Position numbers and translations under genes: made by a program. Source: Candidatus Aquiluna sp. UB-MaderosW2red (GTDB lineage Bacteria; Actinomycetota; Actinomycetes; Actinomycetales; Microbacteriaceae). From it: a stretch of DNA of 64,000 bases. Numbering within the stretch: the first letter of the stretch is position 1; every line of letters begins with the position of its first letter. The stretch lies in contig NZ_LT627734.1 of the NCBI RefSeq assembly GCF_900100865.1, positions 1,550,001-1,614,000 of the forward strand, written 5' to 3'. The notes beneath the pieces are model-generated. The model ran no database searches, was not told the DNA's origin, and saw only the letters and a program-made list of their open reading frames with translations. Positions 1 to 64,000 of the stretch are shown here, in pieces.

Positions 1-525
1 CGCATCTAAGTTTTGCGAGCTTGAGCCGTGAACTCCTGCGAGCACTGGCTCAACTAGTCTTGAATTAAAGGCTTCGCCTAGTCGGCTAGTAATCAAGTCA
101 AAAACTGTTCCAGACTCGAAGCCAAAGGGAAGTGAATCCAATCTTTTGGCCTCGGCAATTTCCGACTCACTGAAAATTTCTCTAAGAACTGGGTCATCGA
201 GATTCATTGGGACACCCAAATAACCTTTTGGAATCTCGATCCGGCTGCCGCTGGTGAGTAAATATGCACCCACCGAATTAGGGATTACTAGTTTTGATTC
301 CAATTCGAGTTCGATCACCAGCGCCAGAAGATCGTCTTTTATGATGCTGAAGGACTCCGCACCCAAGTCAATCTGTGATTCGCCAATCGGAGCCTTTTTC
401 ACCAGGCCGCCGAGATAATCATTTGCCTCAATAATTAGCACCCGTTGATCTATATCCGAAGCGCGCAGTGCCGCCAAAAGCCCTGAAAAGCCGCCGCCAA
501 TGACTACGTGGTCAAATGTTTTCAT
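1..525 (-). CDS. hemY: Protoporphyrinogen/coproporphyrinogen III oxidase, N-terminal part (cut by left edge)
   Basis: Reading leftwards from the ATG at 523-525, an open frame runs to the window edge and gives about 175 residues. It begins MKTFDHVVIGGGFSGLLA, a Rossmann FAD-binding motif (GGGFSG) at residues 10-15, followed by an acidic residue at the end of the second strand (LIIEAND) and by LGGLV, as in HemY-type flavin oxidases. In actinobacteria this enzyme usually oxidises coproporphyrinogen III to coproporphyrin III (CgoX) in the coproporphyrin-dependent haem route. Its ATG overlaps the hemE stop codon in an ATGA, so the two are translationally coupled. The family assignment rests on the FAD motif, the residues that follow and the hem context; the C-terminal substrate domain is outside the window. 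Confidence 0.85.
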   Translation of the reverse strand, partial: MKTFDHVVIGGGFSGLLAALRASDIDQRVLIIEANDYLGGLVKKAPIGESQIDLGAESFSIIKDDLLALVIELELESKLVIPNSVGAYLLTSGSRIEIPKGYLGVPMNLDDPVLREIFSESEIAEAKRLDSLPFGFESGTVFDLITSRLGEAFNSRLVEPVLAGVHGSSSQNLDA

Positions 526-1601
526 GAGGTTATTTGATGGATGTATTCAACGAGTTTTGTTAAGACGATTGGGTCGGTGTCCTTGGGCACCCCGTGACCA
601 AGGTTCACCACGTGACCGGGGGCCTTCTGACCGGCATCAATCACCGATTTGGTGTGCGCCTTTAGTTCTTCAAAATCCCCAGCTAGAAAGGCAGGGTCGA
701 TGTTTCCCTGAAGCGGTACTTTGAAATCAAATTCGGCCGCAGTATCAGCCAAAGAGGTTAGATAATCCACCCCGAGTACCGTTGCTCCAACTTCCATCAT
801 TTGCTTATGAATACCGGCGGTTCCCACCCCGAAGTGAATTCTTGGTACTGCGACACCGGAGTCGTCGCTCAGGTCTTTCAGCTGATCAAACAGGGTTTTT
901 GTGTGTGGGGCGGCGAATGCAACATAATCCGCATGGCTCAGCTTGCCCGCCCAGGAATCAAATACTTGAAGCGCGCTAGCACCGGATAGCACTTGGGCGC
1001 GAATGAACGAAGCGGTAATTTTTGCGCACCAAGACAGAATGTCGTTCCACAGCTCTGGATCCTCTGCCATCAGCCTGCGCGATTGGGGAAGGTCTTTCGA
1101 AGGCCCTCCCTCAATTAGGTAGGAGGCCAATGTAAATGGCGCCCCGCCAAAACCAATTAGAGGAGTTTCTCCGAGTTCCTCGATCAACCGTCCAACAGAG
1201 ACGCGAATTGGCTCCAAGGCCTCATCGCTTAGGTCGCCAAGTTCTTCAAACGCCTTTCGAGTCGTCACTGGATTCGCAATTTGGGGACCAATGCCGGCGG
1301 TGATTTCCACTTTCACCCCTGCAAGGCGAAGTGGAATCACGATGTCTGAAAAAAGAATTGCTGCGTCAACGCCGTGGCGCCTGACCGGCTGCATGGTTAT
1401 CTCAACCACCAAATCCGGGGTTAGGCAGCTGTCGAGCATGCTGACGTTCTCGCGGAGCTTGCGATATTCCGGCAAGGAGCGGCCGGCTTGACGCATGAAC
1501 CAAACTGGCAAGGGGCTAGTTCGCTCCCCTCTGAGCGAGCGCACTAAATTCGACTGGCGGGTTCTTCCATCGTTGAGCGGGTGATTTGCATTTAGTTGCA
1601 T
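522..1601 (-). CDS. hemE: Uroporphyrinogen decarboxylase
   Basis: 359 residues, the normal length for HemE. It decarboxylates the four acetate side chains of uroporphyrinogen III to give coproporphyrinogen III in the cytoplasm. The signature PVWFMRQAGRSLPEYR lies near residues 33-48; its two Arg residues bind substrate carboxylates. LIGFGGAPFTLASYLIEG lies near residues 147-164, and GVPKDTDP near the C terminus is also typical. The gene is transcribed away from hemA, and its stop overlaps the start of hemY. A 73-bp divergent spacer with a palindrome separates it from hemA, so both arms of the haem cluster may share one control region. Confidence 0.96.
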   Translation of the reverse strand: MQLNANHPLNDGRTRQSNLVRSLRGERTSPLPVWFMRQAGRSLPEYRKLRENVSMLDSCLTPDLVVEITMQPVRRHGVDAAILFSDIVIPLRLAGVKVEITAGIGPQIANPVTTRKAFEELGDLSDEALEPIRVSVGRLIEELGETPLIGFGGAPFTLASYLIEGGPSKDLPQSRRLMAEDPELWNDILSWCAKITASFIRAQVLSGASALQVFDSWAGKLSHADYVAFAAPHTKTLFDQLKDLSDDSGVAVPRIHFGVGTAGIHKQMMEVGATVLGVDYLTSLADTAAEFDFKVPLQGNIDPAFLAGDFEELKAHTKSVIDAGQKAPGHVVNLGHGVPKDTDPIVLTKLVEYIHQITS

Positions 1602-1632
1602 TGCACCATCTTTAGTTCAGGTCTAATAACTT

Positions 1633-1651
1633 TGCTGACATAGTGTCAGCA
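1633..1651. promoter_or_regulatory. Palindrome in the hemE/hemA divergent promoter region
   Basis: An 8-bp perfect inverted repeat, TGCTGACA-TAG-TGTCAGCA, sits in the middle of the 73-bp spacer between the divergently transcribed hemE and hemA. The left arm contains CTGACA, which resembles a -35 box for hemA; TAGTTT at 1662-1667 could be its -10, placing the transcript start about at the hemA ATG (1675), so a leaderless mRNA is possible. The position fits an operator that controls both arms, but the cognate regulator is unknown. The palindrome is directly visible; its role is inferred. Confidence 0.45.
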
Positions 1652-1674
1652 GCCCCCTTGTTAGTTTTAGGTTT

Positions 1675-2934
1675 ATGGCGGTAGTTTTTCTTGGCACAGA
1701 TTTCCGAGAGGCACGGGCTCTGGACCTTGAACTTCTAGAGACCCACGCTAGCCAAATCCGGATCAATCTCGCAGCCAAGCTTGAATTGAGCGCCGGTGCG
1801 GTTGTCTTAGCCACGTGCAACCGCTTTGAGATGTATTTGGACTCCAAAAATTTGCCCGAGGCTGTAGCAATCGCGCACGCTGCGATCACTGAGGCTCTCG
1901 GCGAACCGGGGATAGAGATTGCTCACCGACTTGAGATTCGAACGGGGGATGATGTCGTTCAACACCTCTTCTCAGTGGCAGCCGGTCTTGAATCAATGGT
2001 GATAGGTGAAGGTGAAATATCGGGTCAGGTGAAGCGGGCGCTTTTTGAAGCTGAACGACATAAATCCACCAGCCCCGAGATCCAAAGACTTTTTCAAAGT
2101 GCCTTTCGAGTCTCTAAGCAAGTGGCAAACCAGACCGGACTCGGATTCTCCGTGAGGTCGATAATCGGCGAAGCGATCAAAAAAGCAGCAGTCCGGATGG
2201 ATAACTTATCGAATACCAAGGTGTTGCTGATTGGAACTGGGTCTTACGCCCGGGTTGCAACTCTGGCCCTGAGGCTTACAAAAACAAGACAGATATCGGT
2301 TTACTCCAGATCTGGAAGAGCTCAGAAATTTGCAGACACGCACGAACTGGAAGCGGTTGTCGAGGATGGCCTGCTCGCGGCACTGGTCGAGGCCGATTTA
2401 GTGGTGGGGGCAAGTGGTAGAGCGGGCTTTGTGATCAGTTTGGATTTAGCCTTAGAAGCTCAAGCCATACGAGCCAAGCTCGGCTCACCACCTCAAATCT
2501 TTATCGATGTGGCCCTGGCTCGAGACGTGGAACCAGCGGTCGCTCAAATTCCGGGTTGCGAGCTCATTGACCTCGAGACGCTCGCAAAACTCCAAGACTC
2601 GGGACACGAAGAGGAATTAGCCCAAGCAAAAAACATAATTCTTGCCTCGATCATTAGCTATAACCAATCAAAGCTTGAGCGCGGGGTGGACCCGATAATT
2701 TCTGCCTTGCGTCATGAGTTTGGCGCTCTTGTCAGCGACGAGGTGGCGGCGGTGAAGCGTCGGTTGGGAGATCAGGCCGCCCTGGATGTTGAGCGCTCAC
2801 TGATGCGGGTCACTAATGCGATTTTGCATAAACCCTTAGTGAAGGCAAAAACCATGGCTCGAACCGGAAATCACAACGACTATGTTCAGGCAGTCAAGTT
2901 GCTCTACAGCATCGATTTGAGCAGAAATGACTAG
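1675..2934 (+). CDS. hemA: Glutamyl-tRNA reductase
   Basis: 419 residues. It catalyses the NADPH-dependent reduction of glutamyl-tRNA(Glu) to glutamate-1-semialdehyde, the first committed step of the C5 route to tetrapyrroles. The catalytic cysteine is in VLATCNRFEMY (about residues 44-54). SVAAGLESMVIGEGEI (about residues 101-116) is the typical substrate-domain motif, and LLIGTGSYARVA (about residue 184 onward) is the nucleotide-binding Rossmann loop. The C-terminal dimerisation helix is complete. No clear Shine-Dalgarno precedes the ATG, which fits a leaderless start. The end overlaps hemC by 8 nt, making it the first gene of a tightly packed hemACDBL operon. Confidence 0.96.
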   Translation: MAVVFLGTDFREARALDLELLETHASQIRINLAAKLELSAGAVVLATCNRFEMYLDSKNLPEAVAIAHAAITEALGEPGIEIAHRLEIRTGDDVVQHLFSVAAGLESMVIGEGEISGQVKRALFEAERHKSTSPEIQRLFQSAFRVSKQVANQTGLGFSVRSIIGEAIKKAAVRMDNLSNTKVLLIGTGSYARVATLALRLTKTRQISVYSRSGRAQKFADTHELEAVVEDGLLAALVEADLVVGASGRAGFVISLDLALEAQAIRAKLGSPPQIFIDVALARDVEPAVAQIPGCELIDLETLAKLQDSGHEEELAQAKNIILASIISYNQSKLERGVDPIISALRHEFGALVSDEVAAVKRRLGDQAALDVERSLMRVTNAILHKPLVKAKTMARTGNHNDYVQAVKLLYSIDLSRND

Positions 2935-3850
2935 CTTGCGGGTGGGTAGTAGGGGCAGCATTTTGGCCTTGACACAAACCAGATTGGTAGTCGCAAAGTT
3001 GATCGAACTAAATCCGGGGCTGAGCGTAGAAGAAGTAATCATCAAAACCGAGGGCGACCAAACTACGACTCCTTTGAGTGAGTCCAAAAACCCCGGCGTA
3101 TTTGTCTCTGCGCTGCGCGATGCGCTACTAGCCGGTGAGGTTGATTTTATAGTCCACTCCATGAAAGATTTGCCCGCAAAACCATACCCGGGTATCGTCA
3201 CGGGAGCAGTTCCAGAACGCGAAGATTCCTCCGATGTATTTATCTCTCAATCCGGCTTGAGTCTTATGGCACTGCCCGCTGGATCGAGAGTGGGAACTTC
3301 TTCGCCCAGAAGAGCGGCGAGTGTTCGAAGGTTGCGGCCCGATCTAGTCGTCGATTCGATTCGCGGCAATATTGATTCTCGACTCAAAAAGGTCGAGTCC
3401 GGGGAATATGACGCCACTCTCTTGGCACTTGCCGGGCTTAGGCGCATCAACCGGGAATCAGAAATTACCGAGCACTTGGATCGAAAACTCTTTGTCCCGG
3501 CCCCGGGACAGGGAGCCTTGAGTGTTGAATGTCGCGATCAAGATCAAGACCTGATTGAAGCGCTGTCCAAACTCGATCACCATTTATCGAGGCTGGTGGC
3601 CCTTGCCGAGCGATCGGTGCTGGTGGGTCTAAACGCTGGCTGCGCAACCGCGATAGGAGCTGCTGGTGAGCTTCTAGGGAACCGATTGGTTTTAGTTGCA
3701 GAGCTTTCTGTTGAATCAACGGGGGAATCTGTCTCAATCAGTAGCGAAATTATTCTTGGTCCCGAGGATCTTTTAGATGCGGAAAAGCTGGGCCTCTTAG
3801 TTGCTCAAAGGCTATTAGAATCCCCGATTGCTAAAAAGGCCGCTCTTTGA
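2927..3850 (+). CDS. hemC: Hydroxymethylbilane synthase (porphobilinogen deaminase)
   Basis: 307 residues, the usual family length. It polymerises four porphobilinogens into hydroxymethylbilane. It starts with the conserved RVGSRGSILALTQT; DFIVHSMKDLP lies near residues 76-86, and GTSSPRRAASVRRLRPDL is the classic arginine-rich binding stretch. LNAGCATAIGA carries the cysteine that holds the dipyrromethane cofactor, although CATAIGA is a less common form of the usual GCQVPIGA-type motif. The ATG lies inside the last codons of hemA (8-nt overlap) and the stop overlaps the hemD start, which indicates translational coupling. Confidence 0.96.
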   Translation: MTSLRVGSRGSILALTQTRLVVAKLIELNPGLSVEEVIIKTEGDQTTTPLSESKNPGVFVSALRDALLAGEVDFIVHSMKDLPAKPYPGIVTGAVPEREDSSDVFISQSGLSLMALPAGSRVGTSSPRRAASVRRLRPDLVVDSIRGNIDSRLKKVESGEYDATLLALAGLRRINRESEITEHLDRKLFVPAPGQGALSVECRDQDQDLIEALSKLDHHLSRLVALAERSVLVGLNAGCATAIGAAGELLGNRLVLVAELSVESTGESVSISSEIILGPEDLLDAEKLGLLVAQRLLESPIAKKAAL

Positions 3851-4614
3851 TGAGGGCGCTTTTAATAAGGCCAAGCCGCAATGAAGAGGACGCCGCGGCA
3901 CTTATCTCTTATGGCATCGAATCCAGCATTATCCCCTTGATCGGTATCTCGAATTTAGAAAATCCAACCGGTGTTAAAGGGATGCTTTCCGAAATTCGAA
4001 CAAACGAAAATGTTTGGTTTATCGCGACCTCTTCAAACGCAATAGAGGCGCTAATTTCACAAGCCGACCCAGCGGAGTTAGCCCTGGCCTTCAAGAATCC
4101 AAATCTAAGGTTCGCTGCAGTTGGTGAGTCGTCTGCGGATTCTTTGAAAGCTATTGCTGAGGTCGAAGTCTTAGTTCCCGAAATCCACGATGCTTATTCA
4201 CTTGCAGGGGCAATGATTGAAGCTCAGAATCAAAGCTCCAAGATGAGGCCCACCGTCGTAATGCCAATCGGCAGTCGATCGCTGGTTGTGGCTCAAGACA
4301 AACTTGCCCTAGCGGGTTTTGATGTGCTGGCCGAGGTTGTCTACCAAAACCGGCCCCTCCAGATCAGCGAAACCGAGCGTGCCGAAATTTCTTCGGAAGC
4401 TATTGGCTTTGTGCTGTTTCGCTCGCCGAGTTCAGCCAAGGCTTATTTTGCCCTGCAAGGGGTGCCCACCCGAACTGTGATTAGCGTTGGGGCGACTACC
4501 ACCGCTGCGATTAGGGAATTGGGGTTCGCCTCCGATCTGGCCTTAGTAGAGACAACGCCCGCAGCGGTTGCCCAAAAAATAGCTGAGCATCTGAATCATA
4601 AGGAGAGACAATGA
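3847..4614 (+). CDS. hemD: Uroporphyrinogen-III synthase
   Basis: 255 residues. HemD cyclises and inverts ring D of hydroxymethylbilane to give uroporphyrinogen III. The family is poorly conserved, and the call rests on the fold pattern (a two-domain alternating protein with [11 protein letters not shown] near residue 59 and [13 protein letters not shown] near residue 197, the latter a typical HemD Ser-rich motif) and on the position between hemC and hemB. The start ATGA overlaps the hemC stop, and the stop overlaps the hemB ATG in the same way. No fusion to a methyltransferase domain is present. Confidence 0.9.
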
Positions 4615-5585
4615 TTAGGCCCAGAAGGCTGCGGGGTTCTTCCAAGCTACGTGAGATGGTGGCCGAAACCTCCTTGTTGCCACAACACCTTATTCAGCCC
4701 GTATTTGTTCGAGAGGGCCTAACTGAACCACGTGAAATCGCTGGGATGCCAGGGGTTTTGCAGCACACCGAAGATAGCTACCTGGAATACCTCGATGAGC
4801 TAGTTTTGGCCAAGGTGCCATCCGTCATGTTTTTTGCAGTGCCGGAAGTTCGAGACGAGCTGGGTACCGAGGCTTATCACCCCAATGGGATTTTGAGTCG
4901 CGTCGTGCGATTGGCCCGGGAGCGTTTTGGGGACCAATTAGTCATCATTGCCGATCTGTGCCTGGACGAGTTCACGTCCCATGGGCACTGCGGTGTCCTA
5001 GATGATCATGGGGCTGTGGATAACGATGCAACCTTAGAGCTTTATTGCAAAATGGCTGAGGTGTTGGCAAAGGCAGGAGCCCACATGCTTGGCACCAGCG
5101 GAATGATGGATGGCCAGGTAGGGGCGATTCGCAAAGCCTTGGATTCGGCCGGTTGCATAGACGTCGGAATTTTGGCCTACGCCGCCAAGTATGCTTCGGC
5201 TTTCTACGGCCCGTTCCGAAACGCTGTTGAGTCTGAGCTAGCTGGCGACCGGAAGACTTATCAGCAGGATTATCGCAATCGAAAAGAATCACTGCTAGAG
5301 GTTGAGCTCGACATCGAACAAGGGGCAGATATCGTCATGATAAAACCTGCGCTGTCCTATCTAGACATAGTGTCCGAGGTGTCGAAGATTAGTTCGGTTC
5401 CGGTGGCCGCCTATGTGGTTTCTGGAGAATACGCGATGGTTGAGGCGGCGGCGGCGGCGGGATTCATCGATCGCCTACCAGCGATTTTCGAAATGCTCTA
5501 TTCGGTGCGCCGAGCTGGTGCCCAAATTATTTGTACTTATTGGGCCCTGGAAATAGCCCGCGAAATAGAAAAGAGAACCCCTTGA
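4611..5585 (+). CDS. hemB: Delta-aminolevulinic acid dehydratase (porphobilinogen synthase)
   Basis: 324 residues. It condenses two aminolevulinates to porphobilinogen. [17 protein letters not shown] is the N-terminal arm typical of the family. The Schiff-base lysines are recognisable in [15 protein letters not shown] and [12 protein letters not shown]. The metal-site loop reads [20 protein letters not shown]: one of the usual zinc-site cysteines is replaced by Asp, so this is not a full three-cysteine zinc enzyme and may be Mg-dependent or mixed. The start overlaps the hemD stop by 4 nt, and the stop overlaps the hemL TTG start. Confidence 0.96.
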
Positions 5586-6886
5586 ACATCACTGAATCCA
5601 AAAGCTGGCACAGTCGAGCGAAACTGAGCATCCCGGGCGGAGTTAGCTCGCCAGTTCGAGCATTTCACGCAGTGGGTGGAACCCCGCGTTATTTTGTTTC
5701 CGGAGTGGGTTCGCGTATCCGCGACATCGATGGCAATGAGTACATCGATTTAGTCAACTCTTGGGGGCCGATGATCCTTGGCCACGCCCACCCTGCAGTC
5801 CTAGAGGCGGTGCAATCGACAACAAAGAATTCATTTTCTTTTGGAGCGCCGAATAAGAATGAGGTCTTGCTGGCCGAAGAAATCCTGCGTCGAGTTCCCT
5901 CTTGCGATCGAGCTCGGTTTGTCTCTTCCGGCACCGAAGCAGTAATGACCGCCGTCAGACTCGCTCGCGCGGCAACCAACCGAAACTTAATAGTGAAATT
6001 TGCCGGCTGTTATCACGGTCACAGCGATGCGCTCTTGGTGCAGGCTGGTTCAGGAGTTGCGACTCTCGGTTTGCCAAATTCCCCGGGAGTCACCCCCGGT
6101 CAAACCCAGGACACCATAGTTTTGGATTACAACGATTTTCAGGCCGTAGAAGATATCTTTCAACTACGCGGTTCAGAGATCGCCGCAATAATCACAGAGG
6201 CCACGCCAGCAAACATGGGGCTGGTGCCACCGGCTGAGGGATTTAATAAATTCCTGGCGGATACTGTGCACAAGCACGGTGCACTATTAATTCTCGATGA
6301 GGTGATGACAGGTTTCAGGATTTCACCCGGCGGCTGGTGGGGCAAGTATGGTCATCAAGAGGGTTGGGAGGCTGACATCTACACATTTGGAAAAGTCATT
6401 GGTGGTGGCTTTCCGATAGCTGCCCTGGCTGGCAAGGCCGAAATAATGGACCTACTGGCACCTATGGGCCCGGTTTACCAGGCGGGCACTCTCAGTGGAA
6501 ACCCAATCGCAACCGCTGCTGGCTTGGCAACCCTTGAGAACTGCACCTCGGAGGTCTATGACCAGCTCGATAACTCAGCAAGAGTGATTGGAGCTGGGAT
6601 TAGTGCGGCACTCAGTGCCGCGAATGTGAATCACAGCTATCAAACTGGCGGTAATTTATTCTCCTTCTTCTTCAAACAGGGTCTGGTTTCGAACTTTGAT
6701 GATGCCAAAAAACAAAACACCGATGCATTCAGTGTCTTTTTCAACAGCATGCTCCAGCAAGGGATTTACCTGCCGCCATCTGCTTTTGAGGCCTGGTTTG
6801 TTTCAAATGCCATCACCGCTCAAGACGTAGCTTCAATTCTTGCAGCCGCCAAAGTAGCCGCGGAGGCGACTGCCGCGAGTCTGTGA
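5582..6886 (+). CDS. hemL: Glutamate-1-semialdehyde 2,1-aminomutase
   Basis: 434 residues from the chosen start. This PLP enzyme of aminotransferase class III converts glutamate-1-semialdehyde to 5-aminolevulinate, the step after Hem[14 protein letters not shown] is the diagnostic N-terminus, [15 protein letters not shown] binds PLP phosphate, [11 protein letters not shown] is the Asp region, and the PLP lysine is in [14 protein letters not shown]. An upstream in-frame start at 5531 is possible but would lie deep inside hemB. The TTG at 5582 forms a TTGA overlap with the hemB stop and matches the usual length, so it is preferred. It is the last gene of the hem operon; a second class-III paralogue lies at 32262-33668. 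Confidence 0.95.
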
Positions 6887-6943
6887 GCTGTGAAGCTCCC
6901 GATAGCCTCTCCAGTGAGCTGGTCGGCAGGCTAAACTCTAGAA

Positions 6944-7498
6944 ATGACTGTTTCTGAGACTTTTGCCCTGAGGCAGCAGTTAATTCTGGATTCGGCTATG
7001 CAAATCATAGAAGATGGCGGAACAGCTCAGGTTTCCATGGCCAGCTTGGCTAAAGCCACCGGTCTTTCTAGGCCAGCCATTTATCAGTACTTTTCTTCGC
7101 GTGAGCACGTGCTCGGCGAACTCATGTTGAACGAAATGGCGGATCTCAGCAATGAGATTGAACGCTTGGGCTTGGAAATCAAAGACCCGATGGAACGAAT
7201 TCGAGTTTGGGTGCACTATTCGTTGGCTCATCTTTCGAGCAAGCAGCACGGAATAGTTCGACAGATTTCTATTGACACCTTGCCCGATGACCAGCGTGGA
7301 ATGCTGCGCGCAATGCACGGCTATTTCATGATGAGCCTTATCTCCCCGCTAACAGAGCTTGGAACCGAAGACCCCGCTGCAGTTTGCAGCATGATTTATG
7401 GATCGGTTGCAGCCGCGGCCAAGCGAATTGGCGAGGGCGCCGATTTCTCAGCTGAAGCTAAGGCATTAGAAAAGTTTGTCTCCGCTGGCCTAATCTGA
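6944..7498 (+). CDS. TetR/AcrR family transcriptional regulator
   Basis: 184 residues. The N-terminal helix-turn-helix is clear: ILDSAMQIIEDGG, then VSMASLAKATGLSRPAIYQYFSSREHVLGEL at about residues 30-60, the hallmark TetR DNA-binding domain with its YxYF-type motif. The C-terminal ligand domain (about 70-184) is not recognisable to a subfamily. It stands alone 57 bp after hemL on the same strand, so it could control the hem cluster or an unlinked target. The sequence does not show which. Confidence 0.9.
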   Translation: MTVSETFALRQQLILDSAMQIIEDGGTAQVSMASLAKATGLSRPAIYQYFSSREHVLGELMLNEMADLSNEIERLGLEIKDPMERIRVWVHYSLAHLSSKQHGIVRQISIDTLPDDQRGMLRAMHGYFMMSLISPLTELGTEDPAAVCSMIYGSVAAAAKRIGEGADFSAEAKALEKFVSAGLI

Positions 7499-7676
7499 GC
7501 CTTTGTCCTAGGAGGTTCCCAATAACCTCAGTGGTTCCGGCTAAAAGTTTGCATTGAAATCACCGTTTTGCCCTCGACAACCGCCAAAACATTCGAGACG
7601 ACCTGACTGACGATTGAGGCTCTTCTAAGATTTTGGGGACTAAGTGAATAAAATTATTAGCGGAAGGGCAAGCTAG

Positions 7677-8120
7677 ATGAGTAATTTGAATGAGGTCGGA
7701 GAACGCGATGGCTGGCGCTGTTGGCTCTGTGATGCCGCAGTTGATCCCAATTCTTCAGTCAATTCTGATCTTGGACCCAGCACCGATAGCTATGCAGCTT
7801 CCAAGGCCAAAAAGGGCACTCCGACAATTGACCGTTTAGCGCACCGTTCCTGCAACACTAGCCGCGGCAAGATTGCACCAGTCGTTGCTTGGTCCAAGGA
7901 CTTATTCGTGGTTGACCCGGCTCCAATCTTTGAGTCCGTAGAAAGACTCAGTAAAAAGGGCGGCCGCGAAGCGATCGCTCGCTGTCCAAGCATGGAAGAT
8001 GCCCAAGCTGCTTCTGAGTGGCTGTTGGATAGAGTTTCCAGACTCGCACCCAACACCAGCTTCAAGACTGAGATAACCCCCGGTGGCGGTCAGTTTCTTC
8101 TGAAACTCAGCGCTAGCTAA
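7677..8120 (+). CDS. Small HNH-like zinc-finger protein, function unknown
   Basis: 147 residues. The N-terminal 60 residues carry a C-x2-C pair (RCWLC, Cys15 and Cys18), and then DRLAHRSCNTSRG with His56, Cys59 and Asn60. This layout resembles the zinc site and start of an HNH nuclease fold, but the central catalytic His-Asn core is not convincing, so nuclease activity should not be assumed. The C-terminal half (about 85-147) looks like a small alpha/beta domain with no motif I recognise. It is flanked by a TetR gene and a SnoaL-like gene on the same strand with wide gaps, so it is probably monocistronic. Confidence 0.6.
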   Translation: MSNLNEVGERDGWRCWLCDAAVDPNSSVNSDLGPSTDSYAASKAKKGTPTIDRLAHRSCNTSRGKIAPVVAWSKDLFVVDPAPIFESVERLSKKGGREAIARCPSMEDAQAASEWLLDRVSRLAPNTSFKTEITPGGGQFLLKLSAS

Positions 8121-8148
8121 AGTCAGAAGCGAATAAATTCCAAATTCC

Positions 8149-8194
8149 GAACTATACGGTTTCCGCACTTTGAACTATACGGTTTCCACACTTT
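8149..8194. repeat. Two tandem 23-bp direct repeats
   Basis: Two copies of a 23-bp unit lie head to tail at 8149-8171 and 8172-8194. Each begins GAACTATACGGTTTCC and ends CACTTT; they differ at one position (G or A before CACTTT). They lie in the 165-bp gap between the HNH-like gene and the SnoaL-like gene, about 90 bp before the latter's start. The spacing is about two helical turns, which would suit tandem binding of a regulator, but no partner is known. Confidence 0.6.
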
Positions 8195-8285
8195 CTTCAC
8201 ACTGCGAATCTCGCCAATTGTTCTGAGATTGCAATTTGCAGGGTAGCTTTTCAGTAAGCATCGAACAGCTAAAGGCGGTAATCAA

Positions 8286-8708
8286 TTGCACACCAACCAA
8301 GAACTCAAAAAGATTGCTCAGGACTTCTTTGACCAGATATGGAATCAGGGCGACGAGAGTGCGATTGATCGCTTCATCGCAGAGGATGCGGCCGGCAATG
8401 ACCCGCAGTTTGGGATTGGTCGGGAAAGCTTTCGTGAGCAGTGGAAGGGCTGGCGAATCGCCTTCCCAGACGTGAATTTTGCGGTTCAAGAGCTAATAGC
8501 TGATAGCGAGACCAGCACGGTTGTGACGCGCTGGATTCTCACTGGCACGCACTCTGGAGAATTCTGGGGAGCGGCGGCAACCGGAAACAAAATTCAGGTA
8601 GACGGTGTATCAATCGACCGAATCCACAACGGCATGGTGGTCTCGGGCTTTGATGCCTGGGATTCGGTTGTCTTGCGCCGGCAAATTGGGCTGCTGCCAG
8701 CAGTGTAA
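8286..8708 (+). CDS. SnoaL-like / ester cyclase family protein
   Basis: 140 residues starting at a TTG preceded by AAAGGCGG. The pattern is that of the SnoaL-like NTF2 fold: FFDQIWNQGDESAIDRFIAED (about 14-34), FREQWKGWRIAFPDVNFAVQELIADSE (about 43-70), VTRWILTGTHSGEFWG (about 74-89), VDGVSIDRIHNGMVVSGFDAWD (about 99-120). The family includes polyketide cyclases, but most members in ordinary genomes have no known substrate, and no biosynthetic genes are nearby. I therefore give the fold rather than a reaction. Confidence 0.8.
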   Translation: MHTNQELKKIAQDFFDQIWNQGDESAIDRFIAEDAAGNDPQFGIGRESFREQWKGWRIAFPDVNFAVQELIADSETSTVVTRWILTGTHSGEFWGAAATGNKIQVDGVSIDRIHNGMVVSGFDAWDSVVLRRQIGLLPAV

Positions 8709-8722
8709 TTTCTTGGGTTTGA

Positions 8723-9202
8723 CTACCAGCCCATAGTTCCAGCTGCGCCCTTGAATGGGCCTTTGATGCTGGAGGTTATCCAACCACCATAAAAATCGCC
8801 TTCTTGGGACTGGACTAACTCTTCCCCCACGTAGCACTCATCGACCTTCGAGGCGTAGATTGCGACCTTGCCCAAAAGCTTTTCAAAGCCTCGGTTTGGT
8901 TTTTTATAGGTCCAGGCAGCTCTTGGAATTAGGCGACCAGCAATGAGTAAATCAAAGTAACTGGCGACCCCCTTGAACTCGCAATAGGTCTCTCCCGGAC
9001 TAGGGATAAGAACCCCCTGAGTGAAGTCGGCCATTGGCAAATAATAAGTTGGCGGGTGCGATGTCTCAAGCACTCGAACCGATCCTTTGGTTGAGGCGAT
9101 CTCTTGGCCAGCATGGTGAACACTCAGGTGCTGGGAGACTTCTTCCAGTCGTGGTGGCCTTGGGTAATCCCAAACCGATTCAACCTCAGGCTTTTTTGAC
9201 AT
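8723..9202 (-). CDS. DUF427 domain protein
   Basis: 159 residues, preceded on the minus strand by AAGGAG seven bases before the ATG. The DUF427 pattern is visible: VRVLETSHPPTYYLPMADF (about 43-61) and then TYCEFKGVASYFDLLI (about 72-87), the family's TYCPYKGxAxYW-like motif. A C-terminal half with YASKVDECYVGEE follows, where the family shows a second, weaker copy. The function of DUF427 proteins is not established. It converges on the SnoaL-like gene (15-bp gap) and lies downstream of the b5-domain gene on the same strand. Confidence 0.85.
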   Translation of the reverse strand: MSKKPEVESVWDYPRPPRLEEVSQHLSVHHAGQEIASTKGSVRVLETSHPPTYYLPMADFTQGVLIPSPGETYCEFKGVASYFDLLIAGRLIPRAAWTYKKPNRGFEKLLGKVAIYASKVDECYVGEELVQSQEGDFYGGWITSSIKGPFKGAAGTMGW

Positions 9203-9365
9203 TGGGCGCTCCTTCTAAGTGTTCCATAAGCTAAACCAAACCCTCTGAGAATCCATCCAAGACTCATGAGGCACTTAGATTGGAGCTCGGTCCGTCGGAA
9301 GCTTTCGACCCCCGAGGCGCTCGCCTCCCAGTTGTCATCAAAGCTGTTGGTGATCTTCACCTGAA

Positions 9366-10415
9366 TTATTGAACTAAAGGACCAATTAGCAGGCTGGCTA
9401 GGGCTTGGTTGGGTTCGGAAGAGCTACCGTGTTGACCCCTAAAGGCATTCGAGCCGTCCTTGCCACAGATCTGTTCCAGAACACTTGCGCCTCCCGGGTG
9501 TGAGGAAATGTACGAAGTCAAGTCGTAAACCTTCCCGTCAACGACACTCCAGCAGCTCGCAGCCTTGTCGTGCTTTGACACCGCTGCCGAGGTGAGTTGA
9601 ACTACAGAATCTGCCGAGGGATCGGTGTTTGTGGCGGCTGCAGGCTGAGTTGCCTTGGGTTCAGAAGCCGACGGAGCTTTGCTCTGACTTGCTAGGGGAC
9701 CCAATAGAAGCCCTTTCAATTCCCTTGCCGGGTCGCGTTGCCCAGAATGTTGGTTGCTAAAAGCCGCTGAACCGTCTGTGCCACAAATACTTTCTAGGAC
9801 TTGAGCCCCGCCTGGATGCTTTTGGACAAAAGAAGAAAGGTCATATACGTTGCTGTCTATCACGGTCCAGCAATCACTCGGTGAACTGTGTGCGGCCACC
9901 ACTTCGGGGAGAATTGCGCCTTCGACAGAAGGCTTTGCCGAATCCTTGGTCGGAACAAGGGGTACTCCTTCACTTGCCACGATTCGGCTAGCCCAGGATG
10001 CCTCCGCGCCTGAATGTCCGACAAAATAAGTAAGGCCAACAACGCCCGCTACTGCCAAAATTGAAACTGATGCAGCGATTTGAAGGCTCCACCTTGGTCG
10101 ATTAAATCTGAGCAGCAAGTACCAAGCCATCCCTGCCGCGAAGAGTCCGATCGATGCCGGAAATAGGATGTCGCCAAGTTCGGCGTGTAAACCGGGATCT
10201 CCAACTCTTTTCGCCAAAGCCTGGCCAGATTCTTTTGCAACAAAGGCAAGCACCACCGAGAATCCGAGTGCGAACAAAACTAGCGGGAGGTAGGCCTTGC
10301 GGAACCGTGGGAAAAATATCATGACAGCAAAAGCAAGGGCCGAAAGAGGGATCAGCACAGCCGCAAAGTGAATCGCGAGGGGATGGACTGGGAGACCGGC
10401 GATTGTGTCGAACAT
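9366..10415 (-). CDS. Membrane protein: DUF2231-like domain fused to two cytochrome b5 domains
   Basis: 349 residues from the ATG at 10415, chosen because AAAGGA lies just upstream and the frame above it has no ribosome site. Residues 1 to about 140 form four hydrophobic segments in the DUF2231 pattern (GLPVHPLAIHFAAVLIPL, later YFVGHSGAEASW). Two cytochrome b5-like haem domains follow: the first with CWTVIDSNVYDLSSF, KHPGGAQVL and NQHSG, the second with CWSVVDGKVYDLTSY, SHPGGASVL and GQHGS. Each retains both histidines expected as axial haem ligands, and a Pro/Ala/Ser-rich linker joins them. It is probably an electron-transfer protein with its b5 domains on one membrane face; the partner is unknown. 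The two domains look like an internal duplication. Confidence 0.85.
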   Translation of the reverse strand: MFDTIAGLPVHPLAIHFAAVLIPLSALAFAVMIFFPRFRKAYLPLVLFALGFSVVLAFVAKESGQALAKRVGDPGLHAELGDILFPASIGLFAAGMAWYLLLRFNRPRWSLQIAASVSILAVAGVVGLTYFVGHSGAEASWASRIVASEGVPLVPTKDSAKPSVEGAILPEVVAAHSSPSDCWTVIDSNVYDLSSFVQKHPGGAQVLESICGTDGSAAFSNQHSGQRDPARELKGLLLGPLASQSKAPSASEPKATQPAAATNTDPSADSVVQLTSAAVSKHDKAASCWSVVDGKVYDLTSYISSHPGGASVLEQICGKDGSNAFRGQHGSSSEPNQALASLLIGPLVQ

Positions 10416-10532
10416 GGATTCCTTTGGGACTGAGTTTATTAAAGGAAGTATCACCATAAAAATTGCGAGTTTCCTGTTATAAACCTGTTACATAGCTGGG
10501 AAAATCGAACCACGTTCTCGTGCGGTGAATGG

Positions 10533-12020
10533 CTAGATTTTACCCTCGCTGAGTCCTGCAAGAACCTCTTGAGCGCGCACCCTGAGCTCCGGCAGATCAG
10601 AGAGTCGGTTCAACCCAAATACCTGCTGACTCATTCGGTGGTTTTTCTTGAACTCGTCTTTATGTCTATCGAGGAAATCCCAGTACAAAGTGGTGAATGG
10701 GCAAGCATCTTCCCCAACCCGCTTCTTTGGGTCATAAACGCAACCCTTGCAGTATTGGGTCATGCGGCTGATGTAGGCACCACCTGCAGCATAAGGCTTG
10801 GTCATTAGCTTGCCGCCATCGGCATGGACGCCCATGCCGATAATGTTCGGCACCATCACCCACTGGCTGGCATCAACAAAGCTCTCTCGCATCCAATCTA
10901 AAAACTCTTGCGGGTTGGTTCCAGTCACAAGGGCCAAATTGCTCAGGATCATAAGCCTTGGAATGTGATGGGTCCAGGCTCTGGTTTCGACTTGCTCAAC
11001 CACTTTGCTCACGCAATTCATCTTAGTTTTTGACGAATCGTGAAATAGCGGGAGCAGTTTTCTATGCGCATTTAAACCATTGAGCTCCTGATAGTCGGCT
11101 CCCAAAAACCAATACATGCCGTTGATGTATTCGCGCCAGCCAATGATTTGCCGAACAAACGCCTCCACCGATGCGATTGGGGCCGCGCCCAGTTCGTACT
11201 TTCTAACCGCTGCCGCCACAACCTCAGCCGCTGTGATGAGGCCGTTATTTAGATATGGGCTCAGGAGTGAATGGTGAAGGGACCACTCATCCAGAGTGAC
11301 AGCATCTTCGTAGGGACCAAAGCCAGCGAGATGGTGCTCTAGAAAATGATCCAGTTGCCTAAGCGCACCCTCTCGAGTGGTGGCCCAGGTGTCGGTGGGT
11401 TCATACTCGAGAGCCTTGGCAACAGCTGCATCGATTTCATCGCGCTCTTGGGATAAGCGTTCTGGCCAGGTGTAGTTCTTTGGCGGTGGCAAGCGATTCT
11501 CTGCGTCAAAATTCCAACGGTCTTGTTCGGGCTTGCCATTTTTCACCAAGATACCAAGCCGGACTCTTTGGACTCGATAGAAGTTCTCCATCACAAAAGT
11601 TTTTTGAGAATCAGCCCAATCCCGAAACAGCTCTCTTGAAGTTAGGAAAAAGTCATTTTGCACAAACTCCACGCTCGCTTGTTTCAGCTGAGAGTATTGT
11701 CTGAAGGATGAAGGCTCGGCGCAGACTACCGGGAGGTCTCCGAGCTTTTTCTTGGCCTGACTAATTCCCTCCAAGGTGCTGGGGGCCTCAATAAACCAGA
11801 CGGTGAAGCCCATATCTTCTAGCTTTTTAGCAAAGTGCTTGGCCGAAGAAATAAGAAAGAATAAGCGTTCTTTATGCCAGTTTCGGCCCGAGGTCATTCG
11901 CTCGGACTGCACAAACAAAATCAGGTCGGTCTTGGTATTGGCCGTCTTTAGGACACCGCGCTCAAGATTTAAATGGTCAAACGGTATTAGCAGAATCCGC
12001 TCGAAGGAATCGCTCATCAT
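10533..12020 (-). CDS. FeS-BCP photolyase/cryptochrome, (6-4) PhrB type
   Basis: 495 residues from the ATG at 12018-12020. It belongs to the cryptochrome/photolyase superfamily, iron-sulfur bacterial class (FeS-BCP, PhrB/CryB). Four cysteines at residues 336, 424, 427 and 440 (in KMNCVSK, QYCKGCVY, DACPF) have spacings 88/3/13, the same as the [4Fe-4S] ligands of Agrobacterium PhrB. IIGWREYINGMYW, HIPRLMILSNLAL and WVMVPNIIGMG are FAD-site motifs. Known members use a lumazine antenna and repair (6-4) photoproducts or act as light sensors. The start overlaps the stop of the DUF2256 gene. A longer GTG start at 12032 is possible. Confidence 0.95.
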   Translation of the reverse strand: MMSDSFERILLIPFDHLNLERGVLKTANTKTDLILFVQSERMTSGRNWHKERLFFLISSAKHFAKKLEDMGFTVWFIEAPSTLEGISQAKKKLGDLPVVCAEPSSFRQYSQLKQASVEFVQNDFFLTSRELFRDWADSQKTFVMENFYRVQRVRLGILVKNGKPEQDRWNFDAENRLPPPKNYTWPERLSQERDEIDAAVAKALEYEPTDTWATTREGALRQLDHFLEHHLAGFGPYEDAVTLDEWSLHHSLLSPYLNNGLITAAEVVAAAVRKYELGAAPIASVEAFVRQIIGWREYINGMYWFLGADYQELNGLNAHRKLLPLFHDSSKTKMNCVSKVVEQVETRAWTHHIPRLMILSNLALVTGTNPQEFLDWMRESFVDASQWVMVPNIIGMGVHADGGKLMTKPYAAGGAYISRMTQYCKGCVYDPKKRVGEDACPFTTLYWDFLDRHKDEFKKNHRMSQQVFGLNRLSDLPELRVRAQEVLAGLSEGKI

Positions 12021-12157
12021 CAACGCTTGCACTTTTCAGAGCAATACTTCACGCTCTCCCAATCCCTGGCCCACTTCTTGCGCCACTCAAAAGGCCTGCT
12101 ACAGCGCTCGCAAATCTTAGGCTCAAAGCCGTTTTTGGTTTTCGCATTTGCGCTCAC
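12020..12157 (-). CDS. DUF2256 small zinc-ribbon protein
   Basis: A 45-residue gene starting with GTG at 12155-12157. The protein has [18 protein letters not shown] at its centre and YCSEKCKR at its end, giving C-x2-C ... C-x3-C, a treble-clef or zinc-ribbon arrangement. This is the DUF2256 pattern, a family that I recall as usually adjacent or fused to cryptochrome/photolyase genes. The stop TGA overlaps the photolyase ATG by one base (TGATG), so the two are co-translated. Function is unknown; assisting FeS photolyase folding or DNA binding is only a guess from context. Confidence 0.88.
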
Positions 12158-12229
12158 ATGAAAATGGTAATTCAAGAATCGCTGTGATTCTGCAGAGTTG
12201 GCATATTTATGACCGCCTTCGATGGCAGC

Positions 12230-13198
12230 TTAGATTCTTAGAAGCAGCTTGCCCCCGGTTGCCCGTGATTCAAGATCCTTGTGAGCCTGATGCGCATCTT
12301 CCAGATCATAAATGCCTCCAATTTGAATCTTCAACTTTCTAGATGTGATGTCTTCGAAGATTTCGGAGGTTCGCCATAAAAGCTCCTCTTTTGAACTTAT
12401 GAAGTGGGCAATCGTCGGGCGAGTTATTACCAAAGACCCGAGCCCACCCAATCGCTGCAAATCAAAGGGCGGAACCGGCCCGCTAGCAGCTCCGAATAAG
12501 GCCAGAGTCCCGCGTGGTTTCAGGCATTGCAAGCTGCCTTCAAAAGTACTAGCTCCTACCCCGTCGTAGACAACCTCGCATTTTTCCCCTTTAGTGATGT
12601 CGTAAACACCAGCGGCAAAATCCACCTGGTCATAGCGAATAATTTCCGAAGCCCCAGCCTCTTTTGCCAGTTGTTCTTTCTCCGGATTTGAAACAGCGCC
12701 AATCACCCTGACCCCTTTGGCGCTGAGCATCTGACAAAGAATTAACCCGACCCCACCCGAAGCCGCATGAACCAATGCGGTGTCACCACTTTTAGCCTGG
12801 AAGACACTGGTGGCTAGATAGTGAGCGGTGGTGCACTGCATCATGCTTGCCCCTGCAACTTGGGTGCTTATTCCTGCCGGGATAATAACCGCACTGTCCT
12901 GTGATATGGCGACATATTCCGCATAGCTGTTCTTAGCCCAGCCCCAGGCAACGCGATCACCAATCTTCAAGTCCGTCACCGAATCACCGAGGGCCACAAT
13001 CTCACCGGCACCCTCAAGACCCAAAGTGGCAGGCAGGCTCATCGGATACATCCCGCTGCGCTGGTAAACATCGATGTAGTTGACTCCGGCAAAATCATTG
13101 CGCACCAACACCTCAGTGCTGTTGATTATTGGTGTCGGGACCTCAACCAATATAAGAGCCTCGGGCCCATCATGACTCTCTATTTGAACAGCCCGCAT
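12230..13198 (-). CDS. Zinc-independent quinone oxidoreductase (NADPH:quinone reductase family)
   Basis: 322 residues of the medium-chain dehydrogenase superfamily. The GroES-like N-terminal domain has RNDFAGVNYIDVYQRSG (about 36-52), the quinone oxidoreductase signature, and lacks the structural zinc cysteines. The nucleotide fold has VHAASGGVGLILCQ (about 143-156), which binds NADPH. It probably reduces quinones or enones in the cytoplasm. It lies between the DUF2256-photolyase pair and pckG, all on the minus strand, with 72- and 79-bp gaps, so co-transcription with the photolyase is possible but not shown. Confidence 0.9.
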   Translation of the reverse strand: MRAVQIESHDGPEALILVEVPTPIINSTEVLVRNDFAGVNYIDVYQRSGMYPMSLPATLGLEGAGEIVALGDSVTDLKIGDRVAWGWAKNSYAEYVAISQDSAVIIPAGISTQVAGASMMQCTTAHYLATSVFQAKSGDTALVHAASGGVGLILCQMLSAKGVRVIGAVSNPEKEQLAKEAGASEIIRYDQVDFAAGVYDITKGEKCEVVYDGVGASTFEGSLQCLKPRGTLALFGAASGPVPPFDLQRLGGLGSLVITRPTIAHFISSKEELLWRTSEIFEDITSRKLKIQIGGIYDLEDAHQAHKDLESRATGGKLLLRI

Positions 13199-13277
13199 TT
13201 CAAGACCTTAGCAAGGTGGCAATTACTTCTGTTGGGATTCGTTTTTCAAATAGGACACTCTAAGAAACGACAAGCAC

Positions 13278-15092
13278 CTAGACCGACCGGCTCGGAACTT
13301 GGCCTTTTAGACGGGATTCCAGAGAACTCAGCTCAAGCTCCAGCTGCATAGGGAGCTTTTTACCAAAACCCGCAAAGAACGCTCTGGTTGATTCAACCTC
13401 GATGCTCCAAGACTCAAAGTCAATCTCGAATAGCTCATCCAGATCTTGCTCTGAGACCGCTAGCCCAAAAAGATTTAGTTCACCTTCCGCAGGAACAATC
13501 CCCACCGGAGTCGCGACTCCCTTGTTCTTGCCCTCAAGCTGGTTGATTATCCACTCAATAACTCGGGAGTTCTCTGCAAAGCCTGGCCACAAGAACTGGC
13601 CCTCGGCTCCTTTTCTAAACCAGTTGACCTGGAAGATCTTTGGGAGTGCCTCCGGTGTTGAGCTCTCTCCCATTGAAAGCCAATGGTCAAAGTAATCGGC
13701 CATGTTGTAACCGCAGAATGGCAGCATGGCGAATGGATCCCGACGCAGCTTTCCCACCGGACCCTCAGCAGCGGCAGTTTGCTCGCTAGAAATAGTTGCA
13801 CCCATAAAGACACCGTGCTGCCAACTATAAGACTTGGCTACAAGCGGAACATTGGTCGCCCTTCTGCCACCAAACAAGATGGCATCAAGCTCCACACCCT
13901 CGGGCTTTTCCCAGTCCTGGCACAAAGTCGTGGTGTTTGACATCGGAAAACAGAACCGGGAGTTGGGGTGAGCGGCCGGACCCATATCTGGCTCCCATTG
14001 ATTACCCTTCCAATCAATCAGTCCCTCCGGGGCCACTTTGGAGAGCCCCTCCCACCAAACGTCACCGTCTTTTGTCAATGCGACATTCGTGAAAATGGTG
14101 CCATAGGACATTGATTCGATTGCCGCGCTGTTGGTGTTTGCGGAGGTGCCTGGAGCTACCCCAAATAAGCCGTTCTCGGGATTTATCGCCCTTAGCCTGC
14201 CGGAGGCATCGGGCCTAATCCAAACAATGTCGTCGCCTAAAGTTTCGACCTTCCAGCCCGGAATTGAAGGCTGCAGCATCGCCAGGTTCGTCTTCCCGCA
14301 GGCCGATGGGAAGGCGGCAGATAAGTGGTATTGCTTTTGCTCGGGGGAAGTGACACGAATAAGCAACATATGCTCAGCAAGCCAACCCTGATCTCGGCCC
14401 ATGACCGAACCAATTCTCAAGGCCAAGGCCTTCTTACCTAAAAGCGAGTTACCGCCGTAGCCGGATCCGTAGGACCAGATTTCCCTGGTCTCTGGGTAGT
14501 GCACAACGTAGACCTTTTCTGGGTTGCATGGCCAAGAAACATCCTTGGTTTTATTGCCCATGTCATCGATTAGCGGCATTCCAACCGAGTGCACCGCTGG
14601 AACCCACTCGGCTCCCTTTTCGATTTGTTTTAGAACATCGGCCGAGACTCGGGTCATGATGTGCATTGAGGCAACCACATAGGGTGAGTCGGTTATTTCA
14701 ACCCCGTACTGGGTTAGCGGAGAACCGATTGGACCCATCGCAAATGGAATCACATACATCGTTCGCCCGCGCATTGAGCCTAAGAATGATTCACGCATCA
14801 GGGTGCGCATCACGCTCGGCTCCATCCAGTTATTGGTGGGGCCGGCGTCCTGCTCGCTTTCCGAGCAAATAAAGGTGCGCTCTTCGACCCGCGCGACATC
14901 TCTCGGGTCAGTGCGAGCAAGATAGCTGTCGGGTCTGAGTTCCGGGTTGAGCTTTATAAAAGTTCCATTGCGAACCAACAGGTATTTGATTGATTCCAGC
15001 TCGTTTGCCGAGCCATCGCACCACTGCACGCTATCGGGTTTGGTCAGAGAAGCTACTTCCCCAACCCAGTTCTTCAAGTCAACCAAGGACAT
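13278..15092 (-). CDS. pckG: Phosphoenolpyruvate carboxykinase (GTP)
   Basis: 604 residues. It interconverts oxaloacetate + GTP and PEP + GDP + CO2, linking the TCA cycle to gluconeogenesis or anaplerosis. The GTP-type enzyme is identified by FPSACGKTNLAML, the P-loop with the hyper-reactive cysteine, by YGGNSLLGKKALALRIGS and by FGGRRATNVPLV. Two consecutive ATGs exist at 15095 and 15092; GGAG stands six bases before the second, so I chose 15092. GTP-dependent PEPCK is the standard actinobacterial form. The operon appears monocistronic, with the DUF305 gene upstream. Confidence 0.97.
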   Translation of the reverse strand: MSLVDLKNWVGEVASLTKPDSVQWCDGSANELESIKYLLVRNGTFIKLNPELRPDSYLARTDPRDVARVEERTFICSESEQDAGPTNNWMEPSVMRTLMRESFLGSMRGRTMYVIPFAMGPIGSPLTQYGVEITDSPYVVASMHIMTRVSADVLKQIEKGAEWVPAVHSVGMPLIDDMGNKTKDVSWPCNPEKVYVVHYPETREIWSYGSGYGGNSLLGKKALALRIGSVMGRDQGWLAEHMLLIRVTSPEQKQYHLSAAFPSACGKTNLAMLQPSIPGWKVETLGDDIVWIRPDASGRLRAINPENGLFGVAPGTSANTNSAAIESMSYGTIFTNVALTKDGDVWWEGLSKVAPEGLIDWKGNQWEPDMGPAAHPNSRFCFPMSNTTTLCQDWEKPEGVELDAILFGGRRATNVPLVAKSYSWQHGVFMGATISSEQTAAAEGPVGKLRRDPFAMLPFCGYNMADYFDHWLSMGESSTPEALPKIFQVNWFRKGAEGQFLWPGFAENSRVIEWIINQLEGKNKGVATPVGIVPAEGELNLFGLAVSEQDLDELFEIDFESWSIEVESTRAFFAGFGKKLPMQLELELSSLESRLKGQVPSRSV

Positions 15093-15207
15093 CATTGTCT
15101 CCGTTTAGTTTTATCCAAGAATACGTCAATCTTCAAAATATCCTGTACCGACAGCACGTTTGTCACTTTCGCCCAAATTATTCGGCCAAATTAGGCACGC
15201 TTCAGGG

Positions 15208-15774
15208 CTACTTGGAGAGCAGGGCCTGCAGCTCGAGAATCTCACTAGTTTGCATCTTGATGATGTCGGCGCCTAATTTAGCTGCCTCAGAATTTTTTGA
15301 ATTCACAACCATGTCCGCCATCTCAATTGCTCCCTGGTGGTGGGCAATCATGCCAGCAAGAAAAAGCTGATCGAACTCCACACCTGAAGAGCCCTCTAGT
15401 TTCGCTATTTCAGTTTCAGACAACATCCCATCCATCCCCATTGAATGGGCCATGGTTTCTGAAGAGTTGGCAGCTTTGAGCCAGCTTCTCATCTGATCAA
15501 TCTCAGGATCTTGTTCGGCTTTTATCTTGGCGGCTATCGCCAACACCTCGGGGTTTAGTGATCTGGATTCCGCAAGGGTTGACATCTCAACCGCTTGCTG
15601 GTGATGAGGAATCATCATCTGGGCAAACATCACATCCATCCCAGAGAAGCCAGAATTTTCACTGCTTTGAGATGAGGACATGTCCATTCCATCCATCTGC
15701 ATGGCACAGCCCGTCAGGAAAGAACCGGAAATTAATAACGTTCCCGTTATTGCTAGAAATCTTAGACTTTTCAT
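15208..15774 (-). CDS. DUF305 lipoprotein
   Basis: 188 residues. A lipoprotein signal peptide ends at LTGC (Cys23), so the protein is probably anchored to the outer face of the membrane. The mature protein is Met/Ser-rich at its start (MQMDGMDMS) and carries two copies of the ferritin-like DUF305 motif: MIPHHQQAVEM (about 54-64) and MIAHHQGAIEMADM (about 142-155). Cyanobacterial CopM, a periplasmic copper-binding protein, belongs to this family, and the Met- and His-rich surfaces here fit metal binding. It stands alone between pckG and katG. Confidence 0.88.
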   Translation of the reverse strand: MKSLRFLAITGTLLISGSFLTGCAMQMDGMDMSSSQSSENSGFSGMDVMFAQMMIPHHQQAVEMSTLAESRSLNPEVLAIAAKIKAEQDPEIDQMRSWLKAANSSETMAHSMGMDGMLSETEIAKLEGSSGVEFDQLFLAGMIAHHQGAIEMADMVVNSKNSEAAKLGADIIKMQTSEILELQALLSK

Positions 15775-15917
15775 TTAGCACCCATCTGTCAAACCAATCC
15801 AACCCATCAGGCACACCTACCATTCCCCGCTAGCGCCGAGGTAACTTGGCGCCTTGGTCCGTTCGAATAACGCAACCTGTTCCGAACTGTTTCATAGGAT
15901 TCTGACTTATCCCTGCG

Positions 15918-15960
15918 AATAACCCCGGTCAAAGCCGCTGAGGCTTGGACCGGGGTTATT
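15918..15960 (-). terminator. Hairpin terminator after katG
   Basis: A 13-bp perfect stem, AATAACCCCGGTC at 15918-15930 pairing with 15948-15960, with a further AAGCC/GGCTT stem inside. It lies 16 bp beyond the katG stop on the minus strand. The following T-tract is poor, so it may act as a moderate terminator or a 3' stabiliser. Confidence 0.75.
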
Positions 15961-15976
15961 CAGATTATTTGAAGAA

Positions 15977-18157
<2,181 letters not shown>

Positions 18158-18271
18158 TTAATATTTCCGTGGTTCGAAAGAGCTGGGAATGACCCTAAAA
18201 CCTAGAACCAGATTGCGGGCTCGAAGCATCCCGAGCTGCCTGGCTATTAGTCCTCGCGGGTAGACCCATAT

Positions 18272-19333
18272 CTAAAGAGCGGCTTCCAGAGAGGCCAAAA
18301 TACCCAAGACGTCCTCTTTAGTGGTGTCCCAAGCACACATCCAACGCACCTGACCGGTTGACTGATCCCAAACATAGAAGCGGTAGTCCTTCTGAATTCT
18401 GAGCGTTACCTCCTGAGGCAAGATTGGAAACACCGCATTTGCCTGAGTTGGATTCGGCACCGTGATGCTGGGGTGCTTATTAGCCAATTCCACGACCCCG
18501 GCATATAAAAGATCAGCCATCGAATTAGCCACCCTGGCATTTGCTAAAGCCAGCTCGGCATGATTTTCGAATAATGCGTTGAGCTGCGCTGAGACGAACC
18601 GCATCTTGGAGGGCAGCTGCATCGAGGTCTTGCGCAAAAACGGCATAGCTTCCGCGAGGGCTGCACCGCGAACACTAGAGCCATCGGTCACGATAACCGC
18701 CTCGGCAGCCATCGCGCCAATCTTGGTGCCACCCAGTGAAACCAGATCAACACCAGCATCGGTTGTGAACTCCTTGAAACTTTTACCCAGGGCCGCAGCA
18801 GCGTTTGAAAGCCTGGCTCCATCTAGGTGCAAGAGCATGCCGTGCTCATGAGCTAGGTCAGCTAGAGCCCTAATCTCAGAGACGCTGTAGAGAGTTCCCA
18901 TTTCGGTGGTTTGAGTAATACTTATGACCGAGGCTTGCGCCCTGTGAACCACTCCCACGTCAAAGATTTGAGTAGCGGCCAACTCTGGGGTTAGCTTTCC
19001 ATCGGAAGTTTCCACGGTCCAAAGCTTTAGGCCGGCCATCTTTTCTGGAGCGCCCCCCTCATCAACATTGATGTGTGCGCTCTGGGCGCAGATTACTGCT
19101 TCCCAACGCTTAGTCGCAGCCTGCAGGGCAATCACGTTGGCGCCAGTGCCATTAAAAACCGGATAGCCAACGGCATTTTTGCCAAAAAGCTCTTTGACTA
19201 TTTCGCCAAATTTCTCAGTTTCAGTGTCCTCACCGTAGGCCACCTGATGACCCTCATTCACTAGGGCCATAGCCTCTAGCACTTTAGGGTGAACTCCCGC
19301 GTAGTTATCGCTTGCAAAGCCTCTTTTACTCAT
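18272..19333 (-). CDS. Low-specificity L-threonine aldolase family protein
   Basis: 353 residues, a PLP enzyme of fold type I. It probably cleaves L-threonine or L-allo-threonine to glycine and acetaldehyde. FASDNYAGVHPKVLEAM at the N-terminus, LHLDGARLSNAAAAL (about 173-187) and SLGGTKIGAMAAEAV, which holds the PLP lysine, are the diagnostic blocks of the beta-eliminating lyase/threonine aldolase family. It sits between katG and the DUF6421 gene on the minus strand, with no visible functional link to either. Confidence 0.92.
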   Translation of the reverse strand: MSKRGFASDNYAGVHPKVLEAMALVNEGHQVAYGEDTETEKFGEIVKELFGKNAVGYPVFNGTGANVIALQAATKRWEAVICAQSAHINVDEGGAPEKMAGLKLWTVETSDGKLTPELAATQIFDVGVVHRAQASVISITQTTEMGTLYSVSEIRALADLAHEHGMLLHLDGARLSNAAAALGKSFKEFTTDAGVDLVSLGGTKIGAMAAEAVIVTDGSSVRGAALAEAMPFLRKTSMQLPSKMRFVSAQLNALFENHAELALANARVANSMADLLYAGVVELANKHPSITVPNPTQANAVFPILPQEVTLRIQKDYRFYVWDQSTGQVRWMCAWDTTKEDVLGILASLEAAL

Positions 19334-19385
19334 TGAACGTCTCTCCTGAAGCTAAAGGTTTCTAATAATTGAAATCGGCAGTTAC

Positions 19386-21491
19386 CTAAGCCGCAATTCC
19401 TTTTGTCGAAGCCACCACATCGGCCAACTTGCGGTTTAGAGTCTCGTAGAACACATTGAGTGGGAACTCATCATCCAGCACCAAGTTGACTACCTCCTTG
19501 AGCTCACCGGCGGTCGGCAGCTGGTCTTTGCCCTTGGCCCAATTTGATCCCGGGTGAGCAGGAACCAGGTGAGTAACAAACTCATAGGCCGCGATCCACT
19601 GAGCGAGCCTTGAGCGGTTGATGCCACCGTGGTAGAGAGCCTCAACCTCTTCGCAAAGCTCGACCATGACCGGAACCACTAGATCCCAGTCGAAAGTCAA
19701 GCGATTATCGGTCCAAGTCAATGCGCCGGCCTGGTGGAGTTTGGCGAATATGATTTGACCACCGAGCCCGTCGTAGTTGCGAACCCTACCCCCAGTGATT
19801 GGGAAGCGAAATAGCCGGTCAAATAAAATCGCGTAGCGAATGTATTTGGCTAGTGGATCGCCATCGGCATCTAAAGCAAGGGTCTCTCTAAAGGTTGTTA
19901 GATCGCAGCGTAATTCCTCTAGTGAATACATCCAAAACGGCATTCGCTGCTTGATCATGAATGGATCAAACGGTAAGTCGCCCTTGGAGTGAGTGCGGTC
20001 ATGAATCAAGTCCCACAACACAAAAGTCTCCTGCGCTAACTGCTGGTCACTGACCAAGCGCTCAGCATCGGCTGGAAGTGGCAAGTGCAAAAGCTCTTGA
20101 GCACTGGCAACAACCTTGCGGAAACGAGCCGCTTCTCGATCGCAGAATATGCCACCCCAGTGATAGGTAGCGACCTCGCGAACTGAAACGGTCTCTGGGA
20201 AAAACACAGCCGAATTGGTGTCGTAACCATTTGTGAAGCCAACAAACTCGATCGGGATGAAGGCTGGGTTAGCGTATTTGATTTCTTGTTTTGCAAGCCA
20301 ATCTGGCCAAAAGGTGTTGATCACCACCGCCTCAAGATTACGATTTGGGTTTCCGTTTTGGGTATACATCGAAAAGACTGCCAGGTGCTGGATGCCGTCC
20401 ACCCGGGCTTGATCGGGGCGGAACAGCGCCAAAGAGTCATAGAAATCTGGCACTCCAAAACCGCTCAAGCTCCAATTCTTCAAATCAGCCTCGCAAGCCG
20501 CTAGGTACTGAGCTTGGTGGCTAAACCTCGAAGCAAGTCCTTCGATTGCAATAAGAACGTCTTCGAGTAATTCTTGGGCTTTGATGTGTAATGACGCATC
20601 CAGAATCGCACCCTTCGCATCTTGCATTGGGCGAAGTTGCTCAACGGCCAAAACCAAACGCTGCCAACTCAAATCGGTAGCACTCCAATTGGGGTCTCTT
20701 TTCGAGTTCGCCAAAAGAGCAACTCGGGAGTTGGAAAGCCAGCCCGCGATGTTCAACCAAAGCTGCCGGTTGTCTAAATCGTCAATCGAGTCATCACCAA
20801 ACAAATCGGAGTCTGCCATTACGACAACTCTGCCGTCTTTGTGCCTCACCGCGACACCGAGTGCGGCACCTGCAGGTAGCGCTGTGGCGCTAGAGCGCAA
20901 GAACACCTCAGCCTCCACCGAATCAGAAACTGAGATTGTTCCAGCCCGATAAAGACAAACCTTCTTGGTCTTATAGCCAAAGTCTCCTTGCACAAGCTTG
21001 GGTATCTCGGCAATCGGCCAGCTAGCCACTTCTCTAAAGTTACGGGTCGGGTCCTGCACGGTTAAATTACTTAACTCCAAGCCAAAATGCGAGATCAGTT
21101 CATTGAAGTTATTGCCGTATTTGCGCTGCTCAGTTTCACCCAAGACCAGCAACCCGCCTCCGGCTGCAACGAAATCTTGGATGGAATCGATTTCAGATTT
21201 CAACAGCACAGGCTCTCCGTAGCCAACCGTGTTCTCCCAATCATCTAAAGAAGAGTGGGGCAAAACCAAGATGTCAATCTCTTTGAGAAGTTCTGGCGTG
21301 ATAGTTGATTTTTCATTGATGCTGACCTTAAAGCCAGCCCCAACTGCTGAAGCGGCAAGGGTTGAATAGCCAGCATCTTTGGGGTTCGCAGGATTCATCT
21401 TTGCCGCCAATAAAGGGTCGGCACTCCAAGCCTGTCGGTGTGACTGGTCGATGAGAATATGAGAATTGAGGTGCAAAATTGCCTCCGCCAT
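19386..21491 (-). CDS. DUF6421-like protein of unknown function
   Basis: 701 residues with no signal peptide or membrane segments, so cytoplasmic. Residues 1 to about 260 look like a Rossmann-like, amidotransferase-like domain: ILIDQSHRQAW, DILVLPHSSLDDWE, FVAAGGGLLVLGETEQR, GRVVVMADSDLFGDD, reminiscent of ThuA/GldG/DUF4350-type domains. The rest is alpha-helical and contains many aromatic and acidic residues: INTFWPDWLAK, ETFVLWDLIHDRTHSKGDL (His-Asp-Arg-x-His), YHGGINRSRLAQWIAAYE. I recall this long architecture as DUF6421 of actinobacteria, but am not certain. It lies directly downstream of heliorhodopsin, separated by a terminator, so it is not clearly in the same transcript. Confidence 0.65.
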   Translation of the reverse strand: MAEAILHLNSHILIDQSHRQAWSADPLLAAKMNPANPKDAGYSTLAASAVGAGFKVSINEKSTITPELLKEIDILVLPHSSLDDWENTVGYGEPVLLKSEIDSIQDFVAAGGGLLVLGETEQRKYGNNFNELISHFGLELSNLTVQDPTRNFREVASWPIAEIPKLVQGDFGYKTKKVCLYRAGTISVSDSVEAEVFLRSSATALPAGAALGVAVRHKDGRVVVMADSDLFGDDSIDDLDNRQLWLNIAGWLSNSRVALLANSKRDPNWSATDLSWQRLVLAVEQLRPMQDAKGAILDASLHIKAQELLEDVLIAIEGLASRFSHQAQYLAACEADLKNWSLSGFGVPDFYDSLALFRPDQARVDGIQHLAVFSMYTQNGNPNRNLEAVVINTFWPDWLAKQEIKYANPAFIPIEFVGFTNGYDTNSAVFFPETVSVREVATYHWGGIFCDREAARFRKVVASAQELLHLPLPADAERLVSDQQLAQETFVLWDLIHDRTHSKGDLPFDPFMIKQRMPFWMYSLEELRCDLTTFRETLALDADGDPLAKYIRYAILFDRLFRFPITGGRVRNYDGLGGQIIFAKLHQAGALTWTDNRLTFDWDLVVPVMVELCEEVEALYHGGINRSRLAQWIAAYEFVTHLVPAHPGSNWAKGKDQLPTAGELKEVVNLVLDDEFPLNVFYETLNRKLADVVASTKGIAA

Positions 21492-21595
21492 GTTATGAAC
21501 TTAAGACCCTGCAAGGTTAGCCGATTCAGGCCAAAAAAGCCCTTCGGTCAATCCCAATCGAAGCTGCGGCCGTTTTGTGTATGGCCTCACAAGCC

Positions 21596-21628
21596 AAAAC
21601 CACCCCGAGTTCTAGTCGGGGTGGTTTT
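21596..21628 (-). terminator. Strong hairpin terminator after heliorhodopsin
   Basis: A 13-bp perfect stem: AAAACCACCCCGA at 21596-21608 pairs with TCGGGGTGGTTTT at 21616-21628, with a 7-nt loop. It is 14 bp beyond the heliorhodopsin stop. On the minus strand it ends in GGTTTTGGCTT. It isolates the heliorhodopsin transcript from the DUF6421 gene. Confidence 0.88.
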
Positions 21629-21642
21629 GAGCTTTTTCGAAT

Positions 21643-22446
21643 TTAGCTGACGATCGCTGGGATAACTGCTCCGGCGAATACCTGCCATGCCAACACTGAC
21701 TTAGCAACCAAGCTCAATGTGATGTAGGTGGTCTCACCGAATAGGTAGTTCTTCCATGGGCCAATCTGCTTGTACTGGAAGGCCTGGTTGAAACCGAAGG
21801 TGTTGAAGAACAAGAACAGTGCAACCACAATCCCGTAAACAAAGCCTGGAATCTCAGATGCGTTTGTCGCACCCGGCTGCCAGATGTAAAGGATAAGAAT
21901 CAACCAAGGAACAATTCCGGTCATCGAACCCATGATGAAAGGAAGACCCTTACCATTTCCCGGAGTCTCATATTTTTCCTGAAGAGCACCGAACAGGATC
22001 ATCGATGCGTTCACTGCGAAGATCGCGATAAGCGCAGCCACGCCGTTAATTCCATTCAGCAGCGCGATCAAGAAGATCATGACCGATGAACTCAGGGAAT
22101 ACTCAACCCAGCGGAAGTAGTTGTGGTTTTTCTTTAGCCCAGCCTTATAGCGGCCGTAGAACATTGGCGAAGAAATTATGAAGTGGAAGAGTGCCGAAAG
22201 TGCCAAGAATCCAATTGCTCCAGCACCGATGTTGATGTCAAACAGTGTGACCAAATCGGTTGGTGCGGGAACTCCCGGAGGACCGGTTGGATACTCGATG
22301 GTGACTGGGAAAAGAATCTGGTTGTCCAAAAGCGTTAGTACGTAAGTCAAGCCCAATGCCTGGGCCAAGTGTAATAATCCTGCGACAACGTTGTAGCGGC
22401 GCAGCCCCTTGATATATACATCTGGTGATTTGGCTGTTTTAGCCAT
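21643..22446 (-). CDS. Heliorhodopsin
   Basis: 267 residues with seven hydrophobic helices. It is a retinal protein of the heliorhodopsin family, which inserts with its N-terminus in the cytoplasm, opposite to type-1 rhodopsins, and does not pump ions in the studied members. Helix 3 has RWVEYSLSSSVMI with counterion Glu115; helix 7 has LSLVAKSVLAWQ with retinal Lys249. The E-K distance of 134 is the same as in the prototype 48C12 (E107/K241). His26 (GLLHLAQ) and His88 (LFHFIISS) match its internal histidines, and NASMILFGALQEKY is also conserved. It has its own promoter, GAGGGAG ribosome site and terminator. Likely a light sensor or signalling partner. Confidence 0.97.
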   Translation of the reverse strand: MAKTAKSPDVYIKGLRRYNVVAGLLHLAQALGLTYVLTLLDNQILFPVTIEYPTGPPGVPAPTDLVTLFDINIGAGAIGFLALSALFHFIISSPMFYGRYKAGLKKNHNYFRWVEYSLSSSVMIFLIALLNGINGVAALIAIFAVNASMILFGALQEKYETPGNGKGLPFIMGSMTGIVPWLILILYIWQPGATNASEIPGFVYGIVVALFLFFNTFGFNQAFQYKQIGPWKNYLFGETTYITLSLVAKSVLAWQVFAGAVIPAIVS

Positions 22447-22474
22447 TTAGAACTCCCTCGTTCATTGTGTTTTT

Positions 22475-22503
22475 AGTCTAGGTCCGATAACTGCACATCA
22501 CAA
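22475..22503 (-). promoter_or_regulatory. Sigma-70 type promoter of heliorhodopsin
   Basis: Read on the minus strand: TTGTGA (-35, plus coordinates 22498-22503), a 17-bp spacer, then TAGACT (-10, 22475-22480). The heliorhodopsin ATG follows about 29 bp after the -10, with GAGGGAG six bases before it. No operator palindrome is evident around it. Confidence 0.6.
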
Positions 22504-22552
22504 AATACATTTGGTGTAATTTCTTTTTTTGTCACTGAGGCCCTCGTCCAGT

Positions 22553-25126
22553 CTAGATTTTCGCGTGGGTGCGCTCGAGTTTGGAACCCTCGACATCTAC
22601 ATCTGGCAAAATCTTGTCCAGCCACTTCGGCAGCCACCAAGCTGACTTTCCAACAACGCTCATTAGGGCCGGAACCAAAAGCAGTCGAACTAGGAAAGCA
22701 TCTATCAGAACGCCAATAGCAAGACCGAAGCCCATCGGCTTGATCATTGTGATGTGTGAGAAGGCAAAGCCACCAAAGACCGAGATCATAATAATTGCCG
22801 CTGCAATCACCACGGCGCGACCGAGGTAAATACCGGAGTCAATGGCATCCTTTGGACTTTTACCGTGAACATAGGCCTCCCGCATACCCGAGACCAAAAA
22901 CAGCTGGTAGTCCATCGCTAACCCAAACAGGATTCCGATCAATATCGTCGGTAGGAAGCTTAAAATCGGTCCGGGTTGGGCAACTCCCAGGAAGTCGCCG
23001 AGCCAACCCCATTGATAAACCGCGACAACGGCACCGAGGGTTGCGATCACCGTTAGCAGGAATCCTCCGGTCGCAATCAGTGGAACGACAAAGGATCTGA
23101 ATACCAAAATCAAAAGCAGGAACGAAAGTGCGATTACTGTTCCAAGATAAATCGGAAGCACATCCGAAAGCTTCTGCGAAATGTCAATATTCACCGCTGC
23201 AATACCGGTCACCTCAATATTTGCGTTGAGCTCCGAGGAAAATTCAGATTCTAAAGCGCGAACATCGAACACCAGTTGTTCAGTCTCTTCGCTGGTCGGG
23301 CCGAACTTTGGCACCACCACAAACATTAGTTCAAGGCCAGATTCAGAGACCCCGCCCGGTAAAACAGCAGTTGCGCCATCCAGCGAAACTAGTCGCTCGC
23401 TCACCTCGGCCTGCAGGTTTAATAGGTCGATCTCATTTAGCTCTTTTGGAACATCGACAATGGCAACCAAGCTGCCATTGGTCCCTGGACCAAAGTTGTC
23501 CGAGATCAAGGTGTACGACTTATAGGCGGTCGAGTAGCTTGGCTCCGAGCCGCCATCCGGCAAAGCCAATCTCAAGCTCAACGCTGGGATTGCCACGATA
23601 CCTAGGGTTGTGACAACGCCAAGTATCACAAGCCATGGGTGGCGATTTGCGAATACGCGCTTTTTTGGCGCATTGGCTTCTTCAAGCTGGTGAAACTTCT
23701 CGGAATCATTCTCGGCTCCAAGTTCGGCACGCTTGGCTCGCTCGGATTTGGTCAGCACCTTTTCCTTTGCGAGCCCAAGCATCGCTGGAACTAGGGTCAG
23801 GGCCACTAGCACCGCGATAACAATTGCCAACGCGCCCGCGCTTCCCATCAGACCCAAGAAACCGACTCCCGTCAGATTCAAGGCCAGAAGCGCAATAATC
23901 ACGGTGACTCCAGCAAACACCACAGCGTTACCGCTGGTGCCGTTTGCAAGGCCGATGGATTCGCGCACCTCCATGCCGGCCTTGAGTTGGCGCCGGTGTC
24001 GGTTGAGAATAAAGAGCGAGTAGTCAATCCCAACCGCGAGACCCAACATGATTCCCAAAATCGGAGTAGTGCTTGTCATCTCGACAACTGCCGAAAGGGC
24101 AAAAGTGATGGCAGCAGAAATTGCCACACCGGTAAGTGCCGCTATGACCGGTAGGCCCGCTCCGATAAATGTTCGAAGCATGATTGTAAGAACCAAAGCC
24201 GCAACGGCAAGCCCGATTATCTCGCCAATACCCAAAAGCCCATCCAGAGAGAACACCAGCGATTGGGTGAACTCAACCTGAACTCCCTCGGGAGTTCCAG
24301 CCTTGATCTTGTCTACCACGGCAGTAACGATTGGCTGCTCTAATTCTGAGAGGGGGATATCAAAGTAGATCGTCGCGATTGCTGTTCCGCCTTGAAGAGA
24401 CACGGTCCTGAACTCATTCGCGCTTTGCAGCAGAGAATCTCCAGCCAAAAGCAAAGACTCGTTGTCTGCTAGCTCCAATTTCCCTGAATCCAATTGCGCT
24501 TGACCCGCTGACAGCTCTACCTGCTGGGCAAAAATCTGATCTAGGCCCGCTTGAATCTGCGCCAAGCCGCCCTGAACGGCTTCTTGACCCGGTGCATTAG
24601 CTGCGGACATGTCGGCCAGGGTCTGCTCTAAAGCTGCCTGTTGTCCCTCTAAATCGGTTCTTGCGGCATCCAGTGCCTGCTGTCCGGCGTCAAGTTCTGC
24701 CTGTGAGGAAGCCAACTGGACCTTGCCATCTTCGATGGCAACCTTGCCGTCTTGGAGGTCAATCCGCTGAGAGTCAAGCTGGGCCTGGGTCACAAAAGGA
24801 TCCGCTGTCTCATCTACTCCTGGGAGTTTATTGACTGACTCTAAGAGGTCCGCAATTCCAGCCTTATCGGCCGCGCTGAATACGGATTCGTCTGCCTTAT
24901 GAAACACGACCTGCCCGGCACCGCGACTGGCGGATGGGAAATTCTTTTGCAAGCTTGTTGCTAGGTCCTGGGATGGAATCCCATCGATGGTCATCGCAGT
25001 TGAAAGCTGACCACCTGAGAATGCCGCTGCGGCACCCACACTCGACAACAAAATTAGCCAAACACCAATCACAGCCAAGGCATTTTTTGCAGAGAATTTT
25101 CCGAGGCGATAAAGCAGTTCAGCCAT
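22553..25126 (-). CDS. MMPL/RND-family membrane exporter
   Basis: 857 residues. The topology is that of an MMPL transporter: TM1 at about 17-37, a large extracytoplasmic domain, six TMs with GIDYSLFILNRHR (about 365), a second soluble domain and a final TM bundle with AMDYQLFLVSGMREA (about 740). Residues about 110-225 are a heptad-like stretch (repeated QxxLDxGQxxL and ELADN units), predicted coiled coil, as in other Gram-positive MMPL proteins. The family exports lipids or small amphiphiles using the proton gradient; the substrate here is unknown. Its stop is 106 bp before the heliorhodopsin ATG, with no clear terminator between. Confidence 0.93.
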   Translation of the reverse strand: MAELLYRLGKFSAKNALAVIGVWLILLSSVGAAAAFSGGQLSTAMTIDGIPSQDLATSLQKNFPSASRGAGQVVFHKADESVFSAADKAGIADLLESVNKLPGVDETADPFVTQAQLDSQRIDLQDGKVAIEDGKVQLASSQAELDAGQQALDAARTDLEGQQAALEQTLADMSAANAPGQEAVQGGLAQIQAGLDQIFAQQVELSAGQAQLDSGKLELADNESLLLAGDSLLQSANEFRTVSLQGGTAIATIYFDIPLSELEQPIVTAVVDKIKAGTPEGVQVEFTQSLVFSLDGLLGIGEIIGLAVAALVLTIMLRTFIGAGLPVIAALTGVAISAAITFALSAVVEMTSTTPILGIMLGLAVGIDYSLFILNRHRRQLKAGMEVRESIGLANGTSGNAVVFAGVTVIIALLALNLTGVGFLGLMGSAGALAIVIAVLVALTLVPAMLGLAKEKVLTKSERAKRAELGAENDSEKFHQLEEANAPKKRVFANRHPWLVILGVVTTLGIVAIPALSLRLALPDGGSEPSYSTAYKSYTLISDNFGPGTNGSLVAIVDVPKELNEIDLLNLQAEVSERLVSLDGATAVLPGGVSESGLELMFVVVPKFGPTSEETEQLVFDVRALESEFSSELNANIEVTGIAAVNIDISQKLSDVLPIYLGTVIALSFLLLILVFRSFVVPLIATGGFLLTVIATLGAVVAVYQWGWLGDFLGVAQPGPILSFLPTILIGILFGLAMDYQLFLVSGMREAYVHGKSPKDAIDSGIYLGRAVVIAAAIIMISVFGGFAFSHITMIKPMGFGLAIGVLIDAFLVRLLLVPALMSVVGKSAWWLPKWLDKILPDVDVEGSKLERTHAKI

Positions 25127-25317
25127 GATGTCCTTGTTCTTGTGATGCGCACTGAGCGCTTAATCTAAAATCGTCTAAGTTTAGGCTTCCAGTCTGAATG
25201 GGAACTGACAGGCAAACCCCTGTCAAACCAACCCCCAAACATCGAAATCTATTTCACGAACTTGGTCGAGGCTTTTTACCAAGGAGTAACGTGGGCATCG
25301 AAGGTCAGGAGAAGCTA

Positions 25318-25746
25318 ATGGCTCAGAGGCAACCCAAACTCGAATCGTTCACCCCTCAGGAGCGCGCCGCCATCAAGGAGCGCGCCAAAGAACAACAAAA
25401 GGCGAGCACCAAGGAGTCTCAAGAAGCCGAAGTACTCCTAAAGATTTCGCAGATGTCCTCAAATGACAAAGCCCTCGCACAGAAAATTCACGAGCTTGTG
25501 AAGACCTTCGCCCCCGAACTTGATGCCAAAACCTGGTACGGCATGCCCGCCTATGCAAGAGCTGGTAAAACCATATTATTTTTCCAAGACGCCGGCAAAT
25601 TCAAGGTCCGCTACGCAACCCTGGGTTTCAGCGAGCACGCTAATTTGGATGGCGGGAACATGTGGCCAAACGCCTATGCCCTAATCGACCTAGACAAGCA
25701 GACCGAGGAGCAAATTATTGGTTTGATCAAAAAGGCCATTAGCTAA
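25318..25746 (+). CDS. DUF1801 family protein
   Basis: 142 residues from the ATG at 25318, which has AGGAG six bases upstream. A GTG at 25291 with AAGGAG just before it would add nine residues and is a real alternative. The N-terminal region is a charged helix rich in Lys, Glu and Gln (FTPQERAAIKERAKEQQ). The DUF1801/YdhG-like domain follows, with TWYGMPAYARAGKTILFFQDAGKFKVRYATLGFS as its core. The function of this alpha/beta fold is not established. Its last 8 bp overlap the 3' end of the convergent hrpA gene. Confidence 0.85.
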   Translation: MAQRQPKLESFTPQERAAIKERAKEQQKASTKESQEAEVLLKISQMSSNDKALAQKIHELVKTFAPELDAKTWYGMPAYARAGKTILFFQDAGKFKVRYATLGFSEHANLDGGNMWPNAYALIDLDKQTEEQIIGLIKKAIS

Positions 25747-28700
25747 GCAGTTTCTTGATGCGCTGCAGCGATACCGGTTCGGTGGTTCCGAGGCTTTGGG
25801 CAAATAGGCTCACCCTGAATTCTTCAATCAGCCACCTTGCCTGCGCAACTGGCCCCGAGCCAGACTGGCTAAAACTTCCTCCAGCCAATTCAAAAAATGA
25901 TATTGCCTGAGATAGTTCGTATTGGGCCACGTTATCGCGCTGCGGGTTTTGTCTGAGTTTTTGAATTCGCAGCTCTATTGTTCTGAGGTAAATCTCGAGT
26001 CGAGGGAGTCTTTCAAGACCAATATCGCTCACAAACCTAGGGCTCAGCAATTCGGAAATGTGCTGCTTCTCACTTGCTAGAACTTGCAGAAAATCAAAAT
26101 CCTTTGTCTCCGAAATAGCCTTATTAGCATCCCTCAGAGCGTTAGCGATTCTGGCAGCGATTTTGACGATTTCGAATGCAAGCTCGATTGACTTGGCCTC
26201 CACCGAGTCACGAATGCCCTCAAACTCGGCCCTTGTGAAAATCAAACCCGCTTGATTTATCTTCGACAGCTCCAAAAAAGCAGCGGCTCGAATCACATCC
26301 TGCACAAAGCCACTGAGGCTCTTATAAGGCAGCGCTGCTATGGCCAATTTTTCTTGTGGGCTCAGGTGGCTTTCAATGTATTTATGGGGAGAAGAAATTG
26401 CCAGTACGACCAGCTGAACCACTGCGACTTTGTGGTGAGTGAGCTGTTCCGAGTGGGTTGAAAAGACCCGAATTGCGACAGCATCCGTATTTTCCAACAC
26501 AAGAGCGGGGAAACCTCGAACTAAATTACCGCCGTGACTCACCTCAACACTTTCGGGTAACGAATCAAAATCCCAGCCTGGGATTGCTGATCTTTCGATC
26601 GGGCTGGTGACGCTCTGGGTAGCAAGGGCGACCGCTGCCCGATTGTTGGTCGCCAAGCTGATTTGCAGCTCAGCGAGGTTTGAGCTGAGCCCGAGTTCCT
26701 TACTATTGTCATCCAGAACCGCATACTTCACGCGCAGGCCCTGGTCTATCGAGGCCAGCACAAAATCCTCGGCCTTGATGGCGACACCACTAAGTTTCTG
26801 CAGGGTTTTGGCGAGCGCCGAAGTTATGTCACCGACTGGATTGTCCGGCATTTGAGCCAGCGCCTTTTGAGCCCAGTCCTTGGCTGGGACAACATTTTTT
26901 CTGAGACTCTTTGGAAGCGATCGAATCAACTCGGTTATTAGCTCAAGTCGCATCCCCGGGACAAGCCACTCGAAGGCGGCTCTGTCAAGGCTCGCCAGGA
27001 TCGGAAGTGGCACTAAAACGCTTAGGCCATCGTCTTTGGCCCCAGGCTCGAATTTATACCGAAGTAAGAACTGCTGGCCGTTCACCAGAATGGTCTTTGG
27101 AAGATCCTGCTCGCTAGGTTCCAGAATCTCTTGTTCCAAGATGTTCGACTTAGTCATTGTCATGAGCTCTGGGGACTCAACCCTCGCCCTTTTCCACCAA
27201 CCCTCAAAGGAGCGGGTTGAAAAAACATCGAGTGGAATTCGGTTGTTATAAAAGCGAAAAACATCTTCCTCGCCCGGGGCAAGCTGCGGCGCCCTGGCTC
27301 GTTCCGCAATCGCCTCGAGCTCTATAAGTAGGTCCCTATTCTTTTTATCAAAGGGCTGAATTGAATCCCACTCCCCCATCACAAGAGCGTGCCGAATGAA
27401 TAACTCTCGGCAAAACATCGGGTCAATCTTGGAATATTGCACCTTGCGCTTGGCTATCAAGGTCAGGCCGTAGAGGATCACTCGCTCATACCCGATCACG
27501 GCGCCAAGCTTTTTTTCCCAGTGCGGTTCAGAAACATTTCGCTTGCAAAGTTCTCCAGCTAACTCCTCTGCCCATACCGGATCAATCGCCGCATTCATGC
27601 GCGCAAATAGCCTGCTGGTTTCGACCAACTCCGCGCTCATCAAAGCCTCGGGCGGCTTTCTGGCTAGCGCGGAGCCGGGGAAAATAACAAACTTTTTGCT
27701 TCCAGAACCCAAGTATTCGCTCTGAACGCGTTTTGGCTTTTGCAGCTTGCCGTTTTTGAAGACCTTTTTTTCATTCTCCTGCTTGAGGCCAATTTGGCTC
27801 AGTAGACCCGCTAGCAGAGACTTGTGAATTCCATTCGGATCGACCCTGCGCCCACCAAAATTCAGGCCTAGCTCCTTTGTCACGCTCTTTAGTTGCCGGA
27901 CCAGGTCTTGCCACTCGCGCACTCGCAAGTAGTTCAAAAACTCCGCCTTGCAGAGCCTTCTAAATGCCGAGGAAGATAGCTTGGCCTGCTGGTCCTCGAC
28001 ATGATTCCAAAGGTTAAGTAGTGATAAAAAGTCGCTTGTTGGATCGATGAAACGCGCATGCAACAGGTCTGCCTTTTCGCGCTTTTCCAAGGGTCGCTCC
28101 CTCGGATCTTGAATGGTCAGGCCGGCAACGATGATCATTACCTCACGCACCAAATTATGCCGCTTGGATTCCAGCAGCATTCTGCCAAAGCGCGGCTCGA
28201 TTGGAATTCTGGAGAGCTCTTTACCCATCTGGGTAAGCACCACATCGGCGCTTTCTTCGATAGCGCCCAGTTCTCTCAACAGCCCGAGCCCGTCCTTGAC
28301 CCCCCTTGAATCAGGCGCTTGCAAAAAAGGAAACTTGGTTATGTCACCAAGGCCAATATTTGCAGCCTGCAAGATCACAGAGGCAAGGTTGGTGCGCAAA
28401 ATCTCGGGGTCGGTGAACTCGGACCTAGATTGATAATCCTCTTGAGAATAAAGCCGAATGACTGTTCCGGGAGAGGTCCTACCTGCACGGCCGGCTCTTT
28501 GATTGGCACTGGCTTGGGAAACTGCCTCAATTGGCAAGCGTTGAACTTTAGCCCTTGGGCTATAGCGAGAGATTCTAGCGGTGCCAGCGTCAATGACGTA
28601 CTTGATGTTTGGGATGGTCAGGCTGGTCTCCGCCACGTTAGTGGCCAGAATTACCCTTCTCCTTATCCCGGCTAGCTTGCTTGGCTCAAAAACTCGATGT

Positions 28701-29542
28701 TGCTCGGCTGAGCTGAGTCGCCCATATAGCGGCAACACTTCGGTGTTCGTCTTTAGCGAGCCTGCGGTTAGGTTGCCTTGGATTGCGTCTTGGCAATCTC
28801 TGATCTCAGACTCTCCAGACAAAAACACCAGTACATCACCGTCCTGTTCGGCTTCGAGTTCTTTGAGCGCGGCAACAACCCCGTCAAGGTAGTCAGCCGC
28901 CGTGGTTGCGGCCTCGGGATCGCCATCTTCAGAAGCCTCTCGGGTCACCGGTCGATAGCGAATCTCAATCGGGTAGGTGCGGCCAGAAACCTCGATGATT
29001 GGAGCGTCATTGAAGTGTTTAGAAAAAGAACCCGGGTCAATCGTTGCCGAGGTGATGATTAGCTTTAGGTCAGGGCGTCTTGCTAAGAGCTGCTTTAGAT
29101 AGCCAAGCAAAAAGTCGATGTTCAGGCTTCGCTCGTGAGCCTCGTCGATGATGATGGTGTCGTATTGCTTGAGCATCTTGTCGCGCTGCAAAGCATTAAG
29201 CAAGATGCCATCGGTCATAACTTTGATTTTGGTATCTTTACTGGCCTGATCGGTAAAGCGAACCTGATAGCCCACCAGCCCGCCGAGATTCACGTTTAGC
29301 TCTTCCGAGATCCGCTCAGCAACCGAGCGGGCCGCAATTCTTCTGGGCTGAGTGTGGGCAATGGATAATCTGCCAAGCTCAAGACACATCTTTGGAAGCT
29401 GGGTGGTCTTGCCGGAGCCGGTGGCTCCAGCAATTATTACCACCTGGTTTTGCTTGATCGCCGAAAGGATGTCTTCCCGGCGCTCAGATACCGGAAGATC
29501 AGGCGGGTAGTGGATAACTAGATCGCTCACCCTAAGCCTCAA
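25739..29542 (-). CDS. hrpA: ATP-dependent RNA helicase HrpA
   Basis: 1267 residues, a typical HrpA length. It is a DEAH-box helicase: Walker A GATGSGKTTQ (about 38-47), DEAH (in IIIDEAHERSLN), SATI (motif III), and the C-terminal motifs TNVAETSLTIPN and QRAGRAGRTSPG. The helicase-associated domain and the long DUF3418 C-terminal domain (about 650-1260) follow. HrpA is implicated in RNA processing and translation quality control in the cytoplasm. The start overlaps the Fic gene stop by 11 nt. The 5' end is therefore coupled to the Fic/HTH pair, although this may be accidental. Confidence 0.95.
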   Translation of the reverse strand: MRLRVSDLVIHYPPDLPVSERREDILSAIKQNQVVIIAGATGSGKTTQLPKMCLELGRLSIAHTQPRRIAARSVAERISEELNVNLGGLVGYQVRFTDQASKDTKIKVMTDGILLNALQRDKMLKQYDTIIIDEAHERSLNIDFLLGYLKQLLARRPDLKLIITSATIDPGSFSKHFNDAPIIEVSGRTYPIEIRYRPVTREASEDGDPEAATTAADYLDGVVAALKELEAEQDGDVLVFLSGESEIRDCQDAIQGNLTAGSLKTNTEVLPLYGRLSSAEQHRVFEPSKLAGIRRRVILATNVAETSLTIPNIKYVIDAGTARISRYSPRAKVQRLPIEAVSQASANQRAGRAGRTSPGTVIRLYSQEDYQSRSEFTDPEILRTNLASVILQAANIGLGDITKFPFLQAPDSRGVKDGLGLLRELGAIEESADVVLTQMGKELSRIPIEPRFGRMLLESKRHNLVREVMIIVAGLTIQDPRERPLEKREKADLLHARFIDPTSDFLSLLNLWNHVEDQQAKLSSSAFRRLCKAEFLNYLRVREWQDLVRQLKSVTKELGLNFGGRRVDPNGIHKSLLAGLLSQIGLKQENEKKVFKNGKLQKPKRVQSEYLGSGSKKFVIFPGSALARKPPEALMSAELVETSRLFARMNAAIDPVWAEELAGELCKRNVSEPHWEKKLGAVIGYERVILYGLTLIAKRKVQYSKIDPMFCRELFIRHALVMGEWDSIQPFDKKNRDLLIELEAIAERARAPQLAPGEEDVFRFYNNRIPLDVFSTRSFEGWWKRARVESPELMTMTKSNILEQEILEPSEQDLPKTILVNGQQFLLRYKFEPGAKDDGLSVLVPLPILASLDRAAFEWLVPGMRLELITELIRSLPKSLRKNVVPAKDWAQKALAQMPDNPVGDITSALAKTLQKLSGVAIKAEDFVLASIDQGLRVKYAVLDDNSKELGLSSNLAELQISLATNNRAAVALATQSVTSPIERSAIPGWDFDSLPESVEVSHGGNLVRGFPALVLENTDAVAIRVFSTHSEQLTHHKVAVVQLVVLAISSPHKYIESHLSPQEKLAIAALPYKSLSGFVQDVIRAAAFLELSKINQAGLIFTRAEFEGIRDSVEAKSIELAFEIVKIAARIANALRDANKAISETKDFDFLQVLASEKQHISELLSPRFVSDIGLERLPRLEIYLRTIELRIQKLRQNPQRDNVAQYELSQAISFFELAGGSFSQSGSGPVAQARWLIEEFRVSLFAQSLGTTEPVSLQRIKKLLS

Positions 29543-30131
29543 TCTCGATGTTATGTGGAAATAGTAATTGTCTCAGAGGTCGGTAGTCTCCCAAGTCAGC
29601 CAACTTTAACGCGGCTATGTATTGCTTACGGAATTCTGGGATTGCATCGATTTCTAAGAGGGTCCAAATTGGATCCGGAGCGCCAGATTGCAGGCACAAC
29701 ACCTCTGTGGCCAATCTTGCGAGTCTCCCGTTGCCATTTGGAAAAGGATGGATCTTGACTAGGCCGTGGTGGTAAAAAGTAAGCACATCTTCCTTTGGTA
29801 GGTGGGCGTCAAATTGAGCAGACACTTTCGCCAGTAGGTCGGTGAGCTCGATACGGATGAGTGGAAAACTTGAACCGAGGTTTTTGTCTATCGATCTAAA
29901 ACTTCCGGCCCAACCCCACACCTGCCCAAACATCTCGAGGTGGAGACGCATTAAAAACTTGAGCTGCAGAGGGTCTTTAGGTATTGGCTTCAAGAGCCAA
30001 AACTCGGCCTCAAAAATATTGAGAGCCTCGGAAGTGTCTAGTTCGTGCTGAAACATCAGGTGCTTGAGCTTTAGCCCTTGAATCTCATCGGGGTCTAGGG
30101 GAGTCTGACCATCAGCCGCTTGCCACTTCAA
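29532..30131 (-). CDS. Fic-domain protein, 'mobile mystery protein B' type
   Basis: 199 residues. The Fic motif is KIHPFPNGNGRLARL (about 131-145), matching HxFx(D/E)GNGRxxR except that the acidic position is Asn. Fic proteins usually AMPylate targets; the Asp/Glu normally binds Mg2+, so the change could lower or alter activity. The length, the start TPLDPDEIQGLKLKHL and the pairing with an upstream HTH protein fit the TIGR 'mobile mystery protein B' family, which I know as a pair often found in mobile or variable regions. The start overlaps the HTH gene stop by 4 nt. Its role may be toxin-like. Confidence 0.85.
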   Translation of the reverse strand: MKWQAADGQTPLDPDEIQGLKLKHLMFQHELDTSEALNIFEAEFWLLKPIPKDPLQLKFLMRLHLEMFGQVWGWAGSFRSIDKNLGSSFPLIRIELTDLLAKVSAQFDAHLPKEDVLTFYHHGLVKIHPFPNGNGRLARLATEVLCLQSGAPDPIWTLLEIDAIPEFRKQYIAALKLADLGDYRPLRQLLFPHNIEIEA

Positions 30132-30514
30132 CCCCAGAGCGTCTTCGGATTCTGAAGGAGCCTCGTTCTGACTTTCTCAGTGATGTCTGCAAGCTGAAGG
30201 GCGCTTAGGCTCTGTTGCTCGATTGCCATGGTCACTTGTATTCGCTTTGCGATTTTCTTCGCTAAATCATCCGCCTTAGCCTCAGATATGTCGCGGGCCC
30301 CTGGAATTGGGAGATATTGGATTTGCATCACAAAGCCAAGCTCCTGCGCCACTTCGCGCAGGTTTGAGATACTGGCCGAGCCGGCTACCTCCGAACTTTC
30401 AAGATATCTGATGCTTGACCCGGCCCTATGAAGCCGTTTTGCCAATTGATCAGAGCTCAGGCCTACAGACTTGCGCAACTCTCTGATGGAGGATTTGGCC
30501 GAACTTTGAACCAA
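30128..30514 (-). CDS. XRE-type regulator, 'mobile mystery protein A' type
   Basis: 128 residues from the TTG at 30512-30514, chosen for AAAAGG six bases upstream; the frame continues further but without a ribosome site. Residues about 10-60 are a Cro/C1-type helix-turn-helix: IRELRKSVGLSSDQLAKRLHRAGSSIRYLES, followed by SISNLREVAQELGF. It is predicted to be the antitoxin-like or regulatory partner of the Fic protein downstream. A perfect palindrome overlaps the start region, which fits autoregulation. Confidence 0.85.
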   Translation of the reverse strand: MVQSSAKSSIRELRKSVGLSSDQLAKRLHRAGSSIRYLESSEVAGSASISNLREVAQELGFVMQIQYLPIPGARDISEAKADDLAKKIAKRIQVTMAIEQQSLSALQLADITEKVRTRLLQNPKTLWG

Positions 30515-30521
30515 GAGATTC

Positions 30522-30547
30522 CTTTTGCTAAGTATTCTTAGCAAAAG
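30522..30547. promoter_or_regulatory. Operator palindrome of the mobile mystery A/B pair
   Basis: A perfect 11-bp inverted repeat with a 4-nt spacer: CTTTTGCTAAG-TATT-CTTAGCAAAAG. It begins 8 bp upstream of the TTG start and includes the ribosome binding site, so a bound HTH protein could block both transcription and translation initiation. GATACT just beyond it on the minus strand could be a -10. The palindrome is seen directly; regulation is inferred. Confidence 0.75.
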
Positions 30548-30572
30548 TATCACAGATTTCAGTGTTTGGAGC

Positions 30573-30869
30573 CTAATACCTAGCATCGCGCAGGATCTGC
30601 ACGTCACTCATCCAAGCGCTGCAGGCATAGTGCGGGAAGTAGTTAGTGCTCAAAAGCTCCATAATTTTGGTCGCAATTTCCTCGGTGACAACTGTTTCGA
30701 GCTTAATGTTGCCTCCCTCAAGGTCTCCAGCTCTTTGGTTTCTTGGGCCCAGGCCATTTGCGTGAGTGATTGTGAAACCTTTGGCGCCCTGAGAAATTAC
30801 GTCCTTTGAGAGCCTCTTCTCTAATGCCGCTTCCACCACAATGACAACGAGTTTGCGATTTGTGAGCAT
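30573..30869 (-). CDS. sbtB: PII-like signal protein SbtB
   Basis: 98 residues with the PII-like ferredoxin fold: LVVIVVEAALEKRLSKDVISQGAKGFTITHANG at the N-terminus, a T-loop-like segment (GPRNQRAGDLEGGNIKLETVV), then ATKIMELLSTNYFPHYACSAWMSDV. SbtB binds adenine nucleotides and regulates the bicarbonate transporter SbtA. The C-terminal redox loop (CGPxGC) seen in some cyanobacterial SbtB is absent. The start overlaps the sbtA stop by one base (TGATG), so the two are co-translated. Confidence 0.9.
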   Translation of the reverse strand: MLTNRKLVVIVVEAALEKRLSKDVISQGAKGFTITHANGLGPRNQRAGDLEGGNIKLETVVTEEIATKIMELLSTNYFPHYACSAWMSDVQILRDARY

Positions 30870-31843
30870 CAGAGCCCTGCGCTTTCTAGGAACCTACTAA
30901 GTTCCAACATGATCGGTATTCCCAAGGTGAGATTGAAGGGGAAGGTAATGCCAAGGCTTGCCGTGAGGTAGATTCCGGGGCTTGCCTCAGGAAGCGCCAA
31001 TCGAACTGCGGCCGGAGCCGCAATATAAGAAGCCGAAGCGCTTAGCACGCCAAGCGTGGCGGCTCCTCCAAGACTTAGGCCAGACAGGTGTCCCGTTAGG
31101 ACACCGAGTGTCCCGGCTAAAAGCGGGAAGCCGATTCCGAATATCACTAGACCAAAGCCAGCTGACTTCAGATCCGAAAGTCTTCTCCCCGCAACAATTC
31201 CAAGTTCCAGCAAGAACAGCGTCAGAACTCCGGGGAATAGAACTACGAAAAAATCTTCAATTCTGGCGAAGCCAGTTGACTTGGTGAGAAAACCAATTGC
31301 CAAACCACCAGCCAATAAGAAGATTGACCTGCCGGTGAGGATCTCCCTGAGCGACTCACCCCAGGAGACCTCGCGGCGCAAGCCTCTTGAGGCAAGCATT
31401 AGACCGACGATGATGCCTGGGATTTCTAGTATTGCAAGCAGTGTGGTGAGGTAGCCCTCCACCGAAATCGAAATTGATTCGTAGAAGATGATTGCCGCGG
31501 TGAAGGTAACCAAAGAGGTAGAGCCGTAGTGAGCGGCCAGAGCCCCGCGGTCAATCACCGAAAGCTTTTTCATGAACTTCAAAATGAAAAAGGCCAGCAC
31601 CGGGATTGTTACTCCCAATATAAGAGTCGCCAAAATCGGTATCCCCACCTCGGAGAATTCAGCATTCGATAGCGCCACGCCGCCCTTAATGCCAATTCCC
31701 AGCAGTAAGTAAATCGAAATTGCCTGATAAATCGGCTCGGGAAGGCGCAAATCAGTTTTTACTGCAGCAGCCAAGAGCCCCAGTGCGAATGCCAGTACCG
31801 GAGCGCTGGTTAGGTTTTGAACCGCAACCGAAAGAATATCCAT
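30869..31843 (-). CDS. sbtA: Sodium-dependent bicarbonate transporter SbtA
   Basis: 324 residues, about ten hydrophobic segments. APVLAFALGLLAAAVKTDLRLPEPIYQAISIYLLLGIGIKGG at the N-terminus and LGVLSASASYIAAPAAVRLALPEASPG near the C-terminus are the SbtA (DUF897) signatures. It imports bicarbonate with Na+ across the cytoplasmic membrane. In a heterotroph the likely use is supplying HCO3- to anaplerotic carboxylation, such as PEP carboxykinase or other carboxylases. It is preceded by a winged-helix gene (3-bp gap) and followed by sbtB, forming one operon. Confidence 0.93.
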   Translation of the reverse strand: MDILSVAVQNLTSAPVLAFALGLLAAAVKTDLRLPEPIYQAISIYLLLGIGIKGGVALSNAEFSEVGIPILATLILGVTIPVLAFFILKFMKKLSVIDRGALAAHYGSTSLVTFTAAIIFYESISISVEGYLTTLLAILEIPGIIVGLMLASRGLRREVSWGESLREILTGRSIFLLAGGLAIGFLTKSTGFARIEDFFVVLFPGVLTLFLLELGIVAGRRLSDLKSAGFGLVIFGIGFPLLAGTLGVLTGHLSGLSLGGAATLGVLSASASYIAAPAAVRLALPEASPGIYLTASLGITFPFNLTLGIPIMLELSRFLESAGL

Positions 31844-31846
31844 TTC

Positions 31847-32125
31847 TTAGACCCCTATCGATCCAAGAGAATCGATTAGGTCGCCAATCGATCTGTGCCT
31901 TGAGGTTTCATGCCTTAGCTCAGCCTCACGGTTTATCAGGTAGTGATTTCGGCGGCCTATCTTTTCTTTCCGCAAATACCCGCCCTCGGTTAGATCATTT
32001 AATATGCTCACCGTGTAGCGGGAAGTTACCCCTAAATCCAGCGCAAGCTCCTCGATTTTTGAATCCGGATTCTTATCGAGTAAAAGCATCACGTGCGCAT
32101 GATGCGTTAAAAAAGTCCAACGCAT
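31847..32125 (-). CDS. Winged-helix regulator of the sbtAB operon
   Basis: 92 residues from the ATG at 32125; a TTG two codons upstream is also possible. The sequence KIEELALDLGVTSRYTVSILNDLTEGGYLRKEKIGRRNHYLI (about 25-65) is a MarR/ArsR-like winged helix-turn-helix with a wing of basic residues. No metal-binding cysteines or effector domain are present. The gene ends 3 bp before sbtA and heads the operon, which suggests it controls bicarbonate uptake. Confidence 0.85.
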   Translation of the reverse strand: MRWTFLTHHAHVMLLLDKNPDSKIEELALDLGVTSRYTVSILNDLTEGGYLRKEKIGRRNHYLINREAELRHETSRHRSIGDLIDSLGSIGV

Positions 32126-32261
32126 TACCAAGCCGATTCACCACCCAGGTGCGGCCTGCAAAGCCGCGTATTGTAAAGAAATATAGTTCAGAGAACATTT
32201 GTTCCGCCCTCACCATACCCATAAAAGCCGAAGCCCAGAGGCAACTGCAAATTATTGTTAG

Positions 32262-33668
32262 CTAAGCGCGAAGTGCCTTGGCCATTTCCCTGGTTGCCGC
32301 AACCAACTTATTCATATCTTTTTGGGTGTGAGCCAAAGAGACCAACCACTGCTCGTCCAGCCCCGGAGGGGTCAGGACGCCGCGGTTCACTCCCCAAAGC
32401 CAGGAAAGTTCTGCGACCTCGAAGTCGGTGGCCTTGAAATCGCGGTAATTTCTAACCGGTTCCGGGGACCAAATCACCGCGCCCTTGAGGCCTAAAGCGA
32501 TGGTGTGGGCTGGGAGCTCAAATTCGGCGATGATTTCATCAAGCTGCCTAATGGTTTCGTAGTTGATTGCCTCAGCATCACCAAGTGCTTTCGGTGTGCA
32601 GATTTCGTCTACGGCTTTCATCGCCGCAGACACCAATGGATTCCCGTTATAGGTTCCAAAGTGGGCCATTCGCCCATCTGTGACGGCGTCCATGTATTTT
32701 TTAGTGCCGCCAAATACAGCCACTGGGAACCCGCCGCCAATGCTCTTAGCAAGAGTAACTAGATCCGGCTTCACCCCAGTTCGACCGGCTACTCCAGCAA
32801 TTCCCGCCGTGAGGCCCGATTTCACTTCGTCGAATATTAAAGCAATCTCGTACTTATCGCACAGATCTCGAACCCCCTCGAGGTAGCCCTGATCGGGCAG
32901 GATTATGGAAAGATTCTCCATCACCGGCTCCATCATGAAGCAGGCGATGGTTTTGCCATGATCCATCATGATCTGCTCTAGATAAGCCAAGTCGTTATAA
33001 GGAACCACGTAGACATCGCCGGCTACCACCTCAAATGGCACGTGAGGAGTTGGGGCATTGGCTTCGCCAATCTGCTCTAGCGCTGGCTTCACCGAAACTT
33101 GCAGCGGATCGTAACCGCCGTGATAACCACCCTCAAGCTTGATGACACCCTTTTTTAGAGTCACCGCACGGGCTGTCCTGATGGCATACATGGTGGACTC
33201 GGTGCCAGAGTTGGTGAAACGCAGCATATCTAGGCCGAAGCGCTTTTTGAAGCGTTCGGCCACATCGGTTGCAGTTGGGGAAGGGGTGACAAAAAGCGTG
33301 CCAGTTTTGCGCAGCGCCTTTTTGACGGCACGCACCACCACCGGGTTCAAGTGGCCCACCATCATCGCCCCGAAGCCCATCGACAAATCTAGGAACTTGC
33401 GGCCGTCAACGTCTTTTAGGTAAGCACCTTTGGCGGAGACGATGGAGATTGGGTATGGGTCCCAGTGTTGAAAACTGGATGTCACTCCAAGAGGCAGCGA
33501 CTTGGATGCCACAATGTTTTCTGCCGCAGACTTTGGGGAGCTTGCGCTAAAGCGCTCCCACTCTTGATCAAGAAGCTTTTTAATTCGATCCCGGTCAATG
33601 GGTTTGTGGTGCTTTGGAAGATGTCTAAGACCTGCTGGATCGTTTGTTGTGGCTATTTTGATAGTCAA
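32262..33668 (-). CDS. Class-III aminotransferase, HemL-like paralogue
   Basis: 468 residues. PLP-dependent fold type I: FTNSGTESTMYAIRTAR binds PLP phosphate, LIFDEVKSGLTAG carries the PLP Asp, TLAKSIGGGFPVAVFGG carries the Schiff-base lysine, and GTYNGNPLVSAA is typical of glutamate-1-semialdehyde aminomutase relatives. It differs from hemL (5582-6886) in the N-terminal 50 residues, which are unusually charged (HLPKHHKPIDRDRIKK), and lacks the HemL start block. The real substrate is unknown. A role in tetrapyrroles is unlikely because a full hemL exists. Confidence 0.85.
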   Translation of the reverse strand: MTIKIATTNDPAGLRHLPKHHKPIDRDRIKKLLDQEWERFSASSPKSAAENIVASKSLPLGVTSSFQHWDPYPISIVSAKGAYLKDVDGRKFLDLSMGFGAMMVGHLNPVVVRAVKKALRKTGTLFVTPSPTATDVAERFKKRFGLDMLRFTNSGTESTMYAIRTARAVTLKKGVIKLEGGYHGGYDPLQVSVKPALEQIGEANAPTPHVPFEVVAGDVYVVPYNDLAYLEQIMMDHGKTIACFMMEPVMENLSIILPDQGYLEGVRDLCDKYEIALIFDEVKSGLTAGIAGVAGRTGVKPDLVTLAKSIGGGFPVAVFGGTKKYMDAVTDGRMAHFGTYNGNPLVSAAMKAVDEICTPKALGDAEAINYETIRQLDEIIAEFELPAHTIALGLKGAVIWSPEPVRNYRDFKATDFEVAELSWLWGVNRGVLTPPGLDEQWLVSLAHTQKDMNKLVAATREMAKALRA

Positions 33669-33754
33669 TTGGAGTGCTCCTTCGCGCTCTAATTGTCACC
33701 TAAAGGGCTCTAATTAGCCAATCTAGCCTCAGCGAGTCTTGCGAAGCCCAGAAA

Positions 33755-34249
33755 CTAGTCAGCGAACCTTTCGCCCCATTCGGTGGGCGAGCCGAGCCAC
33801 AACAGGGTCAAAAAGATGATGCTCACCACAACTGCCATTGCGAGAATCAGCAAGAATGGCCGGCCAATAAACCAGCGAAATAAGGAATCAAACCAGCCTT
33901 CATCTTTTGGATCATCGGATTTAGATGTGCGCCATTCGCCCTCAAGCAGTTTCTTTTTCGCCAGACTTCGCTCAAATGGCAGGGTGGCAAAAGGAACAAT
34001 CGCAAGAGCAACTGCGCTGATGGTTCTAGAGGTCTTCCAGCGCTGATTCACCCCGACCAAAGCGGCAATAACGCCGTAACTCAAGAACATCGCGCCGTGA
34101 ATTGAACCCCCGATAGTAACCACTATCGGATCCACACCCACAGCACGAAAAATCAGGCCGGTAATCAAGATGGCCCAGGTAATGACCTCGCCGGTGGCGA
34201 CAAACGTGAATAGCGGTTTAGGCGCGAACCTTGAAATTGTTTCACTCAT
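33755..34249 (-). CDS. DUF3817 membrane protein
   Basis: 164 residues from the ATG at 34249. It has four hydrophobic segments: FTFVATGEVITWAILITGL, VVTIGGSIHGAMFLSYGVIAALVG, ISAVALAIVPFATLPF and a C-terminal one (FLLILAMAVVVSIIFLTLLW). The central part matches the DUF3817 pattern (FxxxAxxEgxS, GxxHGxxf). The C-terminal extension beyond about residue 95 (RTSKSDDPKDEGW plus a final TM) is an addition to the usual domain. Function unknown. It is divergent from the glu operon. Confidence 0.82.
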   Translation of the reverse strand: MSETISRFAPKPLFTFVATGEVITWAILITGLIFRAVGVDPIVVTIGGSIHGAMFLSYGVIAALVGVNQRWKTSRTISAVALAIVPFATLPFERSLAKKKLLEGEWRTSKSDDPKDEGWFDSLFRWFIGRPFLLILAMAVVVSIIFLTLLWLGSPTEWGERFAD

Positions 34250-34320
34250 TATCAAAATCTTAGTAATCGATCCTTGGAATTTTCCTGAACGAAGATTCTG
34301 GGAAATTGGGTCTTAGACCA

Positions 34321-34398
34321 GGGGTCACATTGCGGTAACTATTGGGGTCGATTTTCTAGCGGGTCTATTAAGTGGACTAGATTCAAAAATGTGACCCC
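34321..34398. promoter_or_regulatory. Inverted repeat spanning the gluA promoter and start
   Basis: GGGGTCACATT at 34321-34331 is the exact reverse complement of AATGTGACCCC at 34388-34398, 56 bp apart. The right arm contains the gluA GTG start (34391). The arms could form a stem in RNA or bind a dimer, but the transcript may start at the GTG (TAGATT at 34378-34383 is a fair -10), in which case a DNA-level role is more likely. A third GGGGTC lies between them at about 34344. Confidence 0.4.
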
Positions 34399-35176
34399 AA
34401 TGCTGCCAAACACGACATCCATCACTCAAGTTGAGGTTGGAGAACCGCTAGTTGAAATAAAAAACGTGGATAAATTCTTCGGCGAGCTTCATGTCCTCAA
34501 GGATATCAACGTCACAATCAAGCGCGGTGAAGTGGTAGTGGTGATCGGTCCTTCGGGATCTGGAAAATCAACCCTCTGCCGAGCTATCAACCGATTGGAA
34601 ACTATCGATTCCGGCACCATCACCATTGACGGCGAGTTGCTGCCGCAAGAAGGCAAGGAGTTGGCGGCACTCAGAGCCAAGGTCGGAATGGTCTTTCAGT
34701 CCTTTAATCTCTTCGCCCATAAGACAGTTTTGGAAAACGTCACCCTCGCTCCGACCAAGGTAAAAAAGATGTCCAAGGCCGATGCCAAGGAGCGAGCCTT
34801 GGCATTGCTGGAAAGAGTTGGGGTCAAAGACCAGGCGGATAAGCAACCGGCCCAGCTCTCCGGCGGCCAACAACAAAGAGTCGCCATCGCAAGATCCCTA
34901 GCGATGAGTCCAAAACTTCTTTTACTCGATGAACCAACCAGCGCCCTAGACCCGGAGATGATCAACGAGGTACTCGATGTCATGGTCAAGCTAAGCGATG
35001 AGGGAATGACCATGGTTGTAGTCACCCACGAAATGGGCTTTGCCAAAAAAGCCGCCGATCGAGTTTTGTTTATGGACCAGGGCGAAATAGTCGAAGAGGC
35101 GACTCCCGAAGAGTTTTTCACCAATCCAAAAACCGATCGAGCCAAAGACTTCCTCTCGAAGATTCTGAACCACTAG
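34391..35176 (+). CDS. gluA: Glutamate/polar amino acid ABC transporter, ATP-binding protein
   Basis: 261 residues from GTG 34391; an ATG three codons later (34400) is equally plausible, as no ribosome site precedes either. Walker [10 protein letters not shown] (about 56-64), Q-loop [10 protein letters not shown], signature [15 protein letters not shown] and Walker [16 protein letters not shown] are all intact. [25 protein letters not shown] and the length match GluA of Corynebacterium. It powers glutamate uptake with GluB, GluC and GluD encoded next. First gene of a four-gene operon. Confidence 0.94.
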
Positions 35177-35253
35177 AGAGACATTTCCCCCACCCGGGGA
35201 AACGAATAAGTGACTCGTAACCTCGGGTCACACGACACAAGGAAAGAGAGAAA

Positions 35254-36132
35254 ATGAAGCGTTCAGCAAAGTTTTCACTATTAGCAACATTTGGTGTTGC
35301 AGCACTAGTTCTATCCGGTTGTGCGGCTAGCACTCCGGCAGAAACAGCCTCGGCTCCTGAAGAAACCGCAACCGAAGCTCCGATGTTCGCAGCTGGCAGC
35401 ACGATGGCCCGCCTGGCTGCTGCCGGAGAAGTCACCATCGGCACCAAGTTCGACCAGCCACTATTTGGACTAGTAGCACCAGATGGAATCCCGGTTGGGT
35501 TCGATGTTGAAATCGCAAAGATGATCGCGGCCGAGCTGGGTATCTCCGAGGGGAACATCAACTGGGTTGAGACCGTTTCTGCAAACCGCGAGCCATTCAT
35601 TGAATCCGGCCAGGTTGACTTTGTGGTTGCCACCTACACCATCAACGATAAGCGCAAAGAGATCATCTCCTTCGCTGGTCCTTATTTCCTAGCCGGTCAG
35701 TCGATCTTGGTTTTGGCAGATAACGACACAATTAAATCCGAAGCAGACCTAGTTGGTCAGCCAGTTTGTTCTGTAACCGGGTCTACTCCTGCTGCGAAGC
35801 TTGAGGAGCTGGGTGCTGTCACTTTCCTAACTGACACCTACAGCAACTGCTTGGAGCCACTGCGCACCGGAGCCGTTGTTGCAGTTTCTACGGACAACGT
35901 GATTCTTGCCGGTCTTGCGTTCCAGAACGAGGGCCAGTTCAAGATTGCGGGAGACGCATTTACTGATGAGCCATACGGCATCGGCGTTCTAAAAGACGAC
36001 ACCGAATTCCGCATGTGGATCAATGACGTGCTAGAGGCAAGCTACCAAGACGGTCGCTACCAAACAGCTTGGGACACCACCGCTGGAGTGCTATTGCCAT
36101 TCCGCGCAGCCCCAATGCCGGACCGCTACTAA
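35254..36132 (+). CDS. gluB: Glutamate-binding lipoprotein of ABC transporter
   Basis: 292 residues. A lipoprotein signal ends at LSGCAAS (Cys22), so it is anchored on the outer membrane face. A Thr/Ala/Glu-rich linker leads to a periplasmic-type type-II solute-binding domain: VTIGTKFDQPLFGLVAPDGIPVGFDVEIAKMIAAELG, then FAGPYFLAGQSILV and YGIGVLKDDTEFRMWINDVL. It captures glutamate or a related acidic amino acid. Strong AAGGAAAGAG upstream of the ATG. The gap after gluA is 77 bp. Confidence 0.94.
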   Translation: MKRSAKFSLLATFGVAALVLSGCAASTPAETASAPEETATEAPMFAAGSTMARLAAAGEVTIGTKFDQPLFGLVAPDGIPVGFDVEIAKMIAAELGISEGNINWVETVSANREPFIESGQVDFVVATYTINDKRKEIISFAGPYFLAGQSILVLADNDTIKSEADLVGQPVCSVTGSTPAAKLEELGAVTFLTDTYSNCLEPLRTGAVVAVSTDNVILAGLAFQNEGQFKIAGDAFTDEPYGIGVLKDDTEFRMWINDVLEASYQDGRYQTAWDTTAGVLLPFRAAPMPDRY

Positions 36133-36174
36133 TTACCAGCTCAAATAAGTAAGTAGAGCCAGAAGGGAGTTGGA

Positions 36175-36822
36175 GTGGAAGTCCTATTTGAGAATTTCGA
36201 TCGTTACCTGGTCGGCTTCTGGATGACCCTCCAACTCCTTTTGGTTTCTGGTTTTTTTGCCCTAATTATTGGCACCCTAATTGCCATGCTTCGCATCTCC
36301 CCGCTTGGCTCGATGAGAGTGTTTGCCACCGCTTATACCGAGCTGGCTAGAAACACCCCGCTGACCCTGGTGCTTTTCTTTTGCGCCTTTTTGTTGCCCT
36401 ATCTCGGCAGCGATTTCAGTTACCCCAACCTTGCAATCATCGGCCTAAGCTTCTACACCTCCCCCTTTGTGGCGGAGGCGCTGCGCTCTGGAATAAACGG
36501 AGTTGCGCTTGGACAGGCCGAGGCTGCCAGATCCCTGGGAATGCGCTTTTCGCAGACCCTGATCCAAATTGTCTTACCGCAGGCGTTTCGGATGGTCATT
36601 CCCCCGCTGATCAACGTATTTATTGCCCTAACAAAAAACACCTCGGTCGCAGGCGCATTCTTTGTGGTGGAGCTCTTCACAATCGGTAAAGAACTGGCTA
36701 ACGCCAATGGCGATGCGGTTATCCCGGTCTTATTGGGAATCGCCCTTTTCTATCTAGCAATCACCATTCCCCTGGGCTTTGTTGCCTCGAGACTTGAAAA
36801 GAAGTGGGTGATGGTCAAGTGA
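36175..36822 (+). CDS. gluC: Glutamate ABC transporter permease
   Basis: 215 residues from a GTG with AAGGGAG upstream. It has five or so TM segments and the His/Glu/Asp-type permease pattern: WMTLQLLLVSGFFALIIGTLIAMLR, TELARNTPLTLVLFFCAF, and the EAA loop EALRSGINGVALGQAEAARSLGMRFSQT that docks on GluA. It forms the membrane channel with GluD. The stop overlaps the gluD GTG (GTGA). Confidence 0.93.
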   Translation: MEVLFENFDRYLVGFWMTLQLLLVSGFFALIIGTLIAMLRISPLGSMRVFATAYTELARNTPLTLVLFFCAFLLPYLGSDFSYPNLAIIGLSFYTSPFVAEALRSGINGVALGQAEAARSLGMRFSQTLIQIVLPQAFRMVIPPLINVFIALTKNTSVAGAFFVVELFTIGKELANANGDAVIPVLLGIALFYLAITIPLGFVASRLEKKWVMVK

Positions 36823-37646
36823 GCAACAGTGTTTTATTTGACGCACCAGGGCCCAGGGCCAAGCGCCTCTCAAGAATCCTCTCCATTGGCTTTGGCGCGT
36901 TGGTAATTGGTGGGCTCGGCTATTTAATTTACCTTCTGGCCAGAGAGCGGGAGATTTTTAACGGAACCACTCAGCCGGGTCTTTTTGATTCCTCGCGCTG
37001 GGATATTTTCGAAGATCCAGCACTTTGGGGATTCATCGGCCAGGGTGTGATCAATACCCTTACCGCCGCGGGAATAGCCGCTGTCTTAGCCATTATTTTC
37101 GGTGTCGTAATGGCGCTATTGCGAACCAGCAACAGAGTTTGGATTCGAATCCCAACCTCGGCCCTTCTGGAATTACTCCGAGGTATGCCGGTGCTTTTGA
37201 TGATGCTTTTTATATTGCTTTCATTTTCAACTGGGGCCCTGTGGGCAGTCGTAATAGCGCTGACCCTCTACAACGGTGCGATCATCGGTGAAGCCTTGAG
37301 GGCTGGCCTGACCGCTCTACCAAAAGGGCAAGACGAGGCTGGGCTCAGCCTCGGAATGACCCGCATGCAGTCAATGTTTTTGATTCAGTTCCCACAGGCA
37401 TTTAGGCAGATGCTGCCGGTAATCGTGGCCCAGCTAGTGGTGTTACTGAAAGACACCTCGCTTGGATTCATCGTTGGATACCCCGAGCTGCTTCGCTCAA
37501 CCATGAACAACCTCTCGAGCTTTTTTGGCAGTCGCTATACCTTTTCATTCTTTATGGTCACCCTCGCCATCTATTTAGCAATGAATATCAGCCTGTCGAT
37601 CTTTGCAAGATACGTAGCCAAAAAAACCAGCAGTGTTCAGAGCTAG
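36819..37646 (+). CDS. gluD: Glutamate ABC transporter permease
   Basis: 275 residues from the GTG at 36819, which overlaps the gluC stop in a GTGA. It has an N-terminal TM (about 17-40), the soluble loop typical of GluD (FNGTTQPGLFDSSRW), and a permease core with LLELLRGMPVLLMMLFIL and the EAA loop GEALRAGLTALPKGQDEAGLSLGMTRMQS. It is the last gene of gluABCD. Convergent ackA follows with a 5-bp gap. Confidence 0.93.
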   Translation: MSNSVLFDAPGPRAKRLSRILSIGFGALVIGGLGYLIYLLAREREIFNGTTQPGLFDSSRWDIFEDPALWGFIGQGVINTLTAAGIAAVLAIIFGVVMALLRTSNRVWIRIPTSALLELLRGMPVLLMMLFILLSFSTGALWAVVIALTLYNGAIIGEALRAGLTALPKGQDEAGLSLGMTRMQSMFLIQFPQAFRQMLPVIVAQLVVLLKDTSLGFIVGYPELLRSTMNNLSSFFGSRYTFSFFMVTLAIYLAMNISLSIFARYVAKKTSSVQS

Positions 37647-37651
37647 CGGAA

Positions 37652-38743
37652 CTAAATAAAACTCTGAGCCTGAAGTGCTATCTCAAGCTCTTCATTTGTC
37701 GGCACGATCAAAATTTGAGTCCCGGAGTCTGAAATACTCCTAACCTGGCTACTGCGAAACTCATTCAAATCTTTGTCGCAATTGAAACCGAGATGCTCCA
37801 AACCGGCCAATACTTGGGCCCGCATCCCGCTGGAATTTTCCCCGACACCGGCTGTGAACACCAGTGCATCAATCGGGCCAATCTCCGCCAAATATGCTCC
37901 GATGTAGTGCTTGATTCTTTGGGAGTAAACCGCAAGCGCTTCGATGGCAACTTGGTCGCCATTAGACGCTCGGGACTCAACATCGCGAAGATCCGATTCC
38001 CCCGTCATCCCCAGAAGCCCGGCATTTTTATTGAGACTCTGGTCAATCTCGTTAGTGCTCATTCCGGCAACACGCTCGAGGTAAGGAATGATTGCGGGGT
38101 CTATGTCTCCCGAGCGTGAGCCCATCACCAAGCCCTGCAGTGGGGTTAATCCCATCGAGGTATCGAAGGACTTGCCATTTTTCACTGCACAAACCGAAGC
38201 GCCGCTGCCTAGGTGCAAAATAATGGCGCTTAGCTTGCTTGAATCTATCCCGATGAACTCCGCGGCCTTTTTGGAGACGTAGGAGTAACTGGTTCCGTGA
38301 AAGCCATATCTTCTGATTCCAAATTCTTTTTCTAACTGAGCATCAATCGCATACCTATAAGAACTCGCCGGCATGGATTGGTGAAAGGCGGTATCAAAAA
38401 CTGCAACCTGCGGCAAGTCCGCGAACACCTTCATTGCTCCCCTAATACCGGCTGCGTTGCCCGGGTTATGAAGCGGCGCTAAAGCACTCAGGTTCTCAAT
38501 CTCAGACATCACTTCCTCGTTGATTAAAGTCGGAGCTGAGAACAACGAACCACCGTGAACCACCCGATGCCCAACCGCAAGCGGTCTCGGACCAGAGAGC
38601 TGGGCAAGCATCTGCCCGAAGGCTGCCGCATGATCGGTGACTCGCTCAATTAAGCCGGAGTCTAAAGCGACCGAAGAATCAACATCAATCAGCTGATACT
38701 TCAAGGAACTGGAGCCCGAATTGATGACCAGAATCGGCCTCAC
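37652..38743 (-). CDS. ackA: Acetate kinase
   Basis: 363 residues, slightly shorter than the usual ~400. It transfers phosphate between ATP and acetate. The N-terminal VINSGSSSLKYQL, VGHRVVHGG, AVFDTAFHQSMP, IILHLGSGAS and FTAGVGENSS are the ASKHA-fold acetate-kinase signatures. The start overlaps the pta stop by 4 nt, giving the standard Pta-AckA pair for overflow acetate or acetyl-phosphate metabolism. Confidence 0.96.
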   Translation of the reverse strand: MRPILVINSGSSSLKYQLIDVDSSVALDSGLIERVTDHAAAFGQMLAQLSGPRPLAVGHRVVHGGSLFSAPTLINEEVMSEIENLSALAPLHNPGNAAGIRGAMKVFADLPQVAVFDTAFHQSMPASSYRYAIDAQLEKEFGIRRYGFHGTSYSYVSKKAAEFIGIDSSKLSAIILHLGSGASVCAVKNGKSFDTSMGLTPLQGLVMGSRSGDIDPAIIPYLERVAGMSTNEIDQSLNKNAGLLGMTGESDLRDVESRASNGDQVAIEALAVYSQRIKHYIGAYLAEIGPIDALVFTAGVGENSSGMRAQVLAGLEHLGFNCDKDLNEFRSSQVRSISDSGTQILIVPTNEELEIALQAQSFI

Positions 38744-40842
38744 TGCTGGCCCGCCTGAATCGCAGTGATTGCGATGGTGTTTACGATATCGGCTACCAGT
38801 GCTCCGCGAGATAAGTCATTCACCGGCATATTCAAGCCCTGCAGGATGGGCCCGATAGCAACGGCCCCAGAGGTTCGCTGCACTGCTTTATAGGTGTTGT
38901 TCCCAGTATTCAAATCCGGAAAAACAAAGACTGTGGCGTGGCCGGCGACTGTTGACTCGGGAAGCTTAGCCTTGGCCACCGCAACATCGACCGCGGCATC
39001 GTATTGAATCGGGCCCTCAACCGATAAACCGGGTTCGCGCTCCCGGACCAACCTGGTTGCCTCCCGCACCCGATCAACATCCGCCCCGAAACCAGATGCG
39101 CCGGTTGAGTAAGAGAGCATCGCGACATGGGGCTCGATAGCAAAGTTCCTCGCAGTCTTGGCCGAGGAGATTGCGATGTCGGCTAGCTGCTCAGCCGTAG
39201 GCTCCGGAATCACAGCGCAGTCCCCATAGACCAAGACGCGGTCCTCCAGGGCCATCAAAAACACCGAGGAAACAACTGAGACACCGGGCTTGGTTTTGAT
39301 GAACTCAAAGGCCGGGGTGATGGTGTGGGCTGTTGTGTGGGCTGCTCCCGAGACCATGCCATCGGCGACTCCGAGTTTTACCAACATGGTGCCAAAATAT
39401 GAGACATCCAGCATTTTTTCGGTGGCCTGCAGCGCAGTCACGCCTTTGTGGCTCCTGAGTTTGACATATTCGGCCACGCAAGCAGCTAGATGATTTGAGG
39501 TTTTAGGATTGATGACCTCGGCTGCTGAGAGATCTAGGTCTAGCTCATGAGCTCTAGCACGGATGCTCGACTCCTCCCCAAGAAGAATTAGGCTGGCGAT
39601 TTGTTTCTTGATGATTTGATCAGCGGCCTGCAAAATCCGGTCTTCATTCCCCTCCGGCAAGACAATTCGCTTTTTCGCCTCTCGAGCCCTTTGGGCCAGG
39701 GAGTATTCAAACGCGAGAGGTGTTATGGCGCTAGATTCCAGGCCCTCAAGTCGCTCGGTCAGTAAATCAGTGTCCAAATGGTCAACAACCAACTTTCTGG
39801 CCAAGACCAACTTCTCGGGGTCCAAAGCGGTGACCCGGCCGCGTGCGGCGGATATCTTCATGGTGGTGTCGAAACTTCGGCCATCGGTGGTGATAACCGG
39901 CAGGGTTGGGGTGAGGCCGGCTATCAATTCACTAATCAGCCTCGGGAGCTCAAAGCCACCATTCAGCACGATGCCAGCAAGCTGAGGGAAATTCTTTGAG
40001 CTATCCGCCATCAGAAGCGCGAGCAGGACATCGGTTCGATCGGCCGGCACCACCACCACCGCAGACTCTGATACTCGCTCCAGGACGTGCTCGGGAGTCA
40101 TTGCTGCAACAACTAAATCAAGAGCTTCAGTTCGCAGCCTGGCTTCCGACCCGAAAAGTAGCTTCCCAGAAACAGCCTCCAGGATTTGCTCCATTCTTGG
40201 TGCAGACAGAAGTTGCTCTTCCGGAATAACCCAGATTGGAACCTCTTTAGGAAGCGCATTACCCAAGGCTTCTTTGATGGATTCGAGGCGTTCAGGGTCT
40301 GCCCTATTCACCACTGCGGCCAAGATGGTGGTGTGGGCTTCTTTGACCTCTTGCATCGCGAGCTCGGCCATCGACATCAAATCCTGCGAACTTCTGGGTT
40401 TAGCCTGGCCAAGGTGCTCGGAGGTGGAATGAATCTCGCGGCCATTGAAGACCAAAATCAAAGGTGCACCGAGGTTGGTGGCAACCCTGGAATTAAAAGA
40501 AAACTCTGCGGGAGAAAAAACGTCGGTGTAGTCGGAACCTAAAATCACCACGGCATCGCATTTGTCTTCTAGAGCCTTAAAGCGGTCAAGAATCAGGCTG
40601 ATGGCTTTTTCCGGAGTTTGATGCATCTCTTTATAGCTGACCCCAACCGATTCACTTATCGGAAATTCGGTGTTTGTGCTTTCCAGTAAAAGCTCTAAAA
40701 CAGAGTCGTGTTCGGTCGGAGCGATGGCACGAAAAACACCAACCTTCTTATATTTTTTTGTCAGTGCCTCCAGGACCCCGAGGGCGACCACGGATTTGGC
40801 AGTGTGACCCTCTACCGAGGCGACATATACGCTACGAGCCAT
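38740..40842 (-). CDS. pta: Phosphate acetyltransferase
   Basis: 700 residues in the long form. Residues 1 to about 210 are a BioD-like P-loop domain, in which the loop is altered (ASVEGHTAKSVVALG instead of GxxxxGKT). A DRTGG domain (about 215-330) and the catalytic PTA domain (about 375-697) follow, with RIVLPEGNEDRIL, DGMVSGAAHTTAHTI and VFPDLNTGNNTYKAVQR. It interconverts acetyl-CoA and acetyl-phosphate. It is co-translated with ackA. Confidence 0.95.
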   Translation of the reverse strand: MARSVYVASVEGHTAKSVVALGVLEALTKKYKKVGVFRAIAPTEHDSVLELLLESTNTEFPISESVGVSYKEMHQTPEKAISLILDRFKALEDKCDAVVILGSDYTDVFSPAEFSFNSRVATNLGAPLILVFNGREIHSTSEHLGQAKPRSSQDLMSMAELAMQEVKEAHTTILAAVVNRADPERLESIKEALGNALPKEVPIWVIPEEQLLSAPRMEQILEAVSGKLLFGSEARLRTEALDLVVAAMTPEHVLERVSESAVVVVPADRTDVLLALLMADSSKNFPQLAGIVLNGGFELPRLISELIAGLTPTLPVITTDGRSFDTTMKISAARGRVTALDPEKLVLARKLVVDHLDTDLLTERLEGLESSAITPLAFEYSLAQRAREAKKRIVLPEGNEDRILQAADQIIKKQIASLILLGEESSIRARAHELDLDLSAAEVINPKTSNHLAACVAEYVKLRSHKGVTALQATEKMLDVSYFGTMLVKLGVADGMVSGAAHTTAHTITPAFEFIKTKPGVSVVSSVFLMALEDRVLVYGDCAVIPEPTAEQLADIAISSAKTARNFAIEPHVAMLSYSTGASGFGADVDRVREATRLVREREPGLSVEGPIQYDAAVDVAVAKAKLPESTVAGHATVFVFPDLNTGNNTYKAVQRTSGAVAIGPILQGLNMPVNDLSRGALVADIVNTIAITAIQAGQQ

Positions 40843-40894
40843 ACCTAAAGGGTATCTTGATATCTATCGACCCAAGCGTGCCCCAGAAACATCC

Positions 40895-42187
40895 CTAGAG
40901 GCTCAGCTTGGCTCCGCACTGAAAGAGCCGGTAGACCAAGTTGTCCATTGCCAAGCGATTATTAAAGGTTGCCCTCGGCGAAAGATTGTAGACCGTGAAA
41001 ATCAGCTCCGTGCCATCTCGTGCAGTCAGAAACCCAGCAAGCGAATAACCAGTTCTGATAAACCCGGTCTTGGCAGTTACCAAGCCCCTAGTGGCGGCCT
41101 TGGATCCAGTAGCGAAACGAGTTCTCAATGAACCTGATTTGCCTGAAACTGGCATGCCGGCCTCAATCACCGAGTAGTTATCGACACCTTTATTAATCAA
41201 AACCAAGAGGTCATTCACAAACTCGGCCGGCACTTTATTTAGTCTTGAAAGGCCGGAGGCATCGATTATTGAGAGCTTCGATACATCCAAGCCTCGAGCT
41301 TGAAACACCTGGGCATAGGTTTTGGTGAGAGACCCCATGCTGCCATCGAAACCCAGGGCCAAAGAAGCATTGCGGGCCATGGCTTCGGCCAATGAGTTAT
41401 CAGAAACTCGAAGCATGTTTGAGATCCATTCGGACAGCGGTCTTGATTGCACCGAGGCGATTGCGATAGCCCCTTCTGGCAAGACCTCTTGAATCACCTT
41501 GGCCCCAACGGCAATATTTCTTTTATTCAGAGAGGCCAAAAACAGCTCTCCGGCTTGATCAACCGGCTTGGTGGTGCGCTTAGCCAGCCAGCGATTCGGA
41601 TTCTGGGTGCTGGTGATTCGGCCGGCATCAATTTGCAGCGCTGAAACTGGGGCCATGTAGCCCTGGCTTAGACCCCTTCTATCCCAAGTCTCGTGATAGT
41701 CGGCATTGCCGCCATAAAGTGAATTGTCGATTGAAACTTCAGTAATTGCGACCCCGGAGAGCCTTGCCCAGCTGGCTATCTGCCTAGTTAGCGTGTCTAA
41801 CTTGGGCGCCTTGGCGTAATAAGAGGTCACGTTCCCGGGCATCCGAGACAATGTGACATCTCCCGCTCCAACCAAATAAATCTTGCCCGGATTTTGCGGA
41901 TCTGCATAAACACTCGTGGTTATCTGATGCTCGGGGCCCAGCACGTCGATGGCAACCGCGGCTGTTAGAAGTTTCATAACCGATGCGGTGCGCTCAGAAT
42001 CAGTTTCATTGATGCCTAAAAGCTGCTGGCCAGTTTCTGCATTCAAGACCTCTAAATGGAGATCTTTGATGTTTTTAGAGGCCAGCTGTTTGGCCGCTGT
42101 GCAGCTCGCGGCGAATGCCGGGGTGGGAAATAATGCAGTGAGCCCGAGACCCAAAACCACCATAAAACCTAATATGCGCTTTTTCAT
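40895..42187 (-). CDS. D-alanyl-D-alanine carboxypeptidase / endopeptidase, S13 family (PBP4-like)
   Basis: 430 residues. It has a Sec signal peptide at about residues 1-26 (MKKRILGFMVVLGLG ... PTPAFAA). The three penicillin-binding motifs are present: SVMK (SxxK, about residue 69), SDN in LRVSDNSLAEA and KTG in VTAKTGFIRTG. It trims or cleaves peptidoglycan stem peptides outside the cytoplasmic membrane. It is a single gene upstream of pta on the same strand, with a 52-bp gap. Confidence 0.92.
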   Translation of the reverse strand: MKKRILGFMVVLGLGLTALFPTPAFAASCTAAKQLASKNIKDLHLEVLNAETGQQLLGINETDSERTASVMKLLTAAVAIDVLGPEHQITTSVYADPQNPGKIYLVGAGDVTLSRMPGNVTSYYAKAPKLDTLTRQIASWARLSGVAITEVSIDNSLYGGNADYHETWDRRGLSQGYMAPVSALQIDAGRITSTQNPNRWLAKRTTKPVDQAGELFLASLNKRNIAVGAKVIQEVLPEGAIAIASVQSRPLSEWISNMLRVSDNSLAEAMARNASLALGFDGSMGSLTKTYAQVFQARGLDVSKLSIIDASGLSRLNKVPAEFVNDLLVLINKGVDNYSVIEAGMPVSGKSGSLRTRFATGSKAATRGLVTAKTGFIRTGYSLAGFLTARDGTELIFTVYNLSPRATFNNRLAMDNLVYRLFQCGAKLSL

Positions 42188-42347
42188 AACCTGCTAAGGC
42201 TAATACCGGATACCCCACAATCAGTCGATTCGCGCTTGCAATAAACCAAGAGTTGCATTGCCGATGTGCGCTAACCTAAAAGAAATTCCGCTCAACGACG
42301 CGCGCTGAAGCATTCGAAGTTATGCATCGAACCCGCAAAGGAAATAA

Positions 42348-43796
42348 ATGTCTGAAAAAGCAAACATCGGCGTAGTTGGTCTGGCAGTAATGGGATCTAA
42401 CCTGGCAAGAAATTTGGCCTCCCGAGAGGGCAATCGCGTTGCGGTTTATAACCGTTCAAAAGAACGCACCGAACTTTTAGTAACTGAGCACCCCGAAGCG
42501 AACTTTATCCCCTCAAAATCAATCGATGAGTTTGTTGCATCACTTCAATCCCCAAGAACCGCAATCATCATGGTGCAGGCGGGTGCCGGCACCGATGCCG
42601 TCATTAGCCAATTGGCCGAAAGATTTGAGCCGGGCGACATAATCGTGGATGGCGGGAACGCCCTATTCACCGACACCATTCGCCGTGAGAATGAAGTTAG
42701 CGCCAAGGGCATCAACTTTGTTGGCGCAGGGATTTCAGGCGGTGAAGAAGGTGCCCTGAAAGGACCTTCAATAATGCCTGGCGGATCAAAAAAAGCCTAT
42801 GAAACTCTCGGTCCAATCCTGGCCTCGATTGCTGCGGTTGTGGATGGCGAACCATGCGTCACTCACCTCGGCACCGATGGTGCCGGTCACTTTGTAAAGA
42901 TGATCCACAATGGCATTGAGTATGCCGACATGCAACTAATCGCTGAGGCTTACGACGTCTTGCGGCAAGCGGGCAACTATTCGCCTTCAGAGATAGCAGA
43001 TATCTTTTCGGAGTGGAATAAGGGCGAGCTCGAGAGCTTCCTTATTGAAATCACCGGCGAGGTCCTAAGGCAAGTCGATGAAAAAACTGGCAAGCCGCTG
43101 GTCGATGTTGTGCTTGACCAGGCCGGCTCCAAGGGAACTGGGGTCTGGACCGTTCAGACTGCACTGAATCTTGGCACCCCGGTCTCGGGCATCGCCGAAG
43201 CGGTGTTTGCCAGAAGCCTTTCATCTCAAGAGGCTCAGCGCCAAGGCGCCGGCCACCTTCCCTCAAAAACTCAAACGTGGACTATTGAAGACAGGGCAGC
43301 CTTTGTAGAGGATGTTCGCAAAGCGCTTTACGCCTCCAAGATCATCGCCTACGCCCAGGGCTTTGATGCAATTCGTGCCGGCGCAGCTGAATATAACTGG
43401 GACATTAATCTTGGCAATGTGGCAAAGATCTGGCGCGGCGGCTGCATTATTCGCGCCCAGTTCCTAAACCGTATTTCCGACGCCTATGCCAAGAACGAGA
43501 GCCTCTTGAGCTTGCTATTTGACGACTACTTCACAAAAGCGATTGACACCTCAATCGAATCCTGGCGCAAGGTTGTGGCTCACTCCTCATTGGCCGGCAT
43601 CCCAAACCCAGCCTTCGCCTCGTCTCTTAGCTACTACGACGGCTTGCGTGCCAAGCGTCTTCCAGCCGCTCTGATTCAAGGACAGCGCGACTTCTTTGGC
43701 GCTCACACCTATAAGCGGGTTGACCTACCGGGCGTCTTTCACACCCTTTGGTCCGCTGATCGATCAGAGGTTGAGACGACTCCGTCTAGCCACTAA
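42348..43796 (+). CDS. gnd: 6-phosphogluconate dehydrogenase, decarboxylating
   Basis: 482 residues, the long decarboxylating NADP form. It oxidises 6-phosphogluconate to ribulose 5-phosphate with release of CO2, giving NADPH in the pentose-phosphate pathway. GVVGLAVMGSNLARNLA is the nucleotide fold (the second Gly of the usual GLAVMG motif is intact), VGAGISGGEEGALKGPSIMPGG and FVKMIHNGIEYADMQ (catalytic Lys and Asn) are the active-site blocks, and the C-terminal helical domain ends in HTLWSADRSE. AAAGGAAAT precedes the ATG. Confidence 0.96.
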   Translation: MSEKANIGVVGLAVMGSNLARNLASREGNRVAVYNRSKERTELLVTEHPEANFIPSKSIDEFVASLQSPRTAIIMVQAGAGTDAVISQLAERFEPGDIIVDGGNALFTDTIRRENEVSAKGINFVGAGISGGEEGALKGPSIMPGGSKKAYETLGPILASIAAVVDGEPCVTHLGTDGAGHFVKMIHNGIEYADMQLIAEAYDVLRQAGNYSPSEIADIFSEWNKGELESFLIEITGEVLRQVDEKTGKPLVDVVLDQAGSKGTGVWTVQTALNLGTPVSGIAEAVFARSLSSQEAQRQGAGHLPSKTQTWTIEDRAAFVEDVRKALYASKIIAYAQGFDAIRAGAAEYNWDINLGNVAKIWRGGCIIRAQFLNRISDAYAKNESLLSLLFDDYFTKAIDTSIESWRKVVAHSSLAGIPNPAFASSLSYYDGLRAKRLPAALIQGQRDFFGAHTYKRVDLPGVFHTLWSADRSEVETTPSSH

Positions 43797-43874
43797 CTAG
43801 CTCAAGCGCCTGACCTATTTCGGCAAGAAACTGCTGATTTTGCTGTTTACTGATTCGCTTCAGCCCCAGCAGTT

Positions 43875-43904
43875 AGTAATTCGGCAAAATATTGCCGAAT
43901 TACT
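43875..43904. promoter_or_regulatory. HipB operator palindrome
   Basis: A perfect 13-bp inverted repeat with a 4-nt spacer: AGTAATTCGGCAA, AATA, TTGCCGAATTACT. It touches the -35 box of the hipB promoter. A single half site, TTCGGCAA, recurs at 43819-43826, about six helical turns upstream, so cooperative binding of two HipB dimers is possible. The pattern is directly visible; binding by HipB is inferred from its position. Confidence 0.75.
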
Positions 43905-43932
43905 TGACTAAGCCCCGAGCTATCGCTATTTT
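43904..43932 (+). promoter_or_regulatory. Sigma-70 promoter of hipBA
   Basis: TTGACT at 43904-43909, a 17-bp spacer and TATTTT at 43927-43932. The -35 overlaps the right arm of the palindrome, so operator occupancy would block RNA polymerase. The hipB TTG start follows 44 bp after the -10. Confidence 0.75.
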
Positions 43933-43976
43933 TGTTCTAAATCAGAAGTAAATTGCAGATTTAGGAGAGTGCGCTC

Positions 43977-44177
43977 TTGAAGGTTTCCGAACTAATCCAG
44001 TCGAGGCGCAAAGATCTGGGCCTTACCCAAATTGAGCTGGCAGACCTGGCTGATGTCTCTACTCGCTCGCTATTTGAATTGGAGAATGGTAGTAATTCGA
44101 TGAGCCTGAAGCGAGTGCTGAGGATTCTCGAAGCACTGGGGCTAAAGATTCGAATCGAAGTTGCCAAGAATGAGTAA
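43977..44177 (+). CDS. hipB: HipB-like antitoxin (XRE family)
   Basis: 66 residues starting at TTG, with AGGAG nine bases upstream; the nearer GTG runs straight into a stop, so it cannot be the start. ELIQSRRKDLGLTQIELADLADVSTRSLFELENG (about 5-38) is a Cro/C1 helix-turn-helix and the rest is a short dimerisation region. It is expected to neutralise HipA and repress its own promoter through the palindrome upstream. The stop overlaps the hipA ATG by 8 nt. Confidence 0.92.
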   Translation: MKVSELIQSRRKDLGLTQIELADLADVSTRSLFELENGSNSMSLKRVLRILEALGLKIRIEVAKNE

Positions 44178-45357
44178 CTCGGAAGCATTGATCTACAAAA
44201 AGGGAATCCTGGCTGCCAGGTTCACCAGGACCAGTCAGGGGATCCGCTTTGAATATCAAAACGACTACCTAAACTCCCATATGCCGCCATTGGCAACGAC
44301 CCTGCCGAGAAGCGCTGACGCTATCACCCTTCAAAACGGCGCAACTCCGGCATTTTTTGCCGGCCTGCTCCCGGAAGGACCCCGGTTGATCGCTATGAAG
44401 AATCGAATCAAGGCCTCACTAAATGATGACCTTAGCCTGCTCTTAGAAGTTGGGCAGGACTTAATTGGCGATGTCCAAGTCCTTCCCATTGGTGCGAATC
44501 CCGAGCTTGAAAGAGAGTCTCTCTCGCTAAATTTGAGTGATTCCGAATTTAGCTTCGGGAAGATTCGCCAAGATTATTTTGGATCCCGAGCCAGTGGGAT
44601 TCCCGGAGTTCAAGACAAGGTCTCCAGCAAGATGATTAATGCTCCAGTGAGGTTCGCGAGCATCGATTACATTTTGAAGCTCAACCCTGCAACTGTTCCA
44701 TTTGCCGTGGAGAATGAGAATTTCTTTTTGGGGCTCGCCAATAAATGCGGGGTCGAGACCTACAAGTTTAAATTACTAACCGATTCCAAAGGTGAGCACG
44801 CCCTGCGTCTCAAGAGGTTCGATCGAGTGAGTCTAAAGGGGGTCAAACACAGGTTGGCAGCCGAGGACGGTTCTCAGGCGTTGAATTTATATCCAGCGGA
44901 AAAATACAACCAAGATTTCCTAAGGGTTGCGAATAAGTTGATTTCACTCTGCCCTGCGGCAGCTGTGGCTGGCCTGAATTTGTTTAGGCAACTTGTCTTC
45001 TCCTGGCTTATCGGAAACGGTGACACGCACGCCAAAAACTATTCAATTTTGGAAACTCCAGCTGGGGAATGGCGGGTTTCACCCGCTTACGACTTACTGT
45101 GCACAAGGTATTACCAGGATAGAGAAATGGCACTACCAATAGGCGGCCTGGTCACTAATTGGTCCAGAAATCTATTGATTAAGACTGCGGCACAGCTTCT
45201 AGTTCCAGAAAAAGCAGCCCAAAAAGTCATTGATAAACAGCTAGGGATATTGGCCGACCTACCAAAAATGATAATCGACGGTGCCTTGCCTTTTCAGCGG
45301 CATGAGAACTACGAAGTGGCAAAGTTTCTAAAAAAACGAGCCGAGCGGCTTCTGTGA
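44170..45357 (+). CDS. hipA: HipA-like serine/threonine kinase toxin
   Basis: 395 residues from the ATG at 44170, inside the end of hipB. The HipA N-terminal domain has FFAGLLPEGPRLIAM; the kinase core has SRASGIPGVQDKVSSK (the activation-loop type segment), GNGDTHAKNYSIL (catalytic GDxHxKN) and SPAYDLLC (the DLL/metal motif). All key residues appear intact. HipA kinases phosphorylate aminoacyl-tRNA synthetases and slow growth. The pair stands between gnd and an EamA transporter and probably moves as a module. Confidence 0.93.
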   Translation: MSNSEALIYKKGILAARFTRTSQGIRFEYQNDYLNSHMPPLATTLPRSADAITLQNGATPAFFAGLLPEGPRLIAMKNRIKASLNDDLSLLLEVGQDLIGDVQVLPIGANPELERESLSLNLSDSEFSFGKIRQDYFGSRASGIPGVQDKVSSKMINAPVRFASIDYILKLNPATVPFAVENENFFLGLANKCGVETYKFKLLTDSKGEHALRLKRFDRVSLKGVKHRLAAEDGSQALNLYPAEKYNQDFLRVANKLISLCPAAAVAGLNLFRQLVFSWLIGNGDTHAKNYSILETPAGEWRVSPAYDLLCTRYYQDREMALPIGGLVTNWSRNLLIKTAAQLLVPEKAAQKVIDKQLGILADLPKMIIDGALPFQRHENYEVAKFLKKRAERLL

Positions 45358-45435
45358 ATTTTGAGCAGAAAGGCTCGGGCGTTACAAATTCACTTCAACG
45401 ACAATGACTTGTTACTAAATCGGTAGGCTCGTGAA

Positions 45436-46356
45436 ATGCGCTCACACTGGATCTGGCTTTTTATCCCAATGGCCCTGATTTGGGGTTCGAGCTTTCTGTT
45501 CACCGAGCTGTCACTGGAACTAACCACCTTTTTCGGAGTGGCATTCTGGCGCACCTTTTTGGGTGGAGTGGCCATGGCGCTACTTGGCTTATTGCTTCGC
45601 CAGCGCTTTCCCAGTAAGCCAGTGCAGTGGTTGCACCTTTGGGTCGCAGGATTACTAATGAGCGCAATTCCTTTTTCACTTTTCTCTTACGCTCAGCAGT
45701 CCACCACCAGCGTGTTGGCCGCCATAATTGGCGCCGCCACCCCGATGTTCACACTGCTGTCTATTTTGGTTATCTATAAAACTGAGAAAATCTCGATGCT
45801 GGCCATTGTGGGTCTCCTAGTTGGCCTGATTGGGGTTGCAGTAACCCTGGGGGTTTGGCAGGGCTTTGGGGACAATGAACCGCTTGCCATAATCGCGTTG
45901 GTCATGGCGGCCATGTCCTACGGCATTGGCGGTCCTTATATCCGCAAGCACGTCACCCCGATGGGCCTGCCTGCCACCACGACCGCAGCGGCTCAGGTAT
46001 TGTCGGCGGCACTGACTCTGTTGCCGCTTTACCTAATGACCGGGCCTTTGTTTGTGGCAGCGCCAAGATTCGAAACCGTCGGGGCACTTTTGGCGCTCGG
46101 GGTATTGGGTTCTGGCTTTGCCTATCGGCTATTCCACGGTGTCGTGGCCCAAGCCGGAAGCGCCACCGCCGCAATTGTCACCTATACCAACCCTTTGATA
46201 GCGACCATTTGGGGTGTCTTGCTGCTTAGCGAAGACCTGCACTGGTATGAACCCGTTGGAGCAGTTCTGGTTATCCTTGGAGCTTTCTTGGCCCAACGAA
46301 AAGGTCGCAGGTTAAATCAAAAGGTCTCAGTAGTAACTAAGCGAGCTAACTCTTAG
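45436..46356 (+). CDS. EamA/DMT-family permease
   Basis: 306 residues with ten predicted TM helices in two five-helix EamA repeats: WLFIPMALIWGSSFLFTELSL in the first and ALVMAAMSYGIGGPYIRKHV in the second. A basic tail (QRKGRRLNQKVSVVTKR) ends it. The family exports or imports amino acids or other small metabolites; the substrate cannot be told. It converges with the MFS gene and overlaps its stop by 11 bp. Confidence 0.9.
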   Translation: MRSHWIWLFIPMALIWGSSFLFTELSLELTTFFGVAFWRTFLGGVAMALLGLLLRQRFPSKPVQWLHLWVAGLLMSAIPFSLFSYAQQSTTSVLAAIIGAATPMFTLLSILVIYKTEKISMLAIVGLLVGLIGVAVTLGVWQGFGDNEPLAIIALVMAAMSYGIGGPYIRKHVTPMGLPATTTAAAQVLSAALTLLPLYLMTGPLFVAAPRFETVGALLALGVLGSGFAYRLFHGVVAQAGSATAAIVTYTNPLIATIWGVLLLSEDLHWYEPVGAVLVILGAFLAQRKGRRLNQKVSVVTKRANS

Positions 46357-47614
46357 CTTCAGCCTTGTCCCTAAGGTCCGGCATCAGCCAGGGCTTAATT
46401 AGAGTAAAAATCACAATCAGAGCAAACGCGGAGAAGCTGGCCAACATAATCCCCATGTTCAAGGTGGTACTGGCGTCCAAACCTGCCGCAATAGCTCCAA
46501 AGATGCTGGCAGCGCCAAATGCGCTCATGCCAAGTAATGAAGAGGCGCTGCCTGCTTCGGTGCCGTGGTTATATAGCGCGAGAGTAGGAATCGATGTTCC
46601 GGCCGAGCCGAATAGGAAAAGCTGGGCTAAAAAGAGCAATTCTGCGACTAATAAGCCACTGCCCGCGGTGGTAATCATCAAACCACCAACCACCAGGCCA
46701 GCTATTGCATAAACCAGAAGCATCCATTGCGCCCTGAAGCGCTTCGCCATTATTCCACCGGATTGGAAGCCAAACCAAAGCGCAATTGCATTAACCGAAA
46801 CCCAGAGACCAAAGCTTGCGGTGTCTAGGCCAAAGCTTTCCTGGTAAAGAATTGGCACCGTGTTCAGGTAGCCGAATATGCCAGCTAGCCCGCTGGCACC
46901 AAAGAACATCAAACCCACAAATACCGGATCTCTGAGCACCGAGCGATAGCCGCGCAGCATGCCCGTGATTGAGGGGCTGCGACGCTGAGCTACCGGCAAA
47001 GTCTCTACCAAAAAGCGCATTGAGAATATGCTCAGCGCGAGACCCACCAGCCCAAAGACCAAAAAGACGTTCTGCCAGGGGCCGACCCCGAGTAACTGCG
47101 CGCCCACAATTGGTCCCAGAATCGGTGAAAGTGCTTGAAACATAAAGATCCTGGAGAGCATTTGCTGCATCGCCTGGCCGCGAAATAGATCCCGAACAAT
47201 TGCCCGACCGATGACATCGGCGGCGGCTCCAAAGAGCCCCATTAGAAATCTGAGAAATAGGAAAACCTCAAAGCTTGGCGCAATCATGACCAAAAGCGTG
47301 GCTCCTGCAAAACCCAGCATCGCGATAATCATCGGCAGTCTTCTGCCGAAAGCGTCGGTGAGTGGGCCAATCAAAATCTGACCGACTGCAATCCCGATGG
47401 TCACACCGACTATTGAGGACTGAATGGTTCCCTGCGGCAGGCCGAAGAAGTCTGCGACATAAGGGAAGGTCGGCAGGTGAGGGTCAATAGCGAATGGAAT
47501 TAGGCTGAGCGAAAGCGCCAGAATACCGATGTAAATACCCATCATCCTGGGTGAAAGTTGACTTCCCGTGGAGATAACAGATTGAACCTTTGGAGTTCTA
47601 GGAGGTCTTGGCAC
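46346..47614 (-). CDS. MFS multidrug exporter, Bcr/CflA type
   Basis: 422 residues with 12 TM segments. The start has the Bcr/CflA pattern: AIDPHLPTFPYVADFFGLPQGTIQSSIVGVTIGIAVGQILIGPLTDAFGRRLPMI, including the motif-A loop GPLTDAFGRR. FQALSPILGPIVGAQLL is the motif-C region of antiporters. It is probably a drug or metabolite/H+ antiporter. The GTG start follows the DyP stop by one base, suggesting co-transcription with the DyP-PCuAC genes; a downstream ATG (about residue 24) is an alternative start. Confidence 0.9.
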   Translation of the reverse strand: MPRPPRTPKVQSVISTGSQLSPRMMGIYIGILALSLSLIPFAIDPHLPTFPYVADFFGLPQGTIQSSIVGVTIGIAVGQILIGPLTDAFGRRLPMIIAMLGFAGATLLVMIAPSFEVFLFLRFLMGLFGAAADVIGRAIVRDLFRGQAMQQMLSRIFMFQALSPILGPIVGAQLLGVGPWQNVFLVFGLVGLALSIFSMRFLVETLPVAQRRSPSITGMLRGYRSVLRDPVFVGLMFFGASGLAGIFGYLNTVPILYQESFGLDTASFGLWVSVNAIALWFGFQSGGIMAKRFRAQWMLLVYAIAGLVVGGLMITTAGSGLLVAELLFLAQLFLFGSAGTSIPTLALYNHGTEAGSASSLLGMSAFGAASIFGAIAAGLDASTTLNMGIMLASFSAFALIVIFTLIKPWLMPDLRDKAEAKS

Positions 47615-47615
47615 C

Positions 47616-48812
47616 CTAAGAGAATAGCGCCTGCGCGATAACCTCAGCCTGAGTTACTCCAGCTGCGATTGCAAACTCGGCAGAACCAATTGGAATGGTC
47701 CACTCATTTAACAGATCCAGTTCATCAAGGCGCCTTTGAATTGGAACAAATTGCCCGTAGAGGTCCTTTATGTACGCATTCCACAACAGCCCCACATTCG
47801 GGCTTCCCTGCGAAGAAACCGGAGCCTCATAAGAAAAAGGCCGGCGGAATATTCGCTCGTTAGGTCTTGCTGGGGCAGCTCTTCTGATATGAGCAAACTC
47901 CGGAATCACAGTTAGGCCATTTGGATGCCTGGCTGCCAGATCCGGTGTATCAGACTCTATTGAACCGGTTAGCGGCGCGCCAGAACCGAGCTTTCTGCCG
48001 ATGACCTCTTCTTTAGCGGGGGTGCCAAGTTGATCCCAAGTGTCTAGGTTCATGGCGATCCTGCGGAAAACCATCTGAGTGCCACCTTGTATCCAGGTGG
48101 GTCCATCATCAATCCAGACCACATCGTCAAAGTCGCTTGATCCCAGCGCAGGGTTCGCGGTTCCATCGACCTGACCCATCAGGTTTCGGTGCGTCACCCC
48201 AGATTTGAGCATGCCCGGCGTGTGGGTGAAGCCAGCCTGGCTGTATTTCACAGTTGCAAAGGGCATCGAGTCGCGAATCAGGCCACGGGTGCCGTGAGAT
48301 AGCACGATTGGGTCATCGGCAGCGATGTGAATCAACACATCACCCGCCGAGAATTCTGGCTGGAGCTGATCCACTTTGAATCGGGGCAGTTCTTTAAAAC
48401 CGACCGGCATCAATGACTCAAGACCGAGCTTTTGAAAAAGACTTGGACCGAAACCAACATAAGCCGAGAATCTGGCAGCCCCAATCGCCAACTCAGGGGC
48501 CGGGTCTGCCAAAACCGCTTGCCCCAAAGACAGCCTAAGAATGTCGTCGGTGAGCAAACCCATCCAGCGCAGCATCGATGCCTTGTCGACACCCGGTTTG
48601 ATGTCAAAGGCAACCATGTTGGTGACGGCTTGCATATCTAGCTCGATGCCCATCTGGTGCTCACCGTAAAACTCGAGCGAGCGGGTGGCGGTTGCAGTTT
48701 CTTGAGCCTGAGTGCTAAAAAAGGAGCTGGCAGAGGCCCCACCGGCAACACCGAGTGCGGTGCCGGCAGCTGTCGCCGCGGTGCCGGTTAGAAAGCCTCT
48801 TCTTGAAACCAA
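47616..48812 (-). CDS. Dye-decolourising (DyP-type) peroxidase with Tat signal
   Basis: 398 residues. The twin-arginine signal is MVSRRGFLTGTAATAAGTALG, with an A-x-A type region after it, so it is exported folded, with haem in place. GQVDGTANP holds the GxxDG motif of the DyP family (about residue 210), and HIRRAAPARPNERIFRR carries the proximal haem His region. The family includes EfeB and Streptomyces DtpA. It lies one base downstream of a PCuAC lipoprotein gene, resembling the Streptomyces copper-linked DtpA cluster rather than a full efeUOB operon, because no efeU or efeO is seen here. Confidence 0.93.
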   Translation of the reverse strand: MVSRRGFLTGTAATAAGTALGVAGGASASSFFSTQAQETATATRSLEFYGEHQMGIELDMQAVTNMVAFDIKPGVDKASMLRWMGLLTDDILRLSLGQAVLADPAPELAIGAARFSAYVGFGPSLFQKLGLESLMPVGFKELPRFKVDQLQPEFSAGDVLIHIAADDPIVLSHGTRGLIRDSMPFATVKYSQAGFTHTPGMLKSGVTHRNLMGQVDGTANPALGSSDFDDVVWIDDGPTWIQGGTQMVFRRIAMNLDTWDQLGTPAKEEVIGRKLGSGAPLTGSIESDTPDLAARHPNGLTVIPEFAHIRRAAPARPNERIFRRPFSYEAPVSSQGSPNVGLLWNAYIKDLYGQFVPIQRRLDELDLLNEWTIPIGSAEFAIAAGVTQAEVIAQALFS

Positions 48813-48813
48813 G

Positions 48814-49338
48814 CTAGTTGCTCGTTTCCATATCGGTCATGTCCATGTCAGTTTTACCCATGTCAGTGCTGTGGTATTCCTCGTCGCCACCGACCGATGG
48901 CTTAGCGGTCATGCCATCAACAACCACATCTGCGTTGCCATCAAATTCAAAGGTGACGGTGATTTGGTCGCCGGCCAGTACATCCGAAACCAGATCCATA
49001 AGCATTAGGTGGTTTCCACCAGGCTCTAACAGGACGGTTTGACCGGCCGGGATTAAGAGCCCCCCATCAATCTTTTGCATCTTCATCTCACCGTCCATCA
49101 TCATCATCTGGTGCACCTCAACAATGTTTGCCACCGAAGTTGTTCCGCCGATTAGTGTTATGTCCCGATCTGAGTTATTGGTGAGTGTTCCATAGACAGC
49201 ACTCATACCACCGACCATCGACATTTCTGAGGATTTCACCCACAGCTCCCCTAGTTCCATGCCGTCCTCGCTGTCGCCAATCGGAGCGCAGCCTGCTAAA
49301 ACCAACAGTGAGGCAATTAAAACAGCAATCTTGCGCAT
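48814..49338 (-). CDS. PCuAC-type copper chaperone lipoprotein
   Basis: 174 residues. The lipoprotein signal ends at LAGCAP (Cys17). The domain carries VEVHQMMMMDGEMKMQ and GGNHLMLMDL, giving H-x10-M-x22-H-x-M, one residue longer than the canonical H-x10-M-x21-H-x-M copper(I) site. A Met/Asp/His-rich tail (STDMGKTDMDMTDMETSN) may bind extra metal. It is expected to deliver copper outside the membrane, for example to cytochrome oxidase or to the DyP/other enzymes. It precedes the DyP gene by one base. Confidence 0.92.
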   Translation of the reverse strand: MRKIAVLIASLLVLAGCAPIGDSEDGMELGELWVKSSEMSMVGGMSAVYGTLTNNSDRDITLIGGTTSVANIVEVHQMMMMDGEMKMQKIDGGLLIPAGQTVLLEPGGNHLMLMDLVSDVLAGDQITVTFEFDGNADVVVDGMTAKPSVGGDEEYHSTDMGKTDMDMTDMETSN

Positions 49339-49393
49339 CCGAATCCAATCTTTGTGGGTGGGTACCGGCAGAATTTGTGTACCTTAAACATAA

Positions 49394-49412
49394 ATTCTAC
49401 GCTACGTAGAAT
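49394..49412. promoter_or_regulatory. Dyad in the promoter of the PCuAC-DyP operon
   Basis: ATTCTACG-CTA-CGTAGAAT, an 8-bp perfect inverted repeat, lies 56 bp upstream of the PCuAC start. Read on the minus strand, TAGAAT in its downstream arm is a good -10, so a protein bound here would repress. A copper-responsive regulator is likely from the context but is not identified. Confidence 0.55.
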
Positions 49413-49473
49413 GTCGCTTGTGCTCCACTTCGCAAAACTTATTGCGACACGCGGGTTAAAGCAGGTGTCTAAA

Positions 49474-49563
49474 GTTCAAGTAGTGGTTTAGTGTTCAAGA
49501 AATAACTAAATAAGAGAATTTTCTAGAGTTTTATCACTACATGTAGTGGTTTAGTGCTATATT
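49474..49563 (+). promoter_or_regulatory. NrdR-like boxes and promoter of nrdHIEF
   Basis: The 323-bp gap between the PCuAC gene and nrdH holds two related sites. The sequence GTAGTGGTTTAGTG occurs exactly at 49480-49493 and 49543-49556, 63 bp apart, i.e. six helical turns. The downstream copy belongs to a perfect palindrome, CACTACATGTAGTG (49535-49548), which resembles the actinobacterial NrdR box. TATATT at 49558-49563 is a fitting -10, so the palindrome covers the -35 region. NrdR represses ribonucleotide reductase genes when dATP is high. nrdR itself is not in the window. Confidence 0.7.
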
Positions 49564-49661
49564 AGTAAGTCCTCAGTTAGCGAGTTTTTCTCTAAAAATT
49601 GCACCAAAACAGAGGTTTTTAGCCTCATCCAGCAGCCAAAACGATTTATCAAGGAGTACCA

Positions 49662-49886
49662 ATGTCGGTCACCGTCTACACACTTCCATCCTGCGTTCAA
49701 TGCGATAGCACCAAGCGCATGTTGCAGCGCAACCAGATCGAGTATTCGGAAGTTGACATGAGCCAGGATCCAGTGGCTCTAGAGATGGTGAAGACCCTCG
49801 GTTACACCGCAGCACCGGTAGTTGTTTCAGGCCAAGAGCACTGGAGCGGTTTCCGGATGGACAAAATCCAAGCAATCAGCGCCTAA
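49662..49886 (+). CDS. nrdH: NrdH glutaredoxin-like electron donor
   Basis: 74 residues. It has a thioredoxin fold with the redox motif CVQC (Cys11 and Cys14) and the C-terminal WSGFRMDKI typical of NrdH. It reduces the class Ib ribonucleotide reductase NrdE. AAGGAG precedes the ATG by five bases. First gene of the operon; nrdI follows 14 bp after the stop. Confidence 0.96.
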   Translation: MSVTVYTLPSCVQCDSTKRMLQRNQIEYSEVDMSQDPVALEMVKTLGYTAAPVVVSGQEHWSGFRMDKIQAISA

Positions 49887-49900
49887 GAAAAGGTTTTGAG

Positions 49901-50289
49901 ATGTTCGACGTTGTTTATTTCTCGAGTGTCTCGGAAAACACCAAACGCTTCGTAGACAAAATCGACAGCAATGCGATTCGGATCCCACTAAAGACCGATG
50001 AAGCAGCCGAGTTTGTGCACGATCGGGATAGCGTTTTAGTCGTCCCCACCTACGGTGGCGGGAACGACTCGAGCACTGTTCCAAAACAGGTAATCAAGTT
50101 TTTAAATAATCCGATAAACCGGAAACACATCAAGGCTGTCATATCTGGGGGAAACACCAATTTTGGTTCCCACTTTTGTAAAGCCGGAGACATCGTTGCC
50201 TCCAAGCTGGGAGTACCAGTGTTATACAGATTCGAAATAACCGGCACGCCGGAAGATGTAGTAGAAGTTAAAGAAAGGCTGGCCACCCT

Positions 50290-50308
<19 letters not shown>
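49901..50308 (+). CDS. nrdI: NrdI flavodoxin-like protein
   Basis: 135 residues. It has a flavodoxin fold with [17 protein letters not shown] at the N-terminus (the FMN phosphate loop), VVPTYGGGN and [17 protein letters not shown] near the isoalloxazine. NrdI supplies the oxidant that assembles the dimanganese-tyrosyl radical of NrdF. The stop lies 19 bp inside nrdE, or upstream of it if nrdE uses its later ATG. Confidence 0.95.
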
Positions 50309-53450
<3,142 letters not shown>

Positions 53451-53459
53451 GGAGGAATC

Positions 53460-53510
53460 ATGGATTGCAATTGCTCTAAAGACAGCTGCGGCTGTGGCAC
53501 CAAGCACTAG
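53460..53510 (+). CDS. Tiny Cys-rich peptide gene after nrdF
   Basis: A 16-residue open frame, MDCNCSKDSCGCGTKH, with four Cys (two C-x-C pairs), one His and two Asp. It is preceded by TAAGGAGGAATC, a near-perfect Shine-Dalgarno (AAGGAGG) five bases before the ATG, overlapping the nrdF stop. A strong terminator starts 16 bp after its stop, so it closes the nrdHIEF operon. The composition resembles a small metal-binding or thiol peptide. I know no family for it; the ribosome site and position are what support it as a gene. Confidence 0.7.
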   Translation: MDCNCSKDSCGCGTKH

Positions 53511-53525
53511 CTAAAGCTTTATCAA

Positions 53526-53560
53526 AAAATGCCGGGCAAAGATAATTTGCCCGGCATTTT
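53526..53560 (+). terminator. Rho-independent terminator of the nrd operon
   Basis: A perfect 15-bp stem, AAAATGCCGGGCAAA (53526-53540) pairing with TTTGCCCGGCATTTT (53546-53560), with a 5-nt loop. The TTTT tail at its end (53557-53560) supports termination on the plus strand. It lies 16 bp after the small peptide gene. Confidence 0.9.
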
Positions 53561-53867
53561 CTGCACCTGAACATGGACGATGAATTTTTTGTCGCAGCAA
53601 AACTGGGGAATTTAAGAATCACTGTAGAAGGGGCTTGCCAAAGGCAATACTCTTAGGGCCGAATTCTTGTTCCAATTAGCGTGAATGCCAGGCCAGCGTT
53701 TCGTCAAGGTTTGCAACATTTCTGATTAGCTCTTCGCCTGAGTCCTCAGTAGCTGGAGAATGTGGATTGAAAAGCTCTCAGGAAGTCTAGGAGTCTAGTC
53801 ATGACAGAAGCACTGAACCGTCGAAGTTTTGGGTTTGCACAGCACGAATCCCATTAGCCCTGAGCGA
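53561..53867. other. Intergenic stretch between nrd terminator and the surface-protein genes
   Basis: About 307 bp between the nrd terminator and the stop of the convergent surface-protein fragment. I see no open frame with a ribosome site, no tRNA and no palindrome that stands out. The part just before 53867 may contain the 3' untranslated end of the minus-strand gene. Base composition looks like the flanks. Confidence 0.6.
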
Positions 53868-54743
53868 CTAGGCGAGCGTGCTATCCGTGACAACTGAAAC
53901 GATCTTGCGCTTCCGCATCACGATGGTGAGAGCCGCACCAAATGTCAGAGATAAAGCCAAAAAGCCAACAATCAGTAGCCAGTTGATACCTCCAGAATTC
54001 TCAGCCGTAGCAGGCAAATCTTCGTCAACTGATGAGTCTGTTCCGTCATCGCGAGGAGTGTCCAGGGCATCCTCCGGCGCATTTGGTGAGACCGGATTTG
54101 GATCGTAGTCATTCGGGATGCCATCGCCGTCGATGTCTGGGTCAACGGCATTCGGACGCCCATCGCCGTCGATGTCTGGGTCAACGGCATTCGGACGCCC
54201 ATCACCGTCAATATCCGCATCTAGGTTGTCAGGGACCCTATCGCCATCTTGGTCTCCAGGAAGCGAAGGTTGGCCTGGTTCGACCGGTTGGTGAACTAGG
54301 TCCTCGTTTACTGGACTACCTGCAACTCGCAGGGCATCCTGAACGTTCAGCTTTCCAAATTCGGAATAAACAACGACATCGTATCTGCCATCGGCTAGGC
54401 CAAATGGAATCTTCATGGCAAGCTCGGTTGCCGAGTAGATTACAAACTCAACTTCCTTTCCGCCCATCTGCATACGATCAATCATGTTGAGTTTCAAGCC
54501 AGTAACGGTCACAATCTGACCGGTGGCAGCAGTGGTTGGGTTGAACTTAGCCAAAATTGGACCTGGGTACTGGTAGTTGACCCCGGTCTGGGGGTTTGGG
54601 GCTTCAGGAGTAGTGAAGGTCTTCACATTACGCTGGCGTGCACCAATCTCGTTCACTGCCTCGACTGCGACGGTGTAGGTGGTGCTCCTGGAGAGAATGG
54701 CAAAATCAGGCCTGCAAGGCTCTTTCCTTGGCGCCTGATCCAT
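53868..54743 (-). pseudogene. Truncated cell-surface protein: FnIII end, IPT-like domain, thrombospondin-3 repeats, LPxT-like anchor
   Basis: 291 residues with no signal peptide. The start (residues about 17-50, TYTVAVEAVNEIGARQRNVKTFTTP) is the last part of a fibronectin type III domain. An IPT/TIG-like domain follows (about 60-145), then calcium-binding thrombospondin type 3 repeats (about 165-215) with DIDGDGRPNAVDP present twice in identical 39-bp copies at 54122-54199. The C-terminus has LPATAENSGG, a TM segment and the tail RKRK, as in sortase substrates, but the fifth residue is Ala rather than Gly. Upstream of 54743 no frame continues. It looks like the 3' remnant of a larger gene homologous to its neighbour, though an intact small gene cannot be excluded. 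Confidence 0.7.
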
Positions 54744-54890
54744 CTCTGGATACGCAACTGCCCTCCTTTGGGTATGAATCGCCCAATTGAACTGTGATAA
54801 ATCTAAAGGAGCCCAAAATCGGGCATCGAAGAGCGTTCGGTTAACCGAAGTTTTTAGAGTAAATTGTGGCGCTGATGAGAGCCGTCTCGG

Positions 54891-57800
54891 CTAGCCGGCT
54901 ATTCGCTCAGAACGCTTTCTTGCGCGGACAAAAATGACCAAAGCAAGCGCGATCAAAATTAGTGCTATCCAGAGCCAGGCAAAGTCAGTGCCTTGACGCT
55001 CCTCACCGGAATCTGAACCCCCTGAGCCCGGCTCTGATTCTGGACCTGAGACCCCAGAGTCACTACCTTCATCAGGCTTAGTAACACTTCCATCTGGATC
55101 GCCTGCAGAACCGTCACCGTTTGAACCGTCAGTGCCGGAGTTGCTAGAGCCTGAGCCGTTAGAACCAGAGCCTTCAGTACCAGAATCTCCAGATCCGATC
55201 CCAGAACCAGAGCCTGAGTCAGGATCGGTTTCTGGCTGGGTTTCTGGGTCAGTGACTACAACTGCAATTGCGCTAACCGTGAGTGCTTCTTGGATTGTTA
55301 GGCGGCCATAGCTTGAGTGCAGCACTAGGTCGTATACGCCGTCGGCAATGTTTGCAGGCAGAATAAAGGTGATGCTGTCCTGCGTTGCACTGAACTGCAT
55401 CTCGCGACCAGCAATTTCGATCTTGGTGACGGTTCCAAGCTTCACACCAATTCCCTTGACGGTGGAACCGGGTCTGGCTGGGTTTGGGGTCACCTTTGTG
55501 ATCATTGGACCATCAAAGCTCGAGTTGGTTTGTGGCGGTGCAGGGATAGTTATTGAGTAGGTGGCAACCTGACCAAAACCAAGTCCGTTCTCCGCAGAGA
55601 CCGCAAACTCATAGGTTTGCCCAGGTAGAACCTCGGTGTATTCACATAGCCTGTCAGCACTTGCAGGGCAGTCAGCTGGCTCAGCACCATTCACCAATAC
55701 TTTGTAGCCGAGAAGGCTAGAACCACCATTGAATACTGGCTCTGACCAACCAAGAACTAGCTCGCCCTCGAGCTCGACTAGCTGCAACCTGGTTGGTGCT
55801 GATGGTGTTGTCAGGCTCTGCTGCATACCAACCGTGGTGTTCTCTTCGCCCTCAGTCTGTGACTCTGAGGTGATAGTGACAACCTTGAACTCATAGGCAG
55901 GCGAGTAGTCGATAGCGGTTGGTGCTGTCATCGCGCGGAAAACAGATGTTCTGAAACTCTGTGCCTGAACGATAGAGGTGCTAAAGCTTGCCGAGGTGCT
56001 CATTGAAGTTGCGGTGGGTGTTGCTGGCTCATCGCCGCCCAGTGGCCAGACATAGACCTCATAGCCCTCAAAGTTGCCATCAAAAGCGGTTGGCTCGTCC
56101 CAGTTCAAAGTCAAGGTGTTAGGACTTGGGGCTGCTGCCAGGTTGGTCACACCAAGCGGAGCGTTTGAGGTTCTAATTGGCAAGGAGCTCTCTGAGTAGA
56201 CACCGATACCGGCGACAGTAATTGCTGCGACTTTGACGGTGTAGGTATCAATAGGCAGACCAACCAGGGTGCAGTTAATAGGTGCTGCCGAAACAACACA
56301 GCCCGCGTTGATGAAGTTGTCACCATCAGCGTTTGTGACCACCATTCGGTAAGCGGTGATGGTTGCGCCACCGTTGTAGCCAGGTGGGTTAAACGACGCG
56401 GTGATGTTTTGCTTGCCCGCGGAGATTGAAACCAGGTGCGGAGCACCGGCTAGATCAGCTGAGATCACAAACATTTGGCGGACACTTGTGGCAGCAAGGT
56501 ACTCGAGGTTACCCGGCTGCGAGGCTGTGATCTCACAGCCTCCGGCAGCCAAGAGCGTGATGAAGCCCCGAGTGTTGACAGCACACTTTGGAGCGCCCAC
56601 AATATTCGTCACGCTGTATTGAACTTGCAAACCAGAGGATGCGGTGGCAGCTGCGAAGAATCCTGGGTCACCATAGGTCTTTTGTGCAATTGGGCTAAAG
56701 GCAATGGTCTGGTTTCTTGCACTCACAACGATTCGCTGCACCGCAGAGGCTTGCATGAACTGACCATCACCAGCTTGTGTTGCAGTGATATCACAGACAC
56801 CTGAGGCCAAGAACTTGACCTTGGTTGGGTCAGTGTCCCAGGCGCAAATTATTCCAAGCCCCGAGGTGATTGTGTACTGGACAGCCAAGCCACTACTTGC
56901 AACCGCAACTGGGGTGAAGAGCTGCTGAGGCAAAGGCGTTGCGGGTATCACAGATGTGAAGTTGACCCTCTGGTCAGCCTTAGTGAAGGTCACCGTTTGC
57001 TCTGGAGAAATGGCAACCAGGTAGTTTGTTGAGGTCAACTTTGTTGCACTCACACCACAGCTACCGGTGGCATTTGCACGCAGCTTATTACCGTCGACAA
57101 TTCTGCAAAGAGAATCGTTAGTGGTGACCGCAAAGGTGACCAATCCATCACCAGAACCACCTGATGTGAACAGGGTGATATCGATCATGTTTGCACTGGT
57201 CGCACTAGCCATACGAAGTGGGTTTTGCAAGATCTTGTTGATTGTCAAAACCATCGGGTCAGAGTACGCAATCAGGTAATTGTTATCTCCCAACTTGCGC
57301 GCGGTGACCTCACAGAAGCTACCGGCTTGACCTGGAATCAAGGTGGTGCCGATGATGCGGCAATCGCCTTGAACCAAGAACGAAAGCTGGCCAGTTCCAG
57401 AGCCGCCGGCTGCAGCCGGGGTCATGGTGCTCCAAAAGTCAAGGTTATTTGCACTCGTGATAACGAGAGCCTTTTGCTGAGCCTTGGAGATTGACAACGT
57501 TGCTGTGGCGGTATTCGCAAAGTAGAACGGAACCCCAGGAACTGTGACAGTAACCACACAGTCACCAACACCGCGAACAAACACTTGACCATTTGGTTCG
57601 TTGGTTTGTGGATCAAGAACCAGCTCACAAATACTCGATAGTGATGAGGTCGTGTATCTAGGTGTTGCGGGTGAGTCGGTAGCAAAGGTTGGCGTGACTA
57701 TTTCGCCATTGACAAAGCTCCTTGCTTGATAGCGAATGCTAATCGCCGCTGTCTTTGAAAGCGTGTAGCCAACGGTCTCATCAACACTGAATGCATAGCC

Positions 57801-60800
57801 AAGGTGAGAGCTACTGAATCGGAGCTTGTAGACCGCGCCTGGTGAACCAGTAACCGCAATGTTGCTAAAGGTCACCACACCCTGATTAGCAGTTGTGCTG
57901 CCACCAGAAACAACAGAACCCGAAACATCGTTGAATACCGCTGCGGTCACAACCGACTGGTTGTCCCAGTCAACGTTGTTGTTGAAGCGGTCCTTGACCT
58001 GCAGCACCGGCTGACCAGTCAGCACCTCACCAACAAGACCACCGGTTGAATCCTGAGTCAAGACAAGTTGGTAGGGGTTGGCAGCGATCAGCGAGAAGGC
58101 GGCCGATGCTGCGGCTGTATAGCTAGGCCCAGTAACTGGAGTCGCAGTAAACAGGAGCTTGTATTCAAACCCTGGTGTGCCAACAACTCGCAAGCCAGTG
58201 AAGCTAGCGACACCTTCTGAAACCACCATCGAAGGAGTGACGGTCTCATCAAGTGAGTTGACGAATCTCGCGTTGCCGTCGGTAACCGCGAAGCTGACCG
58301 CTACAACCGTGGTTGAGTCATCAACTGCCCGGTTACCCTCGGCATCCAGCAGCTCAAGCTCCGGCATTGTGGTTAGTAGATCTCCAGTCTTGGAGGCGGC
58401 AGGATCTTGCAGGTATGCAAAGCCATTTGCCAAACCATTGGTGACACTAAAAGCAGCAGATGTGGCAGGAGTCAAACCTTCAGCACTAAAGCCAAGTGTG
58501 TAGATGGCAAGCGGTGTGCCGCTAACGCTCAAACCTGCAAATGTCGCAGCTCCCTGGACGGAAGTGGCCGAGAGTGTTGCGGGGGCAGCTGCTGTTAGCG
58601 TGCCCCCACTACCGGAATCAATTTGAATCGAAACCACGGTAGAGGAGTCTGAAAGAACGCGGTTGTTGAACCTGTCAAGAACATGGACAACAGGTTGGGT
58701 GGGCAATAAGTCACCGGTTCTTGCACCCACTGGCTGAGTGGCCATGACGAGCTTTGCCGCCTCAGCGGCGAGAACATCAAAGCTTTGGGAAGTTGCAGAA
58801 AAGAGCGTTCCTGAGCTAAAGACAAACTGCGTTGTGGCACCGGGGGTTGCCACAACACCAAGGTACTCAAAACTTGCAAGTCCATTGCTGACTGGTGCAA
58901 CCTGAGCTGCGGGGTTTGCAACACCTGAAACCAGAATGCTTGAACCAACAGATGATGTTGCAACCTCGACAGTGCCGACATAGTTGGTGACCCGGTTTTG
59001 GAAGCGGTCCCTGATCTCAACAACAGGCTGTTGCAGCAGGTTGTTTCCGGTTATACCGGCTTGACAAACAGATGCGACCTCAACCCCCGCACAAGGCTTT
59101 GTCACAACAGCAACGGAGTAAGGATCATTGAAGGTCAGCTTGAAGGCCGAGGACTCCGGTGAGGTGATTGTCACCTGAGGGCTCGTGAGCTGGCTCGTGA
59201 AGGTGAGCTTCTGGTCGACCTGAGGCAGCGCAATCACTCTCAGGTTTTGCAGTTGAGCAATTCCGTTTATAAAAACTGCCTGGTTGTGCTGCAGGGTGTT
59301 TTGATGAACTGCGACATCGGCCTGACCGTCACCGGTTGTAACGGTCGCGGTGACGATGTCACCGTTTAGCTCAGTCGCAGGATTACCGTCAAAGTCCAAA
59401 GCCCTGACAATCGGAGTCTGTTCCAGCCTGTCACCGGTCTTGGTTATGACACCATCTGAAATGTAGGTAACGGGCTGGGTTGTGATCTCCAGTTGCGTGG
59501 CATCGCCGTGGCGCACTTGAAGCGCTGCACTTTGAGCAAACTGCAAAGAACCGGAGTTGAACTTGAGAGCATAATCTTGCAGTGGCCTTACAACCATTGC
59601 TAGTCCGCTAAATGTTGCAACTCCATTTACCGCTTGCTTTGAAGCAGAGACGAGTCGGTCTCTCGCATCAAGTGTTGCCAAGAGGCTTGCGGTAACAGTT
59701 GCACTTGAATCAAGAACCACGTTTTGCCAGTTGTCCACGACCTCAATCACCGGCTGGGTTGCTAAGTCGTCGCCAGTCTTAGTTAACTGACCTGAGGCGA
59801 TCGATAGTGGCGCCTGGGCAAGCCTCAGGCCTGCAGCAAAGCCGTAGCTGACCTGAACGTTTTGCTGCAAAGTCGTGGCCACATTTGGCGCCTCTGGAAC
59901 CTCAAAAGTCAGGGTGTAGTTGGTGCCAACTGTTCCACCCTGGCTCAAACCGGTGAAGGTCGCGCGACCTGCAACCGCATTCTTATTCGCACCTGAAACA
60001 GCGCCACCTGAGGTGCCAACACGCACCGGCAGGGTGGCTCCAGCGCCGGTTTCCACGCGGTTGTTGTAGCGGTCGCGAATCTCGATGATCGGCTGCTGTT
60101 CAAAAGGCTCTGATGCTCGACCATCCGCAGCAGGCTGCAACAAGGAAAGCTGGAACGCATCGTTGTGGGTCACATTTAGTGACTGTGAAGTAACGGTTGC
60201 AGAACCAAAACTAAACACCAACTCGTGGTTCAGTGCTGGGTTGCCGTTTTGGGCCGGAGTTCCAAACAACTTGACTCCAGCGAACTGAGCAGAGCCATTT
60301 TCCAGCAAGGCAGTGGTGACGCCTTCGGACAAAGAGCCCGTATTAGTGGCCGAAACTGTGACTGTGCCAGCGGTTGTAGTTGCTAGATAACCATCCTGGT
60401 CAAATACAGAGACCCGAGGCTGGGCAGCCAACAGCTCACCGGTCTTTGTCAAAACAGACCCGGTGAGGGTACTCGGCTGTGTGTCAATAGCGATCGATGT
60501 TGCAACACCAGGCAAAACCTCAAAGTCATTTGAGTTCTGCTCATAGCCGTTGAGGTCTACCTCTAGGTAGTAATCCACACCAGGTGCAACTGCGTAACCG
60601 AGCCCTGTGAATAGCACCACGCCGGCGTTGGCAGTTGCGGAGATGGTCGTGACTGGGGGTTGGCCTGTGGTTGCAAGAGCAAGGGAGTCAGTGTTGGTGA
60701 ACAGCCTGACCAATACTTGCGAGCTGCTGTCGGTCTCGACCTTGTTGGCGAACTGGTCCCAAAGCTCGATCTCCACAACAGGAGAGAAAGTTTGTCTTGT

Positions 60801-63800
60801 GATAAGGTTCGTCGGATTCTGAACAATTCTGAACAAGGTGGCCTGACCAGCTGTTACGTCTATCTCTTGGCTCTTGGTGATAAATGTGCCAGTTGGGTAT
60901 TCAGTGCTAAACACAAGTGTCAGACCCTCAGCGGCCGCACCGCTAATCCCAAGACCCGAGGCCGTGAAGTTTGCAACACCGTTGACGGCACCCTTGGTTG
61001 GCAAGCCAACCAAGTCCCTGCCTGCAACACTTGCAGTGACAACTAGCTGGCTATCGGACACGAGGTTTGCAGCACTGTCACGGATCTCAATAATCGGCTG
61101 ACCGCCAAATGCCAATCCCGCTCTGGCAACAGTTGCCGGGGTGGTGATTGCAAGCTGAGTTGGCGAACCGAAGGTCAGGGGAATTGCAGCCGAAACTACA
61201 CTGAAGCTTGTTGCACCAGAGGTTGCAGTGAAGCGCAACTGGTAACTGGCTGCAGGGGCCTTTAGCACTAGGCCTGCAAACACAACGTTTGCAGAGTTGT
61301 TGGCCAGAGTCTGCGAGGTGTTGGCTGTTGCCAAGACATTGGCGCTGTTTGAGCTAATCACAGTTGCTGTGACTGCAAATCTTGGACCGGTTGTCGCAGG
61401 ATTGCCGAACTGGTCCCGAATCTCAAAACTTGGCGCAGGGCTAATGCTGATCTCGTTGCGCATTGCGGTTGGCTCACTTGATAGCCAAACAATCTGAGAC
61501 GCAGCTGCGTGAGTGATTGTGAAGGTGTCGCTCAATTCGCTGATGCCACCGAGTGCAAATAAGACCTTGCGATTACCTGCGGAGGTGAAGGTCATGTCTT
61601 CAAATGTGACTACACCGGCAGTGGCAGCAACAGCAGCCTTGCTGCTGTCAATCACGGTTGTGCCATCTGTGGCAACAAGGGTGGGCTTAATGGTTGACGT
61701 GCTGTCAGAAAGAACAGTGTTTAGCCATTGGTCACGAATGGATACTTTTATATCAAGTGCAAAGTCTTCACCAGCGATGATTGCCGCCGGTTGCTCCGTG
61801 ACCAAGAGGTCGTATGGATTACCTGCCAACAAGGTAACCGACTCTTGGGCAGCCGTGAGCGATGTCAGCTCCGCTGGACCAAACACCTGGTAGTTCAACT
61901 GATACCCGGCTGCAGTGCCAGATACACGCAAGGTTTCAAAAGTAGCAAGGCCTACTGAGGCTTGACCAGTCAATGTGCCGCTGATGGTCGCTCCAGAGCC
62001 AGAGATCGACGCAATCACATTCAAGGAGGCGGCCGTGCCCGTTGTGACACGGTTGTCGTCTTGGTCCAAAACTTCAATTTGAGGCTGGGTAACAAAGTCA
62101 ATACCAGCCCTCACTCCAGCTGTTGCCCTAGCAACTGACAGCTTCACGGCAGCTCCGTGAAGCAAGGTGATGTCTTGGGTTGCGGAGGTGCGGCCGGCTG
62201 ACGATGCAGTGATTGTGTAATCACCAACAGTTCCTTGAAGACCAAGGCCTGAGAAGTTAGCAACACCCTCGTTGGCTGCAGTCAGGGTAAGGGTTGTGAT
62301 GCCAGTGATCAAGGCGACCCGGGTCTGACCAGCAGGTGGTGCAATTGAAAGTGCAACATCTCCTGTGAAGTTAGTAACAGTGTTGCCGGAGATGTCTTGG
62401 ACTGTGACCTTGGGCTGGGTCGAGAAGTTGGTTCTGTTCACAAAACCAGCAGCGGGTGTGGTGATGGCAAGTTTGGTTGCGGTCCCGAAGCTGATAGAGA
62501 TGTTGTTTTCGTCTTCAATTGCTTCAGGCGAAGTGATAGTCGCGGTGATGGTGTAGCTGCCGATGGTGTCGGTGAGCTTTAGGCCTTTGCCCGAGAAGTT
62601 TGCGATTCCAGCAACCGCAGGCATTGATACTGTGCCAGAAAGATCAGCTGTTGAACTAATCGTCACGGTTTGGGTGGACTGGGTTCCATCGGTGACTCGG
62701 TTTAGGTCCCGGTCCAGTATCTCAACTGATGGCTGAGTGGCAAAGACAGTGTCGTTGGTGACAGTCGCAGGGGATGTCAGAACTACTGAGTGGGCGGCTC
62801 CGTGAAGCAATGTGATGTCTTGGGTGGCGGAGGTGCGGCCGGCTGACGATGCAGTGATTGTGTAGCTGCCGATGGTTCCCTGAATACCAAGACCCGAGAA
62901 GGTTGCAACACCTAAGTCACCAGCGACCAAAGTCAGATCAATGTCGCCTGTGATGCTTGCGCCGGAGCCAATTGAAAGTGCAACATCTCCTGTGAAGTTA
63001 GTAACAGTGTTGCCGGAGATGTCTTGGACTGTGACCTTGGGCTGGGTCGAGAAGTTGGTTCTGTTCACAAAACCTGCAGCGGGTGTGGTGATGGCAAGTT
63101 TGGTTGCGGTCCCGAAGCTGATAGAGATGTTGTTTTCGTCTTCAATTGCTTCAGGCGAAGTGATAGTCGCGGTGATGGTGTAGCTGCCGATGGTGTCGGT
63201 GAGCTTTAGGCCTTTGCCCGAGAAGTTTGCGATTCCAGCAACCGCAGGCATTGATACTGTGCCAGAAAGATCAGCTGTTGAACTAATCGTCACGGTTTGG
63301 GTGGACTGGGTTCCATCGGTGACTCGGTTTAGGTCCCGGTCCAGTATCTCAACTGATGGCTGAGTGGCAAAGACAGTGTTGTTAGTGACAGTTGAAGGTG
63401 AAGTGAGAACTACTGAGTGGGCAGCGCCGTGAGTCAATGTGATGTCTTGGGTGGCGGAGGTGCGGCCGGCTGACGATGCAGTGATTGTGTAGCTGCCGAT
63501 GGTTCCCTGAATACCAAGACCCGAGAAGGTTGCAACACCTAAGTCACCAGCGACCAAAGTCAGATCAATGTCGCCTGTGATGCTTGCGCCGGAGCCAATT
63601 GAAAGTGCAACATCTCCTGTGAAGTTAGTAACAGTGTTGCCGGAGATGTCTTGGACTGTGACCTTGGGCTGGGTCGAGAAGTTGGTGCGGTTGACAAAGC
63701 CTGCGGCAGCATGGGTGATTGCGAGCTTGGTTGCCGAACCGAATGTAACTGTGGTGGCTTCAGTGTCAGCGGCGCTTGGGTCAGAGATAGTTGCAGTGAC

Positions 63801-64000
63801 ACTTCTTGAGCCAATGGTTGACGTGAGCTTGATGCCAGTGAAGTCAGCAACACCTCCAAGGGCAGGCTGGGTCAAGGTGCCAGAGATAGTTGCGTTTGAA
63901 GAACTCAAGACAACATCCTGGGTTGATTGAGTTCCTGTTGAAACTAGGTTGCCATCAGCATCCAGGATCCTTGCCTGAGGTTGAACTCCAAAGACTGCAT
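54891..64000 (-). CDS. Giant repeat-rich membrane-anchored surface protein (5' end beyond right edge)
   Basis: An open frame from the stop at 54891 to the window edge, at least 3035 residues; it reads straight past 63908 (a TTG) with no start, so the real start is outside. About 20 Ig-like beta-rich units of ~100 residues (TQPxVEIxDxxxNxV, then GxAxFxGLxxxG) occupy roughly residues 1-2050 counted from 63908. MBG-like units (about 2050-2480) with SISKAQQK, fibronectin type III domains (about 2490-2790), an IPT domain (about 2800-2860), a Ser/Gly/Asp-rich linker, one TM and RARKRSERIAG follow. No LPxTG. Likely an adhesin or surface-layer protein displayed outside the membrane. Confidence 0.85.
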   Translation of the reverse strand, partial: AVFGVQPQARILDADGNLVSTGTQSTQDVVLSSSNATISGTLTQPALGGVADFTGIKLTSTIGSRSVTATISDPSAADTEATTVTFGSATKLAITHAAAGFVNRTNFSTQPKVTVQDISGNTVTNFTGDVALSIGSGASITGDIDLTLVAGDLGVATFSGLGIQGTIGSYTITASSAGRTSATQDITLTHGAAHSVVLTSPSTVTNNTVFATQPSVEILDRDLNRVTDGTQSTQTVTISSTADLSGTVSMPAVAGIANFSGKGLKLTDTIGSYTITATITSPEAIEDENNISISFGTATKLAITTPAAGFVNRTNFSTQPKVTVQDISGNTVTNFTGDVALSIGSGASITGDIDLTLVAGDLGVATFSGLGIQGTIGSYTITASSAGRTSATQDITLLHGAAHSVVLTSPATVTNDTVFATQPSVEILDRDLNRVTDGTQSTQTVTISSTADLSGTVSMPAVAGIANFSGKGLKLTDTIGSYTITATITSPEAIEDENNISISFGTATKLAITTPAAGFVNRTNFSTQPKVTVQDISGNTVTNFTGDVALSIAPPAGQTRVALITGITTLTLTAANEGVANFSGLGLQGTVGDYTITASSAGRTSATQDITLLHGAAVKLSVARATAGVRAGIDFVTQPQIEVLDQDDNRVTTGTAASLNVIASISGSGATISGTLTGQASVGLATFETLRVSGTAAGYQLNYQVFGPAELTSLTAAQESVTLLAGNPYDLLVTEQPAAIIAGEDFALDIKVSIRDQWLNTVLSDSTSTIKPTLVATDGTTVIDSSKAAVAATAGVVTFEDMTFTSAGNRKVLFALGGISELSDTFTITHAAASQIVWLSSEPTAMRNEISISPAPSFEIRDQFGNPATTGPRFAVTATVISSNSANVLATANTSQTLANNSANVVFAGLVLKAPAASYQLRFTATSGATSFSVVSAAIPLTFGSPTQLAITTPATVARAGLAFGGQPIIEIRDSAANLVSDSQLVVTASVAGRDLVGLPTKGAVNGVANFTASGLGISGAAAEGLTLVFSTEYPTGTFITKSQEIDVTAGQATLFRIVQNPTNLITRQTFSPVVEIELWDQFANKVETDSSSQVLVRLFTNTDSLALATTGQPPVTTISATANAGVVLFTGLGYAVAPGVDYYLEVDLNGYEQNSNDFEVLPGVATSIAIDTQPSTLTGSVLTKTGELLAAQPRVSVFDQDGYLATTTAGTVTVSATNTGSLSEGVTTALLENGSAQFAGVKLFGTPAQNGNPALNHELVFSFGSATVTSQSLNVTHNDAFQLSLLQPAADGRASEPFEQQPIIEIRDRYNNRVETGAGATLPVRVGTSGGAVSGANKNAVAGRATFTGLSQGGTVGTNYTLTFEVPEAPNVATTLQQNVQVSYGFAAGLRLAQAPLSIASGQLTKTGDDLATQPVIEVVDNWQNVVLDSSATVTASLLATLDARDRLVSASKQAVNGVATFSGLAMVVRPLQDYALKFNSGSLQFAQSAALQVRHGDATQLEITTQPVTYISDGVITKTGDRLEQTPIVRALDFDGNPATELNGDIVTATVTTGDGQADVAVHQNTLQHNQAVFINGIAQLQNLRVIALPQVDQKLTFTSQLTSPQVTITSPESSAFKLTFNDPYSVAVVTKPCAGVEVASVCQAGITGNNLLQQPVVEIRDRFQNRVTNYVGTVEVATSSVGSSILVSGVANPAAQVAPVSNGLASFEYLGVVATPGATTQFVFSSGTLFSATSQSFDVLAAEAAKLVMATQPVGARTGDLLPTQPVVHVLDRFNNRVLSDSSTVVSIQIDSGSGGTLTAAAPATLSATSVQGAATFAGLSVSGTPLAIYTLGFSAEGLTPATSAAFSVTNGLANGFAYLQDPAASKTGDLLTTMPELELLDAEGNRAVDDSTTVVAVSFAVTDGNARFVNSLDETVTPSMVVSEGVASFTGLRVVGTPGFEYKLLFTATPVTGPSYTAAASAAFSLIAANPYQLVLTQDSTGGLVGEVLTGQPVLQVKDRFNNNVDWDNQSVVTAAVFNDVSGSVVSGGSTTANQGVVTFSNIAVTGSPGAVYKLRFSSSHLGYAFSVDETVGYTLSKTAAISIRYQARSFVNGEIVTPTFATDSPATPRYTTSSLSSICELVLDPQTNEPNGQVFVRGVGDCVVTVTVPGVPFYFANTATATLSISKAQQKALVITSANNLDFWSTMTPAAAGGSGTGQLSFLVQGDCRIIGTTLIPGQAGSFCEVTARKLGDNNYLIAYSDPMVLTINKILQNPLRMASATSANMIDITLFTSGGSGDGLVTFAVTTNDSLCRIVDGNKLRANATGSCGVSATKLTSTNYLVAISPEQTVTFTKADQRVNFTSVIPATPLPQQLFTPVAVASSGLAVQYTITSGLGIICAWDTDPTKVKFLASGVCDITATQAGDGQFMQASAVQRIVVSARNQTIAFSPIAQKTYGDPGFFAAATASSGLQVQYSVTNIVGAPKCAVNTRGFITLLAAGGCEITASQPGNLEYLAATSVRQMFVISADLAGAPHLVSISAGKQNITASFNPPGYNGGATITAYRMVVTNADGDNFINAGCVVSAAPINCTLVGLPIDTYTVKVAAITVAGIGVYSESSLPIRTSNAPLGVTNLAAAPSPNTLTLNWDEPTAFDGNFEGYEVYVWPLGGDEPATPTATSMSTSASFSTSIVQAQSFRTSVFRAMTAPTAIDYSPAYEFKVVTITSESQTEGEENTTVGMQQSLTTPSAPTRLQLVELEGELVLGWSEPVFNGGSSLLGYKVLVNGAEPADCPASADRLCEYTEVLPGQTYEFAVSAENGLGFGQVATYSITIPAPPQTNSSFDGPMITKVTPNPARPGSTVKGIGVKLGTVTKIEIAGREMQFSATQDSITFILPANIADGVYDLVLHSSYGRLTIQEALTVSAIAVVVTDPETQPETDPDSGSGSGIGSGDSGTEGSGSNGSGSSNSGTDGSNGDGSAGDPDGSVTKPDEGSDSGVSGPESEPGSGGSDSGEERQGTDFAWLWIALILIALALVIFVRARKRSERIAG
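62347..64000 (-). repeat. Near-identical 627-bp tandem repeats in the giant gene
   Basis: The segment beginning GAAAGTGCAACATCTCC occurs at 62347, 62974 and 63601, exactly 627 bp (209 codons) apart. Long runs of several hundred bases between the copies differ at only a few sites, while patches such as 62751-62800 against 63378-63427 differ more. Each unit codes two Ig-like domains. The pattern means recent duplication or gene conversion; the third copy is cut by the edge. Confidence 0.9.

Follow-up and report, generated by a model that had tools for sequence, protein, structure and literature searches.

A 16-codon cysteine-rich gene behind nrdF in Aquiluna, a possible metal guard for class Ib ribonucleotide reductase

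Class Ib ribonucleotide reductases are used by many bacteria. To our knowledge, how cells load manganese, and not zinc, copper or iron, into these enzymes is still an open question. According to the available portions of one source, class Ib NrdF uses manganese together with NrdI, manganese is its physiological metal, and no dedicated metal guard for NrdF is named in those portions (PMC8463856). In Candidatus Aquiluna sp. UB-MaderosW2red, whose genome consists of one contig of 1,663,804 bases, the 64,000-nucleotide stretch of DNA analysed here (the window) carries a tiny cysteine-rich frame directly behind nrdF. Is this frame a gene, and could it have to do with the metal of the reductase? Genes of 16 codons are readily skipped by gene finders, and comparison between relatives is a way in which they can be established. 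The locus is of interest as a tiny, chemically synthesisable candidate metal guard of NrdF in streamlined aquatic bacteria, and as a case of nrd genes tied to metal import across a lineage.

The nrd genes lie on the forward strand in the order nrdH (49662–49886, a glutaredoxin-like reductant; TIGR02194 above cut-off, PF00462), nrdI (49901–50308, the flavodoxin that activates the dimanganese cofactor; TIGR00333 above cut-off, PF07972), nrdE (50290–52467, the class Ib large subunit; TIGR04170 above cut-off) and nrdF (52488–53450, the class Ib small subunit; TIGR04171 above cut-off, PF00268). The window's nrdE is the only PF02867 match of its genome. The same is true of nrdE in each of the 19 Aquiluna genomes (of 22) that have such a match, and in 13 of 13 genomes of good quality. 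Aquiluna genomes thus seem to rely on class Ib as their only ribonucleotide reductase of class I or II.

Behind the TAA stop codon of nrdF (53448–53450) come the bases GGAGG (53451–53455), and the resulting Shine-Dalgarno sequence AAGGAGG (53449–53455, + strand) overlaps the stop. The frame itself (53460–53510, + strand) begins with ATG at 53460, ends with TAG at 53508–53510 and translates into MDCNCSKDSCGCGTKH, with the cysteine arrangement CxC-x4-CxC; the 16-codon frame with two C-x-C pairs that the original prediction had claimed is present as described. The same prediction had called its ribosome site the strongest-looking one noticed in the window. By duplex energy (−11.1 kcal/mol) this is nearly so, the value being equalled or exceeded by one of the 45 window ORFs of at least 150 amino acids when every ORF is assigned its best early start. 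Counting the peptide frame, the window holds two ATG frames of 8–30 residues with an equally strong site and three ATG frames of 10–30 residues with at least four cysteines.

The frame is almost certainly a genuine micro-protein gene, and the comparative evidence would be best explained if it were translated, behind nrdF, from a strong ribosome site of its own. Relatives were examined for a lack of conservation of the peptide and of its ribosome site, and the opposite was found. A peptide directly behind nrdF occurs in 23 genomes, which is beyond chance. Its cysteine spacing is CxC-x3/4-CxC, and all four cysteines are invariant among the 23 peptides (C3, C5, C10 and C12 in alignment A1 with its 13 rows, and likewise in the remaining rows). 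An AGGA core precedes the ATG in 23 of 23 loci, and the ATG stands 9–13 nt beyond the nrdF stop.

The pattern of substitution is that of coding DNA. Parsimony on the nrdF tree, with 22 of the 23 sequences (L136, whose contig holds 20 nrdF residues, was omitted), gave 86 changes in 15 codons, distributed as 17, 25 and 44 over codon positions 1, 2 and 3 (one-sided p = 5e-4 against one third). Cysteine codons changed at the third base only (0, 0 and 10 changes), while the non-cysteine codons (17, 25 and 34) give a weaker coding signal. Residue changes were inferred 27 times in total; the cysteines alone are strictly held and the other residues are looser. The peptide gene also diverges less than the four-fold sites of nrdF in 223 of 223 pairs (mean 0.23 vs 0.58; pairs with a four-fold divergence above 0.2, 8 close pairs of 231 being omitted), a comparison that, like the substitution count, assumes independent changes and may carry noise from assembly errors. 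Length differences are whole codons that spare the cysteines, giving products of 15–16 residues (in L003 and L039, where an extra in-frame ATG lies two codons upstream, the conserved start was used). The codon-position pattern, the low divergence relative to four-fold sites and the whole-codon length changes together argue that the frame is a translated and selected peptide. Read-through or extension of nrdF was rejected, because the distance from the nrdF stop to the ATG is 9, 10, 12 or 13 nt depending on the genome and so breaks any fixed relation between the two frames.

The peptide is narrowly distributed. In Aquiluna, 20 of the 22 genomes searched have NrdF, and 19 of these 20 carry the peptide behind nrdF, with 15–16 residues, the same four cysteines, a start 9–12 nt beyond the nrdF stop and a hairpin thereafter; the exception, G013, has the hairpin and lacks the peptide. 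The conservation expected in other Microbacteriaceae extends to G144, which belongs to a neighbouring genus, and to 3 of the 21 Rhodoluna genomes with a readable nrdF 3′ end (G303, G362 and G787), but not to the 24 loci from other genera of the family, which were among the 30 NrdF loci that scored best in a draw of 150 family genomes and in which no peptide directly follows nrdF. Family genomes beyond these 30 loci were covered by profile search only, and three Rhodoluna genomes that match nrdF but in which its 3′ end is missing (G809, G835 and G793) were left out of the tally of neighbouring genes.

A profile of 13 peptides (A1) gave matches of E 1e-4 or better in 11 of the 398 family genomes searched, every one of them behind nrdF. 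In 35 more family genomes the values were weaker (0.009 or worse), and the 13 of these matches that were inspected look like frames that arose by chance or like parts of other frames. At the level of the order, the profile gave, besides the window's own peptide, one weak and partial match among 396 genomes (E 0.005), and at the level of the class the window's own was the sole match among 394 at E 0.001. A pattern scan of 84,980 species, which demands close spelling and which looser relatives would escape, returned 36 stretches, 21 of them directly behind an nrdF 3′ end and 15 elsewhere. By record title, the 21 belong to Aquiluna, Rhodoluna, Microbacteriaceae, Micrococcales, Actinomycetota and one Auritidibacter (a metagenome-assembled genome, MAG); the peptide of Aquiluna strain IMCC13023 reads MDCNCSKDSCNCNGKH. 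The 15 others comprise a 12-residue frame, a 21-residue frame and 13 longer ones (35–105 residues). Neither the profile nor the pattern search found a convincing copy away from nrdF. Among the loci L091, L097, L100, L102, L107 and L112, and L092, L095 and L104, none of which has nrdF beside it, the scan picked up a haloarchaeal protein of 90–91 residues that starts MDCDCQ..HCGC and a Desulfobacula frame of 37 residues that starts MGCNCWMMP.

The genes that follow the peptide point to metal import. A ZIP importer gene comes next at 19 of the 23 peptide loci and an NRAMP importer gene at one (G166); of the remaining loci, G152 has ZIP after one inserted gene, the window has neither, and G153 is cut by the contig end. 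At 19 loci without the peptide (18 Rhodoluna, 1 Aquiluna), ZIP was found within about 1.5 kb in 2, NRAMP in 9 and neither in 8. Where an importer is next, the ratio of ZIP to NRAMP is thus 19:1 with the peptide versus 2:9 without it (Fisher p = 2.5e-5, uncorrected for kinship; NRAMP was confirmed by Pfam in four of the nine loci and identified by tblastn in the others). The association with ZIP may reflect inheritance from one ancestor. Genus-wide, ZIP occurs in 18 of 22 Aquiluna genomes and NRAMP in 1 of 22. In nine Rhodoluna genomes without the peptide (L006, L119, L120, L124, L126 and L128–L131), an MntH-type NRAMP gene is next behind nrdF, with almost no gap in several of them, which links class Ib reductase to metal import there by another route.

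The window's own genome departs from the ZIP arrangement. A whole-genome search found neither ZIP nor NRAMP, and no decayed ZIP was recovered behind the window's hairpin (best E 0.36). The genome encodes a Mn/Zn/Fe-type ABC importer (substrate-binding protein, ATPase and permease), for which the closest names in NCBIfam are Mn/Fe and Zn types among others, each below its curated cut-off, and two further PF01297 proteins besides. The high-scoring PF01297 type of this importer occurs otherwise only in G161, which shares the ABC importer. ZIP occurs without the peptide in G013 and G222, and the peptide occurs without ZIP in the window, so that neither requires the other. The ZIP protein of G013 is a PF02535 match and scores above the cut-off for ZupT.

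Between the peptide and its neighbour stands a terminator-like hairpin (53526–53560, + strand, about −24 kcal/mol; fold z −3.9 for 53445–53570). The operon terminator predicted right after the frame would correspond to this hairpin, but its T-run is short (TTTTCT) and it is missing from the list of a terminator scan. That the peptide closes the operon applies to the window's genome, but not to most peptide-bearing relatives, in which a same-strand importer gene lies beyond the hairpin. Peptides end 13–21 nt before the GC core of the hairpin, and across relatives the core lies 13–21 nt beyond the preceding stop codon. The distance from the hairpin to the ZIP start is about 16–45 nt and 62 nt in one locus, with ZIP starts chosen by script and some placed too far in.

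Tentatively, the peptide is read here as a possible trans-acting metal guard or buffer, co-expressed with NrdF for the assembly of its cofactor. The 15–16-residue product would be released, and its four thiolates would hold a soft metal ion (Zn or Cu(I)); such binding is proposed on the ground that paired C-x-C thiolates prefer Zn or Cu(I) to Mn. The peptide would be produced at the same time as the class Ib reductase and, in most of the relatives that carry it, probably also alongside a broad-range ZIP importer. It would capture stray Zn or Cu during NrdF synthesis and metal import, so that the NrdF site stays available to Mn (or Fe). Mn(II) binds thiolates poorly, and the peptide is therefore unlikely to be a Mn carrier itself. 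ZIP proteins are often broad-range importers, and the association with ZIP rather than NRAMP would fit a Zn sponge beside a less selective importer. The link to the metal supply of NrdF that had been proposed from position gains from this neighbourhood, with ZIP next in 19 of 23 loci, NRAMP in one, and nrdE as the only class I/II large subunit found; it is kept here as a suggestion.

A more specific form of the metal-guard reading, which is doubtful though worth stating, would make the peptide a new kind of reductase accessory: a free four-cysteine peptide of 15–16 residues whose gene follows those of the class Ib enzyme and which might shield the manganese site of NrdF from Zn or Cu admitted by an unselective neighbouring ZIP. 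If the guard reading is true, the peptide would be among the smallest conserved proteins. A counterpoint to the guard reading as a whole is that the 24 family loci outside the three genera have class Ib genes without the peptide.

In its CxC pairs, its high cysteine fraction (4 of 16) and its expected binding of soft metals, the peptide resembles metallothioneins. Known metallothioneins differ in being longer and in having more cysteines, and no metallothionein sequence match appeared up to E 10 in a profile search of PDB chain sequences. MntS is the closest precedent in function, and CruR and CutF are the closest in regulation.

The alternative with most in its favour, an unlikely one on present evidence, is a cis-acting leader: translation of the cysteine-rich frame would respond to metal (or to charged tRNA-Cys), and where the ribosome stands would determine read-through of the hairpin into ZIP, as in CruR and CutF. 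The order peptide, hairpin, ZIP agrees with this, the short gap between hairpin and ZIP leaves little space for a separate promoter, and a ribosome on the peptide stop could reach the hairpin, given the distance to its core. Leader proteins that sense metal through cysteine motifs exist and, in the portions of the sources at hand, the CruR and CutF frames likewise carry a cysteine metal motif and lie ahead of a metal gene, with a terminator or stem-loop downstream of the frame (PMC9426467, PMC9973294). The same portions describe frames that are longer, stand at the head of an operon and carry a C-terminal stalling or stalling-like motif (PMC9426467, PMC9973294), whereas the present peptide has 15–16 residues, stands behind nrdF and is kept without a downstream importer. 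No C-terminal stalling motif (RAPP or a proline-rich end) occurs in any of the 23 peptides, which contain no proline at all.

Further observations weigh against a leader. A nascent product of 15–16 residues is too short to emerge from the ribosome tunnel and would stay within it. In a search for pairing between the coding stretch and the 5′ arm of the hairpin, 0 of 23 loci fell below p 0.1 (mean z +0.26 vs shuffles), which leaves a base-paired transcription attenuator unsupported. In the two ZIP loci that lack the peptide, the hairpin follows nrdF at a similar distance (16–17 nt). Moreover, NRAMP takes the place of ZIP in G166, and ZIP is displaced in G152, interrupted in G161 and absent from the window's genome, yet all four keep an intact peptide, which argues against a mere ZIP leader. 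In G161 (L044; L098 is a public copy of the same record), the ZIP gene has an in-frame stop after codon 39, which in a MAG may be a sequencing error. In the window's lineage, slow decay of a former leader after the loss of ZIP may also account for a peptide without ZIP.

Improbable, by comparison with the metal guard, is a small protein that, by direct binding, would alter the assembly or activity of NrdF, NrdI or the importer, much as MntS alters Mn traffic, with the cysteines perhaps holding a structural metal. Its position and the selection on its coding sequence are compatible with this, but the non-cysteine residues are few and partly variable. The precedent comes from E. coli MntS, a protein of 42 residues that, in the accessible parts of the source, is a small protein of manganese economy tied to NrdEF and aids NrdEF activation when Mn is scarce (PMC4361602). 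MntS is longer than the peptide, and the two are likened by function, not by sequence. Two further differences appear in the same parts of the source: MntS is induced together with the importer MntH, and it was not seen to act in vitro as a chaperone for a Mn enzyme (PMC4361602).

A thiol-disulfide carrier is a decidedly improbable reading, in which the CxC pairs would shuttle electrons from NrdH or another donor to the C-terminal cysteine pair of NrdE, or would buffer thiols near the enzyme. CxC peptides are capable of disulfide exchange, all copies found lie behind nrdF, NrdE ends in ENCVSCML and NrdH has CVQC, but the adjacent metal importer is left unexplained and NrdH fills the reductant role in class Ib systems that have no peptide. 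Hardly credible, finally, is a non-functional chance frame in DNA retained for something else, such as an RNA element or terminator spacing: 16 codons are very short, the Aquiluna relative G013 lacks the peptide and the coding signal is weaker outside the cysteine codons, but the cysteines are invariant while third bases vary freely, length changes are in frame, start, stop and Shine-Dalgarno sequence are kept in 23 genomes, and no known RNA family was matched in 48500–55000 at Rfam gathering thresholds.

No description of the peptide was found among the matches listed for the open-licence literature. In the available portions of a Luna-1 comparison, manganese, ribonucleotide and metal are absent as word starts (PMC12422013).

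The surroundings of the operon show several other features. A gene for a PCu(A)C copper chaperone (48814–49338, − strand) adjoins nrdH in divergent orientation. Upstream of nrdH, at about 49500–49560 in the window, there is a palindrome like ACTACATGTAGTG, which we take to be NrdR-box-like, together with a second long block, both apparently strongly conserved in the upstream stretches of Aquiluna. On the other side, 54891–63908 (− strand) encodes a giant protein of about 3005 residues that is repetitive and likely to have a membrane anchor at its C terminus, and some relatives also have long repetitive minus-strand frames beyond ZIP. In the nrdF tree, the window's gene (52488–53450) falls beside its counterparts from Rhodoluna G303 and G362, which may point to either transfer of the operon or misassignment of the genus.
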